This document shows positions 1 through 64,000 of a DNA stretch of 64,000 nt, piece by piece (positions within the stretch are counted from its first letter, which is position 1; every line of letters begins with the position of its first letter). The position numbers and the translations under genes were made by a program. This DNA is from Malus domestica (lineage: Eukaryota > Streptophyta > Magnoliopsida > Rosales > Rosaceae), in contig NC_091673.1 in the NCBI RefSeq assembly GCF_042453785.1, positions 4,657,501 to 4,721,500 on the forward strand, in the 5' to 3' direction. Below the pieces are notes generated by a model. That model saw only the letters and a list, made by a program, of their open reading frames with translations. It was not told the origin of the DNA and ran no database searches.

Positions 1-1516
1 TTATATTCTTATAAGTTTGTAATTAAGCACGGAGAAATAAACTCCAGCAACTCGAGCATCAGCGTTGACATCTTTGTTACCAAGTTCATTGCTTGGGACA
101 TGTCAACTTTACTTGATATTCGAAATCTGAGATCAGATCTTGCATAGTGTTAATACTTAGATTTAACATGTTAAGTGATGCAACATATTTGAGATTCACC
201 CTTGAAGCATGACCAGAAACTTTGTTCTAAATTCATCACACGTTTCTATCGGTGTATTTAGTCTGAAAATAAAGCTTCCATCAATAAGTTTTTAGATGGT
301 CTTGATACTATACAGGGTGCGGGATGTTCTTTTGGATTTGTGCACTTCAGGTGGCCTGGAAAGCTTGTTCAGGAAGGCTATCTTCTGACTGATAATTAGT
401 GTTGCTCGGCTTCATACCCTTTATGCCATTCTGCCATTCTGCGCGGGTTCTTGACTTGTGTAAGCATCCCTTATCAAAGGATCTTAGATTTGCCTCACCT
501 TTGGAGAACTTGGTGTTAGGGCATCACCAACCCGGTTGATTATGTTTTCCAAAGATGTGCCGGTAGAACTAGAGCAGTGAATTTTAACAATCTGATCTTT
601 TGAGATATGAGACTTCATATCGGAGTTCTATTGTATTGAAAACCTGGTTTGGGAGGCTGAGGTGGAGTCAATTATTATTCGTTCAAGTGTTGAAATGGAC
701 TCAGCAATCAATTTGTGATATATCAAATTCTTGTTTGTTGAAAGTAGGTCAAGTATTAGTTAGTCCTTCTTAGCTTTTTTTAGTTGCTTAGAAAGATAGA
801 AGAAAAAAGGGCTCCAAGTGAAACCGTTGCAAAGTTAGATAGCTCCATGTTCTAAATCATCGTTACTCCTGTTATGGAATGGAAGCAGCCGGCGTTTGGG
901 TCATAGAACTTGGTCTCTGGACTTTTCAACATACAAGTCACTGAAATGCATGTGGTGTGTGTCTCTCTGGGAGAACATGTTGTTTTTCAGTGAAGACGTT
1001 TCTCTGAAGTTATATTATATAGAACGATTGTTACTTAGAGATTGATGAGGATTTATGAGGTACCATATACATCATATCCTTTTGCTGGAAATAGTTGTTA
1101 GATTCTGTATCTAATGCTGCTAGCAATAAACTATAACAATAAGAATACTAATACTAATACTAATACAATAGAGTAACAGTAATATCTATAAAATTTTATA
1201 TTATATCCAAAATGGCAAGAAAACATCAACTTCTCAATGAATCAAGTATAAATTAGAGGTACCCTATTTGTTTTCTTGAGAATTCCTACCAATTAACCAA
1301 GGCTTTGCCTCTCCAGGTACCTGCTTCATGCTGCTATGTCTTGGATTCATGGATGTCAACCAAGAGGTATTTTTGCATCCGTTGTATTGTTCCATTGAAA
1401 ATAACTTGGTCTTGCCTGAATTATTTGAGGGAATATTCTTCATGATTGTGTTTTGTCTCAGTCATGTTGTGGGGTCCTGACAAAGATGGTGTGCTCGTAC
1501 ATATTCTACAATTGTG
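1..1516. other. Spacer, no gene recognised
   Basis: No reading frame here resembles a known protein and no frame stays open for long. Around 1310-1375 a short stretch is bounded by a cag and a gtattt that could mimic splice sites, so an untranslated exon of a gene lying to the left is possible but unsupported. A short AATACT repeat lies near 1143-1168. Confidence 0.5.
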
Positions 1517-2252
1517 AGAGCAATTCCACCGGGAAGAAGAGAGCCCAGCACCCAGTCAAAAAACCAGGCTGGCACCCTGTCAATTCACTCCAGCCTGTGA
1601 AATCGACTGGCACCCAGCCCAAGCCAGTCCACAGGCCGGCCTAAAATCGACAGACCTTGGGACCGGCCTATCTGACGTCAGTGTGACGTCGGAGGGCATA
1701 TGACGTCAGAGAGGGAGTTGTTGTGGAGGCTGAGGAGCGGAGCTGGTCGAGGCGGGAGAGGATGTCGCGAGGGAAGGAACCACGGAGGGAGAACGACGGG
1801 AGGACGAAGCGACGGCGTCGGAGGTGTGGAGATGCAGGAGGACGGCGTCGGAGATGCAGGGGTGGACGGCGTCGGAGATGCAGGGGGATGGCGTCGGAGA
1901 TGCAAGGGTGGATGGCGTGCAGAAATGGAAGGTTTTGAAGAGGAAGGAGAAGGTGAGCTCACGGGAGTGAGCTGGAAAAGAGAGAGAGAGGGAGGGAGAG
2001 AGAGAGAGAGAGAGAGAAAGAAAGGATCGGAGAGGGAAAGGAAGAAAGAAGAAAAAATAAAAAATAAAATAAATGATAAAATATTAATTGATATGAATAA
2101 AATAATATAATATTAGATAGACTGGGTGCCAGCGTATTTTTAGGGGTGGAGATGCTTTGGCCTATTACTGTTTACTGGGGTCTATTACTATTTAATTGAG
2201 TGGATAAATGCGCTGGATGCTGGCACAAAGTCCTTAGGGGTGGACTTGCTCT
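1517..2252. mobile_element. Non-autonomous DNA element (GC-rich MITE)
   Basis: The ends are inverted: AGAGCAATTCCACC at the left and the reverse complement of AGAGCAAGTCCACCCC at the right. Inside the ends, copies of the motif tggcacccag lie in opposite orientation. The 736-bp body has no transposase. It contains about four copies of a roughly 27-bp GGCGTCGGAGATGCAG-type minisatellite (about 1805-1915) and a purine run (1981-2060) that create misleading open frames on both strands. I see no clear target duplication, so the superfamily is undetermined. Confidence 0.6.
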
Positions 2253-2392
2253 GAAATATGTACCGTCTTCATGTTTGGTTGTTTAAGATAAAACAACTTT
2301 TGATTATTTAGTGAAGGTTATGTTTGTAGCTCTTTTTACTTATCATTAAGGACATTTGTAAACATGCAATCAGTGAGTACTAAAGTTTGTTT

Positions 2393-2562
2393 TGTTTTTT
2401 GAACAAATGATATTATCTATGCTAAGAGGGTGGGGAGTGGACTAAGCCTCACAATGGACTAACAATAATGTGGTTCAAATTCGCTTTGAGCGAGAATTGA
2501 ACACAAGACCTCTCACATACAAGCGAAGAGGAATACCACTAGACCGTAGTACTAAGTGGCTT
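2393..2562 (-). mobile_element. tRNA-derived SINE
   Basis: On the minus strand this reads as a tRNA-like head (acttagtactacggtct, then a B-box-like ggttcgattc counterpart), a body with ctagtccattgtgaggct, and a tail ending in gttcaaaaaa. The same family recurs at 29231, 30346, 58085 and 58963. A-rich tail plus A/B boxes fit a Pol III SINE. Confidence 0.65.
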
Positions 2563-2575
2563 TGTGTTTGATTTA

Positions 2576-5500
2576 AGTGAATGTTTTCTAGTATCAATAC
2601 ATTGTCGTACTTTTTTAAAACTTAAAACTATCTTAAGAAGGGCCATTTTTACAAATTTCGAACAGAACCCCTAAAATCTCAAAGACGGCCCTAGTCTTAA
2701 TATATCCACTATACGCTAATTAAACACGCGCTTGGTAGACCCTGTATATATCTATGTGTAGCTTGCTACATCCTAAGATGTATAACGAACCTAAAGCTTG
2801 CATGATCAGCTAAGCATACCCTATAAGGAGAAGTTATATTGTCAGAAAGTTCAACAGCAATTTGATAGCTCCAAACATTGGCTTGTCGGCTCTCCAGATG
2901 TGTTCCTTCTAGAAGTAACACAAACATTTGGTTCGTGCTTTTAGTTTGATCTTTTGACAGGTTTCATTGTTTATTATTCTCATTACATATGCTTACATAT
3001 TAAAGCTTGATATTAAGAGCTTGCCGCTTTGTTTATCAAGTCATTTGAGATAGCTGAATTCACTGCAGTTGGACACTCTTTTCAGTTCATAGTGGCTCCA
3101 TCGTAGTAAAATCCGATCTCAACGAGGAGTTTTGTCTTACATTTTCCTTGTACTTGCATTAAATACTAGGCCAAAAAAAAATTTGTGTCCAACACAATAG
3201 AAAGAAGTCCATTTTTAGGTGTAGCGTTTTTATCTGACTATTTGTTCGGGTAGAATTCATGTAAAAACAAGGACATCGACAGTGGTTGCAAAATGTTTAC
3301 GAAGACGCTTCACAAACGTGCTCGTATTATTAATGCAACTGGCCTTTGATTTTGGGGAGGGGAGTTCCTTCTGCATTTCACTATAGCTCTTCAAAAAATT
3401 GAGGTGCATGAAAGTATGTAAGTCGTCATTTATACTCAAAGACGAAGCCCATAACCATGCACTTGTTACATAAAGAAATTGATTGGTGACATATTGCTCG
3501 CGTCATTTTCAGTAAGCGATTGTGATTTCTACACCACATTGCCAACAATTGTTTTTGGTATTCTTTTGGTGGGATTTTGACAGGTTCTTTTTGTTTCGCT
3601 TTTCTTGATTCCTGAGGCCATATTCTTCTCATCTTCTTCTATCTCCATGCTTTTGTATTGTGAGATCTCCACTAATGGGGTCCCTTGAAGCATAATAATT
3701 GATGAGAGGCACCTTTGTTCTTGTGGCTTTTTGATTCACTGGACCTTCTCCTACTGACCCAAAAATACCAGGGGCCATTTCGGCATCATCCTGGAATCTC
3801 CTTTACTTGCCATGGAATATATTAAAGCGACGAAAGGAGCTCCAAGTACAGCAGCTGGTTAAAGAGAAAGGTACACCAATAACTCATTAACTCTTGCTTC
3901 TTTTCTTGTTTTTCAAACATTCGGGCCACACTACCATAAGAATTTGTCAATGATTATATTCCTTTCTTTGAACGTGAACTATGAGCTTGCCACTAGGGAT
4001 ATGTTAGCTCCATAGAGGAGAAGCAAATGCTTGCTCAGGAAGAACCCTCCACCACCACCGGGAACCTAGACCCCGCCACTCGTAGGTCCCACCGGTACAA
4101 TCTTTCGGTTAACCATTTTAGCTGCAGGAATGATGAGAGTAACAACCTGATTAGTGAAAGTATTTTCCCCATGTGACCATGTCATTGCCTTGTATCCAAG
4201 GATTGTGCTAATGAGTTTAGGATCAAATGCTTGAACAGTCTCAAAGACGACAACGTATGCATCGTCTAGTTTGTTGATAAGATTAATGTGTTAAGAAGTA
4301 ATTAAATTAGCATTTGAACTTTGAATCCTGGGACATTTGTGTATTTATGCAGCAGGCAGACCAAGTGAATGTTAAGCACTGGGATGGCAAGTCCTTGGAA
4401 GATCAATAATCATTGAATTTTGAATCCAGTGATCAAACTCTTGACGACAACCCAAGAAATCCCGAGATCAATCCGATATCGATCGACTTTTACGATTTGT
4501 TGTTGGCCACTGTGATTTGTGACCTTCTTTTCTTTTTTCTTCTTCTCTTTTCTGATCAAAATTTTCTTTTTATTCAGTCCTTTGGATATGGATTACAGAA
4601 TTAAAGCTAACAATCCCTTTGGAATATATTTCTTTTTGAGACTTTTATGCAGAGTGAGAGCCTGTAGATTGCCCTTTATGTCATTTCCATTTGTTTAGAG
4701 AGAGAAAAAGAAGGGAGAGAGAGGTTGTGTTGCTTTGTACCAAGACAATACTTATTCAGAGTTTTATCCTTTGTACCCGAGTTTAAATTCTTTACCATTC
4801 TATATCAGGGTAATTTGAAATATCGTTGTGAAAAAAAAAAAACAAGTGCATTTATACTTTTGATTCCCTGTCTCTGATACATCCAAGGCAGGAACCATTG
4901 ATTGATGTAACCTTGTGTGGCATTTAGTGCCATGTATTAACCTTTGTAATTGGACAACTAGATTCTCCCGTATTTGGATAATCTTACATATACAAAAAAT
5001 ACTAAATTGTCATATATATATCCCAATCAATTTAGTAAGATATGGTCCCTGTTTTAACCACTGTAATATACAGAATTCTGATGATTACCACACGTGTCAT
5101 GATTACCAAACATGTCTATTATTTCAATAAAATTGGTGTGATTTAGTTCACTTTTTGTGGGAATACTTCTATCGGAGTAAAAAAAAGGTTATGGTTTGGG
5201 GTCCCAAAATCCAACGTTAGATTCGTTGATTCCTCCATCCTTACAAAGAACAAAAGGAATGTGCCAATCACACTACCTCCTTCCTCACAACAAGAAATAC
5301 CCAAAAAATAAAAAACAAAAAGAAATGGGAAAGAAATATAAAAAAGAAAATGAAATCCCCATTTCCCTTTCAATCACCAAAAGAAAAAAAAAATCCAATT
5401 ATGACGTCCCCATCAACTTATTTATTATTTATAATTATAATTATTTTTTAGCTGCATTGCATTGCTTCTCACACTATTAGCAAAGTTGCCCCATTATTAT

Positions 5501-6295
5501 TCGTCATGGTGGGGTTTTTTGGTAACATGGAAGCAAAATAGAAAATAAACACTAACGAATAATTAGTTTAAGGGACACCAGAGAAGTTGTTAGAAAAAGT
5601 TCGAACTAAACAAAAAAGAGATTTTGCAAGTTTTTTAAAAACTATCTCTATAAACAGGCTGTAAATTACAACTGCAACCCCAATTCTCTTTGTAAAATTT
5701 CTACACATCAAGATGAGATCATAGAAAAAATGATTAAAACTAGGAGAATCATGAACGAGAGCAATCATGGTGGGGTTTCTTATTCATCAGGGAATCATGC
5801 ATAGAGTCTAGAGAGAGAAACTAGAGAGATACAACAAGGAGAGAGAGAAAGATAAGAACAAACCATACACTTTTCCTTTTCTCTCCTTTTAAGGCTCTCA
5901 CAAATTGAACTCTCTCTCTTGTTTTTGTTGCATCAGAGATTCTCTCTACCTCTTTCAAGTCAAAGAAGCAAAGAAAATAAAATTATTTTTTGAATTTTTT
6001 TAGAAAAAAGTTGGTATGAAATGATAGAGAGAGAAATGGAGGAAAGGGTAAGTACAGCTCATGGCATATATTCTCTGCCTCCAACATAACCCCACTTTAT
6101 GTTTCCAGATATGGAATGAGAACATAGGACACCCCTACAACTACTACTCCCATCCCCTCCCCTCACAAATTATAAAGACCAGACCTTGAAACTCCCCTTC
6201 CCTTATAGCTTGGATCATAGAAACCAGAACCGCCATTATATATTTATGTTCCTGCAACTTGCCATCTCTCTCTCTCATCCACCACCTCAACAAAA
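2576..6295. other. Long spacer and MYB-CC promoter region
   Basis: Apart from the antisense coding-like stretch listed separately, I see no gene. The region is AT-rich with homopolymer runs. The last 500 bases are the probable promoter and leader of the MYB-CC gene: GA/CT-rich tracts (about 5810-5940) and a pyrimidine patch at 6266-6277 just before the start codon. Confidence 0.5.
4068..4293 (-). pseudogene. Unrecognised antisense coding-like stretch
   Basis: On the minus strand about 74 codons are open between two stops, with no start codon. The translation looks like real protein, with blocks such as LDDAYVVVFETVQAFDPKLI and KMVNRKIVPVGPTSGG, but I cannot name a family. It could be a lost exon or gene fragment. 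A chance open frame of this length is possible, so confidence is low. Confidence 0.3.
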
Positions 6296-7920
6296 ATGGT
6301 TCATCAGAATATGCAAAACCAGAATATGAATTTGGTTTTATCCACCGACGCGAAGCCGCGGCTAAAGTGGACTCCAGAGCTTCATCAGCGATTCGTCGAG
6401 GCTGTCAGTCAGCTTGGAGGGGCAGATAGTTGAGTATATAAGCTTGGTGATGTAGGGGGACGGGTGGGGGCTCCTAGAAGTGTAGGTCATGTTCCCTCTT
6501 CTTTAGGATCGAGGGTGGATGTTCGCATCTTGTGACCTTCACTGAGGAGCTGATCTCGCCTAATCCTTATTTTTAGTGTCTTATACAATACAATACGAAG
6601 TTCTAATGTGTGTGTGTATATATATATGTTTCATATATGGACAGAGGCCACACCAAAGAGTTTGATGAGGATGATGGGAATTCATGGACTCACTTTGTAC
6701 CACCTAAAGAGCCACTTACAGGCACTTTCTCTCTCGAGTTTCGTCACATCTAATCTTTGTCCAGATCATGATCGAAAAGCGTAATTCTCAAACTCCGTTG
6801 TGTTCTTGTGCAGAAATACAGGCTAGGGAAAAGCCAACAGTCCGAAAACTCCGCTGACATCAAGCAAGAAGGTGAGTCCATTACATTGGATTCCGAAAAC
6901 TATAGAGGGTCATCATTTGTTGCTCGTTCTTTAATCTTTGGCGATTCTTTATATTTGTCCTCTACTTTGATGCAGATTACAAGGAGATTCAGAGCAGTGA
7001 TGGTCATTTCGGCGCGGATATCAGCGATGAAGATCACAGTCAGATTAATGAGTAATATAGTTAGAAATAGATCCCAATCTCTTTGATGAATTTAGATGGA
7101 AAAATAACAGCACAAAGAGCTCCCTATTGATTAAGTGTTGTTATGTTTATATCAGAAGCTTGCAAATAGCTCAGTCTCTCCAATTGCAAATGGAAGTGCA
7201 GAGGAAACTTCATGAACAAATTGAGGTAAAATTGATAAACGAATACCATATTCCCATCTTCGATTCATAAAAAGATTGAAAAAGTATCGGTACTTAAGGC
7301 CGGAGTTCTGTTTTCAGGTGCAGAGACATCTTCAGCTGAGAATTGAAGCTCAAGGGAAGTATTTACAATCGGTATTGAAGAAAGCGCAAGAAACTCTTTC
7401 AGGGTATAGTTCTTCTTCAGTGGGAGTAGAACTTGCAAAGGCTGAACTCACCCAGCTGGTTTCAATGGTTAACAATGGATGTCCGAGTTCTTCGTTCTCA
7501 GAGTTAACAGAAACAGGAACTTCAACCCTAAAAGACGTGGAGCGGAAGCAAATGAGAGGCTCCATGGACAGTTCCTTGACATCTTCCGAAAGTTCAGGAA
7601 GGAAGGAGGAAAAGCTCCCTAAAAATTCTAATGCAACCTGTGTTGAACTACCATTAATGGGCATCCACCCGGACAATAAGGCATGGAATAATTCAGCAAG
7701 CAATCATGTTTTTGGGAGCAAGAGAAGCAGCAGTCCGATTTCTGACGGTGTATCTGTAAAGCAACCAGTTGCTAAAAGAACACAAACACAAAGAGATAAG
7801 GGTGGAAACCATCTGAGAAAGTCTGGATTGTTGGCTACTTTTGATCTGAATAGCAAATATCAGAGTGACAACATTGATTCGGGACCGAAAGTAATAGACT
7901 TGAACTGCAAGGGAATCTGA
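6296..7920 (+). CDS. MYB-CC (GARP, PHR1-like) transcription factor
   Basis: Nuclear transcription factor of the MYB-CC class; relatives (PHL/UNE16/APL groups) bind DNA as dimers and act in phosphate-starvation signalling or vascular development. Six exons by splice sites and frame: 6296-6428, 6645-6721, 6814-6871, 6976-7051, 7156-7225, 7318-7920, giving 338 residues. The GARP/MYB-like domain (about 20-75) holds KPRLKWTPELHQRF and the SHLQKYRLGK end. The coiled coil (about 137-175) holds LQLQMEVQRKLHEQIEVQ and LRIEAQGKYLQ, which fits dimerisation. The C-terminus is Ser-rich and ends with FDLN and IDLN motifs. Intron 2 starts with GC rather than GT. Phases agree at every junction and no lesion is seen. 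Which Arabidopsis member is the orthologue is uncertain; UNE16-like is my best guess. Confidence 0.9.
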
Positions 7921-8686
7921 TTCCTCAAATGCTTTTGGAGCCATCCGGTTTTAGTTATATACAGTTCATGGACAAAACTTAATTCCCTCGTGTCCTAGTC
8001 TTTTGTTTATATACATGTATGTACACTTTTATATATGTATGCCACTTTTGAAAGTATATTCATATTAAAAGAAGGTATAATATATTGTGTGGATACATCT
8101 CTTTCTCGCTCTCGCTCTCTCTCGTACGTGTGTGCACGAACGTGCGTGTTTGAACACCAGATGGAAACTGCTTATTGCTTAATGCTTCTGAGATCTGATT
8201 AACCTAATTTGCCTAGAGAATGTAGAGAATGTTTTGAATACGATTCCCTACTTTTATAGCTGCAAGTCGCATGACTTGATGCTAATCATGTCAAGCACTC
8301 TTGAAATATTTCTTTTCGATGTTTGTCGAGGGACAAGCAGAAGAGGAGGAGGGTGAGAAATCATCATAGAAAACAAAATTATGAACTAAGCACGCGCATG
8401 TTAGCTAATCAATGTCAAAGAACTCACTCAAGTTTAGGTCCCCCACATGACAATAAACTACGACAACTCTACAATGCGTCAACGTATGGAATGCATTGGA
8501 CGGGCGAGATCCTTCAGACCGTCAAATATGGAAGTTTCGTCTAAAATATTTAAATCTGGCCGTCCAGTTGAGTAATGTATGGTAGAAAAACTCGAATATA
8601 CAATTCATACCTTTATCTTCCTAATCCTGTTATATGAAAGCACCAATCTTGGAGTTTCTAATGCTAAACACCAACTATTCAAAGTA
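7921..8686. other. Spacer between MYB-CC and the HOTHEAD-like gene
   Basis: The first 150 bases are probably the 3' untranslated region of the MYB-CC gene. The rest is low-complexity (CTCGCTCT repeats near 8105) with no recognisable gene. The last 100 bases should hold the promoter of the HOTHEAD-like gene; no clear TATA box was picked out. Confidence 0.4.
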
Positions 8687-11288
8687 ATGAGCTTTTTATT
8701 CTATCTGTTCCTCCTAATTGTTATCTTGGCTTTGTGTTCTTCATGGATTCAAGGTTTGTCACTAACCCTATTTACTTTCACCAACATCTCATTTTAGATT
8801 GATGTCCAGTTTTCGTAATCGCAGGGAAAACAGTGCCCCATATGACTTCAGATGTCAATGAAGTTTCAGGCAAGTCCTTCGACTACATTGTCATTGGAGG
8901 AGGCACTGCCGGCTGTCCCCTAGCTGCAACCCTGTCGGAGAAATTCTCAGTGCTCTTGGTGGAACGAGGAGGATCACCATATGGAAATCCCTTGGTGTTG
9001 GATACAAAGTACTATGGATTCTCATTGCTCCAAACTGATCAATATACATCAGTTGCACAAAGCTTTGTGTCCAATGACGGTGTGAGCAATCTCAGAGGCA
9101 GAGTTCTAGGTGGAGCATCTGCTATAAATGGCGGGTTTTACAGCAGAGCAAGTGAGGATTTTGTCGAAAAGGTTGCGTGGGATAAGGAGACGGTAACAAA
9201 TGCTTATCAATGGGTCGAATCTAGAGTCGTCTTTAAACCGGAACTGACCCCATGGCAGTATGCTGCTGAGTTCAGCTTTCTTGAGGCGGGGGTTTTCCCT
9301 TACAATGGTTTTAGTTTGGATCACATCAAGGGAACAAAGGTCGGTGCAAGTGTGTTTGATGAACAGGGAAGAAGACAAACCTCAGCTGATCTTCTAGAGG
9401 CAGGAAATCCGAACAATATCACAGTTCTTCTGAATGCAACTGTGAAGAATGTCATCTTTCACAGAAAAGGTAACCATAAAACTGGTAGTATTTCTTAACG
9501 GCGAGTTTCTGCGCCCCCTTTTCTCGACCTGCACTCTTCACATCTTCTTTGGCCTTTGGAGTTGATGTGTCAAAAGAGAATTAACGGACAGAAACAAGGG
9601 GCGGAATGCAGAAAGAGAAGATAGGAGTGTGAAAATCACTATCCTTAACTGGTCAACCCTTTATGATTGAATTCCTAATGGTTTTTGCAGGTGACAGAAA
9701 TGAGACAATAGCTGGAGGCATACGATTCATCAAGAGCAACGGAAACTCGAGCGAAACTTATGAAGCTCACCTCAACCAGACAGAGAATTCATGCTCACGG
9801 GGTGATGTGATACTAGCGGCAGCGGCTCTAGGCAGTCCTCAGATTCTGTTGTCAAGTGCCATCGGCCCTCATCAACACCTAAAGAACTTCAACATCGAAC
9901 TAGTTGTCGACTTAGATGTGTTGTGCTTGGCTCATATACTTATGAGTTAGCAACAATTTTGATAGTGTAACTTTCTGAGTGCTACAGGGAAATGGCAGTA
10001 GCCACTTTGTGTTTGGCTTTCAGTTGTGGCATGGAAGTCTTGTTACAAGAGAAGACATGGTGACTGCCACAAGCAAAGTTGGAAGCAAGCAAGACTTGAC
10101 TTTGTGGTTGCTTGCACACAATTGTGCATGTTGTATTTTATATGCATTAAATGACAAATGGAGAAAAGTTGTACTTTATAGACTAGGTATAGACTTTGGT
10201 GCATGCTAGGTAGGCTAAGTGATAATTATGTCATGTGAACTTAAGACTTTTTGGTCTTGTTTGTTGGCATAGTTGCAAGTGTATGCCTATAACTAGATGC
10301 AATATTTGTGCATTTAGTAATGCATTGGGAGTGCATCCGGAGGAGAACACAAAGGAGAGAAAAATAGAGAGTGAGACTGAGAAACTCTTGGGGTAGAGTG
10401 AGGTTCTTGAGAAAATTCTGTGAGTGTACAAGGGATTGGGGTTTGGGTTATGTCGATTTAACTCAAGTGTATCTTGTACTAGTTATTCTCATAGTGAAGA
10501 GCAATATCTCTCCGAGGACGTAGGCAGGATTTTGCCAAACCTTGTAATTCTCTCGGTGTCTTTATTTCTTGTATTTTATTCTGTTCAACTGAGTTTGATT
10601 TGGTGGGGTTGTAATCTGAATCTCGTTTCCACACTAACGAACGGGCCAAGGCACAACAAGATGCTGTTGGAAAAGGAATGAAAGACAATCCTGGCATTGC
10701 TCTTTTAGCAGATCCTAAACCGAAAATTTCCCACCAGAACCTCCAAAAGTTGTCGGTATAGCAGATGACTTCAAGATCATAATTGAGGCAGGAATTTCAC
10801 CTGTCAGCTCCAATGCAACAGTAATGCCGATAGCTGCGAAACTCGCCTTTCCAGTATCAGAAGGAACGCTTGAGCTGATCAGCACCGACCCCAGAGAAAA
10901 CCCTTCAGTCACATTCAACTATCTGGCAAATGAGAAAGATTTGGCAGAATGTGTGAAGCTGTCTCAGTTGCTTGAGCGAGTGGTAAGGTCTGAATCGGTC
11001 GCGTTCTTCCTGGGGATCGAATGCAAGCGAAAAGACGAGCTGATGTCTACAGAAGATGAGCTGAGAAAACTGTGCAAGAAGAATGTGAGGACTTTCTATC
11101 ACTACCATGGAGGTTGCACCATGGGCTCAGTGGTTGACAAGGATTACAGGGTTTATGGAGTTAAGGGACTGAGAGTAGTTGATGGATCAACATTCTTTGA
11201 GTCACCGGGCACAAATCCAATGGCCACTTTGTTAATGCTTGGAAGATACCTAGGGATGAATATTCTTCAAGAGAGAGAAAATGCTTAA
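8687..11288 (+). pseudogene. HOTHEAD/mandelonitrile-lyase-like GMC oxidoreductase, disrupted
   Basis: FAD-dependent GMC-family flavoprotein, secreted by prediction: exon 1 (8687-8753) encodes a hydrophobic signal peptide. Exon 2 (8825-9469) starts the FAD fold with [19 protein letters not shown] and carries the GRVLGGASAING motif. Exon 3 starts at 9691 and is split by a 740-bp solo LTR at 9919-10658, flanked by AGATG on both sides; coding sequence resumes at 10664 and runs to a stop at 11286-11288. The C-terminus keeps FYHYHGG with the active-site His. The second catalytic position is Asn (SPGTNPMAT), as in HOTHEAD, not the His of true hydroxynitrile lyases, so cyanogenesis is unlikely. A separate frameshift lies near 10726 at cgaaaatttccc. 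The gene is therefore probably dead. Confidence 0.85.
9919..10658 (+). mobile_element. Solo LTR, probably Ty1/copia
   Basis: The element starts TGTTGTGC and ends GCACAACA, a perfect 8-bp inverted end with TG...CA termini. It is flanked by the 5-bp duplication AGATG (9914-9918 and 10659-10663). There is no internal domain, so it is a solo LTR. The 3' half, with cgaggacgtaggca followed by a T-rich stretch, resembles the R-U5 of plant copia LTRs; that family call is from resemblance only. It sits inside coding exon 3 of the HOTHEAD-like gene. Confidence 0.88.
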
Positions 11289-11661
11289 ACCCGAAAGGTG
11301 ATCGACTTCATCAACTTGTATTTTTAGCCATAAATATCATGTCAAGTTAAGATTTTCTTTGGCCTCCGATAAACCAAACCATCCAGCCAACCAACCACAA
11401 AGAAAATACCAAAATCCAACTTCAGTGCTCACCGGAAATTTGTATGAATTCCAAGTCCACAATTCACAAGTAAAAGTTGAACTATAAGGCAGAAAGAATA
11501 GGAACAAAAGATCATTGACTAGATTGTTACTGCGTGCAGCGAATGGAACGGAGAATAAATTGTTGGTGCGTGAAAATGGATGGGACAGTTGGTGTATTAG
11601 TTTAATTAATTTAACGGGTAGTAAAATGGGGAGCCTTGACAACACATAAATGATGCTTCTT
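11289..11661. other. Spacer after the first HOTHEAD-like gene
   Basis: Probably the 3' untranslated region of the preceding gene followed by unremarkable sequence. No gene or repeat was recognised. Confidence 0.4.
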
Positions 11662-11768
11662 TGTGACCAAAGGGTCACATGTTAGAGTCATGGAAGCAGT
11701 ATCTTTGCAAAGTAAGGGTAAGACTGCGTACGATAAATGTTCATCCGATCTTCGCAAAACACTGGTGA
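11662..11768 (+). mobile_element. AU-SINE fragment
   Basis: The string gtgaccaaagggtcacatg, then gagtcatggaagcag and gtaagggtaagactgcgta, matches the order of the conserved AU-SINE core as I remember it (B-box region, then the aaGGCTGCGTA block). It is truncated at the 3' side near 11768. Confidence 0.6.
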
Positions 11769-12158
11769 CAAATTAATCTCTTCCTCATACAATCTCATAT
11801 GACATGAGGTGGTAACATAACTTTAACCTTTAGGTTAAACGATACACCAAAGTAGAGTTAGTGGCTTCATAAAATGCATCCGTGGTAATTTGAACTTGGG
11901 TAAAGTGCTCCAACTCTTAACTTGTTTCCGATCGACCAATTTATGTATTCATTTATTATATTCATATTAGATTTTAAAGAAAATCTATGTATTTTTAAAA
12001 AGTACGATGTTTATTAATGCGGTGAAATAATAAGTACGGATATGATGCAATTAAATACACACCCCTTTAGTAGTGACTAGAAGGAAACGGTCGTTGACTT
12101 GTGCCTATTAATAAAGAAAAATGTCTTTAGTAGAACCTACAAGCATCAAAGAGAGTTC

Positions 12159-13320
12159 ATGGCAATGGGATTTTCATTGTTTGTGTTCCTCCCATTTGCT
12201 TATTTGGCCTTGTGTTCTTCATGGATTCAAGGTATGCTATTTATCCTTCTCAGAATAACTGAAAATAAAAGCGGACAACTGAAAAACGAAATGGTTATCC
12301 AAAAAAATTAGCTAGCCTTGAATGTTGAGAAATGATAATCACATTTTGATTTCTTTCCTGGTTGCAGGACAAAGACTCCCCCACATGACTACTTCAGATG
12401 TCGATCAAGTCTCCGGCAAGTCCTTGACTACATTACCGTTGGAGGAGGCACCGCCGGCTGTCCCCTAGCCGCAACCCTCTCTGAGAAGTTCTTAGTGCTC
12501 TTGGTGGAATGAGGTGGCTCGCCGTATGGAAATCCCTTGATATTAGAAAACAGGAACTATGGGCTCTTATTGCACCAAACTGACGAGTACACATGAGTTG
12601 CGCAACATTTTATCTCCAAGGACGGCGTTTACAATTTCCGAGGGAGAGTTCTAGGAGGAGGATCTGCCATCAACGGCGGAGTTTTCAGCAGAGCAAGTGA
12701 GGACTACGTCGAAAAGGTTGGGTGGAACAAGATGGTGTTGGATGCTTACAAATGGGTGGAGTATAGGAATGCCTTTAAACCTAAACTGACCCCATGGCTG
12801 TATGTTGCTGAGCTTAGCTTTCTTGAAGCAGGAATTTTCCCATACAACGGTTTTAGTCTGGATCATATAGGGGGAACGAAGATTGGCGTGACAACGCGTG
12901 ATGAACGGGGAAGAAGAAACACCTCAGCTGATTTTCTCGCGGCAGGGAATCCAAACTACATCACGCCTCTTTTGAGTGCAGCTGTATCGAGTGCCATCTT
13001 TCATAAGAAAGGTAAGCATGAAAACTGTTGAGATGTGAAGGCCACGCCGCGGGAGTTAAAGCCTGTCAATGGTCCCTATCGATTTTGGTTAAATTCCTAA
13101 GGGTTTTTTTGCAGAGGCAGTAGCTAGAGGAATAAGATTCATCAAGAGCGACGGGAGCTCTTCGCAAACTTACGAAGCTTATCTCAACCCGCGGAAGAAC
13201 TCAAGGAGTTCAACGGGCGATGTGATACTAGCTGCAGGGGCATTAGGCAGCCCTCAAATTTTACTGTCAAGTGGCATTGGCCCTTAGAAACACCGAAACA
13301 AGTTCACATTCCAGTTGAGG
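12159..13320 (+). pseudogene. Second HOTHEAD-like GMC oxidoreductase, truncated pseudogene
   Basis: Tandem copy of the gene at 8687. Exon 1 (12159-12231) encodes the same signal-peptide type ending ALCSSWIQ. Exon 2 (12368-13011) is out of frame after ctccggcaagtccttgact, one base shorter than the sister copy, and has in-frame stops where the sister reads VERGG (tgg aat gag: CGA to TGA) and TSVAQ. Exon 3 starts at 13115, has a stop in the GP-x-H motif (cct tag aaa) and ends near 13320. The whole C-terminal half, with the catalytic His and Asn, is missing. Codon similarity to the neighbour shows a tandem duplication followed by decay. It makes no active enzyme. Confidence 0.88.
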
Positions 13321-13686
13321 TAAATTGCTTAATTAATAAGACAAAAGTCGAGCCGTCATTTTCTAGGGAAGCACTCTATGAACTCTGTGTTAGCGTTATT
13401 TTCGGTGTTCACGTTATAAAAGATTGTGCCAATGTCACATAAAGTCGAGGCGAGTCCCGCTGCTTAATTGTTAAACCGTAACTTTAAATATGAAAATGAA
13501 GCGTAAAAAATTAAAACTAGCAAAGTGCGGATTTCACCGTAAAATGAGAATTACCACAATATATAAAACTAATTTTGAACCTTGAAATCTTGGAGATCCT
13601 GTACAATATTCCTCCTCGTTCCCAGAAATTCATAAGAACAAAATTTTTTTTTTTTTTTTTTTTTTTTTACTAAAGCAACTTTTATT
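13321..13686. other. Spacer with poly-T run
   Basis: No gene seen. A run of about 25 T lies at 13645-13668, close to the 3' end of the minus-strand RING gene, so part of this is likely its 3' untranslated region. Confidence 0.4.
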
Positions 13687-14343
13687 CTAACTCTGCATCG
13701 TATCATCATCACTGGATTGCTCAGAACCCTCACTTGCTCTCCTGCCATTGTGAACAAAAACCCTAACCGTTATCTCCCCGTGGAGCCTCCTCCTCTCTCC
13801 GCTTGCTTCACCGCCCTTCTTCCCCACCTCCTCCTCCTCAAAAGGCATCGTAAACCTGCAGACCGGGCACGACCCACGAAGTTTCAGCCACCTCTCTATA
13901 CAATCCCCATGAAACCTATGCTTGCAAGGCATCTCCTTCGCCACGCCGTCGACCTCAAACTGCTCCAAGCAAATCGAGCACTCAGACCCGACGTCCGCCT
14001 CGACAATCGTGACACTCGGCATGGCGTCAATCGACGCCTTCGACGCAGGCGGCTGACCGTCCTTGCCACCCAGCCCCTGCAGCAGCGAGTCCAGGTCAGA
14101 ATCGCCTCCGATCACGGCCACGCGTTGGTTGAAAGGATCGACGAGAAATATTCGCTCCCGCGGGGTTCGTCTTTCCGGGTTTTCTCCATCTGGGTTTTCC
14201 AGGTCGAGTGTCGCGGTGGAGGCGGAGGCGACTGCACCTAACATTAAGGGCATGAGCACAGAGAGCTCGCGATCTGGACCCCTCCTCGTGAGCCAGTCGA
14301 AAAGGGAAGCGAACTCAGGCGCAAACTCAGCTTCGGAATCCAT
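13687..14343 (-). CDS. RING-H2 E3 ubiquitin ligase (MPSR1/RING1-like)
   Basis: Single-exon protein of 218 residues, predicted soluble. The RING-H2 finger spans about residues 122-163: CSICLEQF, then a CKHRFHGDC block and CPVCR, giving the C-C-C-H-H-C-C-C ligand order. A Glu/Lys-rich tail and an acidic Ser/Asp end follow. The N-terminus (FASLFDWLTRRGPD) and the stretch RIFLVDPFNQRVAVIGG match the small group that includes Arabidopsis At1g26800 (MPSR1), a cytosolic ligase for misfolded proteins; this assignment is from memory. By family it should transfer ubiquitin from an E2 to substrates. No lesion seen. Its 5' end faces the LTR element starting at 14690, which leaves about 340 bp of original upstream sequence. 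Confidence 0.92.
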   Translation of the reverse strand: MDSEAEFAPEFASLFDWLTRRGPDRELSVLMPLMLGAVASASTATLDLENPDGENPERRTPRERIFLVDPFNQRVAVIGGDSDLDSLLQGLGGKDGQPPASKASIDAMPSVTIVEADVGSECSICLEQFEVDGVAKEMPCKHRFHGDCIERWLKLRGSCPVCRFTMPFEEEEVGKKGGEASGERRRLHGEITVRVFVHNGRRASEGSEQSSDDDTMQS

Positions 14344-14684
14344 GAAACTTCTAGGTTTTTTGCGGATTGAAAGCGTAAACAGAGAAATTTTCAGGGAGAT
14401 TTGGGGAAAACGAAAAATGAGAAAAAATTGGAAAAAATTAGAGAATGGGGTTTAGCGATTGCGAGGGGAATGATTTAAGAGGTGACGGGGGAGAATGACC
14501 ACACAAGGAAGAAAGAAGGGTGTAGAAAGATCTGGAACTTCTGGAGAAAACCTAAATGTATCGGGGTTGTTGAGGAGAAATTTTTTTAAATTACGTGTTT
14601 TTATACAAGTAATGTAAAATTTTACATTTTAAGTTATTAAATTTTTTACATACATATTTCATTATTTGCATAGTAACACGTAAT
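14344..14684. other. Upstream region of the RING gene
   Basis: Holds the presumed leader and promoter of the minus-strand RING gene; AT-rich from 14575 on. No separate gene. Confidence 0.4.
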
Positions 14685-14689
14685 GTATC

Positions 14690-15608
14690 TGTTTAGGTCC
14701 AAAATATTGGTTTGGGCCAAGTGTGGAATCATTCTCGGCCCGGAATGATTTATTGTTAGAGTTCGAGTCGGTCGAGCCCCATTAGGAACAAGGAGCGGCC
14801 TGGATAAGGAAGAGGCGTGGGAAACTCTGCGTCTAACAGAAATCCTGATGTGATAAGGAGTCCCGGTGAGATGAGGAGGTCGAGACGCATTTTGAATACG
14901 GCCTGATAGAAAGGCTAGGTCCAAAATCCTGATGGGAGTAGGAGTATTCGAGATGGTGTTTGATTAGAAGAAGAAGTCTTCATTCGAGTAGGGTTTAACT
15001 ACTCGGATTAACTCTGCTTAGGAAGTATCTGACGCTATAAATAGAAGAGGCTGTGCATTGTTCCAATTCAACACACAACTGCCCTAAGCAAACTCTCTCA
15101 ACAACTTTGAGATTTTTATTTTCTCTTTTCGCTGACACATCTTCTGTTGGCATCAACAGCACTGTGAAAGCAACCGGTGATATCTTCAGTCAGCATAGAT
15201 AGCTCTGTCGCCGTAGAATCAGCCGATCTTGCAGCATCTTCCGTTGGCATCAACAGCACTGCGACGAGGGCAGTTGATTACCTATCTAAGTCTCGGTCGA
15301 GAAGAATTTCCGAATCCTTATTGATCGAGGTCATCTCATTAGCCTTCTCGACGAGGTGAGGTGTTACAGCTTACTAAGCTCGGCGCATTGCACGCCGAGT
15401 TATTTTATGATTGGATACTCTCAAGTGGGATTTAGAGTTCGGCATTCAGACGGCCGAACCAGGTTCACTATTAATACTTATATCCGTTTTGAGTATTTGT
15501 GCCTTTACACTTTGCTGTTAATTCGGCGTGAGTTTACTCTGATGAAAACCATCACTGTGACCGAATCCAGCGACAACGATTCGTGAACTTCGTAAGAATA
15601 GTAGCCAC
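14690..15608 (+). repeat. 5' LTR (incomplete) of the PMD-bearing element
   Basis: Direct repeat of 17917-18862. Starts TGTTTAGGTCC. The promoter-like ctataaatag is at about 15036. It includes a hyphenated palindrome ctcggcg...cgccgag near 15375-15400 that is also present in the 3' LTR. Confidence 0.85.
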
Positions 15609-15699
15609 TGCTTCTACCTTTTTCGATGCTCGGCTGCCTGGGAATTGAAAGCCAATTCAATAACAATAAGGATATATATATCTAAATATATAAAGAAAG

Positions 15700-17400
15700 T
15701 TATATACCATGGGTAGCCTCTTTAGGTTGGGGAGCAGGAGCCTTGTGGGGACGATCGCCAAGGATCTTGTTAATGACATCTTCGATCGGTGCGCTGAAGA
15801 AGCTATGAGTGTATTCTTCCCACCAATCGTCGAAGGTATCGGTGCTAAGAGATTCTGGAGTGACCGGTCGAAGGCGGAGTTTTTGGCATCGCTCATGGAA
15901 CTTATTTTTGGCGTCATTGCACTCATTCTCTAAAGAACCAGGTTCGCGTCCGCAACTTAGGACGAATCGTGAGGAGAGAATGGGGACCGGGTAACCTTGG
16001 AGGTAGCCAAGTTACCGAGCGAGGAAGTTGGGATGATACACTTCCCAACCTGCTCGACGACCATCACAGCCGAGTGGTAGGTCGTAGGTAAGCACGAAAG
16101 ACCCCCAAGATTGAAGAAGGTCAGCATCTTCATCCGCGCCCCACGCTGATGTAGGAAGCCTGATCGACGAAGGGTATTCTCGACGACGACAGATCAGGAG
16201 CTCGTAGTTAGAAAGGTCGTCGAGAGCGAAAAAGTATTTAAACACCTATTCAGCTTGGTGAGGGGGTGTTGGCCGAGAAGCCAGCTGAGGGCCGAGCGCT
16301 TCCGTGGGCGAGAAATCAGCAATCGTTGGCCGAAGAGGGGTGAAGTAGACCTGCAGTCAGAGTTGGAAGACCTAGAGGGGACCATTATGGTGCGGGTCGA
16401 CCTTATCTAGGGTCGTATCGGCCAAGCAGCGTAGGAAATGGGCGAGAATGGTCGGGCTGAGTGTCAGAGTGTGACCGCTAGCTAAGGCTTCGGGCACTGG
16501 CATGTTCTCGACCAAACATTTGTTGGATTTGGTACAACAGATAAATTTGTTGTACCAATAGAAGAGGAAAGCCTCGTGTTCCCCTTCTCGCAGAACCTCT
16601 TCTCATCGGTCGGTAAAATGGAGATAGAGGGTGTTATAGTTGAAGAAGTTCTTATGAAGTTTGTGAAGTTTGTGAACTTCTTCTTTCGAAGGTGTTTGGC
16701 CTTCACCGCTCAGCGTCTCAAGGGCCCATTTGTCGAAAAGCGCTTTCAGGTCAAGGTTCGACGAGTACCCAGAGACGACGGCGTCGATTGGGACCCCAGT
16801 CGGGGAAGTCCCTAAGATGGCAATAATGTCAAGAATGGTGGGACCAATGGGGCCGAGAGGGAGGACCATGTTGTTAATGGCCGAACACTAGAAACATAAG
16901 GCTGCTAGGAGAAGCTCCTTGTCCAGGACAACTTCTATGGATGAGAGATGAATGGCGTCATAGATGCTTAGGGCTTTCCATTGCTTGCCGAAGAGTTTTT
17001 CCATTCGTACGACCCAAGCTGCCCAGGCTGTAGTGGTCGAGGGCCATGAACCTTGAGGCCTTGCCAGGTCCTACTTCGACCATTCAAACCCTTGCAATAA
17101 GGGTGATAGACAGTGCTCCTTGAGAAGTTCAGTGATGGTTAGTGGTACCGCCGCTTTGAAGAGAGGACCAAGGATTTGATGAGGGGTGCTCATGTCACTT
17201 TCAAAACGTATGGTTTTGATCGAACTTCGATCAATAATTTTCTGGCATTGGTCATATTGCTTGGAAAGCTTGGAGATGAAGGAGGCCATTGTAAGTGGGT
17301 TGAAGATGCGACGCAAGAGGAGTTTTCTGGGTTGGGGATTTAAAGACGAAGATCTGGAAGAAGGGGATTCACTGGAGAGCAATGGCAAGGAATTTCAGAG
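15700..17400 (-). pseudogene. Plant mobile domain (PMD) protein remnant inside the LTR element
   Basis: Read on the minus strand, several stretches match the PMD (aminotransferase-like plant mobile domain) proteins common in Rosaceae annotation: MSTPHQILGPLFKAAVPLTI, VLPLGPIGPTILDIIAILGT, FLFYWYNKF, YFFALDDLSN and SSIRLPTSAWG, in the expected N-to-C order. PMD proteins (MAIL1/MAIN in Arabidopsis) act in transposon silencing and genome stability; related copies travel with transposons. This copy is broken in several places. It lies antisense to the LTRs and in the place where coding domains would normally be. Confidence 0.7.
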
Positions 17401-17916
17401 AATTTGAAAGCGTAAAGTATAAATGAAGGAATTTCGGTATTTATAGAATTGTGGAAGGAAGGGCAATCATTTGAAATTCAAAATGAAGGGTAAAATCGAA
17501 CGAAGAATTCGCTAATCATTATGAACATTCAGAGAATCCAATTGAGAAGACCGAGGGTTTCGTGTTTTAGGGGGCGCATGATTGCATGTGGCGACGAGAT
17601 TTACAGTGAAAGATGTTTTGGCATCTGCACGATGTTGAATGGTTCACGAATCAAGGTGGCATGGTTGTTTCAGCAACAAGGTCATGATAGTAAGACGGTT
17701 CAGTGAGCCGCACGCTTTAAATGTCACTATTAGGGGTTAGCCGTGTTAAAGGATGCCACGTGGTGGATTGGTCAGCAGGATCGAGATCGTACAAATCGTG
17801 CTCCATAAATGCGCCTTGGAAATAGAGTATTTGGATTCTGAGTATTAGTTTCGCTTCTTCAAGGTCAGAGCTCGACCGAAGAATTTAGGTCGAAGACCTC
17901 AGAAGCGAGGGGGCAA

Positions 17917-19083
17917 TGTTTAGGCCCAAATATTGGTTTGGGCCGAGTGTGGAATCATTCTCGGCCCATAAGGATTTATTGTTAGAGGTCGTCTTGTTCA
18001 TGGCCGCTTAATTGGAGTCGGTCAAGCCCCATTGGGAAAATGAGCGGCCTGGATAAGGAAGAGGCGTGGGAAACTCTGCGTCTAACAGAAATCCTGATGT
18101 GATAAGGAGTCCCGGTGAGATGAGGAGGTCAAGACGCATTTTGAATACGACCTGATAGAAAGGCTAGGTCCAAAATCCTGATGGGAGTATGAGTATTCGA
18201 GATGGTGTTTGATTAGAAGAAGAAGTCCTCATCCGAGTAGGGTTTCACTACTCAGATTAACTCTACTTAGGAAGTATCTGACGCTATAAATAAAGGAGGA
18301 TGTGCATTGTTCAAAGCCTCTTCCAATTCAACACACAACTACCCTGCGCAAACTCTCTCAACAACTTTGAGATTTTTATTTTCTCTTTTCGCTGACACAT
18401 CTTCTGTTGGCATCAACAGCACTGTGAAAACAACCGTTGATATCTTCAGTTGGCATAGATAACTCTGTCGCCGTAGAATCAGCCGATCTCGCAGCATCTT
18501 CTGTTGGCATCAACAGCACTGCGGCGATGGCGGTTGGTTACCTATCCAAGTCTCGATCGAGAAAGATTTCTGAATCCTTATTGATCGAGGTCATCTCATT
18601 AGCCTTCTCGGCGAGGTGAGGTGTTACAGTTTACTGAGCTCGGCGCATTGCACGCCGAGTTATTTTATGATTGGATACTCTCAAGTGGGATTTAGAGTTC
18701 AGCATTCAGACGGCCGAACCACGTTCACTATTAAGACTTATATCCGCTTTGAGTATTTGTGCTCTTACACTTTAGTGTCGATTCGGCGTGAGTTTACTCT
18801 GACGAATACCATCACTGTGACCGAATCCAACGACGACGATTCGTGAACTTCGTAAGAATAGTAGCCTTGTCTTCAGGTTCGAGAACCCAAAAGGCCGAAA
18901 CGTGTTCTTTCCTTGGTCGCAATCGCAAGACGCAGAAGTCAGCCGCGCACCCAACGCAACATCAACAAATTTTACTCCTCGGCCGACGAGTTGGCACACC
19001 CCGCATTCAACCGAATGACGTAATTAGCTTATAGATTACTCGGCCTGCACGCCACGTAGGCTTGGTAGTTTTTAGGGTCAACA
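17917..19083 (+). repeat. 3' LTR of the PMD-bearing element
   Basis: 1167 bp, TGTTTAGGCCC to GGGTCAACA, followed directly by the GTATC target duplication. It preserves about 220 bp at its 3' end (from about 18863) that has no counterpart in the 5' LTR. Confidence 0.85.
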
Positions 19084-19088
19084 GTATC

Positions 19089-19600
19089 CTTTTGTGTTTT
19101 GGTCACATTGAAAAATCTTTCATTGTAGAGGATGAAAATTTTTTCAGTGTGACTGGAACACGAAAAGTACATCATGTATCATTACACAAATAGTATAATG
19201 TGTATTAAAAAATTAATAACTTTAAAAATAAATATTTGACCACTTATATAAATATACGTAATGTACTATTTGTATTCCAATTACAATAATTTTTTTTAAG
19301 AAGATAGGTGGGACTACTGTCACACTACACGTGGCGTATGAACTAAAATTATGTTTTTTTTTTTTTGTTTATTATATTTATAAAAAAATAACAATATTCA
19401 CACCTTTAGTTCTTACATAATTTTAATTTTTTACCGTTAAATCGAATGATATGAATTAAGAGATAAAATCCCAATAAAATAAATAGAAAATTGACATACA
19501 CCCTCGCCTAGCTAAGACGACATTGCTTTCTGGTACATTCAAGCCCGATCCGCCAAACCGGAAACTGTGCCTCTCCGCCAGAATGCACGCTACGAAACTT
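19089..19600. other. AT-rich spacer
   Basis: No gene recognised. T-rich and A-rich runs; nothing repetitive beyond low complexity. Confidence 0.4.
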
Positions 19601-19901
19601 CCAAAATTAGTGCAATTTTAACTTTCTGAAAAGACCGCACGCAAGGTGTTTGATGAAATTCCTCAACGACCTTCTTTTGAACATAAAAGTGGTTTGGGTA
19701 TGGCTCTTGCGAATGCTGCTGCTCTCAAGTTCTCGACTTCTGCGTTTTTGGATCTTCGTTCGGCAACTTCCATCTTTCAAATTCAACCCATGCAGCAGAC
19801 TGGAAGAACAAGTGGATGATCCCAACTTACACTACTTGTGCTGCTGTGCATGCAACTCTGTGTTATTGGTTTACTGTTAAAGCTTGGGTTTCGTGTAGGT
19901 T

Positions 19902-20273
19902 TCTCGGTGAAGCCGTTCGTTATGAGAGCGAGGGGGAATGCCAGGACGGATAGTGCGAAAACACGAAACAGAAGAATGCAGAAGAAGGTAATGTCATTGT
20001 CATCTTCCCTGCATTTGATGAAATATGTGTGTATTGGTTGCTTTGGTTTCTGATCCGCCGGAATTGCTGTCTTTTTTTCGCTTCTGAATCAGTATAACGG
20101 CACGTCCAAAGACCGAGGAAGCTGCTAAACGTCTCAGTGAGGAGTTCGTCAAGGCCTGCAATGAACTTAACATACATGAAATATCATCTTATGATCGCAA
20201 CGGTTTTGCTACTGGGGAAAGGATTCAGGCATTCGAGATTGCAATTTCTCAGCATGGTTTCTTGTCCAGATAG
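19902..20273 (+). pseudogene. Organellar ribosomal protein uL18 family remnant
   Basis: The first part encodes a basic stretch with RARGNARTDSAKTRNRR up to a GT donor at 19988. After an AG at 20091-20092 the sequence resumes as YNGTSK. Later the frame EEAAKRLSEEFVKACNELNI followed by SSYDRNGF and AFEIAISQHGF runs to a stop at 20271. This order fits uL18 (L18p/L5e family), whose C-terminal signature is the xYDRxG...GR..A block. The central part, normally about 45 residues with the RPRLSVF and strand-forming segments, is missing between the two, and the frames do not agree, so the gene is dead. The upstream stretch 19620-19830 also looks weakly coding (TARKVFDEIPQRPSF) and could be its 5' part or another fragment. 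Confidence 0.6.
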
Positions 20274-20554
20274 ATTTGTATGCGCGTGAATTCTATACAT
20301 CAACTCCACCTCTATTATACTATATCCTATGGCGTTGCTACATAGTATGAACTAAAATATACAGCAATCGTAGGCTCGTTACTGAAACAACTCTCTCCTC
20401 TTTTAGTTAGCGCCTTGGTAGGGTCTCGGCTTTGGTCAATCTCGGTCATCTACTCTCAGACAAAATGATCGGGCTAACCAAGATTTCTCTCTTCAACTTC
20501 GGAGGTTGATCGCGACTAAAAGGTTCCGATATGGAACGAATGATCTAACTGTGT

Positions 20555-23500
20555 CTACCTATCACCACCACAGCATTTAGCAACTTGCCCTTCTTGAATT
20601 TTCTGCCAGAGACACAGCATCTCCCTGGGACCTTGGTAATGTGCAACGACATACCCGTCCTTGCATCCTTCGTTGTAGACCTTCTCTTCCTTCTCATACC
20701 GTACGTTTAGACCCTCCTTTTTCATATCCGCGATCCAGATACCCATCGCCACGTCTTCCAGCTTAAACATCTGATCATAACAAAGCAGTGTTCTCTTTCA
20801 GATACAGAAACCGTTCCAAATTAAAACTTTCTTCCTTTCGATTCAGAAGCTATAGTGATAGACTGGTTGCAAAACGTAGATTGTTTCTTACCTTTAATCT
20901 GCCCTTTTTATATCGCTGGGAAACTGCCTTTGCTATGTCATTCGATACCACATAACCAGGACCGTGCGCCCAAGGTGGGTAAGTTGCTTCAGGCCATTCC
21001 TTCATTACCGCAGCAGACACAGCGAACGGGAAAAAATGTGAGAAGCAGAATACAATTTCTTTAACCTTTTACAACGATAAACTACGCATCAATTTAAGAT
21101 ATTGTAATTTGATTCCTAATTTGGGGAACAAACTCAGTTGTACCACGGCTTGCAAAGTTGGCAAAGTGTAGAAAATTACCTCATTGCTGATATACCACTT
21201 GCTATCTGGACTTCGATGAGGTCGAGAATCTGAGTTAATGAGGCCATAGAGCAAGCCACGATTCACTTTGATCCTGTGTAAGGAAGCTAGCACTTCATCC
21301 ACACGAACAAATGCATCGTCATCCGTCTTCATAACGAACTTCGCTGAAACAACCTCCGTCTGTTGAAGCGATCAAATCAATTAGAAAAAGAAGAGATATC
21401 CCCACGCCACGCACTCAAGAAAAAGTAAGGATTTTACCCCAAAGATGCAGATGGCCAAAGTTTTCCAGGTAATGAGGCCATAGTAATCAACAAAAGGCAT
21501 CAGCTGTATGTCTCCATAGGTTTGTGCCTCGTTCCAAAGCTCCTCGTTCACTATTTGGTTCTTATGCTGCATTACGTTACAAACTCGATGAATAATTTAG
21601 CAAAAGGACTCAAAGAAAACATAACAAAAATATAGAAAAGACAGCGTAAATATGGTTTGGTGAAAACAGTCATAAATTTTGCACATTGATGAGCAACATG
21701 CCCGATGATGGAGAAAAAACTGTTGTAATAACAAAGAACAAGGTTTCACATGTGAGCTCACCAAACCAACAAAAAATCGAACTGAAACTGCCCCTGATCG
21801 CACAGCTGCATACTGCATCCATGTTCTTCGAACTGCCATCCTTCGTTTAAAATTGTTTGCGGTAGAGAAAACACCAATAAAGAGATCCATTTGTTTGTGA
21901 GGAGAGAGAGGTGCAGATTTGAGTTCTTCTAAATTAATTATGTTCTCCGACTCCTCTGATGTGGGTAAACCGCTGGCTAGGACAGAAACTAATTTCAAGT
22001 CCCCAGATATCCTTACTTCATTAACAAGCCATGGCTCCAAAGTCTGAACAGAAAACCAGGAAAACAGCATATGAATTCACTGGGACTTTACGTTTTAATT
22101 CCAAAAGCAACAAGAAGAACTAAATTTGAAGAACTTACTTCGCGGAATGCAAAAGATGTTAGATGCTTCCCATCAACGGTCATTTGGATTCCTTCTGAAC
22201 CAACTCTAAGTGTAGCAACAAATGGATAACCTTGCTTAAATGGAAAGTATCTTCTGGACTTTGATCCATCTTGCACAGTTGAAACCTGCCTTGAAACATT
22301 GGAACGCATCCTCTGCTCTTCAGTTTTTCCAACAATCTTGTTGCATTGGTCCAATTCATCCACTGGCAATCATTAACAATTTAAGATAAGGAAAGAGTAA
22401 AAATAAATAGGCCTTATAAACTACACAGAAACAAGTAACTGAGCATGGTTTCACATGGAAACATTACGATCAGTTGCATGCTATGACCCAAACGTAAAAA
22501 GAATTATAGACAACTATCACCAGTAACTGCACCAAATAGCTTATTGAAGACAGCCTTCTTCTGGATAAATTGAATCCTTGAGGCAAAATATGGGTTGAAT
22601 ATGTTTCTTAACTTATAGCAGAAATACTATGTGTCTAACGTAGGTAATGCAATTATCAACTTTCTTGGACTAACAAAGTAATAATTTTTATTTAATAGGG
22701 TCGAACATAATATGCATTACTGGTAAAGAAAAGAGTTTATCTGTTGGATGCACACCATGACGTGAAAAGGAAGAATGGGCTACAAAGCTATTGACAAACT
22801 GTTTCATGTTACTGTAACTGCAATTCTACTATTTGTCACCGGGCACAATAAGTCAATGAATTATCAACTGTAATATGTCAAACAAATCTACATACTAAAT
22901 CTTTGATATAGTCGACTAATAGAAAAAGAGGCGGCAAGTTACCTTTATTATTCTTTTCAGGAGTTGGGGATGGGCAACGCTCCTCTTCACCCCAATCATG
23001 AGCAACAGTCCATGTGTTCTGGACAATTACGGGGTCCTCAGTTACCTTATCACCATTTAGCCTAACATTATAATGCAATATAATGGGTGGGTCGGGCTCC
23101 CCTGGAAGAGGCTCCCCTGTCAAGTCAATTCGAAAGTTTCCAAGAAGTCCATTCGGAATGCCGATAACTGTAATTGAAGAACCTTGAGTTAGGCCACAAG
23201 GGACCCGCAACTTAGAAACACTATTGTCGAATCCTGTCCCATTCATTTTATTAAGAAAATGAGGACATTGCTTTTCTTTTGCTTTCCCAGGTGAAATTTC
23301 ATTTGTGTAACCAAGTCTTTGCTCTTCAACCGAAGCCATAAGACTATTCCATGCAACTCCAGCTTCCTTTATAGCATCCACCCCATTAGGCAAACCATGA
23401 GCTTGATTAATCAGATGTTTCAAAAGGTTCCATGTCTGCATATTTTGCCGCTCTTCATTGGATACATTCCTCTGAGCAAAGAGGCTAAAGACTATAGTCT

Positions 23501-23702
23501 CTCCAGAAATCACTTCAGCAGTATTCTCTGGATTCTGAACTGCAGGTGGAGTAGTATCTAACCATTCAAGAGGATTACTAATATTCGTGTAGAATGCATT
23601 GGTTAAGAAACTATCCCCAGCAGGATAGTTTATGATGCCATATCTCAAAACTAGCAGCATGAATAGACATGCAGCCACAATACCGCCATACGATTTCTTC
23701 AT
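20555..23702 (-). CDS. Hydroxyproline O-galactosyltransferase, GALT3-type
   Basis: Golgi type II membrane enzyme of CAZy family GT31 with an N-terminal galectin domain. Relatives add the first galactose to hydroxyproline of arabinogalactan proteins. Seven exons on the minus strand: 23702-22943, 22362-22139, 22043-21762, 21566-21438, 21359-21180, 20999-20892, 20770-20555; total 632 residues with consistent phases. The membrane anchor is residues 7-24. The galectin domain is about 170-380 ([30 protein letters not shown]). The GT31 domain is about 405-620: [20 protein letters not shown], the metal-binding KTDDDAF (DxD-like), EDVAMGIW, and the Cys-rich end. It looks intact. A 1.7-kb 5' region up to about 25.4 kb probably includes leader exons. 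The subgroup is chosen on full-length resemblance to Arabidopsis GALT3 as I recall it. Confidence 0.93.
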
Positions 23703-25622
23703 TCTGGTGATTAAGAAATTGCATCAACAGCTCTTAGCCCAATTTCCCAAGTTATTGATCATCATGCAGCCCAATTAACACCTTTTGAGAATTACGCGCA
23801 TGAATCACTAAACGTCAATCCCTCACAGGAAAATCCAAGAGATCAGGTGCTTATAAAGAGAGAGAAGAATGATCTATGACATACAAATAGCTAAGGATCT
23901 TCGGTAAGAAATCAACAGGTCACAAGACGTATACTGGTATTCGTGGAAGGATCTCTACTTCTGTCAAGTGTCAAGTAAATGTTTCACATCTTCCTTTTCA
24001 GACTGCCATCCAAAGAGAAACCAACTATGGCTCTGGCAACAACTCTATCTTCCAGAGACACTACCACACTGAACCAAAACCCAAATTAATCAGTCTACAA
24101 GAACTTACAAAAATCAGCAACTGAAAAATCAGACGAAAATAAATAAGCAATGCTATGCACACATATAATTCTCAAGGTACCCCAACTTCAATCGTTTCAT
24201 TCGCATCTTATCTGGATCTAAATCCTAAATGTCCACTTTGCTTCCCCAACTATTTCCAGAAACACCAAATATGACACCGAATCTGGACTTGTCTAATTAT
24301 TACATGGTCATTCATCCTATTTCATTAAAAGCTTGTTCAATGTTTTCATTTAAGTTCATGATCAGTATTAAATTAAGTTTATGCACAATTTGAAGTCATA
24401 GTTCATACAATTGTTAATAAGGGTTAGCCTATTCACGGAAGGTTGTTCCATGCCCAGACTATTTAAACCCCCTCCTCATGTACGGAAAGACATTATCCAG
24501 AAATTGAGAATTACTTCTAAACTTGGTTTAGTGAAGAACGTTTTCTTCCCGTCCCTAAACTCTTATCTCTTTGGTAGATTCCTTAGAGTGACGAGTTATT
24601 TATCTTTGAGCGATCACTTGTGGTTTCTCTTTCATCAACATTATCCGGTGTGAGGAAAGTTGCTCTGAAAAAGTTGAAATTTTCCATTAAAAAGAAATAA
24701 TATTTTAAGACTTTTCAACAAAATACAACCAGTAGCGGTTAATTCCTTGTCAAAAATTTCCACAGACCAACTGGTCAAATCTCTACGATACTGCAATTGC
24801 TAGAAGTTCAGGGACCATACTGAGAAATTGAAATCTACAATCTCACAGCTCTTGAAGTAATAAATTCAGGCGAAATTACGGAAAATAAAGTGAATTAGAT
24901 TTCTCGGTCGAATAATCAATCCAACATTTTCTTCTCTGGTTCATTTGAAGCTTAATTTCGAATTTCGAATTACGAACCATAAAGTTCTGGAGTGAGAAAA
25001 TCAATACCTCCGATCGTCTTGTTACTAAAACGGCACACTATGCTGAGCTCGATTCTGATAGAATCGTCAACTTTCTCGGCAACCAAACAGTTCTCGAATC
25101 GATTGAAGCAAGAAGCAAGCGACCGGACTGGACAGATCCGAACGTGGAAGCAGCCGAAGAAGAACAACTCGGGACGCAAGCTACAGCAAAAGGATAAAAT
25201 TATGAAGATGACTAACAGAGGACTTAAAATTAGCGATGTGACTAATAAGACAAAGGTTAAAAATCACCTTGTGAGGAGAAGGAGCGGAAGCGGAAACTTT
25301 CTGTTTGGGAAGAATGCCGGAAAGTGCGAGAAAATTCGCCGAGAAAATTTGAAACGGGAGAGCAAGTGCAGCGAGTGATGGATTTGAAAAACTTCCCGTC
25401 TAAAGCGTTAAACGGTGGGAAACCATAAAGAAACTGTTTTGGTCTTTTGTAAAGACTTTGTTTTGGTCTTTTGCGAAGTGTTGATATCATTTTTTCTTTC
25501 GCTACTTGGTTCGACCATTTTTTACTTTAATTAGCATCACTTTATTTATTTAAAAATTATGAATCTAAACTCCGTATTGTAATTTCACACAAATTAATTT
25601 GCTTTTTTTTTTTTCCGGTCAC
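23703..25622. other. 5' leader and upstream region of the GALT3-type gene
   Basis: No separate gene. The minus-strand stretch at about 25.0-25.4 kb is GC-richer, and a leader exon there with an intron ending just before 23702 is plausible, but splice sites cannot be fixed without transcripts. Confidence 0.4.
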
Positions 25623-25625
25623 TTA

Positions 25626-26019
25626 GACCATCTCCAACCCTTGGGCTAAAAGCCAAATTTTTTAGCCCGGAAAATTTAGCTTTTAGCCCAGAAACATCTT
25701 TTATGCTCCAACCCTTCTACCCTAAAATTTTAGCCCGGAATTATTAAAGAATGAAATTAGCCTAAATTTTTTTCTTAAATCAATTTTTTTTTTAAAAATA
25801 AATATGTAGATTATTGTAAATTAATTTTATGAACATTTTAATCTAAAAAAATTTAAATTCCGATAAACATTTCGCATTTAGCCCGGGGGAATTTGGGGGG
25901 GGAATTTGGCCCAACTTTAGCATTCCCCTTTTAGCCCAATATTTTAGCTTGGGTTGGGGGGTGTTTGGGGGGAATTTTGGGCTAAATATTTGGCATTTAG
26001 CCCAGGGTTGGAGTAGGTC
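25626..26019. mobile_element. PIF/Harbinger (Tourist-like) MITE
   Basis: 394 bp with inverted ends GACCATCTCCAACCCT and GACCTACTCCAACCCT, flanked on both sides by TTA (25623-25625 and 26020-26022), the diagnostic 3-bp target of this superfamily. The body repeats the motif tttagccc in both orientations and has no coding capacity. Confidence 0.85.
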
Positions 26020-26022
26020 TTA

Positions 26023-28925
26023 CATGTCATTATAACATATCTTTTATTTAAAATAAAAATATAAAAATCTTCCCACTCTCTCACGGTCTCTCTCTCACCA
26101 TTTCTATGCAACTTCTTTCTCCCATATATTTTCCAAGAAAAAAGCAAAAAAAAACACACACACACAAAGCGTGTGGGTATAAGCTAGTAATCACTAAAAT
26201 AACGAAAATTAGTGTATCTGTATATAAATATAGGGTGAGGCTTTCATAATCTCAAAATTACGCTTCTTTTATTAAAATTTCAAAAGAAAAAATAAATTCA
26301 CAAAAAAAACCATCATATAATGAGACGGTAGGTGGTTAATAAATTTAATATTTTCTAAAGTATATTTTTATAAATAAAAAAATAATAACTAAAACAAGTA
26401 AAACTTTAAAATTTAACCAAAAAAAAAACCAACAAATAATATATTATCAAACGAAAATGAAATAAAATAGAAAAATCAATTGTCACACACATAATGAGAG
26501 AATGAATTATTTTCTTTTGGGGCTAAGTGATATTTATTTGGACTGCATGTATCTTTTAAGGAAATAATTGTTTATATCTTCATAATTGCCAAGCCTTTTT
26601 TTGTTAAACTGTCACATTGTTATATGTTTCATCAACCAACTCACACGTTTATCTATTAATTTTTTATTTTTTGTACAAATAATAAGAAATTTTTCACTAA
26701 ATTTATTAAAGCTACCTAAAAAAAAAAACTTGAACTTGAAACACGATGAATTGAAGAAAAATGCCCCTAACATTGGGACTATTCACCATTTCCAAGTTTA
26801 TCTATTAATTAATAAGAAACCTTAGATCCATGACATATTAATTTTGTTTATATTATAACATCTGTGTTGATAACATTACATAACGACCACCTTAAAATTT
26901 TTCTTGAGAGAAATCTTTTTACTCATGAGTTTCTTTTTCAAGATTACTATTTACATGTGAGATAAGCACATTTTTGGTTATGTTAAAAAGTAAAATTATT
27001 TGAACAAAATAATTTAGCAACATGTTCATCCAATATGACTAATAAGATGGTATTAAATTATTAATTGAAGAAAGATGTTCACTGTAACAGAAAAATTGAT
27101 AAATGTTGACCCGTTCAGCTGTTGACGAAACTTACAATTGCCTGTCCACATTTGTATTACGCGTTAAATATTGACCGGGAAAAGCTGACTGGAAAACGGT
27201 AAATGCGCGTTGGCGGTCGTTTTTATCGGAAAGATATTTTTCTTTATCTTTTTCACCGAGGCCATCAGATCAAGTGATTTGGATTTTTAGAATTTCAGCT
27301 AATTACAAAAAATTATTATAGTTTTTAAATAATCAAAACAGGTAGACCGTTGAATGAAAATTCAAAAATCTGAATGACTTAATCTGGTGATCTTGGTAAA
27401 TGAGATCAGAAGAGAATCTCTTTCCGTTTTTATCCCTCTAACTATTGTACGTGTCGCCCTGTCAGTGGCGAGCCACCATGCAGTAGGAAAACTTGTCTTT
27501 TTGGTCAGAGAGGACGGAAAACTTGCCGTGGTTATGTCAAATGGGTCGATAGAAATCATGGGAAGTCCATTAAGGGTGGGACCCGCAAAGAGGGCCGCCT
27601 CATAAACATCGGAAGGCGATTTGTACGTTGCCATGTGTGTCTCCGCCATGAAATTGCAGGCGGGGCCGGCCGATTGCAAAAGGGCATGAGTAATGCTCAA
27701 AGGTGGAAGGACGGTTTTGTCCTTGGTCTAAACCCATGGTTCTGAGAATTTTCTAGTATTATTTATTCACATGTTTTTGAAAATTGCAACATGATTTATT
27801 TGTAAATTTTGTATATGAATTTGATGACACATTAATCATATCATTTATATATATATATATATATATCAACTTGTTAATTGGTACCAAAGAAAAACCTTCG
27901 ATAGATCAGCTGGTCATGCCGATGTCATAAATGGTGTGTTTGTGAGTATGAGAAGTTTTATTCATATAGATTGAATGATACCTAAATATAAACGAGTCTC
28001 GTTCTTTGTAAAAATACATAACTATTTGGCTAGTCAAGATCTTGTACTTATATGAGCTCGAATAAGACCTAATATAATGGGACTCACTCATTTTTTTATG
28101 CAAATATGTAACCATTCAACTAATTATGTTGTCTTGGTCGTATTATAATTTAGCAACATTACATCATGGTATAACTGTTTGAGTAATATTTTGTGGTCCG
28201 TCGTTTGCTGGTGAAATGTGACCTTCAAGTTTGAACAAGGGGGGCCAAAGGGGTAGGCCTTAGCTAGGGACAACTCAACATGCGACTTTGCGAAAGGTAG
28301 AAGAAAGACCAAATGAAACATCAGTAAGCTTCCCTTGAATTTCTTTGTTTATGATTATTAGTTAAGGTAACATAACATCATTAAGATTTGGAGGTTGATT
28401 AATACTAAGCTTTGCACATAATATAAGAATTTGGTAGAGTGGTACCATCTATGGACCAGACAGTCGGCCAAACCTGATGAGACCTGGATTATCTGCCCTC
28501 CCCATCTCATACCCTTCACATCCTCTCATATTTTTGTGGTCACAGTTAAGTCACGTCAATATTTTATATTAATTTTGTTTATAGAAATAATAAGACAAAA
28601 AGTAATGAGAATATAAAATATTAACGTGGCATAATCGTAACCACAGAAGTAGAAGAGAATGAAAAAGGTATGAAATAGGGAAGGGCAGTCAATTTAGGTC
28701 ATGATGGGGAAGGTGAACATAAAATAATAAATAATAATAATAATAAGTAACGTTGTACAGTTGATCGCTTGCAACCTAGGACAGCGCGGCCACGTGTAGA
28801 GATGAAGAAACAGATCTCTATTGAAAAAGGTATGGATCCACTAAATAATTGTTGCGCAAATTATAAATTGCATATGGTGATTGACTGATTGTATGTCAAT
28901 GCAATAATTTTCATGTTTTAATGCC
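26023..28925. other. Spacer, AT-rich
   Basis: No gene recognised. Contains a short CA run at 26155-26167, an AT microsatellite at 27845-27866 and GC-richer sequence around 27430-27720 whose open frames on both strands match nothing I know. Confidence 0.45.
27845..27866. repeat. (TA)n microsatellite
   Basis: About eleven uninterrupted TA units. Confidence 0.9.
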
Positions 28926-28929
28926 GTTT

Positions 28930-29110
28930 GTTTTGGAACTAGACTTAGCTGCTGAAAGATGAGCAACAACTACTGATGATCACCAATTATGATTGAACAC
29001 GTGTTCAAATATTTGATTTTTTAATCAAAACTTAGATATTTGTCCAAACGTGATTGGTGACTAGCTGCTGCTGATCTTTTCAGCAGCGAAGTTCTATCCT
29101 TTGTTTTGGG
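28930..29110. mobile_element. Foldback MITE, hAT-like ends
   Basis: Long imperfect inverted repeat: the left arm contains tttgttttggaactag and ttagctgctgaaa; the right arm contains ttttcagcagcgaagttct and tttgttttggg in reverse complement. The loop contains gaacacgtgttc. Non-coding. Superfamily is a guess. Confidence 0.55.
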
Positions 29111-29230
29111 ATAATAGTTGGTTAGTGGCTAGTACTTACACGCCTCAAATCAAATTAAACCACGTGTTAGTTATAAACCGGCAACCGAAAACTGCATCTA
29201 AAAAATGAGTATTTAAAGAGATACTGCTAT

Positions 29231-29397
29231 TGCCACTTAATAATACGGTCTAATTGTATTCTTCTTCACTCATAAGGTTTTAGGTTCGATTCTCACCAAA
29301 GGCGAATTTAAATCATATTATTGCTAGTCTATTGTAAGGCTAAATCCACACCCTCTCCCTTAGCATAAATAATATCGTTTGTTCAAAAAAAAAAAAT
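29231..29397 (+). mobile_element. tRNA-derived SINE, full length
   Basis: The head has a ccacttaataatacggtct A-box-like region and the B box ggttcgattctc; the tail is gtttgttc followed by A12. Flanked by TGCTATT on both sides (29224-29230 and 29400-29406), a 7-bp target duplication. Same family as the copies at 2393 and 30346. Confidence 0.8.
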
Positions 29398-29674
29398 TGT
29401 GCTATTCACACACTTTTTTTTACTTCATACACACCATTGTTAAGTTTTATTCATTGATCTTCTTTAATTCATTCAATCCAACAACTGAAAATTAAGAAAG
29501 ATATATAAAAAGTAAAAATGAGTATGAGAATAGCATCATCCTATTTAAAGTATCTGCATCATTCAAAAGTGGTGGGGTGGTGTTAAGGACGTGAAAAGAA
29601 AACCACATAGCAATTAGAACGAAATTATTGTATTGCCCATATACGTCAGCACACTCAACACATATTTGAAAGAA

Positions 29675-29909
29675 GGATTTGGATCCTCGTCGGATCCCTT
29701 CCCTGGGGATCTTAAGGATCAACGCACGTGGACCGTTGATAAAAAATCATGCGGTCACAATTTGTCCTTATTTATATTTTTTACACAAAACGAGACTGTT
29801 TTACTTTTAAAAATATAAAAATCATTTAATTGGGACCGCACGATTTTTGATCAACGATCTACGTGCGTTGATTCCTAGGATCCCAAGGGGATCCGGCAAG
29901 GATCCAAAT
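29675..29909. mobile_element. Foldback MITE of the GGATCC family
   Basis: The arms TTTGGATCCTCGTCGGATCCC and its counterpart ending ggggatccggcaaggatccaaa form a long hairpin; inside, gatcaacgcacgtggacc is mirrored by gatctacgtgcgttgat. Related hairpins with the same accgcacga core sit at 49599 and 51511. Confidence 0.7.
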
Positions 29910-30345
29910 GGAATATCGTTAAAGTGGAGTAAAAGTTGAGTTTCATATTGTAAATTAACGATACTTTTGTTTCAAGGAGGAGAAGTGGGATTAAGTTTGA
30001 ATTTCATGAGCAAAGCCAAAAGTAAGACTCAACATAATAATCATGCAGTGTGATTCTCCCACTCCACTAGTATATTGTCTCCATTAAAGTGGGCTTTAAT
30101 GCAGGACCTGTGTCTTGTATTGTGCGTAGCCTGTTTTCTTCGGCCTTTAAATACTTTAGTTTACAACGAGGGCCCAAACACTGGCCCAAAAATGGCTTGG
30201 ACAAACGGCAAACCGGCCTTACTATTAACTAAACCTGCTTTATAAACACGGCTTGATAAACACGTGTTGATAGGTTTCCAAGAGCTGACTAATTCTGTAT
30301 CGAATTCACTATTTATGAGATTCGAATATAAAACGTTTCACTTGC
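29910..30345. other. Spacer
   Basis: No gene or repeat recognised between the foldback MITE and the next SINE. Confidence 0.4.
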
Positions 30346-30490
30346 AACTTAGTACTACGGTCTAGTGTTATTCCTCTTCAGTTGTAAGTGAGAGGTCTTA
30401 GGTTCGTCAAAGGCGAATTTGAACTATATTATTGCTAGCCCATTGTGAGACTAAACTAACCATCTCCCCTTTATAGAGAGTATAATTGAT
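30346..30490 (+). mobile_element. tRNA-derived SINE, 3' truncated
   Basis: Same family as 29231-29397: acttagtactacggtctag, B-box region with taggttcg, then ctagcccattgtgagactaa. The A tail is absent. Confidence 0.7.
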
Positions 30491-31130
30491 ATTTATTATT
30501 TTTAATCCCACAAATTATGGGTTATATTTGAAATCTCATTATTATAAACAAATACAAATTTCAATTTTTAATTTTTAATTTAAAAAATATAGTAACTTAC
30601 ACTATTACATTAATGTCAGGGACTTCGATAAAAAACTAAAAACAAATAAGGTTTCAATCAAAGAATATCGATAGTTACGATAGTCTCCTTAACATTAACT
30701 AGTTTCAATCAAATAAGGTTTCAATCAAAGAACATAGTAACTTACACTATTACACTAAAATCTTTAATATAGTAACTTACACTATTACATTAATGTCAAG
30801 TTTAACTAGTTTTTGTATAAATAATATTTAAATTGATCCACTTTTAAAAGAATCTCCTTAACATTTCTCATAGTAATTAGAATAGCAAACAATTTCTGAT
30901 TTAACTAGTTTTTGTATGAATAATATTTAAACTAACGACTTAGAAGAATGGACCTCTAAAATCATCAGAGACATTATTAGATAAAAACGGAACGAGAGAA
31001 ATCTAAATAATAAGTAGAAAAGAGAACGCAGCCGAAGTTTGGTAAAAATTTATTAGCAACGTGAAGGTTGAATTATTCATAACTCATGACACATGAAGTG
31101 CAAGTGGCTAGCTAGTTGAAATAGAAGAAG

Positions 31131-31390
31131 TTGGAATCCTACATTGTGGGTGAAAAGAAATATAATGGGGTTTAAATATGATTACCTCACTTTAACTAAT
31201 ATCGAGACATTTTGTAATAAAATCTCATATCTGACGGATTTGGCAGGTGATAATGTTGGGGAATCCCACATCGGTGGGTGAAAAGAAAAACAATTAGGTT
31301 TAAATATGATTACCCCACTCTAACTAATATCAAGATCTTTTGTGATAAAACCCCACACTTGACGAATTGGGCAGATGATCAAGTTGGGAA
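31131..31390. repeat. Tandem dimer of a ~125-bp repeat
   Basis: Two adjacent units, each starting gttgg-aatcc-acat followed by gtgggtgaaaagaaa and containing ggtttaaatatgattac and taactaatatc. A third start (agttgggaat) follows at 31383. Absent from the equivalent place in unit 2. Resembles LTR starts of the cccacatcgg type, but the family is not certain. Confidence 0.6.
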
Positions 31391-31451
31391 TAATATCGAT
31401 GTTGTTAGAGTGGACCCTGCAGGCCTGCCGATCCAAAAATCCAACAGAAGA

Positions 31452-34202
31452 TTAGTGTGAAATAATAAACTTTAGAAGCACATCCTTCCTTTGGAAGGAG
31501 AGGACACTCAATGATGTCTTGCCGGAAGTGTGGACGCACAAATAAACTTGGTAAAGTTGGCTGTTTCCGGCCGAATCGTTGTTGCACTCTATCCCTGGGG
31601 TGTACCCAGCACCTTCTTTCATAGCTTCCACTATGCTCTCTATGCTGTAAAATTCATCGTTTGGCACGATTCCTGCATTCAACAGTTACATTGTTGAATC
31701 CATTAGTTTTGAGTGATATTATATGGGATTTACTTTGGGAGCGGTCCCTGATCAGCCTAGACTGAAACTTAATTTTTTTGAAGTTAGCTAACTAATTACC
31801 AGCTTTTTTTAGGATTTGTAGAAGGTTAACTTTTTTTTGAGTTTCAGGGCTGCTTCGAAGTATTCTTTCTGATCGAGCTCGGACTCGGAGCAGGTCCCGT
31901 GCTTTTCCCATTCATGTGACCAGAACCCGTAACCGTCGTTACTTGGGCATTTTAGTGATGGCCAATTCTTATCAAGACTGCTCAAAAGCTCTGAGATCTA
32001 ATTTTGTTCAAAATAAATAGTCCATAGAATAATTAGAAAAAGAAAACACTCAACACGCAGACAAGCACAAAAAATAAAAAATAAAATGGAATAGAAAAAC
32101 AGTATTGCATGATCACTGTGTAATCAGAATTTGTATTCGAAGCTCCCTATATGCATACATATTCATACAACTATATGAAAATCTTTTTTGCGATACTGTC
32201 TGCTTACATTGTTAGATTATATACACAGACCAGTGATTAGGTTGCTTAATTATTATGTACCTCAGATTTGTCGAAGACACTGTCGGGATCACAGTTAGAG
32301 ACTTAGAGGGGTAGCCACCATCCTTGTAATTAGGCCATGGACCATGAATGCCAAAATCTGCTGTAGGCTTTCCTGACTTCGGATAGCAACAAGTAAAGTT
32401 TGTGGCGTCACAGTATGCTCCTGGCCACTGCATGATATATATAAAACATCATGAGGATTATATACAGTACTAATGTCATATAGAAAAATAAGATCGAAAA
32501 GAAGAAAAATATAATGTTCAGCTAGGTTTAGAAACTAAAGAACAGTTGCGTAAAATTTCCACTAGGGTTGAGAAACCGAAATACCGTTGGGTTTTGAGAC
32601 CGAAGAAAAAGTAAGCTGAAGCTCATTGATAAAATTTTTACCACCTGCGCAAAATGGTTAAAAACACGAAAAATTAAGCTGAAGGTCATTGATAGAATTT
32701 TTACCACCTGCCCAAAAGGGTTAAAAACACCTAAAATACTTACAAGAGAAACAAGGTTATTGTAGTATAATTGGCTCAAGTAAGGTCGTTCTCCATAGAG
32801 ATTAATTTAAAAAGACTAAAGCAAAATCAATTCTCAATTAATTATTTAAAACAAAGTCTTTGAAAAAGGTGATTTAATGACCTAAATTAAGAAAAACGAA
32901 TTTAATTAAAAATATTACTTAAACATTGCAACTTTAAAAAAAGAGAAAGAGAATTCAAAGTGAGAAAGTACTATGGTTCCGCCATCCTCTTAACAATCAT
33001 ATGTAGTTTTATCAATTACTTATGAATTACACATGCAACTTTGAAGGTTAGGTTTTCCTGATGCATATTCTACTCGTGGTATTCAAGCTAGAACGTATAT
33101 CAAACATGCAATCCGTATGTGGTATTCAGATCAAATTGCATCCGATTCTTATCTAAATATCCTAATGGTCGCGAATCATTAAGACACAAAGACAGTTTAA
33201 GCACAGTGATTAATAGTTCAAAGTATACATGCATAATATCATAAGCAATTAAATAAAAACTACATATTTATGCTAAGGCTCAAGGCATCACCCTAGCAAT
33301 ATTCATAATTAAAATCAACATAATTGTATTAAACTAGAAAAAGTATGGAAACACCTTGTAGAATAAAGTCTGAAAATCTCTAAACTTTGCCCAAAATCTT
33401 CTCTTCAAAAATTGCATGCGTTCTACTCCCCAAAACCCTAGGTCTGCCAAAAGGCGTATTTATACTACTCTAAATAAAATCTTCCTAATAATAGGTCTTA
33501 GAATAAGACTAGGAAACTAAATAAATTAAAATAAAATAGGAAATATAATCCTAAATTGACTTAGTAAATTCGCCTAGAAATATGCACATGCACGTTTTGG
33601 ACCCAAATCAGCTCCGAAACTGACCCAAAATAGCTGGATTTAAAGCCTGGACTATTTTGAACACTTCCCCAGAAAGCCACGAACCTATCTGAGGTCAACT
33701 TGGGCTCCAAAAACGCAATTTAAACCCAAAAATGTCACTTTCCAGCAACGCGTCGCATACTGCTCCTTCATTTGATCGCCAGAAAATAACCGTTTGGTAG
33801 AAAAATCCCAAATTTTGATACAAACAAGCCAAGAGACATACGAACGTCGTCCAATTTGAATCACTCCAAAATTCGTCCGTTTGGTTATGTTTTTCTCAAG
33901 AGGAAGTTGAATGTCCTATATTGAGAAAATAAAGCAAAGTATCAAAATTCTACCAAAATAATTACCAAATTATACTAAGAATAGAGTGAAATATATAATA
34001 TAATATTGACTCATCAATATGTTGATGTACATTCACTAAAATTAGGAAATTTTGGGATGGGCGTTACAGCTAGGAGCTAGCTGTAGCAAAAACACACCTG
34101 TTGAACAAAGTAGAAGAAATCGAAGTCCGGGGAAACACAAGGAACCGAGAGGTAATGAGTGATCAAACGCTTGATCAAGATCAAAGTACTGCTGTATCAC
34201 AT
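31452..34202 (-). pseudogene. S-like RNase (RNase T2) pseudogene
   Basis: Four exons correspond one to one with the intact copy at 41382-43464: 34202-34098, 32426-32261, 31997-31800 and 31672 to about 31452. Codon 2 is TGA (AGA in the sister). Exon 2 is 10 bases longer, including an inserted ctaagtct-type repeat that shifts frame before the conserved NCDP. The first catalytic motif reads HGPWPNYK instead of HGLWPNYK. Exon 3 is one base short near its end and exon 4 lacks a base in the TSG-D motif. The second catalytic motif, HEWEKHGTC, is still readable. Intron 1 is about 1.7 kb against 0.6 kb in the sister because of an LTR-derived insertion. It cannot encode an RNase. Confidence 0.9.
32600..34020 (-). 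mobile_element. LTR-retrotransposon-derived insertion in RNase intron 1
   Basis: About 1.4 kb present here and absent from the intron of the sister gene. Read on the minus strand it begins TGATGAGTCAAT near 34016 and has the look of a long plant gypsy LTR (T-rich, ctctatggagaacgacctta block near its end). No coding domain seen. Near its other end (32600-32740) a roughly 64-bp unit is repeated twice (catctgcccaaaa/gggttaaaaacac type). Boundaries are approximate; solo LTR or a non-autonomous element are both possible. Confidence 0.5.
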
Positions 34203-35420
34203 TGTTTCTTTTCTTTTTTCTGCAGAAGTAGGTTTTTTTTCTTTTCTTTTTTTGGGGGGTGGGGAGCTATATTACAATGACAATATGCCTAGCTGAGATG
34301 TCTGTATAAATAAGGAAAAAGACAGGGTAAATGGAATATCTCCTGGAAAGCATATGCGGATGACATCATAGCTTATGAAAACCTGTAATCCATCATTTTC
34401 GTGTTTAATGTGATCGCACACAACTTTTTTTTCTTTGCTCCTTCGTTCTTTCCAACTACCTATTTACCTTGAAATAATTTAATCCGTTTACTTAACCATT
34501 AGTTACATTAAATCTAACCTTACTTTGTCTTTTAATTAGCTTAAGATCCCATCTCCATGAACTGTTAACCAATATAAACCAGAACGAAGATATCCCGTAG
34601 AAGAGTGTAGAAGAAGACAGAGAGAGAGAGAAGGCTATAGAGGAAAATTAATGAGTTGAAGTACATATATTTTCTTGATAGAAAGATACAACAATGATTA
34701 ACCTTTATAAAGGTAATTTGTACAGCTAATCTCTATAATCTTATCACTTAGCAGATTCTAACAATCCTAACTAACTCTTTTGCTTATCAAGGGACAAGTT
34801 TATCAATCCACACCATCCATACACTCTATTCCCTAACATGAACAAGTAGAGGATATATATCCATTAACTCGTTGATTGAGTGACTAATTAAGTTAATCTA
34901 ACTAATGATTTTCCACATTTCATATTTCATATAAATTAAGAAATGCAAGTCTGGAAGCAACGTTGGATAGATGTATGTCATGGGAAGGAAGTGGCCGGTG
35001 GATTAGTTTTTAAGTAATTAATTAATAAGATGGAGCGCTAGGTCAGATAGCTAGCTTTTCCAGGCCAATCTTAAATGAAGTTAGCTGGTTTATACTTGCT
35101 AGATCAGGCTTATTGGTGTTGCTTGCAAGTCATTTTTGCTTACGGACGCGACTCAATCTCATGGGGAGCAAAAATATGGATTTGTATTATACCTACCAGC
35201 TGAATTACACATTTTCAAATTAAATTCATTTTAGCGTCAAGCCACACTAGATCAGATGGTGTCAAGGCTTTCCAATGGAGATGACCCTTAATTTTTGGTT
35301 GGATTTCTTTGAGTTAAAAGTAATCACTGCACGATACACACGTGTTTGGTAGGGCTTTCAATAGAAATGGTGCTTCATTATTAACTATACATGCATGTCA
35401 AGCACTCATGATCCTTCTAT
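34203..35420. other. Promoter region of the dead RNase unit
   Basis: Aligns with 43465-44370 upstream of the intact gene except for the solo LTR at 34563-34838. No gene. Confidence 0.6.
34563..34838 (-). mobile_element. Solo LTR (276 bp)
   Basis: Ends TGTTAACC...CCCTAACA with TG/CA termini, flanked by TGAAC on both sides (34558-34562, 34839-34843). The equivalent position upstream of the sister gene (about 43780-43790, tccatggacaagta) is empty. The minus orientation is inferred from the CT-rich leader-like stretch. Family not certain; Ty1/copia is likely from length and 5-bp duplication. Confidence 0.88.
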
Positions 35421-35625
35421 TTATTTGATAATAGTTAGAATATTAATCAATTTTTGATTTAATTAGCTTCTGTATGATAATCTATAAACTGGCCACTTAG
35501 GAGAATAGACAGCTAAAATCATCAAGGGCATTACTGGATGAAAACGGAACAAGACAAAGTTAAATATAAAGAAAAAAAGAGAACGTAGCCAAAAGTGTGG
35601 TTAAAATTTATTAGCAATCTGAAAG

Positions 35626-35828
35626 TGTTAGGATGCCACATGGCATCATCTGTGATTGACAATTGTACGGTGGATATTAATTAGTTAGAGCTTGTTAGAG
35701 GGAGAAGTCGGTTAGAAGTGAAAAGGTTAGTACTAATAGAGGCTTGTAAAGGAAGATAAGTGTGAATGAAATTGTATTGTTGTTGATCTCTGTGTACAAT
35801 CGTAGAAGACGTAGGGTAGGTTCTAACA
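35626..35828 (+). repeat. 5' LTR of the gypsy element
   Basis: 203 bp, TGTTAGGATGCC to GGTTCTAACA; one mismatch to the 3' LTR. Confidence 0.97.
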
Positions 35829-38800
35829 TTTGGTATCAGCCAGTTCGATCCTCTCAATCCTTCGACGTTGTATGTCGCGGCAAGGGTCGCGTAAGAATAT
35901 GGAGTCCCGCGTATCGAGTCTGGAGACGAAGATTGAAGACGTGCAGCAAGCGCAAGAGAAGGTTCAGGCGAATTTAGAGCTGATTATGGAGCAACTACAA
36001 GCTCTTATGGCCAGGGGTAATGGTGGATCCTTGGGGGATTCTTCAGAAGCAACCTTGGGCGAAAATCAGTTTCAAGATTGCAGGAACCCTAACCCAGTTC
36101 ATCACGAATTTGGGCATAATTTCAATCAGCTACATCAATCACCGTTGTTGAAGTTGGAGTTTCCAAGATTCAATGAAGGTGACGATCCATTAGGGTGGAT
36201 CTACAAGGCTGAGCATTACTTCGATTTTTTCAACATTGACGAATCCAGGAAGGTGAAATTGGCGTCCTTTCACATGGAAGGTGAAGCTTTGCAATGGTTC
36301 CAATGGGCGAGGTGTTTGACGAATTTTCCCAATTGGAAGGATTTCACGGCAGCATTGTGCCATGAATTTGGTCCCTCAGAACTTGAAGATTCGGCCGAAA
36401 ACTTGGTCAAATTACGACAATCAGGCACTCTCAGAGATTATGTCATGGAATTTCGAAGGTTGGCAAATCGCAGACGGGATATCAGCCTTTCTTTACTCAA
36501 ATCTTGCTTTATTAGGGGTCTTCGACCGGAACTACGCCATGATGTTAAACTGTTAAAGCCCAGAGATGTATTGGAGGCTGCCGCTTTTGCCCATCAAATT
36601 GATGCCAAGCTCACGGAGTTGACGGCGAAATCGGGTACTAAAGCTTCTCTTCTCTTGTGCTATAGCCTTGGGAGGATGTGATGTTATACTTGGGGTGCAA
36701 TGGTTGCGTACCTTAGGACCTATATTGTGGGATTTCGATAAATTGTACATGCAGTTCACAAAACATTCTCAGACATTTTGTATCACTAGTCTGGAGGCAT
36801 CTAAGGAAAATCTTTAGGATATTTCTGCTTTCCAAATGCAAAAGCTACTTCATCAGGAGTCAACGGTAGGAGCAGTCTTGTTCCATATTAAAACTGAGGA
36901 AGTGGGGTCATTCCAATTAGATACTGCACAGAAGGACAAGGTTAGTCAGAATCTTACACTGTTTCAACAATAACAGTTGCATAACTTACTGGAAGACTAT
37001 GCGATAGTATTTCAAACTCCCAAGTTCTTGCCACCCCACAGAATTCAGGACCATAGAATTCCACTAATCCATGGCAGCAAACCTCCAAACATTCGACCTT
37101 ATCGATATGGCCCGGTTCAAAAGGCTAAGATTGAGAAATGTGTTGCTGAATTATTGGAGGCAGGATTTATACGAGTGAGCAACAGCCCATATTCTTCTCC
37201 TGTTATCTTAGTAAGGAAAAAAGAGGGAACTTGGCGCATGTGCATGGACTATAGAGGCCTTAATTGCATCACCATTAAAGATAAGTTCCCTATTCCTCTT
37301 ATTGATGAACTGTTGGATGAGTTATTTGGGGCACAATACTTTTCCAAGTTAGACTTGAGGGCAGGTTATCACCAGATTAGAATGCATCCTGATGATGTTG
37401 AAAAGACAGCTTTTAGGACACATGATGGTCATTACGAGTTCTTAGTAATGCCATTTGGTTTGACCAACGCTCCTGCTACTTTCCAATGCCTTATGAATGA
37501 CATCTTTCGACCATATTTGAGAAAGTTTATTCTTGTTTTCTTCGATGATATATTGGTCTATAGCCCTTCTTGGCAACTGCATTTGGATCAATTAAAAATA
37601 GTATTTGAGACATTAAAGGAGCACCACATGTTTGTGAAACAATCGAAGTGTGCATTTGGTCAATCACAAGTAGAATATCTCGGGCATATTGTATCCAAGG
37701 ATGGGGTATCGGCTGACCCTACTAAACTGGATTCTATAGCTCAGTGGCCTATTCCCAAATCAGTGAAAGCTTTGCGAGGGTTTTTGGGATTAACGGGGTA
37801 CTATAGGAAATTTATTCCTCATTTTGGCAAGATCGTAAGTCCATTGACTGCTCTCACACGAAAGGACAGTTTTCATTGGTCGGATGCAGCTACCACAGCT
37901 TTTAATACTCTCAAGAATGCAATGTTATCTCCTCAAGTCCTCGCTTTACCAGATTTTACTAGGCCTTTTGTGATTGAAACTGATGCTTCGGGTCATGGTA
38001 TTGGTGCGGTGCTTTAACAGGGAGGCAAACCAATTGCTTTCACAAGTAAAGCCCTTTGTTTGAGGAATCAAACGCTATCTGCATATGAAAGAGAGATGTT
38101 AGCCATCTTACATGCTGTTCACAAATGGCAGTCCTACTTAGTGGGCAATCACTTCATTATTCAAACTGATCACCACAGTTTGAAATATTTCCTTCAAGGC
38201 AGGGCCCATACTCCAATACAACAGAAATGGGTTACCAAACTTCTCGGGTTCGATTACGAAATTCAATATAAACAAGGTTGTAATAACCAAGCAACAGATG
38301 CCTTATCACGATCTCATTTGAATATTACCAATTTTGTTGATCACCAGCTTGCAGAAATGGAAGTGTTGGCTATTTCTTACCCTTATTCTCAGTGGCTGGA
38401 TGATTTGCGCAGAGATATGGAGAAGGATCCTTGGATAATAACAAAAATCTGAAGTCTCCTGTCTATGGATGACGGTTCTATCACAGTGGCTACATTGAAG
38501 TTTCATGTAGATAACAGTCTTCTTAAATACAAGAACCGCATTGTGCTTAGCCCTACTACTCACTGGAGAAACAAAGTGTTCTATGAAAATCATGCTACAC
38601 CTACGGCTGGTCATGGGGGTTTTTTAAAGACCTATAAGCGGATTTCTAGGTGTTTTTATTGGGAAGGGATGAAGAAGTTTGTGAAGGATATGGTAGCTTG
38701 CTGTTCAACATGTCAACAAAACAAATATGAGACTTTGTCTCCTCCTGGATTATTGCATCCTCTGCCTATACCTACCAAGATTTGGACAGACATATCCATG

Positions 38801-39937
38801 GATTTCATTGTGGACCTTCCTCCATGTAAAGGTAAATTTGTAATCTGGGTCGTGGTGGATCAGTTGTCCAAATATGCTCACTTCACTGCTATTGGTCATC
38901 CATATTCTGCGTCCATGGTTGCTCAACTCTTTGTTGACAATATTTTTAAACTACATGGCATGCCGAAATCAATAGTGAGTGACAGAGATCCGGTTTTCTT
39001 AAGCAAATTTTGGAAGGAGTTCTTTCATCTGCAAGGTTCTTCATTATGTTTCAGTTCTGGTTACCATCCTTAAACAGATGGCCAAACTGAGGTTTTGAAC
39101 CGATGTCTCGAAACATATTTGCGATGCTTTTGTAGCTTGCAGCCAAAGAAATGGGTTTCATGGCTTTCTTGGGCAGAGTGGTCATTCAATACAAGTTTCC
39201 ATTCAGCAACCAAGATGACTCCATTTGAGATTGTATATGGTCAAGCTCCACCAACAGTACAAACCTATGAATCTGGCACCACTAAGGTAGAATCTGTCGA
39301 TCAAGCTTTGACAGAAAGGGATCGAATCTTATCCTTACTCAAGAGCAATCTGGAAGCTGCCCAATGTACGATGAAGGTTCAAGCTGATAAGAACCGGTCT
39401 GAACGAGTATTTGAGGTGAGAGATTCAGTGTATCTAAGATTGGTGCCATACCAGCATTTGTCCCTCGCTTCTCATCCATTTCACAAACTCCAACCACGAT
39501 TTTATGGTCCATTCCCTATTCTATCCAAAGTTGGTCCAGTAGTTTATAAACTCAAGTTACCAGATCACTTTAAACTTCACCCTGTGTTCCATGTGTCTTG
39601 TCTAAAGAAGCATTTGGGTTTGCCTATCCAGCATACTGTCCCATTGCCTGTTATTATCGATTCGGGTATTCTTCAAGATGTTCCGGTGGCCATTCTAGAC
39701 AGACGATTGGTGAAATGCAATAATTCTGCAGTGACTGAAATCCTGGTGCAATGGCAGAACCATTCCAAAGATGATGCCACATGGGAAAACTACCAAGAGC
39801 TCAAACTCAAGTTCCCTGAACTTGTGCAGTTGTGATACAATCTGTTGATGTTGTTTTTTCTATCCATTTCATTGTAATCTGTTGGTTGAGTTTTTGTGTG
39901 TTGTGTTTTGTCGAACTTGTGTTTTGAGGGAGGGTAT

Positions 39938-40140
39938 TGTTAGGATGCCACATGGCATCATCTGTGATTGACAAGTGTACGGTGGATATTAATTAGTTAG
40001 AGCTTGTTAGAGGGAGAAGTCGGTTAGAAGTGAAAAGGTTAGTACTAATAGAGGCTTGTAAAGGAAGATAAGTGTGAATGAAATTGTATTGTTGTTGATC
40101 TCTGTGTACAATCGTAGAAGACGTAGGGTAGGTTCTAACA
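39938..40140 (+). repeat. 3' LTR of the gypsy element
   Basis: 203 bp; near-identical direct repeat of 35626-35828. Confidence 0.97.
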
Positions 40141-40164
40141 GAAAGTTCATCAATTAGTCATGAC

Positions 40165-41258
40165 CATGGTCTCAAATGCCGATATTATTGGCGATATTTT
40201 GTCGATAATATCGGTTTTTCGGGTTAACGATATTTTAATGCTTATCCAATGAGATTTCGTCAAAATATCGCGATATTATCGATAATATCGCTATATTTCT
40301 GAAATTATCGCAATATCTTGGATCTGTGCCAATCGGAGAAGAACGCCGGAGATGGATCTGTGCGAACCCGAGCCGATTTCGTCCCAAAAACCTTGCAAAA
40401 ACACAATTTTGAACTTAAATTTCACATAGAAGCTTCAATGTGGAACAGAAAGAGGTAAACCGAAGCTTACCTAACTGGATAAATTTAAGAAACTCGCTGG
40501 AGTTCCTGTGTTCGCCGAGTTGCAGAGACGAGAAGGAGAGGGAGAAAGACGAGGTTGCTGATGACGATGGGTGTCTTCCTGAAGCAAGTGCGATGGTGTG
40601 CGTGTGTGTATGTGGGTCTCGGACTCGGTGCAGAGAGAAATGAGAGTTTCGAGAGACGACGCCGACGCCGACGAGGCTAAGGGAGAAGAGAGATCGACAG
40701 ATCTCTGTGCGTGTGTGTGGGAGAGAAGGGAGAGAAGAGAGAAGAAGGATCGAGAGAAAGAGACTGAGGAGTCTCTGTCTGCGTGTGTGTGTTGTGTGTA
40801 ATCTAGGGAGAAGGGAGAGAAGATAGAAGAATGATCGAGAGAGAGAGAGAGACTGAGGAGTCTCTGTCTGCGTGCGTGTGTTGTGTGCGTGTGTAATCTA
40901 ATCAGAACATGTGTGCATGTGTGGTGGCATGTCTGTGTGTGTGTGGTTGGGTCACCTCAAATCAGTTAAGTAAACATCCTTTAAATCCATCATGTTTGCC
41001 AGCTCGCTATATAATCAACTTAAATCAGTTAAATCCATCATGCAATGCATTTCCTTCCAATTTTTTGTGATAAACTAATAGATAATTGACTAAATAAACA
41101 TCCTGCAAAGTTTCAATAAAAATTTCCAAGTTTTTCTTACAATTTTCGTGGTTTCCATATTATTTTTATCGATATCGATAATATCCCAATATTTCCATCG
41201 ATATTTCCGTGTTTTTGGACTACCGATATTTCCGATATCATCGATATTTAATACCTTG
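40165..41258. mobile_element. hAT-like non-autonomous DNA transposon
   Basis: 1094 bp flanked by the 8-bp duplication GTCATGAC (40157-40164, 41259-41266). Ends are imperfect inverted repeats: CATGGTCTCAAATGCCGAT and CAAGGTATTAAATATCGAT. Next to both ends lie dense arrays of atcgataatatcg/cgatatt motifs that are themselves palindromic. The middle (40430-40900) is a purine and GTGTGT-rich region whose open frames are low-complexity. No transposase. The sister duplication unit has the empty site near 31075. Confidence 0.85.
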
Positions 41259-41381
41259 GTCATGACTCATGACACATGAAGTGGCTAGCTAGTTGAAAGC
41301 AACATCGGTAGCCAAAGATACATACAAGTAACAAGTTACAAAGTAAAAGGTTATTGTGAAAGAATTACAACAATGAGTTAA

Positions 41382-43464
41382 TTAAAATTTAGGGAACTGA
41401 ACTTTGGAAGCACATCGTCCCTTTGGAAGGAGAGGACACGCGATGATGTCTTGGCCGGAAGTGTCGACGCACAAATAAACTTGGTAAAGTTGGCTGTTTC
41501 CGGCCGAATCCTTGTTGCACTCTATCCCTGGGGTGTGCCCAACACCTTCTTTTATAGCTTCCACTATGCTCTCTAGGTTGTAAAGTTCATCATTTGGCAC
41601 GATTCCTGCATTCAACAGTTACATTTAAATGTTGATTCATTAGTTTTAAGTGCTATTATGGGATTTACTTTGGGAGCGGCCCCTGGCCAGCTCAAACTTT
41701 AGACAGAAACTTAATTTTTTGGAATTTGCTAATGAATTACCAGCATTTTTTAGGATTTGTAGAAGGTTAACTTTTTCTCTGAGTTTGAGGGCTGCTTCGA
41801 AGTACTCTTTCTGATCGAGCTCGGACTCGGAGCAAGTCCCGTGCTTTTCCCATTCATGTGACCAGAACCTGTAACCGTTGCTACTTGGGCAGCTCAGTGA
41901 TGGCCAGTTCTTATTAAGACTGGTCATCAGCTCTGAGATCTAATTTTGTACAAAATAAATAGTCCATGAAAATGGAATAATTAGTTAAAGAAGACACTCA
42001 AAACACACACAAATAAAAATATTTTTTTAATTCAAAATGGTTTTTAAGATTGACATGACTTCTTATGTTTTGGTCACTGAGATTAGCATAACTCTTCATT
42101 TTTTGGTTCATTGAGATTTAAAATCGATATAAGTGATCATTGAGTTTGTTCACCATCAATCATTTTGTTATTGCGTGAAAATCTCCGTAAAATAGGAAAA
42201 TTGACAAAGATACCCTCATTTTTATAAATTATTTGGCTCATAGTTTATTAAATTGAGAGTATTTTTATCATTTTGGTCCTTATTTAAGGAGATCTTTCAC
42301 AAAAGAACCATAATGATTGACGTGGACCAAATCAGAGACCACTTTTATCAATTTCAAATCTCATAAACCAAAGTAAAGAGTTATGGCAATCTCAATGACC
42401 ATTTTAGCTAAAAAGCCAAAGAAAAAAAATAGAGTATGAAAACATTATGATCATTGCGTAGTCTTAGTTTGCATTTGAAGCTCCCTATATGCATACATAT
42501 TCATATCTATATAGGTGTATGTATATTTTAAAACTATGAAAATCTTATTTGCGATACTGTTTGCTTACATTATTGGATACACAGACCATTGATTAGGTTG
42601 CTTAAAAATATACCTGAGATTTGTCGAAGACGCTGTCGGGATCACAGTTAGAGGGGTAGCCACCATCCTTATAATTAGGCCATAGGCCATGAATGCCAAA
42701 ATCTGCTGTAGGCTTTCCTGACTTGGGATAGCAACAAGTATGCTTTGTGTCACAGTATGCTCCTGGCCACTGCATGATATAAAACATCATGAGGATTATA
42801 GTACTAGCTATAATGTGATATAGAAAAAAGAGATTTGAAAAGCTGATAGTGTTAGTGGTTAGATGTTAGATGTTAGATTAGGAAACAAACATGGTTCAAA
42901 CCACAATAAAATGTGAAGGCACAACTCATTTCCATTACTGTGGTAAAAGACCACTTGCTTATGCAAAAATAAGATCAAAGAGAGAAGAAAAATAAAATGT
43001 TTAGATAGGTTTAGAAACTAAAGAACAGTTGCGTAAAATTTCCACTAGGGTTTAGAAACTAAAAAACCGTTTGGTTTGTAGTTATTGGGTGGGCTAAATA
43101 AAATAGATACTAAAAAAATAAATTAAAGGATTCATTGAGATTCTCAAATTTTGAAGATACTTTTTTGAATGAGCCGAGCCACTAGGATGAAACTAAAAGA
43201 GTTTCGCATTATGAACTTTATACCGTGCACATCACTTAGATGGGCTATAGAAAGTAACATAAGAGGAAATGAAGTATGAAAAAAAATATAGAAGAAAATG
43301 AAAGAGGATCATATTCTATTTGGGGCGGGTCATCACAGCAAGCTGAAGCAAAAACACACCTGCTGAACAAAGTAGAAGAAATCGAAGTCCTGAGAAACAC
43401 AAAGAACCGAGAGGTACTGAATGATCAAAAGCTTGATCAAGATCAAAGTATTGCTGTATCTCAT
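41382..43464 (-). CDS. S-like RNase, RNase T2 family, intact
   Basis: Secreted acid RNase that cleaves RNA through 2',3'-cyclic phosphates; S-like relatives (tomato RNase LE, Arabidopsis RNS1) respond to phosphate starvation, senescence or wounding and are not self-incompatibility determinants. Four exons: 43464-43360, 42769-42614, 41939-41741, 41605-41382; 227 residues, all phases agree. A signal peptide of about 24 residues precedes [11 protein letters not shown]. Catalytic motifs: [10 protein letters not shown] (about 59-68) and [10 protein letters not shown] (about 114-123), with both His and the Glu. Cysteines sit at the expected places, ending [15 protein letters not shown]-like TATTAAATA is at 43551-43559 (minus). 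It is the living partner of the pseudogene at 31452; its downstream flank carries two transposons. Confidence 0.94.
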
Positions 43465-44190
43465 TGTCTCTCTTTTTTTTTTTTTTTTTTTCTGATGAAA
43501 TAGGTTTCTTTTTTTTTTAGGGATGACAATATGGCTAGCTGAAAGGTCTGTATTTAATAGGGAAGGAGAGAGGGAATATGGAGTATCCCGGAAAGCATAT
43601 GCTGATCACCAATAGCTTATAAATCTGTGCAATCCATCATTTGCTTATCTCCTTCTTTCTTTCCACCCTCAATTTATTTATTTTGTAATAATTTAATCCA
43701 GTTAATTTCTCATTAGATACATTAAATCTTAAGTCTAATTTTAATTTGTCTTTTAATTAGCTTAAGATTCCACGTCTCCATGGACAAGTACAGGATATGT
43801 ATATCCATTAACTCGTTGATAGAGTAACTAATTAATTTAATCTAACTAGTTATTTTCCACATTTCATTTCATATTTCATATAAATTATAAGAATTGCAAA
43901 TCTGGAAGCAACTGTGGATCGATGTATGTCTTGGAAGGAAGTGGCCGGTGGATTAGTCTTAAAGTAATTAACTAATAAGATGGAGCGCAAAGTCGGATGG
44001 GTAGCTTTTCCAGGCCAATCTGAAAAGAAGTTAGCTCGTTTATGCTTGCTAGATCAGGCTTATTTGTGTCGCGTGCAAGTCATTTAATCTGCTTACAGAC
44101 ACGACTCATGGGGAGCAAAAATATGGGTTTGTATTATATACCTACCTGTGTTACACATTTTCAAATGAAATTCATTTTAGCATCAAGCTA
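43465..44190. promoter_or_regulatory. Promoter region of the intact RNase gene 2
   Basis: Homologous to the region upstream of the dead copy, but without the solo LTR. TATTAAATA on the minus strand (43551-43559) lies about 90 bp before the start codon. A T run of about 18 at 43472-43490 lies in the leader. Confidence 0.5.
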
Positions 44191-44370
44191 TACTGGATCT
44201 GATACCCCTCCCATCCCCTCCCGTCCCCTATTTTCTCAATATCTCCTTTATCTTTTTCTCTATAAAGATAGTCACACAAGAAGTTGACGTGGCTTAATTG
44301 TGACCGTTCAAATAGGAGGGAATGTGAGGAGCAAATCTGAAGGGGAGAAAATCCTACTCCCTAGATCAGA

Positions 44371-46346
44371 TGGTGTCAAGTGTTCTTTTTTATACTCCTT
44401 GTGGAAAAAATGGTATCCAACCAACCGATCATGTGTCTGTGAGACACCACACACAAAATCAACATTTCGTGTATATATATATATATTTTGTGTTATTCAA
44501 ACGCGCTATGCTCACATCATGTTGGATGCGGTAGGCCGTACACAAGAATTTCTCCTATTATAATCACGTTTATCGACTAAGATATGGCTCATGCATGTCA
44601 TGTCGCGTTGGATAACATCCCATCATGTACACTTGCTACCACCAAACGAAGTAACGAATATATGGACTTGGCCATATCATGAAGACCTTTTATCTAAAAC
44701 CTTCCATTGTAAAAGGAACTTGCATTAGTGCCACGAATACGTACGAAAACCATAAGATAATTTCATAAACGTGGTTGATGGACCCCTCGATCAGCAATAT
44801 ATGGTGGTTGAATCCTTAAACTCAATATGATTTGGAAACTTGCTACAAAATTATATCAACGTATACAAAAGTGACGTGTAACTGGAAAGTGTTTATATCT
44901 CAGATAACGATGTGATCTACTCCTCAGATAATAACATATACTTCTTCTAATTAAGTATCCCTAAACTTCTATTAAGTAGTTAGCCGGTGAGCAGCTTCCA
45001 TGACAAACACATTTCACCAGTTTTCTAGTACACGATTTGGCTTAAGATAGATCTCTTCTTCTGTATGGGTTCTTTTTTAAAGTTGTATAAATAAGCCATT
45101 CAATTTGATCTCTGCAACGCAGACGGTACTCCAAACGAAATCGAAATCTTACAACAAATATTGTTCTTTTTTCAATAAATAAATAAATAGATTATTAATG
45201 CGAACTGCTGGTGTTGAAATTTAAAACCATGCCATGTGCACTAGTTTTATACATGGCCCAATAACTCACCAAAACACTCTAACCCAAAATCAATCGATCT
45301 TGGCCGGTGAAAATTCGAAGGACAATTTCAACAAGACTCTCCTCATCAATGACATCTAATGACTGTTGAGCTTTTATTTAGGATTGTTTATTAATATATA
45401 CTCCACAATTTGTTGAAACAATCAAAATAGAAATTCTTTAAGGGTAATGCTAAGGAGGCTAAATTTGTAAACAAAATTTGCAAACCAAATAATACGTCAC
45501 CAATATTTTTGCAGATTCTCAAAACCACCAACTCCTTCACCTGGCCGATGGCTGATTGTTGAGACTTGAGATCCTTTGCTTTATTTTAGACTGCTCGCAT
45601 TTTTTTCAACATCAAAATATTCATCGTTGTACTTTTGTTTTGTTTTTTTTTTTTTTTTTGGTATTATATTCATATCCGCTTGGGAATTCTGGATTGGCCT
45701 CGGCATAGTTCTCATATCGAGAATTGGACTCGGACAATATAAGAACAAAACCCTAATACAATTTGGAGAAACTTAGAGGTTATGCAACCTGTGGAATAAG
45801 CCTTGATAACCCTGTTATTCAACTTATAGTTATGGATAATAAACTTCTAATACAGTTTCGAAATCATTATGAAGAAAACAATTAGGAATACTAATACAGT
45901 TTCAAGAAAGGCCTATTTAAAAACAAAGCCGAGGCAAACACTCTCGCCTCTCCAATGGTCCGGATAATACGAAGAACACAATGGAGTCACAGGCGACGGT
46001 GACACAATGGAGTCACAGGCGACGGTGCGGGGGTATTGTGGGATTTATTGTTTTGTAAGGTGGGGTGGCTTTAACAAACGGAAGGGCAAAGATGAAATTG
46101 TTGAGAGACATTTTAGTTGTAGGTGTATTCAACAAATTAACAGTGGTAATAAAACAACCCTTTATTTATTAAAAAATGTAAAAAATCTAAAGGGATGTAA
46201 TATTATCAATCCATGTTGGTGAGTAATTTTTTTTTTTTTTTTGGGCTTAATTAAAAGTCCGATGGTGATAGGAAAGATAGCTCCTAGGGTTTAAAAAATA
46301 AAAAAAAAATAAAAAACCTAGTATTTAAGTCCATGTGGTAAAGTCT
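44371..46346. other. Spacer between RNase units
   Basis: No gene recognised; AT-rich with a T run at 45638-45659. Nothing repetitive was identified with confidence. Confidence 0.4.
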
Positions 46347-46525
46347 GTTAGGATTTATGTCCAAAATTGAAAATTCCGTCAACTATTTTGTTAATTATTG
46401 GTACATGAGTTAGCTAACAATTAAAGTAGAGTTCCGTTTTAGCCTAATATATGTGGCTCATATGCTAATAATTAACAGAAAAGTTAATGGAATTTTCAAT
46501 TTTGGGCATAAGTCCTAATAGATTT
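46347..46525. mobile_element. Foldback MITE
   Basis: The arms ctgttaggatttatgtccaa...aattgaaaattccgt and their mirror acggaattttcaatttt...ggcataagtcctaataga form a hairpin of about 180 bp with a second inner inverted pair (gttaattattgg/ctaataattaac). Non-coding. Confidence 0.6.
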
Positions 46526-47054
46526 TATGATAAACCTGATCCCGATATCCTCCAAACACTAGGGTAGGCACGTGCTGGCCGACACCCGAAGGTGATGAAG
46601 CCATGCTAACATGCATGAGAACTATGAAGAAAGAACGAACATAAATAAAACTCGAAAATTTAACTGTAATGAATATGCAATTGTGGAACGTGTTCAGAGC
46701 ATACAACTAAACCAGAACATTGAAGAAAGAATAATATACAAATGTACGAACAAAAGAATGGGTCCTACACCGAGATGACTTGAAGCTACCGATGCGGGAG
46801 TGCCTTGACATCGAGATTGTACGCCCCAATTCTAAGTCTGAAGGGGACGCAAAACAAAACATGAGTGGACCAAGTTTATATATATGTAATACTAAAACAG
46901 TTATTCTTCAACATACTAACCCCTAGTTTAGAAAACTCATATAGCATAAGTAGTAATAGGTTTTCCGAAAACCCTAGCATGCCATAAAACCTTTCATAAA
47001 ACATATATCATATATAGTGTGCTTAATAGTGGTATCAAAATCGCTTGAAGACCC

Positions 47055-47225
47055 TACATCACCCAACCAAAGCCATATATAAATATTTCTGGCCAAAGCC
47101 ATCTATTAACACTTGGCTGAAGCCATATATAAGTATCTTCCGGCCGAAGCCATCTACAAACGCCCGGCCGAAGCCATATATAAGTATTTTAAGACCAAAG
47201 CCATATATAAGTATCTTTCGCCTGT
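47055..47225. repeat. Minisatellite, ~33-bp unit
   Basis: About five units built on aagccatatataagtat alternating with ggccgaagccatcta, with point differences. Creates a repetitive open frame on both strands that is not a gene. Confidence 0.85.
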
Positions 47226-48136
47226 AGGCACATAGTATGAGTAACCACTGAATACGCACATAAAATCATGAACATAATCTTTCCCAAATGTATCTCATCG
47301 GAGCTCAATAGCTCAAACATTATATCATAAATCATGTTCATAAGTATATAATCATAAATATATTTCAAAGAACGTAAATCTGATAAAGCATAAATCCAAT
47401 TTACTCATAAATGTTTCATAAAACGTAGTCATAAAATCATGCTTTCATGTATGCATTTCTAATAATAAATTCATGCATTTTGGAAGGGGTCCACTCACCT
47501 TACTCCGTTGTCGAAGAGCTGTGCAAACAAGAGAGGACGGGAACGTCACTAACAAACGCACCTAAGCACATAAAATGACCAATTAATAAAACTTTACTAA
47601 AACGATTGACTTTGGGAAAACAGAGCGCGGATTTGGAACCAGGATGTCGAAATTAGTTTAGGAGGGGTCCCAAGCATATTTTGTAAAAGTCAACACAAAA
47701 TATTCTAGGAATCCAGGAATATTCCTTGACATAATATTCCCTAACAGAATATTAGCTCCATTTCACAACAATCACAAGCATGCCATATATGGATTTGAAG
47801 CTACGGAGGAGAGGAAGAGAAATATACCAATGTTTGGTCCAGCCGTGGTCGAAAAATGGCCTGGAAGTCACGGCATTCCTCGTCGGAATCTGGGAAAGTC
47901 TCCCAGAGGTGTTTTCAAGCCAAACCTTCACTAAAAACGAGTATATAACTTAGAAATCGAAGGAACAATCATTTGAGACAGAGAAGGTGACTCTGAGGCT
48001 CTCCTAATGTGAAAAAGGTGGAACTCGCCAGTTTTGTCGACCTACGGTGGTGGTGATAGAGGTCTCGGTGTCTGCACTTGCAGAGGAGGAAAAGGGACGA
48101 GAGAGGTGAAGACGTCCAAAATAGGCGAGGGAGATC

Positions 48137-48138
<2 letters not shown>

Positions 48139-48187
<49 letters not shown>
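48139..48187. repeat. (GA)n microsatellite
   Basis: About 24 GA units, nearly uninterrupted, continuing into impure GA-rich sequence to about 48330. Confidence 0.95.
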
Positions 48188-48192
<5 letters not shown>

Positions 48193-48490
48193 GGTTGGTG
48201 CGTGTGGGTGTGCTGCTTGGGGAAAGAAAAGGTACAGAGAGAGAGTATGTGAGGGGGAGAGATGAGAGAGAGAGGTCTGAGAGTTATACATGGGAAAGAG
48301 AAGGGAGAGAAGAAGAGAGAGAGGGTTGGGGGACCAAAAAGGAAAGTGGGCCCCACATGGCACACCAAACAAGATCCAAAAAGCAACAATTTCAAAATAT
48401 CTCCCAATCAAAGTGAAATTACAAAATTGCCCTTTCGATTCATAAAATATGGGATGGATCGTTACATTTTACCACAGGGACTAAATCCTT

Positions 48491-48680
48491 GTTTTTTTTT
48501 ATTTTTTATTTTAAGGGGGACAACTGGTGGTAAGCCAATATTATCCACCATTTCCGGGCGCGGAGAGGCTATGAGGAATTTCACTCTACTCGTGGCCACA
48601 ATCAAGCAGACTCACTAGTTCGGAGCATCGAACACGGAACCTAGGCGCAGTCCGCACCATTACCAATGGGCCACTTGATG
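48491..48680 (-). mobile_element. tRNA-derived SINE, second family
   Basis: On the minus strand: an A-box-like GGCCCATTGGTAATGG near the 5' end, a B-box-like gtgttcgatgctc about 35 bases on, a body with ggaaatggtggata, and an A-rich tail (T run on the plus strand, 48491-48513). Distinct from the cacttagtac family. Confidence 0.75.
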
Positions 48681-48904
48681 TGGTTCATGTAGGTGAGTAT
48701 TTAAAAAAATTAAGTTCTAAATAGTCTGGACTCAAGAACTTCGTACATCAAAATATATTGTATTTTGCATAAACACACTTATCATAAATGGGTTATTAAA
48801 AACGGGACTACATCCAGAATTCATGATTAGTGAATGATAGTTACATGAAAATTTAGACAAAGCTGATGCTGTGGTCTGAGCTAGCGAGTCATCTTTCTAC
48901 ATTT

Positions 48905-50771
48905 CTAAAAAGTTGGGAATTCAATTTGTGCACCGCACTTTCCATGGGGGAAGACAGGACACTCAATGAGGTCAGAACCAGAAGTGTCCACGCACAAGTA
49001 AACCTGATAAAGTTGGCTGTTACCAGATTCTTCCACATTGCACTCAATAAATGGAGTGAACCCAGTTGCATCTTTCACTGCCCCCTTGATGTTCTGTAGG
49101 GTGTATGAGTCCCCATTTGGCTTTATACCTGTAACATATAACATTATATATGTTTAATAAATGTGGATCGACGAACACAGCAAGGAATTAACATCAATAG
49201 TTACTGAAATTAGTGGGCTCAATATGAGGTGACTAGTGATTACAACATCTACCAACTAATAATCGTGTGTAATAACTGTTACGCATTGATAATTTGATCT
49301 GATTAGTTTCATAATTTATTTATTAATTACCTGCACTTTCGAGGGCTTGGAGGAGGTTTATTTTCTTTTTGAGGTTAAGAGCAGCTGCAAAGTAACCGTG
49401 TTGGTCAATGAACGACTCTGAGCAAGTGCCATGTTTCTCCCATTCATGTGTCCAGAACGTTATGCCATTGCCGCTTGGGCAAGCTAATGTTGGCCATTCT
49501 TTTTGCATGCTGCTTCTTAGATCTGAAATCTGTGACATCATTTTCCATGATAGAATTTAGTGGCATCTAAAGGTTGATAACGTTCGTTAATTATCAAGGG
49601 AAGAGGATCCTCTCTAAATCCACTTTGTGGGAATGCTAAGAATCCCCACATTCTAACCGTTCATCGTGCGGTCAGTTTTTGTCATATACTATTTGAGTTT
49701 AATTTTAAATAAAAAAGTCAGATAATTTCTGACCGCACGATACACGATGAATGACTAAGATGTGAAGATCCCTATTCCATTATCAAGAGCTATATATATT
49801 ATTATAATTATAAATTCTTAATTTGTCAACAACAGAAGATTAAAGTAGTAAGAAAAAAACAGAATAAAGGATAAAAAGGCCAAATCTTAATTTGTCAACA
49901 ACAGAAGATTAAAGCAGTATGAAAAAAAAAAAAAAACAGAACAAAGGATAAGAAGGCCAAAAGAGCCATTGCTAGCACGCAGGGGGTGTGAGATGTGACA
50001 TCAAACGTCACGCCACAAAACCAAGCTTGCAATTGCCAGGAGTCATTCGATACATACAATTATGTGTTTATATTTCTCATACATCACTCGTTACATGATG
50101 AGAGATATATACATAATTATACACAACTAGTGGGAGTACATGCTTTCTCCATGCTTGCTTGTGGAGAACTTGTTCTTTACACCAATCAGGCGTGTGACAA
50201 TTTTGTTACAATTTTGTCCAAGTTTAAAACTGTAAAACTCATTTTAACAAATTTTGAATAAATGATAGATGATTTTTATGCGAAAATGCCTAAATGTAGC
50301 AGATTTTGCATTAGATGGCCGGCCTTAAATGTAAAAAGAAATATAAGATCGATGTTCTTTTATGCCAAAGGACACTTTCAAGATTCAATTAAAATACCTC
50401 AGATTGATCAAAGGGGTTGTTAGGATCGCAGTTTGAGGGGTATGAACCGTCCTTGTTATTCGGCCAAAGCCCATGAATACCAAAATCAGCTGCAGGCTTC
50501 CCTGTTGTTGGATAGCAGCAACTTTTCTTTGTGTCACAATACGATCCCGGCCACTGCATTACTCAACAAAAAAACACAACCATAACAAGGTAATCATAAG
50601 AACTAACAGTCACATAGGTCAAGGGTTTGATTCCATCCGACGTAACATAAGATAAAACATCTCACTCACCTGCTGGACAAAGTAGAAGAAATCAAATTGT
50701 TCTGCAACACAAACAACTGAAAGACATCCTATCAGTAAAAGCTTGACAAAAGTTGAAGGGTTGGTCTTCAT
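48905..50771 (-). CDS. S-like RNase, RNase T2 family, intact (third copy)
   Basis: Second complete RNase of the cluster. Exons 50771-50670, 50553-50398, 49529-49331 and 49128-48905 give 226 residues with the same intron positions and phases as the copy at 41382. Signal peptide about residues 1-23, then [11 protein letters not shown]. Catalytic motifs [10 protein letters not shown] and [10 protein letters not shown] are intact; the end is GAQIEFPTF, very close to tomato RNase LE. It is more diverged from the other two than they are from each other, so it is the older branch. A TATAAATA box lies at 50890-50897 on the minus strand, about 120 bp before the start codon. By family the product is extracellular or vacuolar and not an S-locus RNase. 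Confidence 0.95.
49599..49778. mobile_element. Foldback MITE with 9-bp target duplication (MULE-like)
   Basis: Flanked by ATTATCAAG on both sides (49590-49598, 49779-49787). Arms with gaggatcc and the internal mirror gttcatcgtgcggtcag/ctgaccgcacgatacacgatgaa. Lies in intron 2 of the RNase gene at 48905-50771. A 9-bp duplication suggests a Mutator-type origin. Confidence 0.8.
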
Positions 50772-50889
50772 CCTTCTCACTCACACTCTCTCTCTCTAGA
50801 TTTCTCTCTCTTGGTTATGGCCTTTGACTCTTGAGACTGGTTAATTTGGAGAGTAATGATAGTGTATATGAAAGGGAGGTGACGAGCCT

Positions 50890-50897
50890 TATTTATA
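50890..50897 (-). promoter_or_regulatory. TATA box of the third RNase gene
   Basis: TATAAATA on the minus strand, placed so that transcription would begin about 30 bases downstream and leave a leader of roughly 90 bases. Confidence 0.65.
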
Positions 50898-51502
50898 GGC
50901 AGAAATATGGAAAGGTTGAGGGGCCGAATATCCAGCCTTATATGCTTTCATTACCAAATTTTATGAGTCCACAGGATTATTTATGTGTGTAACCGTTGCA
51001 TGATGATAGATATATGTCGGCTCACGTTTTCTTTATACAGAATTTTTCCTTTCATATTTGTGGGATTTTTTTCCTGTCACATTCACTATTTTTCTTAATT
51101 TTGTTTGTTTGTCCAACTAATCGAAATTAGCCATTAATTAATTTAAATCTCAACGCGGGATTCTTCTGTGATTTTGGCAGATTGTGTTAAGCTTTTTAGC
51201 TAAGGTTTGACACATGTGTAAACAATTTTTATCATTTTTTTCCATTTAATACGAGACAATATGGTGCATAATGTATGATATGAGAGATTTTTCAGTGTGC
51301 CAAAAATATAGAGCGGTACGTCATATGTCATTGTATAAGTGGAGGGAAGATTTTTTTTAAGCGTTCTTGCACTTGTATAATTATGATGTATGTATTTGTG
51401 TTCCATTGAAAAATCTCTCGTATGACACACACTTATTGGCCATATTTGTGACTTCCTGCGACCTTTGGAAGTTACCTCAATTAATAAATAAATGTTAGGA
51501 AT
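50898..51502. other. Upstream region of the third RNase gene
   Basis: AT-rich, no gene recognised. Confidence 0.4.
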
Positions 51503-51510
51503 ATTGTAAG

Positions 51511-51708
51511 GAGTGAGGATCTTGGGGATCCTCAAATCACATTCATTCATTGTACATCGTGCGATTAGATATCAATGTAAAAAAATTTATTTAAAATTGA
51601 ATATGAACAGTACCTGATGAAAACTGACCGCACGATGCACGATGAACGAATATGATTAGAGAATTTCCAAGATCCTCACAAAGAGGATTCGGCAAGAATC
51701 CTCTCTCC
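51511..51708. mobile_element. Foldback MITE, same family as 49599
   Basis: Flanked by ATTGTAAG on both sides (51503-51510, 51709-51716). Arms contain gaggatcttgg and its mirror ccaagatcctc; the core has aaactgaccgcacgatgcac mirrored by gtacatcgtgcgatta. Non-coding. Confidence 0.8.
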
Positions 51709-51716
51709 ATTGTAAG

Positions 51717-52931
51717 CATCTCTTTGTACTTGCACCAATTATTTGATGGATTCCAAGTTAGGTAGATAAAGTAATGCTTTCACACTTTATTTATATTGTA
51801 TCAAATAAAACAAATATAAATCATGTGGTTGTAACTTGTAACATGCATGTATGCATATATAAATGTGGTCACCAATAGCAATAATATCGGTGAAATAGCG
51901 TGCCGTGATTTCCATACGTGCTTAATGCTTTCATACTGAAAACTTGGCATATATTGATCAAGAGGATATTCTCTCCTCATTTTAGCAATTTTCATTTTGT
52001 ATATTGACATTAGCTGAATCTTTTTCTTACAAAATAGATTCACAAAATACTTTTACAACAGTCCAAAACATAACAACAAAGTTACGTTACCACAATTGGA
52101 TGAATCACAACTCATTGTCAAACTTATTACAAATATATAGTGTTATCGTCTCTACAAATCGAACATGATACTTACTCTAAGTGGAGCAAACTATCATGGT
52201 ACAAACAAGTTGATGACAATATTTGATCTTTAAACAACTAAGTACAATGATCCAAGGAGTTCCACTGTTCCACTATTTCTTGTCATAATTGTCCACATGT
52301 TAGGCAGCTCAGGTTTGAATTTTTGTCATTTGTGATGAGAAGATGTGAAAGCATTGCCCCTATATCAGAAAGTTAAAAAAAAATCTTCCAATAGCAAAAT
52401 AAGAAGTTCGAAAAACTTTCCCAAATTTTAATTTATTTTGCGATGAAACCTAAATTTCTTTCTTATTACCTTTAAATTATTAGAACTCAAATAGTGCCAA
52501 GAGTCGAGATAAATTGTCAAGAACTCATGTCTCTGTTCAAATTACAAATTATATGTCTACACCGTGAAGAACGTAATCATTACAATTTATGAATATATTT
52601 GTGCGTATTTGTGATTGTTTTATAGGATTTTTCGTTTAACATCTGAACCTGCCTCCTAAAATGATTGCCGACGTCCTTTTTCTTTCTTTCCAATGATAAT
52701 CTAGTGGACAAGAATTTTGACAGTGTGTGCTTTGTTAGTGTAGAGCAATTTAATTACATGCGTAATTACATTACGATGACAGCAAAATTTTACTATGAGA
52801 GAGTCCAATATCCAACAAGTGTACTAATATTATGGAAATTCTACTATGCTCCGGTATATGTAATACACCTGAAGTTTGGCCATCAAATCTTGGTCTAGAC
52901 GATACTAGAAAATCTCATAATATCAAAGTAG
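51717..52931. other. Spacer
   Basis: No gene recognised; AT-rich. Confidence 0.4.
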
Positions 52932-53073
52932 CTAGAAGGATGGGAACTCAATGTTGGACGAGCATCTCATCGGGCTGCATGGACATTCAATAAACCTCAT
53001 GAAGTTGGCTAGTCTGAGATGCATCTTTGTAACATGTTATACCAGGAGTGTACCCAATTTCTCGTGTTTCACT
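52932..53073 (-). pseudogene. Relic of a fourth S-like RNase (last exon only)
   Basis: Minus-strand codons read GYTPGITCYKDASQTSQLHEVY, matching [19 protein letters not shown] of the intact genes; after a gap of about ten codons in which the LCVDTSG part is lost, the other frame reads IECP and then CSSNIEFPSF followed by a stop at 52932, the family's normal C-terminus. No upstream exons are visible; the 5' side abuts a SINE-like sequence. It shows the cluster once reached up to the PPR gene. Confidence 0.75.
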
Positions 53074-53083
53074 ATAAAACTGA

Positions 53084-53160
53084 GCTTAGCCAAGTTGGTT
53101 AGAGCAGTGTGCTTCTAAGTTCGAATTCTCATGATTAATCTGTAAATACCTGAATTAGTA
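53084..53160 (+). mobile_element. tRNA-like SINE head
   Basis: agcttagccaagttggttag fits a Pol III A box (tRGYnnAnnnGG), and aagttcgaattctc about 33 bases on fits a B box. No full cloverleaf can be drawn, so it is not a working tRNA gene. Confidence 0.5.
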
Positions 53161-53381
53161 CAAATATTTTTATAACAGCATAGTTTATCTTACATTTACA
53201 ACAAATTAATCTGCATTCTTGTTGATGATGATTGACAAATATGTCAGCCTGCCGATGATCGTCGAAGTGGGTTTGGCGAAGAGCGTGAGGATCGCCTTCC
53301 ACCAACAAAATGAAGAGTTTTGTCGAGCCAATATATTCTCTATGCTATGATAAAAATGATCTCCAGTTCGATTAAGTTAAA

Positions 53382-55262
53382 CTACCAATAATCTCCACAA
53401 GAGCACTTTCCCTCTTTGAAATGATGGAACCGTTGGACATCTCGAAGAATTATATGCCTATTAAAGATCAACGATATATACTTAGCAGCAGAGTGGCAAT
53501 CCCCACATACCCTAAGGTTCTTCACGACGCGGATTGTTGCCCCGGGGGCTGTGTTTAAGAGCCCGTAAGCAATCGCCAACTTCTCACTATGGTATCTGAG
53601 AGAAACTTCTCTCTCTTTATCTTCCATGTTAGAATGAAACACTAGAGAAGTATCAGGAACATATCCAGCCAGCTTTAATTCTTCAACCAATTCGTCAACC
53701 GCCTGGTGCAGTACAGTAGAAACAGAACGCTCCCCGTCTCCAGAAAAGAATTCGTGCACTACATTGTTCACCTCAATGGAGCTGCATCCGGGAATCTTTA
53801 CAACTCCTCTGCTTCTCATCAACTTCCTTAAGTAATCCACATCCTCCCATCTCCCCGCTCTTGCACACAAGTTCGATATGATCACATAATCCCCACCATG
53901 AGAGTCATCTAACTCAAAAATCCGTTTAAGCACCCGCATCCCCATGTCTACATCACCGTGGCTGCCACAAGCAGATAACAACGTTCGCCAGAATATGGGT
54001 GTCGGCTTAATTGGTAACTCATCTATGAAGTTGTAAGCCTCCTCCAAGCGTCCAGACCGACCTAGCAAATCTATCATGCAACCATAATGCTTAATCCCTG
54101 GAGCAATCCCATATTTCTCACTCATGCTGTAGAAATAATTGCAACCCTCCTCAACAAATCCAGCATGACTACACGCGTACAAGAGACCCAAAAAGGTGAT
54201 ATCGTCAGGTCTAATTCGTGCTCTTTTCATTTCTTCAAACATAGATATGGCTTTGGAACAATGCCCGTGTGTCGCATATGCCATGATGATTGCAGACCAA
54301 GCCTGAGTATCTTTGTCGCTCATGTTTTCGAATACAGACACTGCATCCTCCAGGCTTCCACATTTTGCATACATGTCTATCAGTGCAGTGTTCACTTTAA
54401 CGTATCTATCAAACCTGTTTTTCTTAACATATTCATGTATCCACTTTCCCAAGTCTAATGCTCCTAACAAAGCACATGAAGAAAGAGCACAAAGCATGGT
54501 TACATCAGTCGGCTTAACATTGCTTGCCTGCATTTCTCGAAACAACGCCAACGCCTCATTTGGCCGGCTACTTCGAGCATAGCCCTTGATCATGGCATTG
54601 TGTATAACAACACAAGGGTCAGTTATCTTATCAAACACCCGGCGAGCGGCATCCAAATCATTGCACTCGGTGTACATATTTATGAGTGTAGGACACACAT
54701 AGATGTTAAGGTGGAGGCCAAACTTGATAGCAAAGCAATGCAATTGCTTCCCTTCTTCTAACGCTTTAGAGCCGGCGCACGCCTTGAGAAGCGACGGGAA
54801 TGTGTAGTCATCTGGGAAGAGACCTGCGCACAGAACGTGGGAAAAGAGTGAAATGGCTCGAAACGGTGTGCCAGAGCGCGCGTAGCCGCGAGCAACGGTG
54901 TTGAAGACGACGATGTCCGGGTGGGGAATTTGGTCGAACAGGTGGTGGGCGTAGTCCATGGAGGTACTTGTTGGGTTCGAGGTGCAGAAATTGATGAGCT
55001 TGGTGAGGACGGAGATGTCATATTGGAGATGGGTTTTGATGGAAAAGGCATGGATTTGCTTGATTTCTCTCAAAGTCGAGCACTTGGGGACGAGAGAGAG
55101 AGGGGTGTTTGTGTTGGTTTTTGGGTGAGAGAATGGGCTTATTTGGACAGCCGGCGCTGCCATATCACTATCTTGTGTGTTTGGAGCATACAGTATGCGG
55201 TGATGATTGAATTGCAATTTTGGAGGGAATGAGTGATTTGCAGATGGGTGGGCTTCGTACAA
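53382..55262 (-). CDS. OTP85: DYW-type PPR protein, OTP85-like chloroplast RNA editing factor
   Basis: Single-exon PLS-class pentatricopeptide repeat protein of 626 residues; the Met at residue 34 (MAAPAVQISPF, codon at 55163) begins a more typical transit peptide, so the product may be 593 residues. PPR repeats run from about 60 to 430 (e.g. YVCPTLINMYTECNDLDAAR; VKVNTALIDMYAKCGSLEDA). E/E+ motifs follow (GCSSIEVNNVVHEFFSGD), then the DYW deaminase domain with HSEKLA (catalytic HxE), CGDCH (zinc Cys) and the terminal CSCGDYW. Arabidopsis OTP85 (At2g02980) edits a site in the chloroplast ndhD transcript; the assignment rests on strong resemblance along the whole length (e.g. IFELDDSHGGDYVI) as I recall it. 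No lesion seen. A duplicated repeat segment begins 17 bp upstream of the first ATG. Confidence 0.9.
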   Translation of the reverse strand: MYEAHPSANHSFPPKLQFNHHRILYAPNTQDSDMAAPAVQISPFSHPKTNTNTPLSLVPKCSTLREIKQIHAFSIKTHLQYDISVLTKLINFCTSNPTSTSMDYAHHLFDQIPHPDIVVFNTVARGYARSGTPFRAISLFSHVLCAGLFPDDYTFPSLLKACAGSKALEEGKQLHCFAIKFGLHLNIYVCPTLINMYTECNDLDAARRVFDKITDPCVVIHNAMIKGYARSSRPNEALALFREMQASNVKPTDVTMLCALSSCALLGALDLGKWIHEYVKKNRFDRYVKVNTALIDMYAKCGSLEDAVSVFENMSDKDTQAWSAIIMAYATHGHCSKAISMFEEMKRARIRPDDITFLGLLYACSHAGFVEEGCNYFYSMSEKYGIAPGIKHYGCMIDLLGRSGRLEEAYNFIDELPIKPTPIFWRTLLSACGSHGDVDMGMRVLKRIFELDDSHGGDYVIISNLCARAGRWEDVDYLRKLMRSRGVVKIPGCSSIEVNNVVHEFFSGDGERSVSTVLHQAVDELVEELKLAGYVPDTSLVFHSNMEDKEREVSLRYHSEKLAIAYGLLNTAPGATIRVVKNLRVCGDCHSAAKYISLIFNRHIILRDVQRFHHFKEGKCSCGDYW

Positions 55263-55278
55263 CCATCAATTTTATTTG

Positions 55279-55520
55279 AAAAAAAAAACAGAGAGACTGC
55301 TATACGTATTTATAAAATTATACAAAGAACATAGTGATTTTATCGAGAAAAATAGTTATTTTTTTGGACGCTCATATGGTGGTAATCAAGCAATTGATGA
55401 ACTTGAGGACGGTTGAATTTCACAATAAAATTGAAGAGAAAGCCTTCATAATTTATACAAGAAAATAGGTGTTCAAAGAAAGTAAAAAATAAGTGTCCAG
55501 AGAAAAATAATCATATAAAG
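55279..55520. repeat. Duplicated segment, copy A (uninterrupted)
   Basis: Starts with an A run and cagagagactg and is about 97% identical by eye to 62384-62556 plus 63144-63215, in the same orientation 7.1 kb away. It preserves the empty site of the MITE at 62557. Confidence 0.9.
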
Positions 55521-57949
55521 CAAAAGAAAATTATTCTTTTGTCCGGGGAAACCTTTTGATGATGGAACTTGTTCCTTGTTTGTCTACCCAAAGCCCAAAT
55601 TCCGGTTCTAGTACTTCATGCAGCCCAAGCCCAAATATATATATTTTTATGGGATTTTAATTTACCACATTCCTGTCCTCTTCTTGTGCACTTCTGTTTT
55701 TTGTTTACGTTACTTGAATTTTTTATTTTTTATTTCAGTTTAGTGGCTAGAATAAAAGGAAAAATAATGAAAAAAGTTTAAAATTTTTAAGTTTTAACGA
55801 TAAGGACAAAATAAAGGGTAAAGTGAATAGTACCATGATTGATTTTTTAGTGTAAAAATGTTTTTCGTTAAAGTGAACAGTACCGGGAGCTTTTCGTTAA
55901 AATTCTCACATTCTGCAAATTCACTATGCACATTCAAACTAGGTACTAATATGATCCAAAAAGGTGGTGCATTTTGCCTTATTTTTGTGAATCTATGATC
56001 ATCACGCTCAAAAGTTTCTCAATCGTAGGTGTTAGGTTTTTGACTCTCCATTCTCTTTGCCTTTAGTCTTATGGGGTCCGACTTCAGGTGTCTCTCCTTA
56101 AGCCTTTCACATTAATTTGAGTGAATGTGATATTAATATATAAGAATCATGTAACTTGAATTTGATACGTATAACACTACTGCTATACTAGTGTAAGTTC
56201 AATATATTAGGATCACCTCAAATTTTCTAGTCCACTGTAAGAGGGTGACTCCTGTATAAGTTCAATATATTAGTCAACAATAGATAGTGCATGAGAGGCC
56301 ATGAATAATGCAAGAAAAAGGACTGAAAAAAGCATCAAATTATTAGGGAAGAAAGCAGTGTACGCACTTTGCAGGGATCCCAAATCCAGATTAAATATAT
56401 GCTCATCTTTTCTATGGATGTCCTGTTTTCTAGTGTTGAAGTGCTATATATTGGAAGCACATTCTTCTGCACTAAAAATAGTCAAAAGCCATTATTTACA
56501 ATGAAACTTGCTGCTTTATGTGTCCCAATGTCTCATGATGTATCCAGATTCAGTATGAAATACTTGACTGAACGTCATGAAATAATAATTCATCATCAAG
56601 ATTCAAAAGTGCTTCCATATTGATTAAAAACAAAAGACGAAAGGTGCTTTTGCATAATTGCAGACAATGAAAAATGAATCAGAATAGCCCGATATATAGC
56701 TGATAAACTACTCTCAACTTATTGCCGATTAATTTTAAGTTAGATGCTCGTATTCTATTATAATCTTTCAACTATTCAGTATCAAGTTAAGAATGTCATC
56801 TTTCATATCTTACGATTAATTGTTTTGAGATTTTTTATCCTTCACACTATCTTACAACATTAGATGCATTTTATAAATCTTCCTCTTTCAAATTCTTGCA
56901 GCTGGTACCCCCTCTTGAGGTCATTTTCTTTATCTTATCGTTATCTTTTGCCCCTTTAATAAAAGAAATAGCATATCCAAAGTTTGCTTTGGTGCAATTG
57001 AAATTAATCCTGACATGACCCTGACATTGATCAAGTCGCTTTTGGACAGATCCAAAGATTCCAAACTAATGATTCTGATTTACCAAAAAAAAAAAAAAAA
57101 ACTAATGATTCTGATCATTAGATGGTGCATGTGGGGCAAAAAATAATAAAATTTTTTATGAAGGTGACACGTAAACTTTTGGATGAAAATGACAAAATTA
57201 TCCTCGATACACATCGGGATTCCAATGCACATGCAACGAACAATAACGGCTCAATCAAGAAGGAGTCAAAGATGATCAAAAAATTATATTTATTCAAATC
57301 CATCTCATCACTCATCATCAAATTCTTATTCAAAAGGTAACTTCCAATTTTTCTATTTAATTTAGGATTAATTACCATGTTAATTGTAAAATATTATTTC
57401 ACATAATATCTTGCAATTATTCACTCAATTTCACCATATATGGCCATGCACTATTCTCCAAATAGGGCCGGTCACTTCCCTATAAATAGTCATATTCTCC
57501 CATTAAAAAACTAAGTCATTTGCTATTCACAAACTCTTAAACACATTATTTTACAGGTGCAATTTTGTTAAAGGAGAAGACGGCGAAAATTTACATCCAC
57601 AGTGCATGTTTCCTGATTCTTGTGAGTTTGTATGACTGTTATACTAGAAAATTTCTCAATTGTAGTATGTTACATGGGCGTTGGTTTTGGTTCTCCGTTT
57701 TCTTTGCTCTAAGGGATTCTGACTTTATATTCATCTTCTATATATAAAGCCAATCGAAAAGTGAATAGTGATTTTGGTGTCACCAAGCTTCAACAAAAGA
57801 TTTGGACAAAAATGCCCCCACGACAAAAAACTTCAAGGGCATCCCAAAATAATGCATCAAATAAGGCAAAGACATTTTTCGTCATTTTAACAGTATTTTT
57901 TTAATAATTAATTTTTTTGTGGTTTTTTCTTAATTAATACCTCACAATA
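55521..57949. other. Spacer
   Basis: No gene recognised. Includes a MITE-like stretch at 55783-55912 and an A run at 57085-57102. Open frames here are short and AT-biased. Confidence 0.4.
55783..55912. mobile_element. Short MITE
   Basis: Inverted ends AAGTTTTAACGATAAGG and the mirror of gaattttaacgaaaagctcc; inside, aaagtgaatagtacc and aaagtgaacagtacc form a direct repeat. Non-coding. Confidence 0.55.
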
Positions 57950-58257
57950 TACTAGGAATAATATGATTCAATTTCTCTATATTTAATCACATTCAAAACA
58001 TCTTAAGAGGCGTGTAATGCATGTTATAAAAAAGGTCTTTCGCTCGTGGATAATAATGTGATTATATTAGTTGTCAAATGATTTTTTTTAACAAACGATA
58101 TTATCTACACTAAGAGAGAAGGGGTTGAGCTTAGTCTCACAGTGAGCTAGCAATAATATGATTCAATCAGTTGTTTATTAAATATTATTTTCTCTATTTT
58201 TAAACACTATCAAAACATATTAAGAGACGTGTAATGCCAGTTATAAAAAGGTCTTTT

Positions 58258-58916
58258 TGTCACATCCCGGCCCAAGCCCCCACCACATCCCGGGCTCGAC
58301 TCCATCGTAGCACGATATTGTCCACTTTGGATCCTGACCACGCCCTCACGGTTTTGTTTCTGGGAACTCACACAAGAACTTCCTAATGGGTCACCCATCT
58401 TGTGATTGCTCTCGCTGCAATCTCGCTTAACTTCAGAGTTCCGATGGAATCGGAAGCCAGTGAATTCCCAAAAAACCTTATGCTAGGTAGAGATGAGAAT
58501 ATACATATAAGACTTACAAGATTCACTCCCCTGGACGATGTGGGATGTGACAATCCACCCCCTTGGGGCCCGACGTCCTCGTCGGCACACATCCGGCCAG
58601 GGATTGGCTCTGATACCAAATTGTCACATTTCGACCCAGGCCCCCACCACATCCCGGGCTCGACTCCACCGTAGCACGATATTGTCTGCTTTGGGCCCCG
58701 ACCACGCCCTCACGGTTTTGTTTCTGAAAACTCACACAAGAACTTCCCAGTGAATCACCTATCCTGGGATTGCTCTCGTTGCGATCTCGCTTAACTTCGA
58801 AGTTCCAATGGAACACGAAGCCAGTGAGCTCCCAAAAGACCTCGTGTTAGGTAGAGATGAGAATATACATATAAGACTTACAAGATCCACACCTCTGGGC
58901 GATGTGGGATGTGACA
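58258..58916 (-). mobile_element. Cassandra TRIM, complete but old
   Basis: 659 bp: two 295-bp LTRs (58258-58552, 58622-58916), starting TGTCACATCCCACATC on the minus strand, around a 69-bp interior. On the minus strand the interior begins with the tggtatcagagcca primer-binding site and ends with a ccaagggggtggat purine tract. Each LTR carries the 5S-rRNA-like block typical of Cassandra (aagttaagcgagat...cccaggat). Flanks are T-rich (ctttt/ttttt). About one base in eight differs between the LTRs, mostly transitions, so it is old. It encodes no protein, as is normal for the family. Confidence 0.93.
58733..58830 (-). other. 5S rRNA-like domain in the Cassandra 5' LTR
   Basis: Contains the minus-strand order gttccattggaac, cgaagttaagcgaga, cgagagcaatcccagga, the same order as the 5S internal Pol III promoter region. 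A diverged second copy is in the other LTR at about 58372-58467. Confidence 0.75.
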
Positions 58917-59080
58917 TTTTTGCACGTGGATAATAATGTGATTAAATTAGTTATCAAATGATTGTTTTTTTTTTACAAATAATATTATCTACACTAAGGG
59001 GGAGGGGGTGGATTTAGCCTCACAATGAGCTAGTAATAATGTGATTCAATCATTTGTTTATTAAATATTATTTTCTCTAT

Positions 59081-59512
59081 TCTTAATGTAAATTCTATAG
59101 AGACCGATTTTATTATGTGAATTTAGCTGTTTTAATTGGTTTATGAGAGATTTGTTCTAGCATGATATAAGATTATTCATTAAGAAGGTTACATAATTTG
59201 TAAGACTATATTGTAACGGACTTATACGACTCCTATTTATAAGAGAAAAACGAAAATAAATCCTAAACATAATGGATAAATAATCATAATCCTTGACCCA
59301 CAAAAAAACTAATAAAATAACAATAATAACAAGAACTAAATTTCCAACAAATTCATCGTCAAAAGTGCTTCCATACCGAACCAAAAAAAAAAAAAGCAAA
59401 ATCAAAAACTGATTTTGCATAATTGCAGAAATGGGAAATGAACCATGTGGTGAAATTCTACTTCTTGCAAAAAATTTATCAGAGTTACTAATTAAAACGC
59501 TCCATTACGATT
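59081..59512. other. Spacer, 3' side of the transporter gene
   Basis: Probably includes the 3' untranslated region of the AVT1-like gene. No other gene seen. Confidence 0.4.
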
Positions 59513-61153
59513 TCAGAATTGTCTTACAATTTGTTTCACAGAAGTGTACGTACCCACTACGCCAACAAAAGACCCTATTACCATAATCGCAACAATTACC
59601 ACCAACTCGAACCCGAATCTCCGAGCAGCAACGTTAATCTTGAGGTAGAACAAGCACGGCAGCAAGACTGAGACCATCACGTTCAGAGATGCGCCGATTA
59701 AAGCCATTAAGTAGCTAAAAAAGGGAATGGCCAAGGCCACAATTACGGTGCTAATTACAATTAAGGTTCGCACGAAGATGCTAATTGTGAGACTATTGCG
59801 AAAAGGGCGTGTATCCTCAATAGCAGCAGCAATCGGAGTGATTATAATTGCATACTTTGTGAGGGGATTAATTATAGTAATGTAAATTGCTATCCTTGAA
59901 CTAATTTTTCGTACTGGAAGATTTAATGTGACTTGAGACTTCAATTCTTGTCCGAACATCAAGTAACCTAAAACCGCCATTGATCCGTAGGTGATGGTGC
60001 TTGCAACGAAGCAGATAAGTAATACCTGCAATGATGGGGAAAATGGACATGGTCATATCACTGCAAAAGATTTCAGGAACAAATAGAATCCGTTACAAAA
60101 AATTTAGTCAAAAATTAAGTTGAAGGAGAGTAAACCGACAATAAGCTATGTGTGAATCACGATTTAATGCCTCTTTATAGTCCTCTTAAATGTTTCTCTT
60201 ATTCTGTTTTTTATTAAAAATTTGTAACCATTCTATCTGCACCTGTTCCCTGAATTATTTAACCGTGCTTTGAAAATACTGACCTTGGAGAATTTGCTCC
60301 TGTCCTTCATGGAATTGCACAATGTGGGAAAAACTGCATGGCCACAATAGCAGAACAGATACAAGTTCACAGCAGTAGGCAATCCTCTGAAATTCAGAAG
60401 AACATCTCCTTCATGAAACCCTACACCATCAACCGCACCAACCCAAAATACGCAGGCAACCAAAAAAAGAGAAGCGAAAACTCCTCCGGCGGAAACATAC
60501 GCCAACAATCCCAGACTCTTCAGCCATGTCGTTGGCAGAATTACAAGGGCAGTGAGCAAAACAAAGCATTGTTTGCCTCCGACTTTGAGGCCTGCCATGT
60601 TAAAACCCTTGCTTGGGAACAACTGGCTTAAGTTGTCACCTTCTAATATTAGAAACTCAACAGCTACCAAATACAGCTCAAGGTACATAAAAATGGAGAT
60701 GGCGACTCTTCCTTTCTGTCCATAAGCAGCTTCTCCAATGTCGGGATAACTCTTGATCCGCGGATTCCCGTCCATGCATCGTCGTAGAAGCAACCCGGTA
60801 TACCAACAAAGAAGTGCCAACAGGAAAAGAAGGATTAAGCTCAGCCACCCTCCTTCAGAAAGTGCAATTGGAATCGATAGAATCCCAACTCCTGAAAAAT
60901 TAAACAAGGTAATTAAGAACGTTTTGTGTGAAGGGGTCAGACACGCTATCCTAGTCAACCGACCTAATTCATATTTGTTGTAATTAAGAAATTTAAAAAT
61001 ATAGTGTGACAGAGAGAAAAAAGAGACAAATTTACCTGATAACGTGTTGAGGCCATTAAAACATGTTCTGAAAAATGTGGTGCCTCCACCTTTGGTTGGT
61101 TCCTGTGAGGGTAGGTTTTGGCTCTCAATTTTCTCTGCTTTAAGGCTGTCCAT
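59513..61153 (-). CDS. AVT1-type amino acid transporter (AAAP family)
   Basis: Multi-pass transporter of the amino acid/auxin permease family; AVT1 members move neutral amino acids across the vacuolar membrane. Three exons: 61153-61036, 60891-60284, 60025-59513; 412 residues, all phases agree. The N-terminal part holds the family signature FNGLNTLSGVGILSIPIALSEGGW; YPDIGEAAYG and LYLVAVEFLILEGDNL follow; the end is hydrophobic with about ten or eleven membrane segments overall, including VALAIPFFSYLMALIGA. Length matches AVT1H/1I-type members (about 420). No lesion seen. Member within AVT1 is not resolved. Confidence 0.93.
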
Positions 61154-61386
61154 TTTTTGTATTGCCCACTATAAAAACTTTGGTTCCACTGAGGAAGCAA
61201 GGGCTATCCAGATACATAATGCAAAAAGGTGACCAAAGCTAGCATTGCCAGAAACGATTGAATTCCAATAACAAAATCATTTGTTCCTGGAAAAAAAGAA
61301 AAGAAAAGAAAGGGAAATGGATGGTGAGGATGAGTAGATAGCCACACAAACAAACATAAATATTTAATTAAAGAGAGCATTAAGCA
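61154..61386. other. Promoter side of the AVT1-like gene
   Basis: No gene; the 5' leader and promoter are expected here. The aberrant LTR element begins 240 bp upstream of the start codon. Confidence 0.4.
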
Positions 61387-61391
61387 GCTTG

Positions 61392-61897
61392 TGTTAGACC
61401 AAGTCCGTGTCTGGTTTCTGTTCCCGCAACTTCAGGAAGTTGTGATCAACCTAAACTCTTATCTATGAAGAGTTAGCTCAGTTTACAACTCTTTTAAATG
61501 TTTGTTGTTTCTATGATACGTTTCCTCTGTATCTTCTGTTGTAATTTTTGAATTTTGAATAGCCTTGTAAATAGGGATTTCATTCTCTAATCTAATCTGA
61601 AGTGGAATATAAATACATGCAGCCCTTCATTGAAAAGGCATGCAATTGAAGTGAACCCTTGAATATACTTAAGTTTTACATGGTATCAGAACCCTAGCAG
61701 TCTAACGACACAAATCCAATTTTTTTTCCCATTGGCTGATAGCTCGAAGGCATGCAATTGAAGATACAAAGGAAACGTATCACCGAAACAACAAACATTT
61801 AAAAGAGTTGCAAACTGAACTAACTCTTCATAGATAAGAGTTTAGGTTGATCACAACTTCCTGAAGTCGCGGGAACAGAAACCAACTGGGTCTAACA
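61392..61897 (+). mobile_element. Aberrant copia-like element with inverted LTR parts
   Basis: 506 bp flanked by GCTTG on both sides (61387-61391, 61898-61902). Left part: a whole LTR of 289 bp, TGTTAGACC to AAGTTTTACA, followed at 61681 by the primer-binding site tggtatcagaac and a short leader. Right part (about 61757-61897): the first ~140 bp of an LTR in reverse orientation, ending GGGTCTAACA. Both outer ends are therefore the LTR 5' end. No coding domain. Confidence 0.85.
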
Positions 61898-61902
61898 GCT
61901 TG

Positions 61903-62383
61903 TACAATCTGTGGAATTTAATTGGTGAAAATTACACGTCTATAGGCTTTCAAGATGAAACCCACTTACATGTCACGAAATTTGCTTTAGAAGAAATTAA
62001 GCTTAATTTCCATTAGGATCCAATCTCAGAGGAGACGTATCCTCTTATTGTCATGCATTATTTGCGATATCATCCATAACTGTTCAGAACAATGATCGAC
62101 ACGCGAATATAAAACTTATTCGGCACTCCTCTTTTGTTATACTTGGAGGAGTGCGAATGGCTAACAGACTTTCTAGAATGTTATTGTAAATAGAATTTTT
62201 TTTAGAATATCAATAACCGTTTTCAAATCATAATTGTGTATTTTATCTTATGATAACTAATATTTTGAATATCATCACTATTTTGGTCATTCTAATACAA
62301 TTACAAATAAACACATGAAAATTGCACACTTAAAATAGCCCGAAAAGCACTTTCCACGTTCATGGTCTTATCTTACTTCACAA
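61903..62383. other. Spacer
   Basis: No gene or repeat recognised. Confidence 0.4.
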
Positions 62384-63215
62384 TAAAAAAAAAAAACAGA
62401 GAGACTGTTATACGTATTTATAAAATTATACAAAGAACATAGTGATTTTATCAAGAAAAATAGTTATTTTTTTGGACGCTCATATGGTTGTAATCCAGAA
62501 ATTGATGAACTTGAGGACGGTTGAATTTCACAATAAAATTGAAGAGAAAGCCTTCAGGCCATCTCCAACCGAAGGGTCTAAAAGATCAAAGAGCCGAAAA
62601 TAGTCCGAAAACCGTCTCAAACCAAGGATCAGGGCAAATGGCTCGTGGGCCTCACTGGACAAAAAAGGGCCAACCCGCTGGCTAGCCCAATTTCTTTTTT
62701 TTTTTTTTTTTTTTTTTTGTTCTTTTCCATTTGTCTAGCCCCCTTTAGGGTTTGGGGCTTAGGTTTTATTTTTTTGTCCCAGCTTATTTTTTGTTTTTTA
62801 TGCCTAGCCCACATTTCTTTTCTCTTTTTGGACTTTTTAAAAATAAAAATTTAATTTCTAATTTTTTCTTACATCATTTCTCACATATTTTTCATCATTC
62901 TATACTATCTTACCTCATTTTATTTCAATTCTTCACATTCCATACCATTACCATTTGGCCCTCGATTGGAGATGGTTTTTTATGACATGCCTAAAACGAG
63001 CCCTATGGCCCTCGGTTGGAAATGGTAAGAAATATGGCCCTGCACTGTTCATTAAAATATTAATTTCTTCGAGGGTCAGAGGCTTCGAGGGTCAGAGGGC
63101 TAAAACGAGCCCTTTGGCCAGCCTTCGGTTGGAGATGACCTTATAATTTAGACAAGCAAATGGGTGTTCAAAGAAAGTGAAAAATAGGTGTCCAGAGAAA
63201 AATAATCAGAAAAAT
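62384..63215. repeat. Duplicated segment, copy B (split by a MITE)
   Basis: Counterpart of 55279-55520. Homology runs to 62556, is broken by the MITE and resumes with ataattta at about 63144. Confidence 0.88.
62557..63140. mobile_element. PIF/Harbinger-like MITE
   Basis: 584 bp, inverted ends GGCCATCTCCAACCGAAG and GGTCATCTCCAACCGAAG, flanked by TCA and TTA; comparison with copy A (gccttcataattta) shows a 3-bp duplication with one later change. Contains a T run (62694-62719) and no coding capacity. Related in end sequence to the MITE at 25626. Confidence 0.85.
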
Positions 63216-64000
63216 TAAAAGAAAGGGTCGGCAAATGCTTATGTGGATGATTCTCCCAGATCTGAATAATTTAGCCCTCTGTCCAGAGAAAAATAATCAG
63301 AATAATTTAGCCCTCTGTCCCGGATGATTCTCCCAGATCTGATCTCCCCGACTCAAAATGTTTTTGTGGTGGGTCGGCAAATTCAGGACAGTATTGGGAT
63401 TGCCCATGAACATTTCCACTTCCTGAAAGGTAGAAAAGCTAAAGGTAAGTTCGAGATAGGCATAAAGCTTGATATGGAAAAGGCCTATGATAGGGTGGAG
63501 TGGGATTTTCTTGATGCGGTTATGGAAAGAATGGGTTTTTGTAATGATTGGCGGAGGATCATAATGGGGTGTGTGTTTTCGATCCAGTTTAGTCCTTCAA
63601 GGGTCCTCAGACAGGGAGACCCCCTCTCACCCTACTTATTTATCTTGGTTGGAAAAGTTCTATCCCGGATGATTAAGGATGCAATGGATCACAATCTTCT
63701 GAAGGGTGTAAGGTTCGGTGGCTCCGGACCGATTATTTCGCATATGTTCTTTGCGGATGATACTCTTCTATTTCTGAGAGCAAATGAGAAGAATTGCCGC
63801 AATATTATCCAACTCCTTGAATTGTATTGTGAGGTTTCGGGTCAAAAAGTGAACCTTAATAAGTCGAGTGTTTTCTTTGGTGCAAATGTTCCTGTTGACT
63901 GCTCCACTCTTTTAGGCAATATCCTTGGTATGAAGGTGGTTGATAACCCGGGTGCTTATCTGGGTGTCTCGGCTATCTGGGGGTGTTAAAAAAAAAAGAG
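63216..64000 (+). mobile_element. LINE (L1-type) fragment, 5' truncated
   Basis: Non-LTR retrotransposon reverse transcriptase, from just before motif ISPTQNVFVVGRQIQDS through KLDMEKAYDRVEW, LRQGDPLSPYLFIL and the catalytic FADD (HMFFADDTLLF). Coding sequence is recognisable from about 63322; the endonuclease and N-terminal RT are missing, typical 5' truncation. At the right edge the expected frame after YLGVS-IWG shifts at gggggtgttaaaaaaaa, and the window ends inside the element. The 5' junction (63216-63330) is a patchwork of short copies of LINE and target sequence. Confidence 0.9.

Follow-up and report, generated by a model that had tools for sequence, protein, structure and literature searches.

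An antisense plant mobile domain ORF in a Tat/Ogre-like retrotransposon family of apple, and a probable internally deleted copy of it

The window analysed here, a 64-kb stretch of the apple genome (G000:C13:4657501-4721500), contains at 14690-19083 an element in which two LTRs flank a 2.3-kb internal region with a plant mobile domain (PMD) remnant on the minus strand, and GTATC stands at either edge. The first-pass annotation proposed either a non-autonomous element that had captured a silencing regulator or a member of an antisense-ORF lineage, and rated the locus the window's best candidate for an under-described system. Which of these the locus represents was addressed by comparison with its relatives in the genome (651 Mb, 19 contigs). 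The locus is a dead and ordinary descendant of an element type already known, and it is very probably an internally deleted copy of a Tat/Ogre-type family that carries gag-pol in sense and a PMD ORF in antisense orientation.

The target site duplication GTATC occupies 14685-14689 on the left and 19084-19088 on the right. The 3′ LTR (17917-19083, plus strand) is 1167 bp long. By comparison, the 5′ LTR (14690-15606, plus strand) is shortened to 917 bp, corresponds to the first 950 bp of its partner and lacks the final 217 bp. The internal region (15607-17916) contains neither gag-pol nor a primer site, and its purine-rich stretch at 17904-17914 (plus strand) is labelled a candidate polypurine tract from its position directly 5′ of the 3′ LTR. 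Over 915 aligned sites, the two LTRs differ by 42 transitions and 14 transversions (K2P 0.064), equivalent to 2.5 million years at 1.3e-8 substitutions per site per year or 4.6 million years at 7e-9, which suggests an insertion a few million years in the past. With the gag-pol proteins of the family as queries, no gag-pol was found inside the element. The queries match the window only at 37049-38269 (reverse transcriptase, RT; 31% identity) and 38702-39238 (integrase; 27%), and both matches belong to another element. That second element, of the Ty3/gypsy type, spans 35827-39835 on the plus strand, and its RT and integrase frames are ~31% and ~27% identical to those of the PMD-carrying family.

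The antisense ORF extends over 15721-17289 on the minus strand, with its ATG at 17287-17289. Read from 17289 to ~15721, it shares 74% identity with residues 1-520 of the ORF of a sister copy (L042), which is open, and is itself interrupted by seven in-frame stops, with one 9-bp in-frame indel and an end gap. Only one of the six frames from the window matched the Pfam PMD profile, at best with 12.3 bits (cut-off 34.9; E 0.096). By comparison, three of the four antisense frames examined from sister copies pass the cut-off with 96.8, 64.8 and 53.5 bits, and the fourth gave no match. Because the window pieces fall below the cut-off and three of the sister frames above it, the PMD identity is shown only through the relatives; judged by its alignment to them, the block is a PMD pseudogene. 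No solved structure related to the ORF was found at E up to 1. What the first-pass annotation had said of the locus itself, LTRs with a perfect GTATC duplication, no gag-pol between them and a minus-strand PMD remnant, is thus upheld, with corrections.

Genome searches with the LTR and the internal block returned 43 and 45 matches, respectively, each from the best 40 candidates scored. As each query reaches at least 40 candidates, both are repeats rather than products of chance similarity. Ten family copies were fetched for comparison. Within the stretches taken, LTR sequence is found upstream in seven of the ten and downstream in nine, partly incomplete. Sense gag-pol matches and an antisense PMD ORF are present in all ten, and RT in seven; copy 2 matches with integrase only, and copy 1 with gag-region and protease pieces only, the ‘gag’ query being named by position and having no Pfam match. 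In two copies (L025 and L027), the Pfam domains follow the order RT, RNase H, RVT_3 and integrase, with RT before integrase as in Ty3/gypsy elements. The RVT_3 domain (aRH), at residues 219-334 of L025:3378-5180, lies between RNase H and integrase, and an aRH match was obtained in seven of the ten copies. The primer sites of six copies were compared with the end of tRNA-Arg(TCT), giving an exact 18-nt complement in two and one or two mismatches in four; that tRNA end has five exact places in the genome, four of which are called tRNA-Arg(TCT) by ARAGORN and one of which is not called. The window copy itself has no primer site. The domain order, the aRH position, the primer site and the PMD extra ORF together point to a Tat/Ogre-like family of Ty3/gypsy LTR retrotransposons. 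A full-length member measures ~13-14 kb. Its sense strand runs from the 5′ LTR and a tRNA-Arg-type primer site through the gag region and protease to RT, RNase H, aRH and integrase, and a PMD ORF of ~530 codons, encoded in the reverse direction, lies between pol and the 3′ LTR.

The antisense PMD ORF is a regular constituent of this otherwise ordinary gag-pol family. A search with the RT-RNase H frame of one copy gave RT places, the best 89 of 10975 candidates, and the union of two genome searches gave 215 PMD places. At 67 of the 89 listed RT places, the opposite strand carries a PMD place 3.9-6.7 kb downstream, and none of the 215 PMD places has a listed RT on its own strand within 12 kb. 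For the remaining 22 listed RT places, a 1.35-kb stretch 3.8-5.15 kb downstream holds the ORF in 20, always in antisense. The antisense ORF is accordingly present at 87 of the 89 listed RT places, 3.8-6.7 kb downstream, and is antisense in 87 of 87. In the stretches examined, it was not found at C4:1861575 and C6:18952982, and at the former the 3.8 kb preceding the 1.35-kb stretch is also without it; these two places (G000:C4:1861575-1863011, with L072 and L097, and G000:C6:18952982-18954418, with L095) may reflect loss of the ORF, its interruption or a longer distance. Conversely, 148 of the 215 PMD places have no adjoining RT among the 89 listed, and some of them are other PMD genes.

Selection on the ORF was assessed with 15 related ORFs picked as open, one of them cut by the stretch taken. 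The median dN/dS is 0.169 (range 0.08-0.56; 92 of 105 pairs, with dS > 0.01), although, because the ORFs are open by choice and related, neither this ratio nor the p-values are independent. The other frames give 2.1 and 2.4 (forward) and 1.6, 0.20 (0.198) and 2.6 (reverse). The single low reverse value may arise from facing third codon positions, and all reverse frames hold at least seven stops in the three ORFs checked. A codon-position test compared 11 decayed copies (the window copy and the ten fetched) with the 15 open ones, at sites covered by at least 20 sequences and with alleles found in exactly two copies excluded. Changes common to at least three copies number 103/80/361 at codon positions 1/2/3 (p 5e-59; the p-values of this test ignore relatedness). 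Those private to decayed copies are even (121/92/112; p 0.13), as are those private to the window copy (9/6/7; p 0.73), and those private to open copies number 11/7/25 (p 0.002). At two-allele sites, 12 of the 18 window-private changes are transitions of the C-to-T or G-to-A type. The contrast between shared and private changes indicates that the protein was under purifying selection while the family spread, and that inserted copies then drift in neutral decay.

On the strand of the ORF, the TATA motif TATAAATA (17438-17445 in the window copy, minus strand) marks a candidate antisense promoter. It is present in all 17 copies of one alignment and in 10 of the 11 of another, both of which include the window copy, the exact motif being absent from one of the 11. 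For the 16 of the 17 copies whose ATG was located, its distance upstream of that ATG is 145-173 bp. In the 17-copy alignment, the columns of the motif show no variation and are on a par with the best of 560 alignment windows; a second stretch, 38 columns upstream of it, is equally conserved. Farther upstream, CACGTG is retained in 10 of the 11 copies. As the copies are related, this conservation supports a promoter without proving one, and it suggests that TATAAATA, ~150 bp before the ATG, belongs to a dedicated antisense promoter from which full-length copies would transcribe the PMD gene. The conserved TATA would equally fit a role of the RNA itself, in which transcripts from the opposite strand supply double-stranded RNA by which the element limits itself and the ORF is incidental, as has been discussed for antisense ORFs (PMC7264820). 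However, a function of RNA only predicts no third-position excess such as that among the shared changes (103/80/361), and we regard this explanation as improbable.

The absence of gag-pol from the window copy is best understood at its deletion junction. When the junction (15540-15700) was used as query, the window alone spanned it among the best 40 of 793 candidates, and the others matched one side. The LTR side and the internal side of the junction share a 4-bp microhomology, AGCC (15603-15606). Measured against copies 3, 6, 7 and 10, the missing internal sequence amounts to ~8.4-9.5 kb, in addition to the 217 bp of LTR. The simplest reading is that a deletion private to this copy removed the LTR end, the primer site and gag-pol, and recombination at AGCC would account for the loss. 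The LTRs and the target site duplication are intact enough to indicate that the copy once inserted as an LTR element, and it could in principle represent a non-autonomous sub-lineage that shares the deletion and transposes by the enzymes of other elements. This is very unlikely, as no other of the best 40 of 793 candidates spans the junction and the window copy has lost both its primer site and the end of its 5′ LTR, and the sub-lineage was set aside on the former ground.

Next to the element, at 13687-14451 on the minus strand, lies a RING-H2 ORF (zf-RING_2, E 4.8e-15), whose first ATG at 14343 is ~340 bp from the element and toward which the antisense TATA points. From this arrangement, with the element ~340 bp upstream of the ATG and the RING-H2 ORF running in the direction of the TATA, one might suppose that the host has retained the copy as a gene or as a putative promoter for the adjoining gene. 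We give this little credence, no more than the sub-lineage; the seven stops and the evenness of the window-private changes over codon positions rule out a host-kept PMD protein at this locus.

The PMD places compared from outside the family are distant from it. Eight non-family PMD places share 21-31% identity with three family ORFs over alignments of more than 150 residues, and a few short alignments reach 37%. In a tree that carries long-branch warnings and includes no named MAIN/MAIL sequence, the element PMDs group apart in a clade of their own (100/100), with L089 nearest. L089 (G000:C11:19893204-19894289) is a single-copy open frame of 583 aa with a PMD, ~31% identical to the family PMD and ~32-34% identical to its best match elsewhere, and it may be a domesticated copy, a host gene or a relic. 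In the genome sequence search, no close non-family relative of the element PMD was found, the nearest being ~31-34% identical. That a non-autonomous element took up a host PMD gene of the MAIN/MAIL1 type in antisense and now spreads it, as the combination of LTRs and PMD without gag-pol in the window copy might suggest, is therefore the least credible reading of all, since relatives hold gag-pol and the antisense ORF together, the nearest non-family PMD place is only ~31-34% identical, the junction is not common to other copies among the best 40 of 793 candidates, and 87 of the 89 listed RT places have the antisense ORF.

Accordingly, the capture proposed in the first-pass annotation falls, the relatives having both gag-pol and PMD and the deletion in the window looking private, and its other suggestion, an antisense-ORF lineage, is borne out by the same 87 listed RT places, all with the ORF in antisense. 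Its question whether the PMD block is always present, always antisense and under purifying selection receives a divided answer: antisense orientation and purifying selection hold for the family, the block was not found in the stretches examined at two of the 89 listed RT places, and the window copy is a neutral pseudogene. The supposed novelty of the system is mostly answered in print (PMC6317226, PMC5418596, PMC7264820 and PMC11963269).

For the occurrence of PMD in Gypsy elements, the literature cites Steinbauerova et al. 2011. Antisense extra ORFs have already been published, as have the PMD of Ogre elements and, for maize Grande, a promoter that belongs to such an ORF itself. In the relevant part of Neumann et al. 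2019 (PMC6317226), 57% of Ogre elements are reported to have a PMD extra ORF, the Ogre/Retand position of aRH is given as between RNase H and integrase, and extra ORFs of either orientation are recognised as a class; the Ogre primer type is tRNA-Arg (PMC9289625). The apple family resembles these Ogre (Tat) elements in its aRH position and PMD extra ORF, whereas the orientation, selection and promoter of the PMD ORF described here are not stated in that portion of the Ogre account. As described by Ikeda et al. 2017 (PMC5418596), Gypsy elements alone encode PMD-A1 and PMD-A2, to which the PMD of MAIN/MAIL1 is related; by this description, the apple family is alike in having a Gypsy-encoded PMD that is akin to host MAIN/MAIL but separate from them. 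Antisense additional ORFs (aORF-3R) are also known in Grande, RIRE2 and Retand, but these carry TRP28 or other domains in place of the PMD of the apple family (PMC7264820, PMC11963269). Gene23 of maize Grande is described as having its own upstream promoter and encoding a nuclear protein (PMC7264820); by comparison, the candidate promoter of the apple family is known from a sequence motif alone. A narrow literature search found no published antisense ORF of an Ogre retrotransposon in the apple genome. Our analysis adds that, within one genome, the antisense PMD ORF is near-universal among the listed members, is selected as a protein and is preceded by a conserved TATA.

The PMD protein would act for the benefit of the element, with nuclear regulation or anti-silencing as its most likely function, and counter-silencing by TE-encoded PMD has already been suggested (PMC8616336). 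It is conceivable, if rather doubtful, that PMD made from an LTR-independent antisense promoter interferes with the MAIN/MAIL1-PP7L silencing module of the host. If true, the family would encode a retrotransposon anti-silencing factor whose expression could continue after the LTR promoter had been turned off, and the independent antisense promoter would be the delivery route for it. The puzzle of one copy becomes a testable family. Since open-frame copies exist, the protein was selected during spread but not afterwards and the antisense TATA is conserved, the family suits the study of retrotransposon PMD function, and it poses the question whether such proteins oppose or mimic host MAIN/MAIL1.

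Individual copies and the remainder of the window offer some further observations. In L014 (G000:C15:31693800-31699840, minus strand), the primer site and gag-region frames recur after the 3′ LTR, resembling a tandem array of LTR-internal-LTR-internal. Insertions of ~2.0 kb in L010 and ~1.8 kb in L016 (both minus strand) interrupt the 3′ LTR, and LTR sequence of ~10 and ~5 bp, respectively, is repeated at the breaks. No tRNA genes were found in the 64-kb window, and near its right end the frame at 63306-63989 (plus strand) resembles, by eye, a LINE reverse transcriptase.
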